The notes beneath the pieces are model-generated. The model saw only the letters and a list, made by a program, of their open reading frames with translations, was not told the DNA's origin and did not search any database. A stretch of 11,196 nucleotides of DNA from Moraxellaceae bacterium (GTDB lineage Bacteria; Pseudomonadota; Gammaproteobacteria; Pseudomonadales; Ketobacteraceae): positions 6,800 through 17,995 of the forward strand of contig NVVG01000080.1 in the NCBI GenBank assembly GCA_002402125.1, in the 5' to 3' direction. Both the position numbers and the translations under genes were made by a program. The first letter of the stretch is position 1. Each line of letters starts with the position of its first letter. Shown piece after piece: positions 1-11,196 of this stretch.

Positions 1-580
1 GTCCGGTAACATTACTGAGCTCAGTGTGCTGGCGGCGGCGCTGACGGAGAACAGCGATAATATTCGTAGTGTGTTGGATGTCATTAGCTCTATTTCTGCG
101 CAAACAAATTTACTGGCGCTCAATGCCGCCATCGAAGCCGCAAGGGCTGGTGATGCTGGGCGTGGTTTTGCGGTTGTCTCCGACGAGGTTAGAATGTTAG
201 CCCAGCGTACTCAAAAGGCGACGGACGAGATTTCTTTGATGACGGAGACCTTAAACAAAAGCACCGCGGCGATGTCGACACTGATTGAGTCAAGTTTAGA
301 CGGTGCAACTCAGTCCGTAGCGCAGTCTGAGTTGGCAAAAGAAGCTCTACTAGCCATAACCGCATCGGCGGAAGAAATCACTCGGTTTAATAAGATGGTG
401 GCTACGGCAACCGATCAGGAAAGTATCGCGGCGGGAGAAATTAGTAAATCCTTAGCCAAAATTGGGGTGCTTGCCGACGGTGTTACCGAGAAGCTGGCGC
501 AGACCAGTGATGCCTGTGTAGATCAGGGTACTTTAACCAAAGAATTAATTAAAACCGTCAATCAATTTAAAACAGATTAA
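1..580 (+). CDS. Methyl-accepting chemotaxis protein, C-terminal signalling domain (5'-truncated by window edge)
   Basis: This is the cytoplasmic signalling half of a chemoreceptor, which controls CheA kinase through CheW at the cell pole. The frame is open from base 2, so the gene starts before the window; the GTG at 26 is an internal codon, not a start. About 192 codons are visible. They contain the highly conserved hairpin tip ([17 protein letters not shown], then GRGFAVV and DEVR, roughly bases 100-200), followed by the descending coiled-coil arm with the heptad-like alanine, serine and glutamate pattern. The protein ends in VNQFKTD, and no CheR-tethering NWETF-type pentapeptide is present. 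It aligns without gaps to the end of the next MCP gene (offset 2051 bases). By hand count there are 47 differences in 580 bases and about 15 in 192 residues. The sensor domain lies outside the window, so the ligand is unknown. The family call is certain. Confidence 0.96.
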
Positions 581-686
581 GTTTATTTTTGATGTTCTAT
601 TTATAACTAAATACAGCTGAGGATCTATGCTGGTCCGTGATATGTTGGCTACCGACGGCCGACGTGATTCTTAGCGGGCTGAATTT

Positions 687-915
687 GGTCCTGTCTCAAA
701 CTCAATTCCCACCATTCAATAAATCCCGCTCCACCATCAATTCTTCAATATTCCAATAGCTTAGCGCATAAGCGCAGTACCAACGGAGGCATCGAAGAAT
801 AACTTCTTTTGGTGTATGCCGACCGTTGAATGGGTCATGAATGATTCTTTCCTGTCATAGTTAGAAAATCCATTCTAATACACGCTTGTCGGAGTGTGCT
901 GGATGTGACAGAACC
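687..915 (-). mobile_element. Internally deleted IS6-family insertion sequence (229-bp mini-element)
   Basis: This element lies in the gap between the two chemoreceptor genes. On the minus strand its left end reads GGTTCTGTCACATCC (complement of 901-915), which resembles the GGTTCTGT-type ends of IS6-family elements. The opposite end, on the plus strand at 687-701, reads GGTCCTGTCTCAAAC and matches the other end at 11 of 15 positions, so the two form terminal inverted repeats. About 60 bases inside the first end, a minus-strand frame begins with the IS6 transposase N-terminus, a spacing like that in intact IS6 elements (from memory). The rest of the transposase, about 200 codons, is missing, and the frame runs directly into the other terminal repeat. 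The flanks (679-686 and 916-923) do not show a clear 8-bp target duplication. This fits an old insertion or one that arose by recombination. The element cannot move by itself but could respond to a related transposase. Confidence 0.8.
702..854 (-). pseudogene. IS6-family transposase, N-terminal remnant
   Basis: Reading the minus strand from 839 down to about 720 gives a peptide containing DPFNGRHTPKEVILR, then LRWYCAYALSY, then IEELMVERD. This matches, in order, the start of IS6/IS26-type transposases (the NPFKGRH, RWYC, SYR and ERG landmarks recalled from the family), which lie in the DNA-binding region ahead of the DDE catalytic core. The frame is open from 854 and stops at 702-704, after about 50 codons. 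There is no in-frame ATG ahead of the conserved part, and no catalytic residues are left. Similarity is lost after ERD, which marks the probable deletion junction around 715-725. It is non-functional as a transposase. It was identified by reading the minus strand directly and is too short to stand out as a gene. Confidence 0.82.
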
Positions 916-1014
916 AGAATATATTTTGCAGCTGTGTTATTGTTAACCAATCTATTGACTAGTTTAAATTATTATGCAATTTGTTTATCAACATAGGTTT
1001 AATAATTATAAATT

Positions 1015-2631
1015 ATGCAGTTTTTTAATGATCTATCCGTAAAATGGAAGATATTAACCTTGGCGTTGGCCGCAATGCTGGGGTTGCTGGTCAATGCCCT
1101 GTCCAGTTATCAAGCCATAAATCATTATGAAAACCAAGTTATCAACATTAAGGCGCAGCATAATCCAGCCATTGCTGCCTTTGCCGCGATAAGTTTAGGC
1201 ATTGGGACTTTAGCCACAAAATTGAGTGACGCCATTGTATTAGAAGATGAAGATGAGCTGGCGGATGCAGAAACTGTGCATGCCGATATCATCGCGGATA
1301 TTAGCTCGTTGGTTGTATTGGTACCGGATAATGGGGTTGATACGCTGTCATTGGAATTGTCTGATTACTACGATTTTACCCATGCATTAGCCACAACTAT
1401 CGTTAATGATGAGGCCGATGACGATGAGATGCAGGACAATCTCCTCTCAACAGGAGCCAAGCTGCGAAAACTTAAGGCAAGCGCTATCACCTTAAGAGAA
1501 GAAGTCATCGTTAGTTTTAATGCAGAAATTGAACACTCGGTTAGCAAAGGTCGGCGTTTGTTTGTCTTTAGCTTGGGTATGTTTGTCTTGGCACTGATTG
1601 TGTTATTGGCTCTTGGCTTACTGGTGTCGTCGAAAATAACCCGATCCATTTTAGATGTAGCCGATAGCCTGCAAAACATGGCAGAAGGCTCAGGGGATTT
1701 GACGGTGAGGCTTAAGGTGGCTTCTAAAGACGAAGTGGGTATGTTGACTGGGCATTTTAATGACTTTGTGGGTAAATTACAGGGCATTGTTCTCCATGTA
1801 AAAGAATCCTCATCGGCAGTGAGCAGCGTGGCGGAAAATACCATTGCCGAAATGCAACTTACCGCGGCAAGTATCGACGAACAACGAGGCTGGACCCAAG
1901 AAGTGGCTGTTTCGGTAACCGAAATGTCCGCGACCCTCGATCAACTCGCGCAACATGCGGGTAACGCGGCAAAAATAGCGGTGGATGTGGATCAGCACTC
2001 AAGATCTGGGCAAGATCAGGTTGCGCAGACCTCGACCACTATAACCGCCTTGTCCGATAATATTACCGAGCTCAGTGTGCTGGCGGCGGCGCTGACGGAG
2101 AACAGCTATAATATTCGTAGTGTGTTGGATATCATCAGCTCTATTTCGGCGCAAACAAATTTACTGGCGCTCAATGCCGCCATCGAAGCCGCAAGGGCTG
2201 GCGATTCGGGGCGTGGTTTTGCGGTTGTCTCCGACGAGGTCAGAATTTTAGCCCAGCGCACTCAAAAGGCGACTGACGAAATATCGGTAATGACCGAGTC
2301 ATTAAATAAAAGCACCGCGGCGATGTCGACACTGATCGAGTCAAGTTTAGAAGGTGCAACTCAGTCTGTAGCGCAGTCTGAGTTGGCAAAAGAAGCTCTG
2401 CTAGCCATAACCGCATCGGCGGAACAAATCACTCGGTTTAATAAGATGGTGGCGACAGCAACCGATCAGGAAAGTATCGCGGCGAGGGGGATTAGCAAAT
2501 CCTTAATCAAAATTGGCGTGCTTGCTGATAGTGTGACCGAGAAGCTGGCACAGACCAGTGATGCCTGTGTGGATCAGGGTGCCTTAACCAAAGAATTAAT
2601 TAATACCGTCAATCAATTTAAAACAGATTAA
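1015..2631 (+). CDS. Methyl-accepting chemotaxis protein, full length
   Basis: A complete 538-residue inner-membrane chemoreceptor. The first membrane segment is at about residues 13-31. A periplasmic sensor of about 145 residues (35-180) follows, helical in character with an acidic patch near 77-85 and another at 132-139; it resembles a four-helix bundle and no ligand site can be named. The second membrane segment is at about 182-205, a HAMP linker at about 206-260, and the methylation and signalling coiled coil after that. The hairpin tip is at about 375-415 ([28 protein letters not shown]). The C-terminus VNQFKTD lacks a CheR-binding pentapeptide, so adaptation probably depends on other receptors or untethered enzymes. 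The ATG at 1015 is the only start that keeps the first membrane segment, because an in-frame stop lies just upstream, yet no good ribosome binding site precedes it. It is a close paralogue of the truncated MCP at the window start. Confidence 0.97.
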
Positions 2632-2953
2632 GTTTAACTCTGTGGTGTTATTTCTCGCTGGAAACGGCTGCTTCAAGCGCTCAGCTTAGGCAGGTCTTTG
2701 GCGTGATGGCGGCTAATGTAGGGGGGTTATTTTTCGCAAGCCGTATTTTCTGCGCTGATTAAATTCAGGTGTATGTTTCAAACTATTGACTAAATCCTGC
2801 ACCCTACTAATGAATGCAGCTAAGTGATTCATAATAGAAAGATTCCCGTTTTTTTAGCGGCCAAATTACTTGCTTTGTGGGCCTTGTTGACTACAGTTTA
2901 TGATGATCGCAGTCGATTTTTTTAATTATATTAAAAATATAGGAATACAAATC
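2632..2953. other. Intergenic region upstream of the barrel-protein gene
   Basis: About 320 bases without a convincing gene. The identity shared by the two MCP copies ends five bases after the stop codon (TAAGTTTA), and no stem-loop terminator follows. An imperfect dyad, ATGAAT at 2810-2815 paired with ATTCAT at 2827-2832 (CA/TG also pairing inside), sits about 120 bases before the start of the next gene and could be an operator. A T-run at 2850-2856 has no stem. The last 35 bases are very AT-rich, and a good ribosome binding site (AGGA, 2941-2944) lies nine bases before the ATG at 2954. No confident -35/-10 pair was found. Confidence 0.5.
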
Positions 2954-4078
2954 ATGAAAAAACTAGTCCGGTATTCACGGTCGATCAGCGTCATAATGAT
3001 GTTGCTGGTGCCCTGTTTTGGTTATGCCGCTACCCCAGAAATAAAGTGGTCTGGTTTCGCTACTCTAGGCACCAGTTTCACTAATTCTGAAACTACATAT
3101 ATTGATCAAGTCGATCGTGATGGCAGCTACCTCGATACCCGGTTGGGTCTTAATTTGTCGACTCGGCTGTCGAGTAAATTAACCTTAGGTGCGCAAATTC
3201 TTACTGCGGGTCGCGAGAACGAATTTGACGCTCATGCGGATTGGGTATTTGCGCGATATACCGCCACCAATAATATCTCCTTGTTATTTGGAAAGATGAA
3301 ATATCCCAATTTGCTCTTTTCCGAGTTCTATGATGTGGGCAATGTCTACCCCTGGGCTCGGGCACCACAAGAAGTGTATAATTTAGAAGGTGGTGGTGCA
3401 AACGCGCTGTATGAAGCCATGCAAGGCGGTAGTGTTATTTCTACCTTCGAGCCGGCGGATGATGTTGAGCTTTCTTTTCAGGCCTATTTTGGCTCGGCGG
3501 ATAGTGGCTTAGGTGAGATCAACAAGATGTTCGGTCTGGTTGCCAACCTACAAACTGAAAGTATGCAATTTAAACTCGGCTTCAATCGCGGTACCTTAAT
3601 TCCTGGTGCCGGCGGTCACGGTGCGGAAGAGGAAGAAGAGGAAGAAGAAGAGGGCGCTGAAGCGTTTCCTGATTGGGACGGCGCTACACCGGAAAAAAAT
3701 GTTCTATCGGCATCAATGATGATAGAAGAGGGCAACCTATTAGTCTTAGCCGAATATACCAATACCCAGTTTGATGGTTTTGATGATTATGAAATAGCTG
3801 CCGGTTATGCCACCATCGGTTATAGTGTCGATAAATTAATGCCTAGTATTACTGTGGCGAAATTAAAACGCGAAGATGGATTAGAGCAGGTGTCCACGAC
3901 GGTTGGTTTACGCTATGCCATGAGTTCGATGGTGTCGGTGAAGTTTGACGTGAGTCGGATTGTTGTTGAGCCGGCTACCGAGTTGGCCGATGATCATGAT
4001 CCAGCGGGTCTGTTCTTTGGGGGCACCCCGGAGAAGGACGTTCTAATGGGTACATTCACACTCGGCGTAGCATTTTAA
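2954..4078 (+). CDS. Porin-like outer-membrane beta-barrel protein
   Basis: The predicted product is a 374-residue exported protein. The start is set at 2954, not at the in-frame ATG at 2900. AGGA at 2941-2944 is well spaced from it, and translation from here gives a classic signal peptide: MKK, arginines, then a hydrophobic core to about residue 24, with cleavage after Ala25 or Ala26 (GYAA/TPE). The 18 extra upstream codons would bury this signal. The mature part has alternating polar and hydrophobic strands, many Gly and aromatic residues, no long hydrophobic helix, and a C-terminal Phe (TLGVAF), all typical of outer-membrane barrels. Residues 225-233 are nine consecutive glutamates flanked by GHGA and GAEAF, probably a surface loop. 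The next gene starts 17 bases downstream and codes for a periplasmic binding-type protein, so the pair probably handles one solute. The substrate is unknown. The barrel call rests on sequence character, not on a named family motif. Confidence 0.8.
   Translation: MKKLVRYSRSISVIMMLLVPCFGYAATPEIKWSGFATLGTSFTNSETTYIDQVDRDGSYLDTRLGLNLSTRLSSKLTLGAQILTAGRENEFDAHADWVFARYTATNNISLLFGKMKYPNLLFSEFYDVGNVYPWARAPQEVYNLEGGGANALYEAMQGGSVISTFEPADDVELSFQAYFGSADSGLGEINKMFGLVANLQTESMQFKLGFNRGTLIPGAGGHGAEEEEEEEEEGAEAFPDWDGATPEKNVLSASMMIEEGNLLVLAEYTNTQFDGFDDYEIAAGYATIGYSVDKLMPSITVAKLKREDGLEQVSTTVGLRYAMSSMVSVKFDVSRIVVEPATELADDHDPAGLFFGGTPEKDVLMGTFTLGVAF
3626..3652 (+). repeat. Poly-glutamate GAA/GAG tract
   Basis: Nine successive GAA or GAG codons inside the barrel-protein gene encode an unbroken Glu9 run in a probable extracellular loop, between GGHGA and GAEAFPDWDG. 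The tract is a 27-base purine-only stretch on the coding strand. Mixed GAA and GAG usage makes it less slippery than a pure triplet repeat, but length variation in steps of three bases would keep the frame. Such acidic loops could bind cations or repel anions; that is inference. Confidence 0.85.
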
Positions 4079-4095
4079 CTAGAGAGGTTATGACA

Positions 4096-4518
4096 ATGAA
4101 AATATTACCAATATTAGCCATTTCAGGCGCTCTCTTAACTCTGAGCTTTCACAGTGTTGCCGGTATCGTTGTAATTGGCAATGCAGCGTTACCTGATAGC
4201 ACCCTCAATAAAAAAATGGTGAAGAAGATTTTCTTAGGCAAGGCGCAAACAACGCCAGAAGGCGCGGATATCATTCCGGTTGACCAGGCGGAGTCGGCCG
4301 TAAAAGATGAGTTTTACAACAAAGCCACGAAAAAGACCCCCGCCAAATTACAACAGTATTGGATGAAGCGTGTAATGTCCGGTAAGGGTACTAAGCTGGA
4401 CGTCAAAGGTGATGATGCAGCCGTTAAGGCTTGGGTCGGTAGCAATGCCGGTGCCATTGGTTATGTCGATGACTCGGTGGTAGATGGCTCGGTGAAGGTA
4501 CTGTTTGCAGTGCCTTAA
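4096..4518 (+). CDS. Small PstS-like periplasmic substrate-binding protein
   Basis: The predicted product is a 140-residue secreted protein related to the phosphate-binding (PstS-like) periplasmic family but much shorter than full PstS (about 320 residues), so it is a single-domain version. AGAGAGG at 4081-4087 lies 8 bases from the ATG at 4096 but only 2 from the ATG at 4090, so 4096 is preferred. The signal peptide has a hydrophobic core at about residues 3-18 and cleavage after Ala22 (SVA/G). Family-like features are the opening VVIGNAALP, the KKIFLGKAQTTPEG segment, IPVDQAE, the KLQQYWMKRVMSGKGT segment, and the late SNAGAIGYVDDS motif, which corresponds to the GAIGYV motif of PstS-type proteins. 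It follows the barrel-protein gene by 17 bases and is very likely co-transcribed. No ABC permease or ATPase genes are nearby, so a role in sensing or scavenging is as likely as import. Phosphate itself is not proven as the ligand. Confidence 0.85.
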   Translation: MKILPILAISGALLTLSFHSVAGIVVIGNAALPDSTLNKKMVKKIFLGKAQTTPEGADIIPVDQAESAVKDEFYNKATKKTPAKLQQYWMKRVMSGKGTKLDVKGDDAAVKAWVGSNAGAIGYVDDSVVDGSVKVLFAVP

Positions 4519-4562
4519 CCATCAGCGATTAATTTTCTTATTACAGAAAATAAAAGAAAAAT

Positions 4563-4598
4563 AGTTGGCCAATGAATTATACAATTCATTGGCCAACT
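4563..4598. terminator. Bidirectional intrinsic terminator between convergent genes
   Basis: A perfect 16-bp inverted repeat (AGTTGGCCAATGAATT, loop ATAC, then its complement) lies between the convergent ends of the PstS-like gene (stop at 4518) and the serine hydrolase gene (stop at 4667). On the minus strand the stem is followed at once by TATTTTTCTTTTATTTTC, an ideal U-tract, so it should end the leftward hydrolase transcript efficiently. On the plus strand the T-run (4615-4619) comes about 16 bases after the stem, so termination of the rightward operon is less certain. Confidence 0.88.
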
Positions 4599-4666
4599 GC
4601 ATTATATACCTATTGTTTTTCTTTAATAACAAATAGTAGATAGGAAGAAGATTGTTTGAGGAGGGG

Positions 4667-5917
4667 TTAACGTAATTTCGGAATTTTGTAGGCAATCATT
4701 CTGAGGATGTTCCAAAAGCTATAGACCTTGGTGGACAACCCGTGTTTGCCATTGTTCATGATGCCAACGGAGATGCCTCGCTGTGGGTCGGCATAACCCA
4801 CAACGTTTATTAAACCTAAATGTCCAAAGGCTTTCGGGGTATCCCCTTGATACAGGCTTAACCTCTTTCGGCCTAACATAAACCCAAGACTGTAGCGCAT
4901 GGGTAATCCAAACATGCGGTCGAAGGTGGCGTGGGACTGCTCTAATCTAGCTCGTCGAATGGTTTCTGGCTCGAGTACTCTGGTGCCATAGAGTTCTCCA
5001 CCGTTTAATAACATCTCGTAGAAGCGTGAGGTTTCTTCGGCCGTGCCGATGATGTTGGCGGCCGGCACAATGCCGGTTAAAAAGAGCGGATGATTGGACA
5101 GTTCGATGGCGTCTTTGTAGCTCATGCCCAGGATGTTGGTAATGAGTTTTTCCGCCGCGGGTGGAAATGGATAACCGGTATAGGCATTGGGTGCGACCTC
5201 GGGCACCAAACTTTCCGGTACACCAAAGTTAAAGTTTTTAAAGCCTAGTGGGGTTAAAAAATGGGTGTCGAGATACTGTCGGATGTCCATGCCGGTGATC
5301 TCTTCTACTAGCGCTCCCATGATAAAACCACCACTAATGGCATGATAACCCATGCCTCTGCCGGCAGCCCATTGCATCGGCGCTTCACCCATGATGCGGC
5401 GTATTTCACCTGGTTTATGCAAGTTCTCTAGATCCATTGCCGAGCGGGGGATTTGCGGAATCCCGGCGCGATGGGTGAGTACGTGGCGCACGGTGATAAA
5501 ACGTTTTGGTCCCTCGGAGAACTCCGGTAGATAACGGCATAGGGGGTCGTCGAGGTGGATTAAACCTTTTTCATCCAGGTGATGGATCATCATCGCTGCA
5601 ACGGCTTTGGATGCGGAATACAGGTTAAACAAAGAATCGGGAGTCGCGCGAATCTTTTTCGCGCTGGGCAAGTCATCTGGCGCGTTACCATGGCTGTGGC
5701 CAATGGCGCGGTTTAGGATGATCCTGCCATTGCGGCGAATGCAGATGGATATGCCTGGGTGTAGCCTGCTACGGTAACTCTTAACCACCGCACGCCAGAT
5801 GGCTTCAACCTGGGTTTCGGTCAGGCCGACATCGCCAGGCTCGCACTCTGATTGGGTGTCGATAGTGGTGACATCATTGGGGTGAAATATATCTACCAGT
5901 TGCTGCTTACTGCTCAT
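4667..5917 (-). CDS. Serine hydrolase, beta-lactamase/penicillin-binding-protein fold (class C-like, esterase type)
   Basis: A 416-residue enzyme of the beta-lactamase superfamily (PF00144 type), which includes class C beta-lactamases, EstB-like esterases, D-aminopeptidases and transesterases. The nucleophile motif SxxK is Ser101-Ala-Ser-Lys104 within NLYSASKAVAAMM. The catalytic tyrosine is probably Tyr191 (GMGYHAISGG), and the third motif, KTG in true beta-lactamases, is His366-Leu-Gly368 (FGHLG), as in esterase-type members. The VLTHRAGIP segment near 146-154 is also typical of the family. No signal peptide or membrane segment is visible, so the enzyme is probably cytoplasmic. That argues against cell-wall or antibiotic targets and for an ester, lactone or amide substrate. 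It lies 147 bases downstream of the propeller-protein gene on the same strand and ends at the shared hairpin terminator. The fold is certain but the substrate is not. Confidence 0.93.
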   Translation of the reverse strand: MSSKQQLVDIFHPNDVTTIDTQSECEPGDVGLTETQVEAIWRAVVKSYRSRLHPGISICIRRNGRIILNRAIGHSHGNAPDDLPSAKKIRATPDSLFNLYSASKAVAAMMIHHLDEKGLIHLDDPLCRYLPEFSEGPKRFITVRHVLTHRAGIPQIPRSAMDLENLHKPGEIRRIMGEAPMQWAAGRGMGYHAISGGFIMGALVEEITGMDIRQYLDTHFLTPLGFKNFNFGVPESLVPEVAPNAYTGYPFPPAAEKLITNILGMSYKDAIELSNHPLFLTGIVPAANIIGTAEETSRFYEMLLNGGELYGTRVLEPETIRRARLEQSHATFDRMFGLPMRYSLGFMLGRKRLSLYQGDTPKAFGHLGLINVVGYADPQRGISVGIMNNGKHGLSTKVYSFWNILRMIAYKIPKLR

Positions 5918-6064
5918 TGTGTCGGGCGCTCACTCGAATAACATTATTTTAAGTGTAGCTCACATTTTGACCGGGGAGATGGCAGGGTAAATGCCTCGTA
6001 TCTTGTCTGGCAATAAAGCGCCTATATGGGGCAAATATGCCATTTGCTGTTACTGTTACAGCTG

Positions 6065-7126
6065 CTATTGCAACTTAACTCTGCCAATTCGGTCATTGTG
6101 CAACGTTCCTAAGTATAAATAACCATTGTGCTCTTCTGCAGAAGTTATCTCTTTCAGGTGTTGGCCGGTGGGTTCGTGCAAACTAATGACAATCTCACCT
6201 TGTTCGTTCAGTCCTAATACCAGGCCATAATCGATCGGTTTGGGTTTTAAGGACTCAGGTAGTTTAGCCGAGATGTTTTTAGCCCAGGCAAAGGGGTGCA
6301 TCTTATCGACTACAGGTAAGCGCAAGGTCGGTAGCGCTAACCAAAAGCGACCGTTGCGGTTACTTGAAATACCGTCTGGGAACCCCGGCAGGTTGTCGAT
6401 AAAGATATCGGAAGTGCCGGCTTTATCGCCTTTTAACCAATAACGTACAATTCGGTAACGCCAGGTTTCGGTAACCAGGACAAAGTCTTCATGCTGGGAT
6501 AAAGCAACGCCGTTGCTGAAGTACATGTTGTCGATGAGTGTGGTGGTGGTTTTATCACTGGGGTCGTACACCAGGAAACGGCCATAAGGGCGGGTTTCTA
6601 ATAGATCCAACATGAAATTGGCTTGGTTCCATTTACTGGAGGCGTCGGTGAAATAGATCTTTCCATCACTAGCAATATCGAGATCGTCGGTGAATACAAA
6701 GGGAATGTTATCGGCGCTGGTAGTTAATACGGTGACTTTTCCTTCTGGATTGATCGACAATAACCCTTTGTAAGCATCACAAACAATCAGGTTGTCATTG
6801 TGGTCAAAATGTAAACCCAATGGGCGGCCTTGGGTATCGATCCAGGTCTCGACGCTCCCGTCTTTTAATACGCGTTTTATTAGCCCATCTTGGGTGCCGC
6901 CATAAATTCGGCCTTGTTTGTCTACAGCGACGTCTTCTGGACCGTAGATGTCGCCCTTGGCAAACAATGTAGCGGTTGCTAAATCATTGTTTATCTCCGT
7001 GAGTTCGGCGAGGTCCGGGGCGATAGGAGGTGTCCAGGCAACGGAGTCTATAGGGGATGGAGCGGCAAACAGCGCTGCTGCTGCAAGTACCATGACAGAG
7101 ACTACAACTAAAAATATCGTTTTCAT
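6065..7126 (-). CDS. Exported SMP-30/strictosidine synthase-like (APMAP-type) six-bladed beta-propeller protein
   Basis: A 353-residue protein with an N-terminal hydrophobic segment (residues 4-20) after MKT, then AAPSP, so it is either cleaved into the periplasm or kept as a membrane anchor, as in animal APMAP. The rest resembles the SMP-30/gluconolactonase and strictosidine synthase propellers. Repeated blade units include GPEDVAVDKQGRIY, DDLDIASDGKIYFTDAS, FSNGVALSQHEDFVLVTE and NLPGFPDGISSNRNGRFW. Glu64, Asn205 and Asp251 occupy positions that look like the calcium-binding Glu/Asn/Asp of the SMP-30 fold, with Asp147 a further candidate. Characterised relatives hydrolyse lactones or aryl esters in a metal-dependent way; true strictosidine synthase activity is not expected in a bacterium. 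The only ribosome-site candidate is a weak GGAAA about ten bases upstream. The gene lies between the histidine kinase and the serine hydrolase, all on one strand, and may be co-transcribed with either. The fold is certain but the reaction is unknown. Confidence 0.88.
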   Translation of the reverse strand: MKTIFLVVVSVMVLAAAALFAAPSPIDSVAWTPPIAPDLAELTEINNDLATATLFAKGDIYGPEDVAVDKQGRIYGGTQDGLIKRVLKDGSVETWIDTQGRPLGLHFDHNDNLIVCDAYKGLLSINPEGKVTVLTTSADNIPFVFTDDLDIASDGKIYFTDASSKWNQANFMLDLLETRPYGRFLVYDPSDKTTTTLIDNMYFSNGVALSQHEDFVLVTETWRYRIVRYWLKGDKAGTSDIFIDNLPGFPDGISSNRNGRFWLALPTLRLPVVDKMHPFAWAKNISAKLPESLKPKPIDYGLVLGLNEQGEIVISLHEPTGQHLKEITSAEEHNGYLYLGTLHNDRIGRVKLQ

Positions 7127-7232
7127 GGGCTAATGATTTCCAATAATGGCCGTTTTCTAGGGTAAAGAGCCACATCTTAAAAAAGAAAATGAGAATAGGC
7201 GAGGTTATATTGGTGGAATCGTGAATTGTTTT

Positions 7233-9215
7233 TTATTTTGCCGAAGACAGCCATTGATTTAACTTGGATGTGAGCAGGTTAAAATCGATGGGTTTAGGAA
7301 CATAATCATCCATGCCAGCCTCTTCGCATAGATTGCGATCGAAGGAGGTGGCATTGGCGGTAACAGCGATGATAGGAATGTTTTTGATTTCTTCACTGGA
7401 CTGTCGAATATGTCGGGTGGCTTCAAATCCATCCATGATCGGCATTTGGCAATCCATTAAAATAATGTCGATGTGGTGGTTTTTTAGGGCGACAATGGCT
7501 TCTTCGCCGTTGGCGGCCGTGATTGCTTTTAAGCCATATTTCTCGGAGAATTTACGTTCCACCAATTGATTGACGAGGTTATCTTCTACGATCAGGATAA
7601 CCTTGCCGGTGGCAATTGATTTCACACTGGCGGCTTCTCGTTTAGCCGCACTGATGGCGCATTTTCGCAGCGGAATTTTTATCGTGACCGTGGTGCCATG
7701 GTCTTCCTCAGAGTCTACCGTTATGTTGCCATGCATTAGGTTTACTAGTGATTGGCAAAATGGCAGGCCAACTCCAAGCCCTCCGACGCGACGGGTTGAG
7801 GTTGATTTTACCTGCTTAAATAATTGGAAAATCAGCTCTTGCTTGTCGTGACTGATGCCAATGCCTTGGTCAGATATGGCAAAGGTGAAATTTAATAACT
7901 CGGTGTGATTGGGGTGTTCGGTTAAAATGGCGGTTATCGATATATTTCCCTGATGGCTAAATTTAATGGCGTTGTCTACTAGGTGCCAAAGTACGCGCAA
8001 AATTTGCGTGGCGTCACCGGTGAAGTGATCATTTAACCCGGTATTGATGTGGGCGGTGAATGCGAGTGATTTGTCTTCAGCTGCGGTTTTGCCTTCTTGG
8101 GTGACTTTGGTGAGGAGATCCGATAAACAGAAGCTGTTGTTTTCAAGTTTGAGGGTGCCCGCAATGGCCTCAGTCAGGATAAGAATGTTTTCAACTAGGG
8201 CGCATAAGTCTGCCAACGAACGGTTGGCGGATGACAGTAGTTCTTCTTGCTCACCGGATAAGTTTTCTTGTTGCAGTAAATAAAGCGACCCTTGTGCACC
8301 ATTAAGCGGTGTGCGTAATTCATGGTTAATGATGGTGAGAAAATCATCTTTGATTTGATTGCTAAAGGATAATTTTTCTAAGGATTGCCGTAAAGCCATG
8401 GTTCTTTGTCTTACCACGGTTTCCAGGGAGGTTTGATACATTTTTAATTGCAAATGTATCTTTACTCGGGCCAATAGCAGGGGGGCATTTATGGGTTTGG
8501 TAATGTAATCGACACCGCCGGCTTTAAACCCTTCTTCTTCGGCGCTGGTGACACCTTCTGAGGTGATAAAAATGACCGGGATTGCCTCGGTTGCCGGGTT
8601 ACTCTTGATGCGACGACAGGTATCGTAACCATTCAGGCCTGGCATGAGCACATCGAGCAGAATCAGTTGGGGTTGTCGTTCCAGCGCTAACGCCAGGGCT
8701 TGGTTGCCACTGGAAGCGACTTCTATTTTGTAACCTTCCTCGGAGAGAATCTGTTCCAGTATTACTTGCATCTCCGTGGCATCATCGACGATTAGAATGT
8801 CGGGGCGTTTGTTGGCAAGTCCCTTGGAATAAGATAAAGCGAGCCCCTGGCGTCTGGAGTGGATTGCAGCGTCGACTTTAAGGGATAGCAGGGCATCGTC
8901 AACGGGGCTTGCCAAGCATTCAAAGGCACCTAGTTTTAGGCCTTCTACGGCTTTGGCGGTTATAGCACAGTCTTTGCTCAGCACGATGACCGGTATGCTT
9001 TGAGTGTCTGGCTGTTGTTTTATGGCTTGGAGGGTGGAAAAACCATCAAATTTGTCGTCGTGGATGTCGATGACGATAGTTTCTGGTGTAAGTTGTTGGG
9101 CTAATTCGATACCGGCGGCGGCCGATTTTGCGCTATAAACCAAATAGCTTACCGATAAGATGGCGCCTATGAGTTCGCGGTTTGCTTCAGAGTCGCTGAT
9201 AATTAGAATCGACAT
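7233..9215 (-). CDS. Soluble hybrid histidine kinase, REC-REC-HisKA-HATPase-REC
   Basis: A 660-residue multi-domain phosphorelay protein without membrane segments, so cytoplasmic. Receiver 1 (about 1-122) is degenerate: Asp50 is kept at the phosphorylation site, but the usual KP motif reads SP (Ala-Ser-Pro, about 102-104) and the following loop is HDDKFDG instead of MPxxDG. Receiver 2 (about 138-257) is canonical, with Asp188 (LLDVLMPG) and Lys240. A short coiled linker leads to the HisKA domain with phospho-acceptor His298 (INHELRTPLNG). The ATPase domain shows an N-box (Asn415 in HLVDNAIKFS), G1 (Asp449, SDQGIGIS) and G2 (GGLGVGLPF, about 478-486). Receiver 3 (about 538-655) is canonical, with Asp588 (LMDCQMPIMDG) and Lys641. 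There is no PAS, HPt or output domain, so the signal probably enters through the N-terminal receivers and leaves to a separate HPt protein. A good AGG-containing site precedes the ATG. Its target genes are unknown. Confidence 0.95.
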   Translation of the reverse strand: MSILIISDSEANRELIGAILSVSYLVYSAKSAAAGIELAQQLTPETIVIDIHDDKFDGFSTLQAIKQQPDTQSIPVIVLSKDCAITAKAVEGLKLGAFECLASPVDDALLSLKVDAAIHSRRQGLALSYSKGLANKRPDILIVDDATEMQVILEQILSEEGYKIEVASSGNQALALALERQPQLILLDVLMPGLNGYDTCRRIKSNPATEAIPVIFITSEGVTSAEEEGFKAGGVDYITKPINAPLLLARVKIHLQLKMYQTSLETVVRQRTMALRQSLEKLSFSNQIKDDFLTIINHELRTPLNGAQGSLYLLQQENLSGEQEELLSSANRSLADLCALVENILILTEAIAGTLKLENNSFCLSDLLTKVTQEGKTAAEDKSLAFTAHINTGLNDHFTGDATQILRVLWHLVDNAIKFSHQGNISITAILTEHPNHTELLNFTFAISDQGIGISHDKQELIFQLFKQVKSTSTRRVGGLGVGLPFCQSLVNLMHGNITVDSEEDHGTTVTIKIPLRKCAISAAKREAASVKSIATGKVILIVEDNLVNQLVERKFSEKYGLKAITAANGEEAIVALKNHHIDIILMDCQMPIMDGFEATRHIRQSSEEIKNIPIIAVTANATSFDRNLCEEAGMDDYVPKPIDFNLLTSKLNQWLSSAK

Positions 9216-9435
9216 AGTGTCTTGCCTAGAACAGAGTCGGTATTCAATATTCAGTTTGTAGTCAGGTATCTTTCCAGTGTAGCTGGCTCTTCAGAATCTC
9301 TCTATATTTTAGGGTGTTTTTTTGAAGAGAGTGGAGTTGCTGTGAACGGTATAGGCGGAGTTGTCACAAATTCAAGAAAAACAAGTTAACTTAGGAAAGG
9401 CATTGGGAGTCTTCTAGCGGTAGATGAGTGGTTGG

Positions 9436-9460
9436 ATTCCCACGCGGGAGCATGGGAACC
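9436..9460. repeat. REP-like imperfect palindrome
   Basis: On the minus strand, GGTTCCCATGCTCCC is followed by GCGTGGGAAT, giving a short hairpin with TTCCCA (9437-9442) and TGGGAA (9453-9458) arms around a GC-rich centre. Palindromes of the form GTTCCCA...TGGGAAC are, from memory, a recurrent class of dispersed extragenic repeat in proteobacteria. Only one copy lies in this window, so repeat status is inferred from its form. Confidence 0.5.
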
Positions 9461-9467
9461 AGAAGCT

Positions 9468-9501
9468 CGCTCATTTTGCTGCATTAGTAGCGAAATGAGC
9501 G
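9468..9501 (-). terminator. Stem-loop after clpV, possible terminator or mRNA 3' stabiliser
   Basis: A 13-bp stem with one G-T wobble (minus strand CGCTCATTTCGCT, loop of eight bases, AGCAAAATGAGCG) begins about 15 bases after the clpV stop codon at 9517-9519. It is not followed by a U-tract, so it is not a textbook intrinsic terminator. It could protect the mRNA 3' end or act together with the REP-like palindrome just beyond it. Confidence 0.5.
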
Positions 9502-9516
9502 GCCCAACAGAGGAAG

Positions 9517-11196
9517 TTATTCCACCGTATAGGAGAAAGTCCCTTCTTCATTAACGTCGATATGAACATTGCTGATTTCGATACCATCGGCCATCCTGGA
9601 TAAGAACTCGCTGGCAAGTTCCGGCAAGATGGTACGAGAAATAATGTGTTCAATATTTCGAGCACCGGTATCAACTTCTTGGCTACGGGCAACAATGTGC
9701 AACGGCACATCTTCAGAGTAACTGAATGAGGCTCCATAGTGTTCTTTAACGCGCTTCTCGATACGTTTCATATTGAGACCACAAATCTTGATAAGATTCT
9801 CATCGTCTAATGGGTAGTAAGGGATGATATCCGCACGACCTAGGAACGCAGGTTTGAACCACTTGAGTAATTCAGGGCGGAAGTTATCCAGCAATACATC
9901 TGGCTCTGGTCTTTCGTCCGATGCGGCGCAAATAGCCCGAATCGCTTCTTCACCGGCATTGGAGGTCATGATAATAATGGTGTTTTTAAAGTCGATATCA
10001 CGACCTTCACCATCTTTTATTGTGCCTTTGTCAAACAGGTTGTAGAAAATATCCTGCACACCGCGGTGGGCTTTTTCCATTTCGTCTAACAATATGATGC
10101 TGTAAGGTTTGCGTCGAACGGCTTCGGTTAACACTCCACCTTCACCATATCCAACATACCCAGGAGGTGAACCAAGCAGCATGGAAGTTTTATGCTCTTC
10201 TTTAAATTCTGACATATTAATGGTGGTAACGTTTTGCTCGCCACCGTACATCATGTCTGCCAAGGCTAGGGCGGTTTCGGTTTTACCTACACCAGAAGGC
10301 CCAACCATAAAGAATACACCTATCGGCTTACGAGGGTCTCTAAGACCGGCTCGTGACGTACGAATCGCTTCGGCGATGGCCTCTAGCGCATGGGACTGTC
10401 CAATAACGCGAGTTTCCAAGTGTTCGGTGAGTTTGACGATATTTTCAATTTCATCGCCACCCATGCGTCCCACAGGCACGCCAGTCCATTGCTCTACTAC
10501 TTCGGCTACGGCTTGTGCGGTAACCACCGGTTGCATCAGCGGTAATTCACCTTGTAACTCTTGTAAATCAAGGGTGAGTTGCTTGAGCTCGGCTTTCAAT
10601 TCTACACGCTCTTCGTCGCTCAGGACGACAACTTCAGCACCTTCTGCTTGCTGGTCTTTATGGAGTTTGCCCAAAAAGTCTTTTTCGATCTTCTCACGGA
10701 TTTCGCGGATTTGAATGACAAAGTCTTTTTCTGCTACCCACTGAGTTTCAAGTTTTTCTAAACGAGTTTTCTCGGTAGTCATCTCAAGGTTGAGTTCTTC
10801 GATGCGTTCTTCACAGCCACCACTGGTGGCATCCTCTCGCTCTAACATGAGAATGTTGCGCTCACATTGCTCAACAAAACGGCGAGAATCTTCGATGGCA
10901 GCAGGTGTTGTACCTAGGCTGAGTGATACCTTGGCACAGGCAGTATCGAGTAGGCTGACTGATTTATCCGGGAGTTGGCGTCCAACAATGTAACGACTGG
11001 ATAACTTAACCGCTTGTTCGATGGCTTCGCCTAAAATACGGGTTTTATGGTGGGTCTCAAGCATTTTTGCAATACCACGCATCATGTCGATGGCGGTCTT
11101 TTCATCGGGCTCTTCAACTTTAACCACTTGGAAACGGCGGGTTAACGCAGGGTCACGTTCGAAGTACTTTTTGTATTCAGCCCAGGTAGTCGCGGC
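9517..11196 (-). CDS. clpV: ClpV/TssH, type VI secretion AAA+ ATPase (N-terminal part beyond window)
   Basis: ClpV is the hexameric ATPase that disassembles the contracted TssB/TssC (VipA/VipB) sheath of type VI secretion systems in the cytoplasm. The frame is open to the window edge at 11196, beginning with TTWAEYKKYFERDPALTRRF of the first AAA module, so about 559 residues of roughly 870 are present. Visible parts are the end of AAA1, a shortened coiled-coil middle domain (about 10560-10890), the WTGVPVGRM linker, and a complete AAA2 with Walker A GPSGVGKT (about 10279-10302), the pore-loop segment GSPPGYVGYGEGG, Walker B IILLDEMEKAH, and sensor motif MTSNAG. The linker GRMGGDEI and the C-terminal region (RPELLKWFKPAFLGRADIIPYYPL) fit ClpV better than the chaperone ClpB. 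No other secretion gene is within the window; they are expected to the right. The stop codon is followed by a stem-loop and then a change of gene content, so this may be the cluster boundary. Confidence 0.93.
   Translation of the reverse strand, partial: AATTWAEYKKYFERDPALTRRFQVVKVEEPDEKTAIDMMRGIAKMLETHHKTRILGEAIEQAVKLSSRYIVGRQLPDKSVSLLDTACAKVSLSLGTTPAAIEDSRRFVEQCERNILMLEREDATSGGCEERIEELNLEMTTEKTRLEKLETQWVAEKDFVIQIREIREKIEKDFLGKLHKDQQAEGAEVVVLSDEERVELKAELKQLTLDLQELQGELPLMQPVVTAQAVAEVVEQWTGVPVGRMGGDEIENIVKLTEHLETRVIGQSHALEAIAEAIRTSRAGLRDPRKPIGVFFMVGPSGVGKTETALALADMMYGGEQNVTTINMSEFKEEHKTSMLLGSPPGYVGYGEGGVLTEAVRRKPYSIILLDEMEKAHRGVQDIFYNLFDKGTIKDGEGRDIDFKNTIIIMTSNAGEEAIRAICAASDERPEPDVLLDNFRPELLKWFKPAFLGRADIIPYYPLDDENLIKICGLNMKRIEKRVKEHYGASFSYSEDVPLHIVARSQEVDTGARNIEHIISRTILPELASEFLSRMADGIEISNVHIDVNEEGTFSYTVE

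Follow-up and report, generated by a model that had tools for sequence, protein, structure and literature searches.

A 229-bp internally deleted IS6-family element beside a chemoreceptor gene in a Moraxellaceae bacterium

Positions 687-915 (minus strand) of the 11,196-nucleotide stretch of DNA analysed here (the window, G000:C210:6800-17995) hold an internally deleted element of the IS6/IS26 family, 229 bp in length, which retains its left end (915-901), the leader, about 37 N-terminal transposase codons and the right end (709-687). With a probability of roughly 90%, this is an IS6/IS26 element that lost its centre by internal deletion beside a chemoreceptor gene. A complete DDE transposase is absent, and the element is a derivative and not an autonomous member of the family. 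The original prediction, a 229-bp mini-IS6 with both ends and the start of the transposase but with the catalytic part gone, proved correct in its anatomy according to an IS6-end matrix, the NCBIfam model transpos_IS6 and 70% identity to a transposase encoded elsewhere in the genome, on contig C235. Coordinates are collected in Table 1.

Table 1. Features of the element and of the flanking receptor duplication (window coordinates).
Feature	Position	Strand	Evidence
Internally deleted IS6-family element, 229 bp	687..915	-	Both tips score as IS6 ends; the interior encodes an IS6 transposase N-terminus
IRL (left terminal inverted repeat), GGTTCTGTCACATCC	901..915	-	Top IS6-end score of the window; relatives' tips are GGTTCTGTCGCATCC or GGTTGTGTCGCATCC
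IS6 leader upstream of the transposase frame	839..900	-	Tip-to-gene alignment with L022, L030 and L003; partial with L027
IS6 transposase codons 4-40 as a remnant, frame-shifted against the start codon	720..830	-	tblastn, NCBIfam, alignments to relatives
Internal deletion junction, approximate; catalytic domain missing	710..719 (about 709-727)	-	Left-part alignments stop near 716-727, right-part alignment starts at 709
IS6 right end: terminal repeat and adjoining bases	687..709	-	21/24 alignment columns identical to the L076 right end (G001:C136)
Chemoreceptor duplication, second copy (gene 1015-2631)	921..2636	+	89% identity to copy 1; MCPsignal and HAMP domains
Chemoreceptor duplication, 3' part of first copy (gene ends at 580, starts before the window)	1..585	+	Gene at L004 5763-7379; homology between the copies spans L004 5670-7384

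Transposase remnant and terminal ends

Positions 705-839, read on the complementary strand, give 45 residues uninterrupted by a stop codon (HDPFNGRHTPKEVILRCLRWYCAYALSYWNIEELMVERDLLNGGN), of which residues 4-39 match positions 1-36 of transpos_IS6 with an E value of 2e-9 and 37.5 bits, a score below the whole-protein cut-off of 125, as that of any fragment must be. In tblastn the remnant was 70% identical to residues 4-40 of the 225-aa IS6 transposase on C235. Pfam did not recognise the 45-residue peptide as a transposase; in the full-length relative, its IS240 model matched nothing but residues 71-205. Aligned with the relatives L003, L022, L027 and L030, the remnant is out of register with the IS6 start codon, from which the peptide is therefore not expected to be made. 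The distance of 77 bp from the left tip to the start codon is the same as in L003 and L022, and in IS6 copies of this genome and genus GGTTCTGTCGCATCC or GGTTGTGTCGCATCC lies 77 bp before the transposase start (for example in L003, L011 and L033).

Two 15-base terminal inverted repeats matching at 11 of 15 bases had been predicted and were found, GGTCCTGTCTCAAAC at 687-701 on the plus strand and GGTTCTGTCACATCC at 915-901 on the minus strand. Like the terminal inverted repeats of IS6/IS26, which begin with GG and carry conserved TG and CA motifs, both begin with GG and contain TGT and CA; the consensus of IS6 ends is described in excerpts of PMC7986276 and PMC6807381. For a quantitative ranking, an end matrix was used that comprised 35 IS6-end variants, hand-picked from IS6 copies of relatives with several listed variants omitted, each weighted once irrespective of its frequency and all collected with a loose GG...T.T..CA pattern devised after both ends were known. 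Over both strands of the window, this matrix placed 915 first (16.8) and 687 second (12.4), with the third site at 10.4, and the assignment to the IS6 family was upheld both by the transpos_IS6 match and by these two tips being the window's best IS6-end matches. In first-order Markov sequence of 1,341,840 positions, a score as high as that of 915 arose once and one as high as that of 687 arose 18 times. End-like 15-mers, taken singly, are not rare: in its own genome the left end occurred with up to two mismatches at 12 places, compared to 6 for a reversed-pattern control. For the right tip, the same tolerance of up to two mismatches gave no further site in the own genome.

The right end resembles that of L076, an IS6 copy of congener G001 (Table 1) with the tip GGTTCTGTCGCAAAC, most of which is cut off by a contig end. 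The L076 right end comes after a transposase C-terminus, the final 24 residues before it aligning to the C-terminus of the C235 transposase (0 of 2000 shuffles were as good). When six genomes were searched with the 24-base end of L076 at up to three mismatches, L076 itself was the sole occurrence; the window's right end failed this search because it differs from the L076 end by a gap and two mismatches. At several bases the right tip differs from other IS6 right ends, agreeing for example with that of L028 at 10 of 15 bases in a hand count.

Copy number, relatives and comparison with known mini-elements

Within its own genome the element occurs once, and the sole further match, at 78% identity over 104 bp, falls within the C235 copy. 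The assembly amounts to 4.6 Mb in 302 contigs and is 87.1% complete, and a further copy may therefore have been missed. DNA matches to 687-915 were obtained in 6 of 57 genomes, the own included; all except the own full-length match were partial, none of the 56 other genomes containing a full-length one. We take the partial matches to be other IS6 copies, the top ones being 76-79% identical. A sample of the order gave matches in 7 of 293 genomes (own included), none of them better, with at most two candidates per genome scored among the matches listed. Searching plasmids with the DNA of 687-915 gave no match, and searching them with the peptide gave IS6-like matches in at least 5000 records, 4997 of the 5000 listed being below 60% identity. 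In summary, no closely similar parent element was found in the own genome, the 56 other genomes, the order sample or the plasmids. An apparently complete but diverged IS6 is present in the own genome on C235 (809 bp, with a 225-aa transposase frame). Both the ends and the body of 687-915 are diverged from the resident IS6.

Other copies are truncated in different ways. In the own genome, the C212 copy is gapped internally and yielded no right end, C87:3129 consists of an IS6 left end with a few codons, and at C87:8014 a left end is joined to codons 190-219; three IS240-domain matches on C276 are distant, two showing 33% and 30% identity in tblastn and the third giving no tblastn hit. Among congeners, the transposase breaks off after about 40-53 codons in L024, L029 and L031, and in L028 it is interrupted by a gap from codon 85 to codon 149; no right end was seen close to the break in genus copies such as L024 and L031. 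The IS6 copies of this genus therefore come in several truncated forms, and 687-915 looks like one relic among several. A scan of 72 loci used N-terminal peptides and therefore favours copies that keep the N-terminus, so no count of truncated copies is drawn from it. Just past the right end of the full-length C235 IS6 (L003 2264-2400), an apparent second, shorter IS6 N-terminal remnant was seen by eye.

According to excerpts of PMC7986276, IS6 members are mostly 700-890 bp long and have 8-bp repeats; in contrast, 687-915 measures 229 bp, lacks the catalytic domain and displays no target duplication, while sharing with them the N-terminal region of the transposase. The same excerpts mention two IS6-derived MITEs of 227 and 336 bp, and excerpts of PMC6807381 name MITEBth2 and MITEHarch3 as IS6-derived MITEs in ISfinder. 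As in these, both IS6 ends are present in 687-915 without a working transposase gene, at a similar size; unlike these, and judged by the MITE descriptions in the excerpts alone, it is present once and still contains a recognisable piece of coding sequence, and neither multiple copies nor other signs of mobilisation as a unit were found. As IS6-derived MITEs are already in print, the kind is already known. A comparable arrangement of left end, transposase N-terminus, deletion and right-end-like sequence was observed, with ends judged by eye among 14 loci, in L139 from an Alteromonadaceae MAG (about 361 bp, 1397-1757) and in L128 from Cedecea neteri (about 280 bp, 1426-1705), which differ from 687-915 in host and break points. 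The full mini form occurs once per genome in both cases, next to six partial matches in the L139 genome (the best covering 322 of 361 bases at 79%) and four in the L128 genome. The element at 687-915 is real but, as a single decayed copy, ordinary. Its significance extends little beyond annotation, although two ends and a diagnostic peptide suffice to recognise an IS6 relic of only 229 bp.

Origin of the element

In the favoured explanation, an IS6/IS26-family insertion sequence would have entered beside the chemoreceptor gene and then have lost its centre, with the catalytic DDE domain and C-terminus, through an internal deletion. Both ends and about 37 codons are left, and no transposase is made. 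The deletion presumably took place in situ rather than before insertion, and the 229-bp element is probably inert now. No 8-bp target duplication was found, the flanks agreeing at 2 of 8 bases, and insertion is therefore not demonstrated, either for the 229-bp unit or for a full element. IS6 transposase acts on the element tips, and the 229-bp element could therefore in principle serve as a substrate in trans. In excerpts of PMC7986276, IS26 and its transposons need not carry 8-bp direct repeats, and their absence is put down to intramolecular transposition.

The original prediction had further suggested a multi-copy, MITE-like derivative that an intact relative mobilises. This part was not supported, as the element is a single copy for which a second right tip, a close parent and a target duplication were not found; a multi-copy MITE is rejected on copy number in the own assembly and the 56 other genomes. 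A true IS6-derived MITE, that is a 229-bp unit inserted here by the transposase of an intact relative, would account for the retention of both ends and for a size near that of the 227-bp IS6 MITE mentioned in excerpts of PMC7986276, and the apparently complete IS6 with its 225-aa transposase frame on C235 might have provided the enzyme; however, the single copy, the missing target duplication and the divergence of ends and body from the resident IS6 make such an origin quite unlikely. It is very improbable that 687-915 is an IS6 fragment without its right part, beside whose break GGTCCTGTCTCAAAC occurs by chance. The truncated copies L024 and L031, which have no right end near the truncation, would fit such a fragment, and 11-of-15 matches alone are not very rare, the score of 687 being equalled at 18 of 1,341,840 random positions. 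Against chance, 687 is the second-best end of the whole window and is correctly inverted, and the IS6 right-end match extends to 24 columns, with L076 already nearly equal to 687-709. Internal deletion of an IS6/IS26 element therefore remains our preferred reading.

Receptor duplication and the surrounding insertion

Over 1716 columns, the chemoreceptor copies share 89% identity (L004 5670-7384 versus 7720-9435). Homology of the second copy starts at 921, the sixth base past the IS6 left tip, with five unmatched bases between. The closeness of the homology start to the tip may be coincidence, as the opposite homology edge, at 585, is five bases past the stop codon and stops 101 bases short of the element. 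That an IS6-driven rearrangement by the left tip set the edge of the receptor duplication or of the species-specific insertion, with the mini-element as its scar, appears unlikely; the meeting of tip and duplication border is a minor clue to the spread of chemoreceptor genes. Bases 586-686 show weak similarity to the stretch behind receptor copy 2 (equalled by 1 of 300 plain shuffles) and to that behind the PBP-like gene (8 of 300), and none to the stretch preceding receptor copy 1. The first receptor copy contains 18 N in L004 6440-6799, perhaps because the assembler did not fully separate both copies, and the assembly of the tandem pair should therefore be treated with some caution.

A role of the element as promoter for the second receptor was rejected, as no plus-strand promoter-like site was found in 560-1040. 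One minus-strand promoter-like site (946-918) lies just outside the left IS6 tip and reads into the remnant, a number that does not exceed the 1.9 sites expected from shuffles. No RNA family reached its gathering threshold, and folding of 687-915 as single-stranded DNA gave a weak signal (z = -1.74, 8 of 200 shuffles as stable).

Both receptors belong to an insertion of about 5.9 kb (window 1-4518 together with L004 5595-7379) which also encodes a porin and a PBP-like protein, the latter assignment being below the Pfam cut-off. It is flanked by a YjbR gene and a serine hydrolase gene of the Pfam Beta-lactamase family, whose counterparts, named by likeness to the window's genes, are at most 165 bases apart in all four congeners; the chemoreceptor/porin insertion is missing at this place in all four. 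The first 202 residues of the receptor were matched at an E value of 1e-15 or better in only 1 of 390 genomes of the order, namely twice in the own genome, with at most eight candidates per genome scored among the matches listed. Because the four congeners are without the whole receptor/porin insertion and, at this threshold, the receptor was matched in no other of the 390 genomes, an empty site for the element alone was not obtained. Around the insertion, a ClpB-type AAA ATPase (window 9517-11196) and an Hcp protein (L004 1361-1843; Pfam T6SS_HCP, E = 2.7e-36) are encoded, which suggest a type VI secretion locus.
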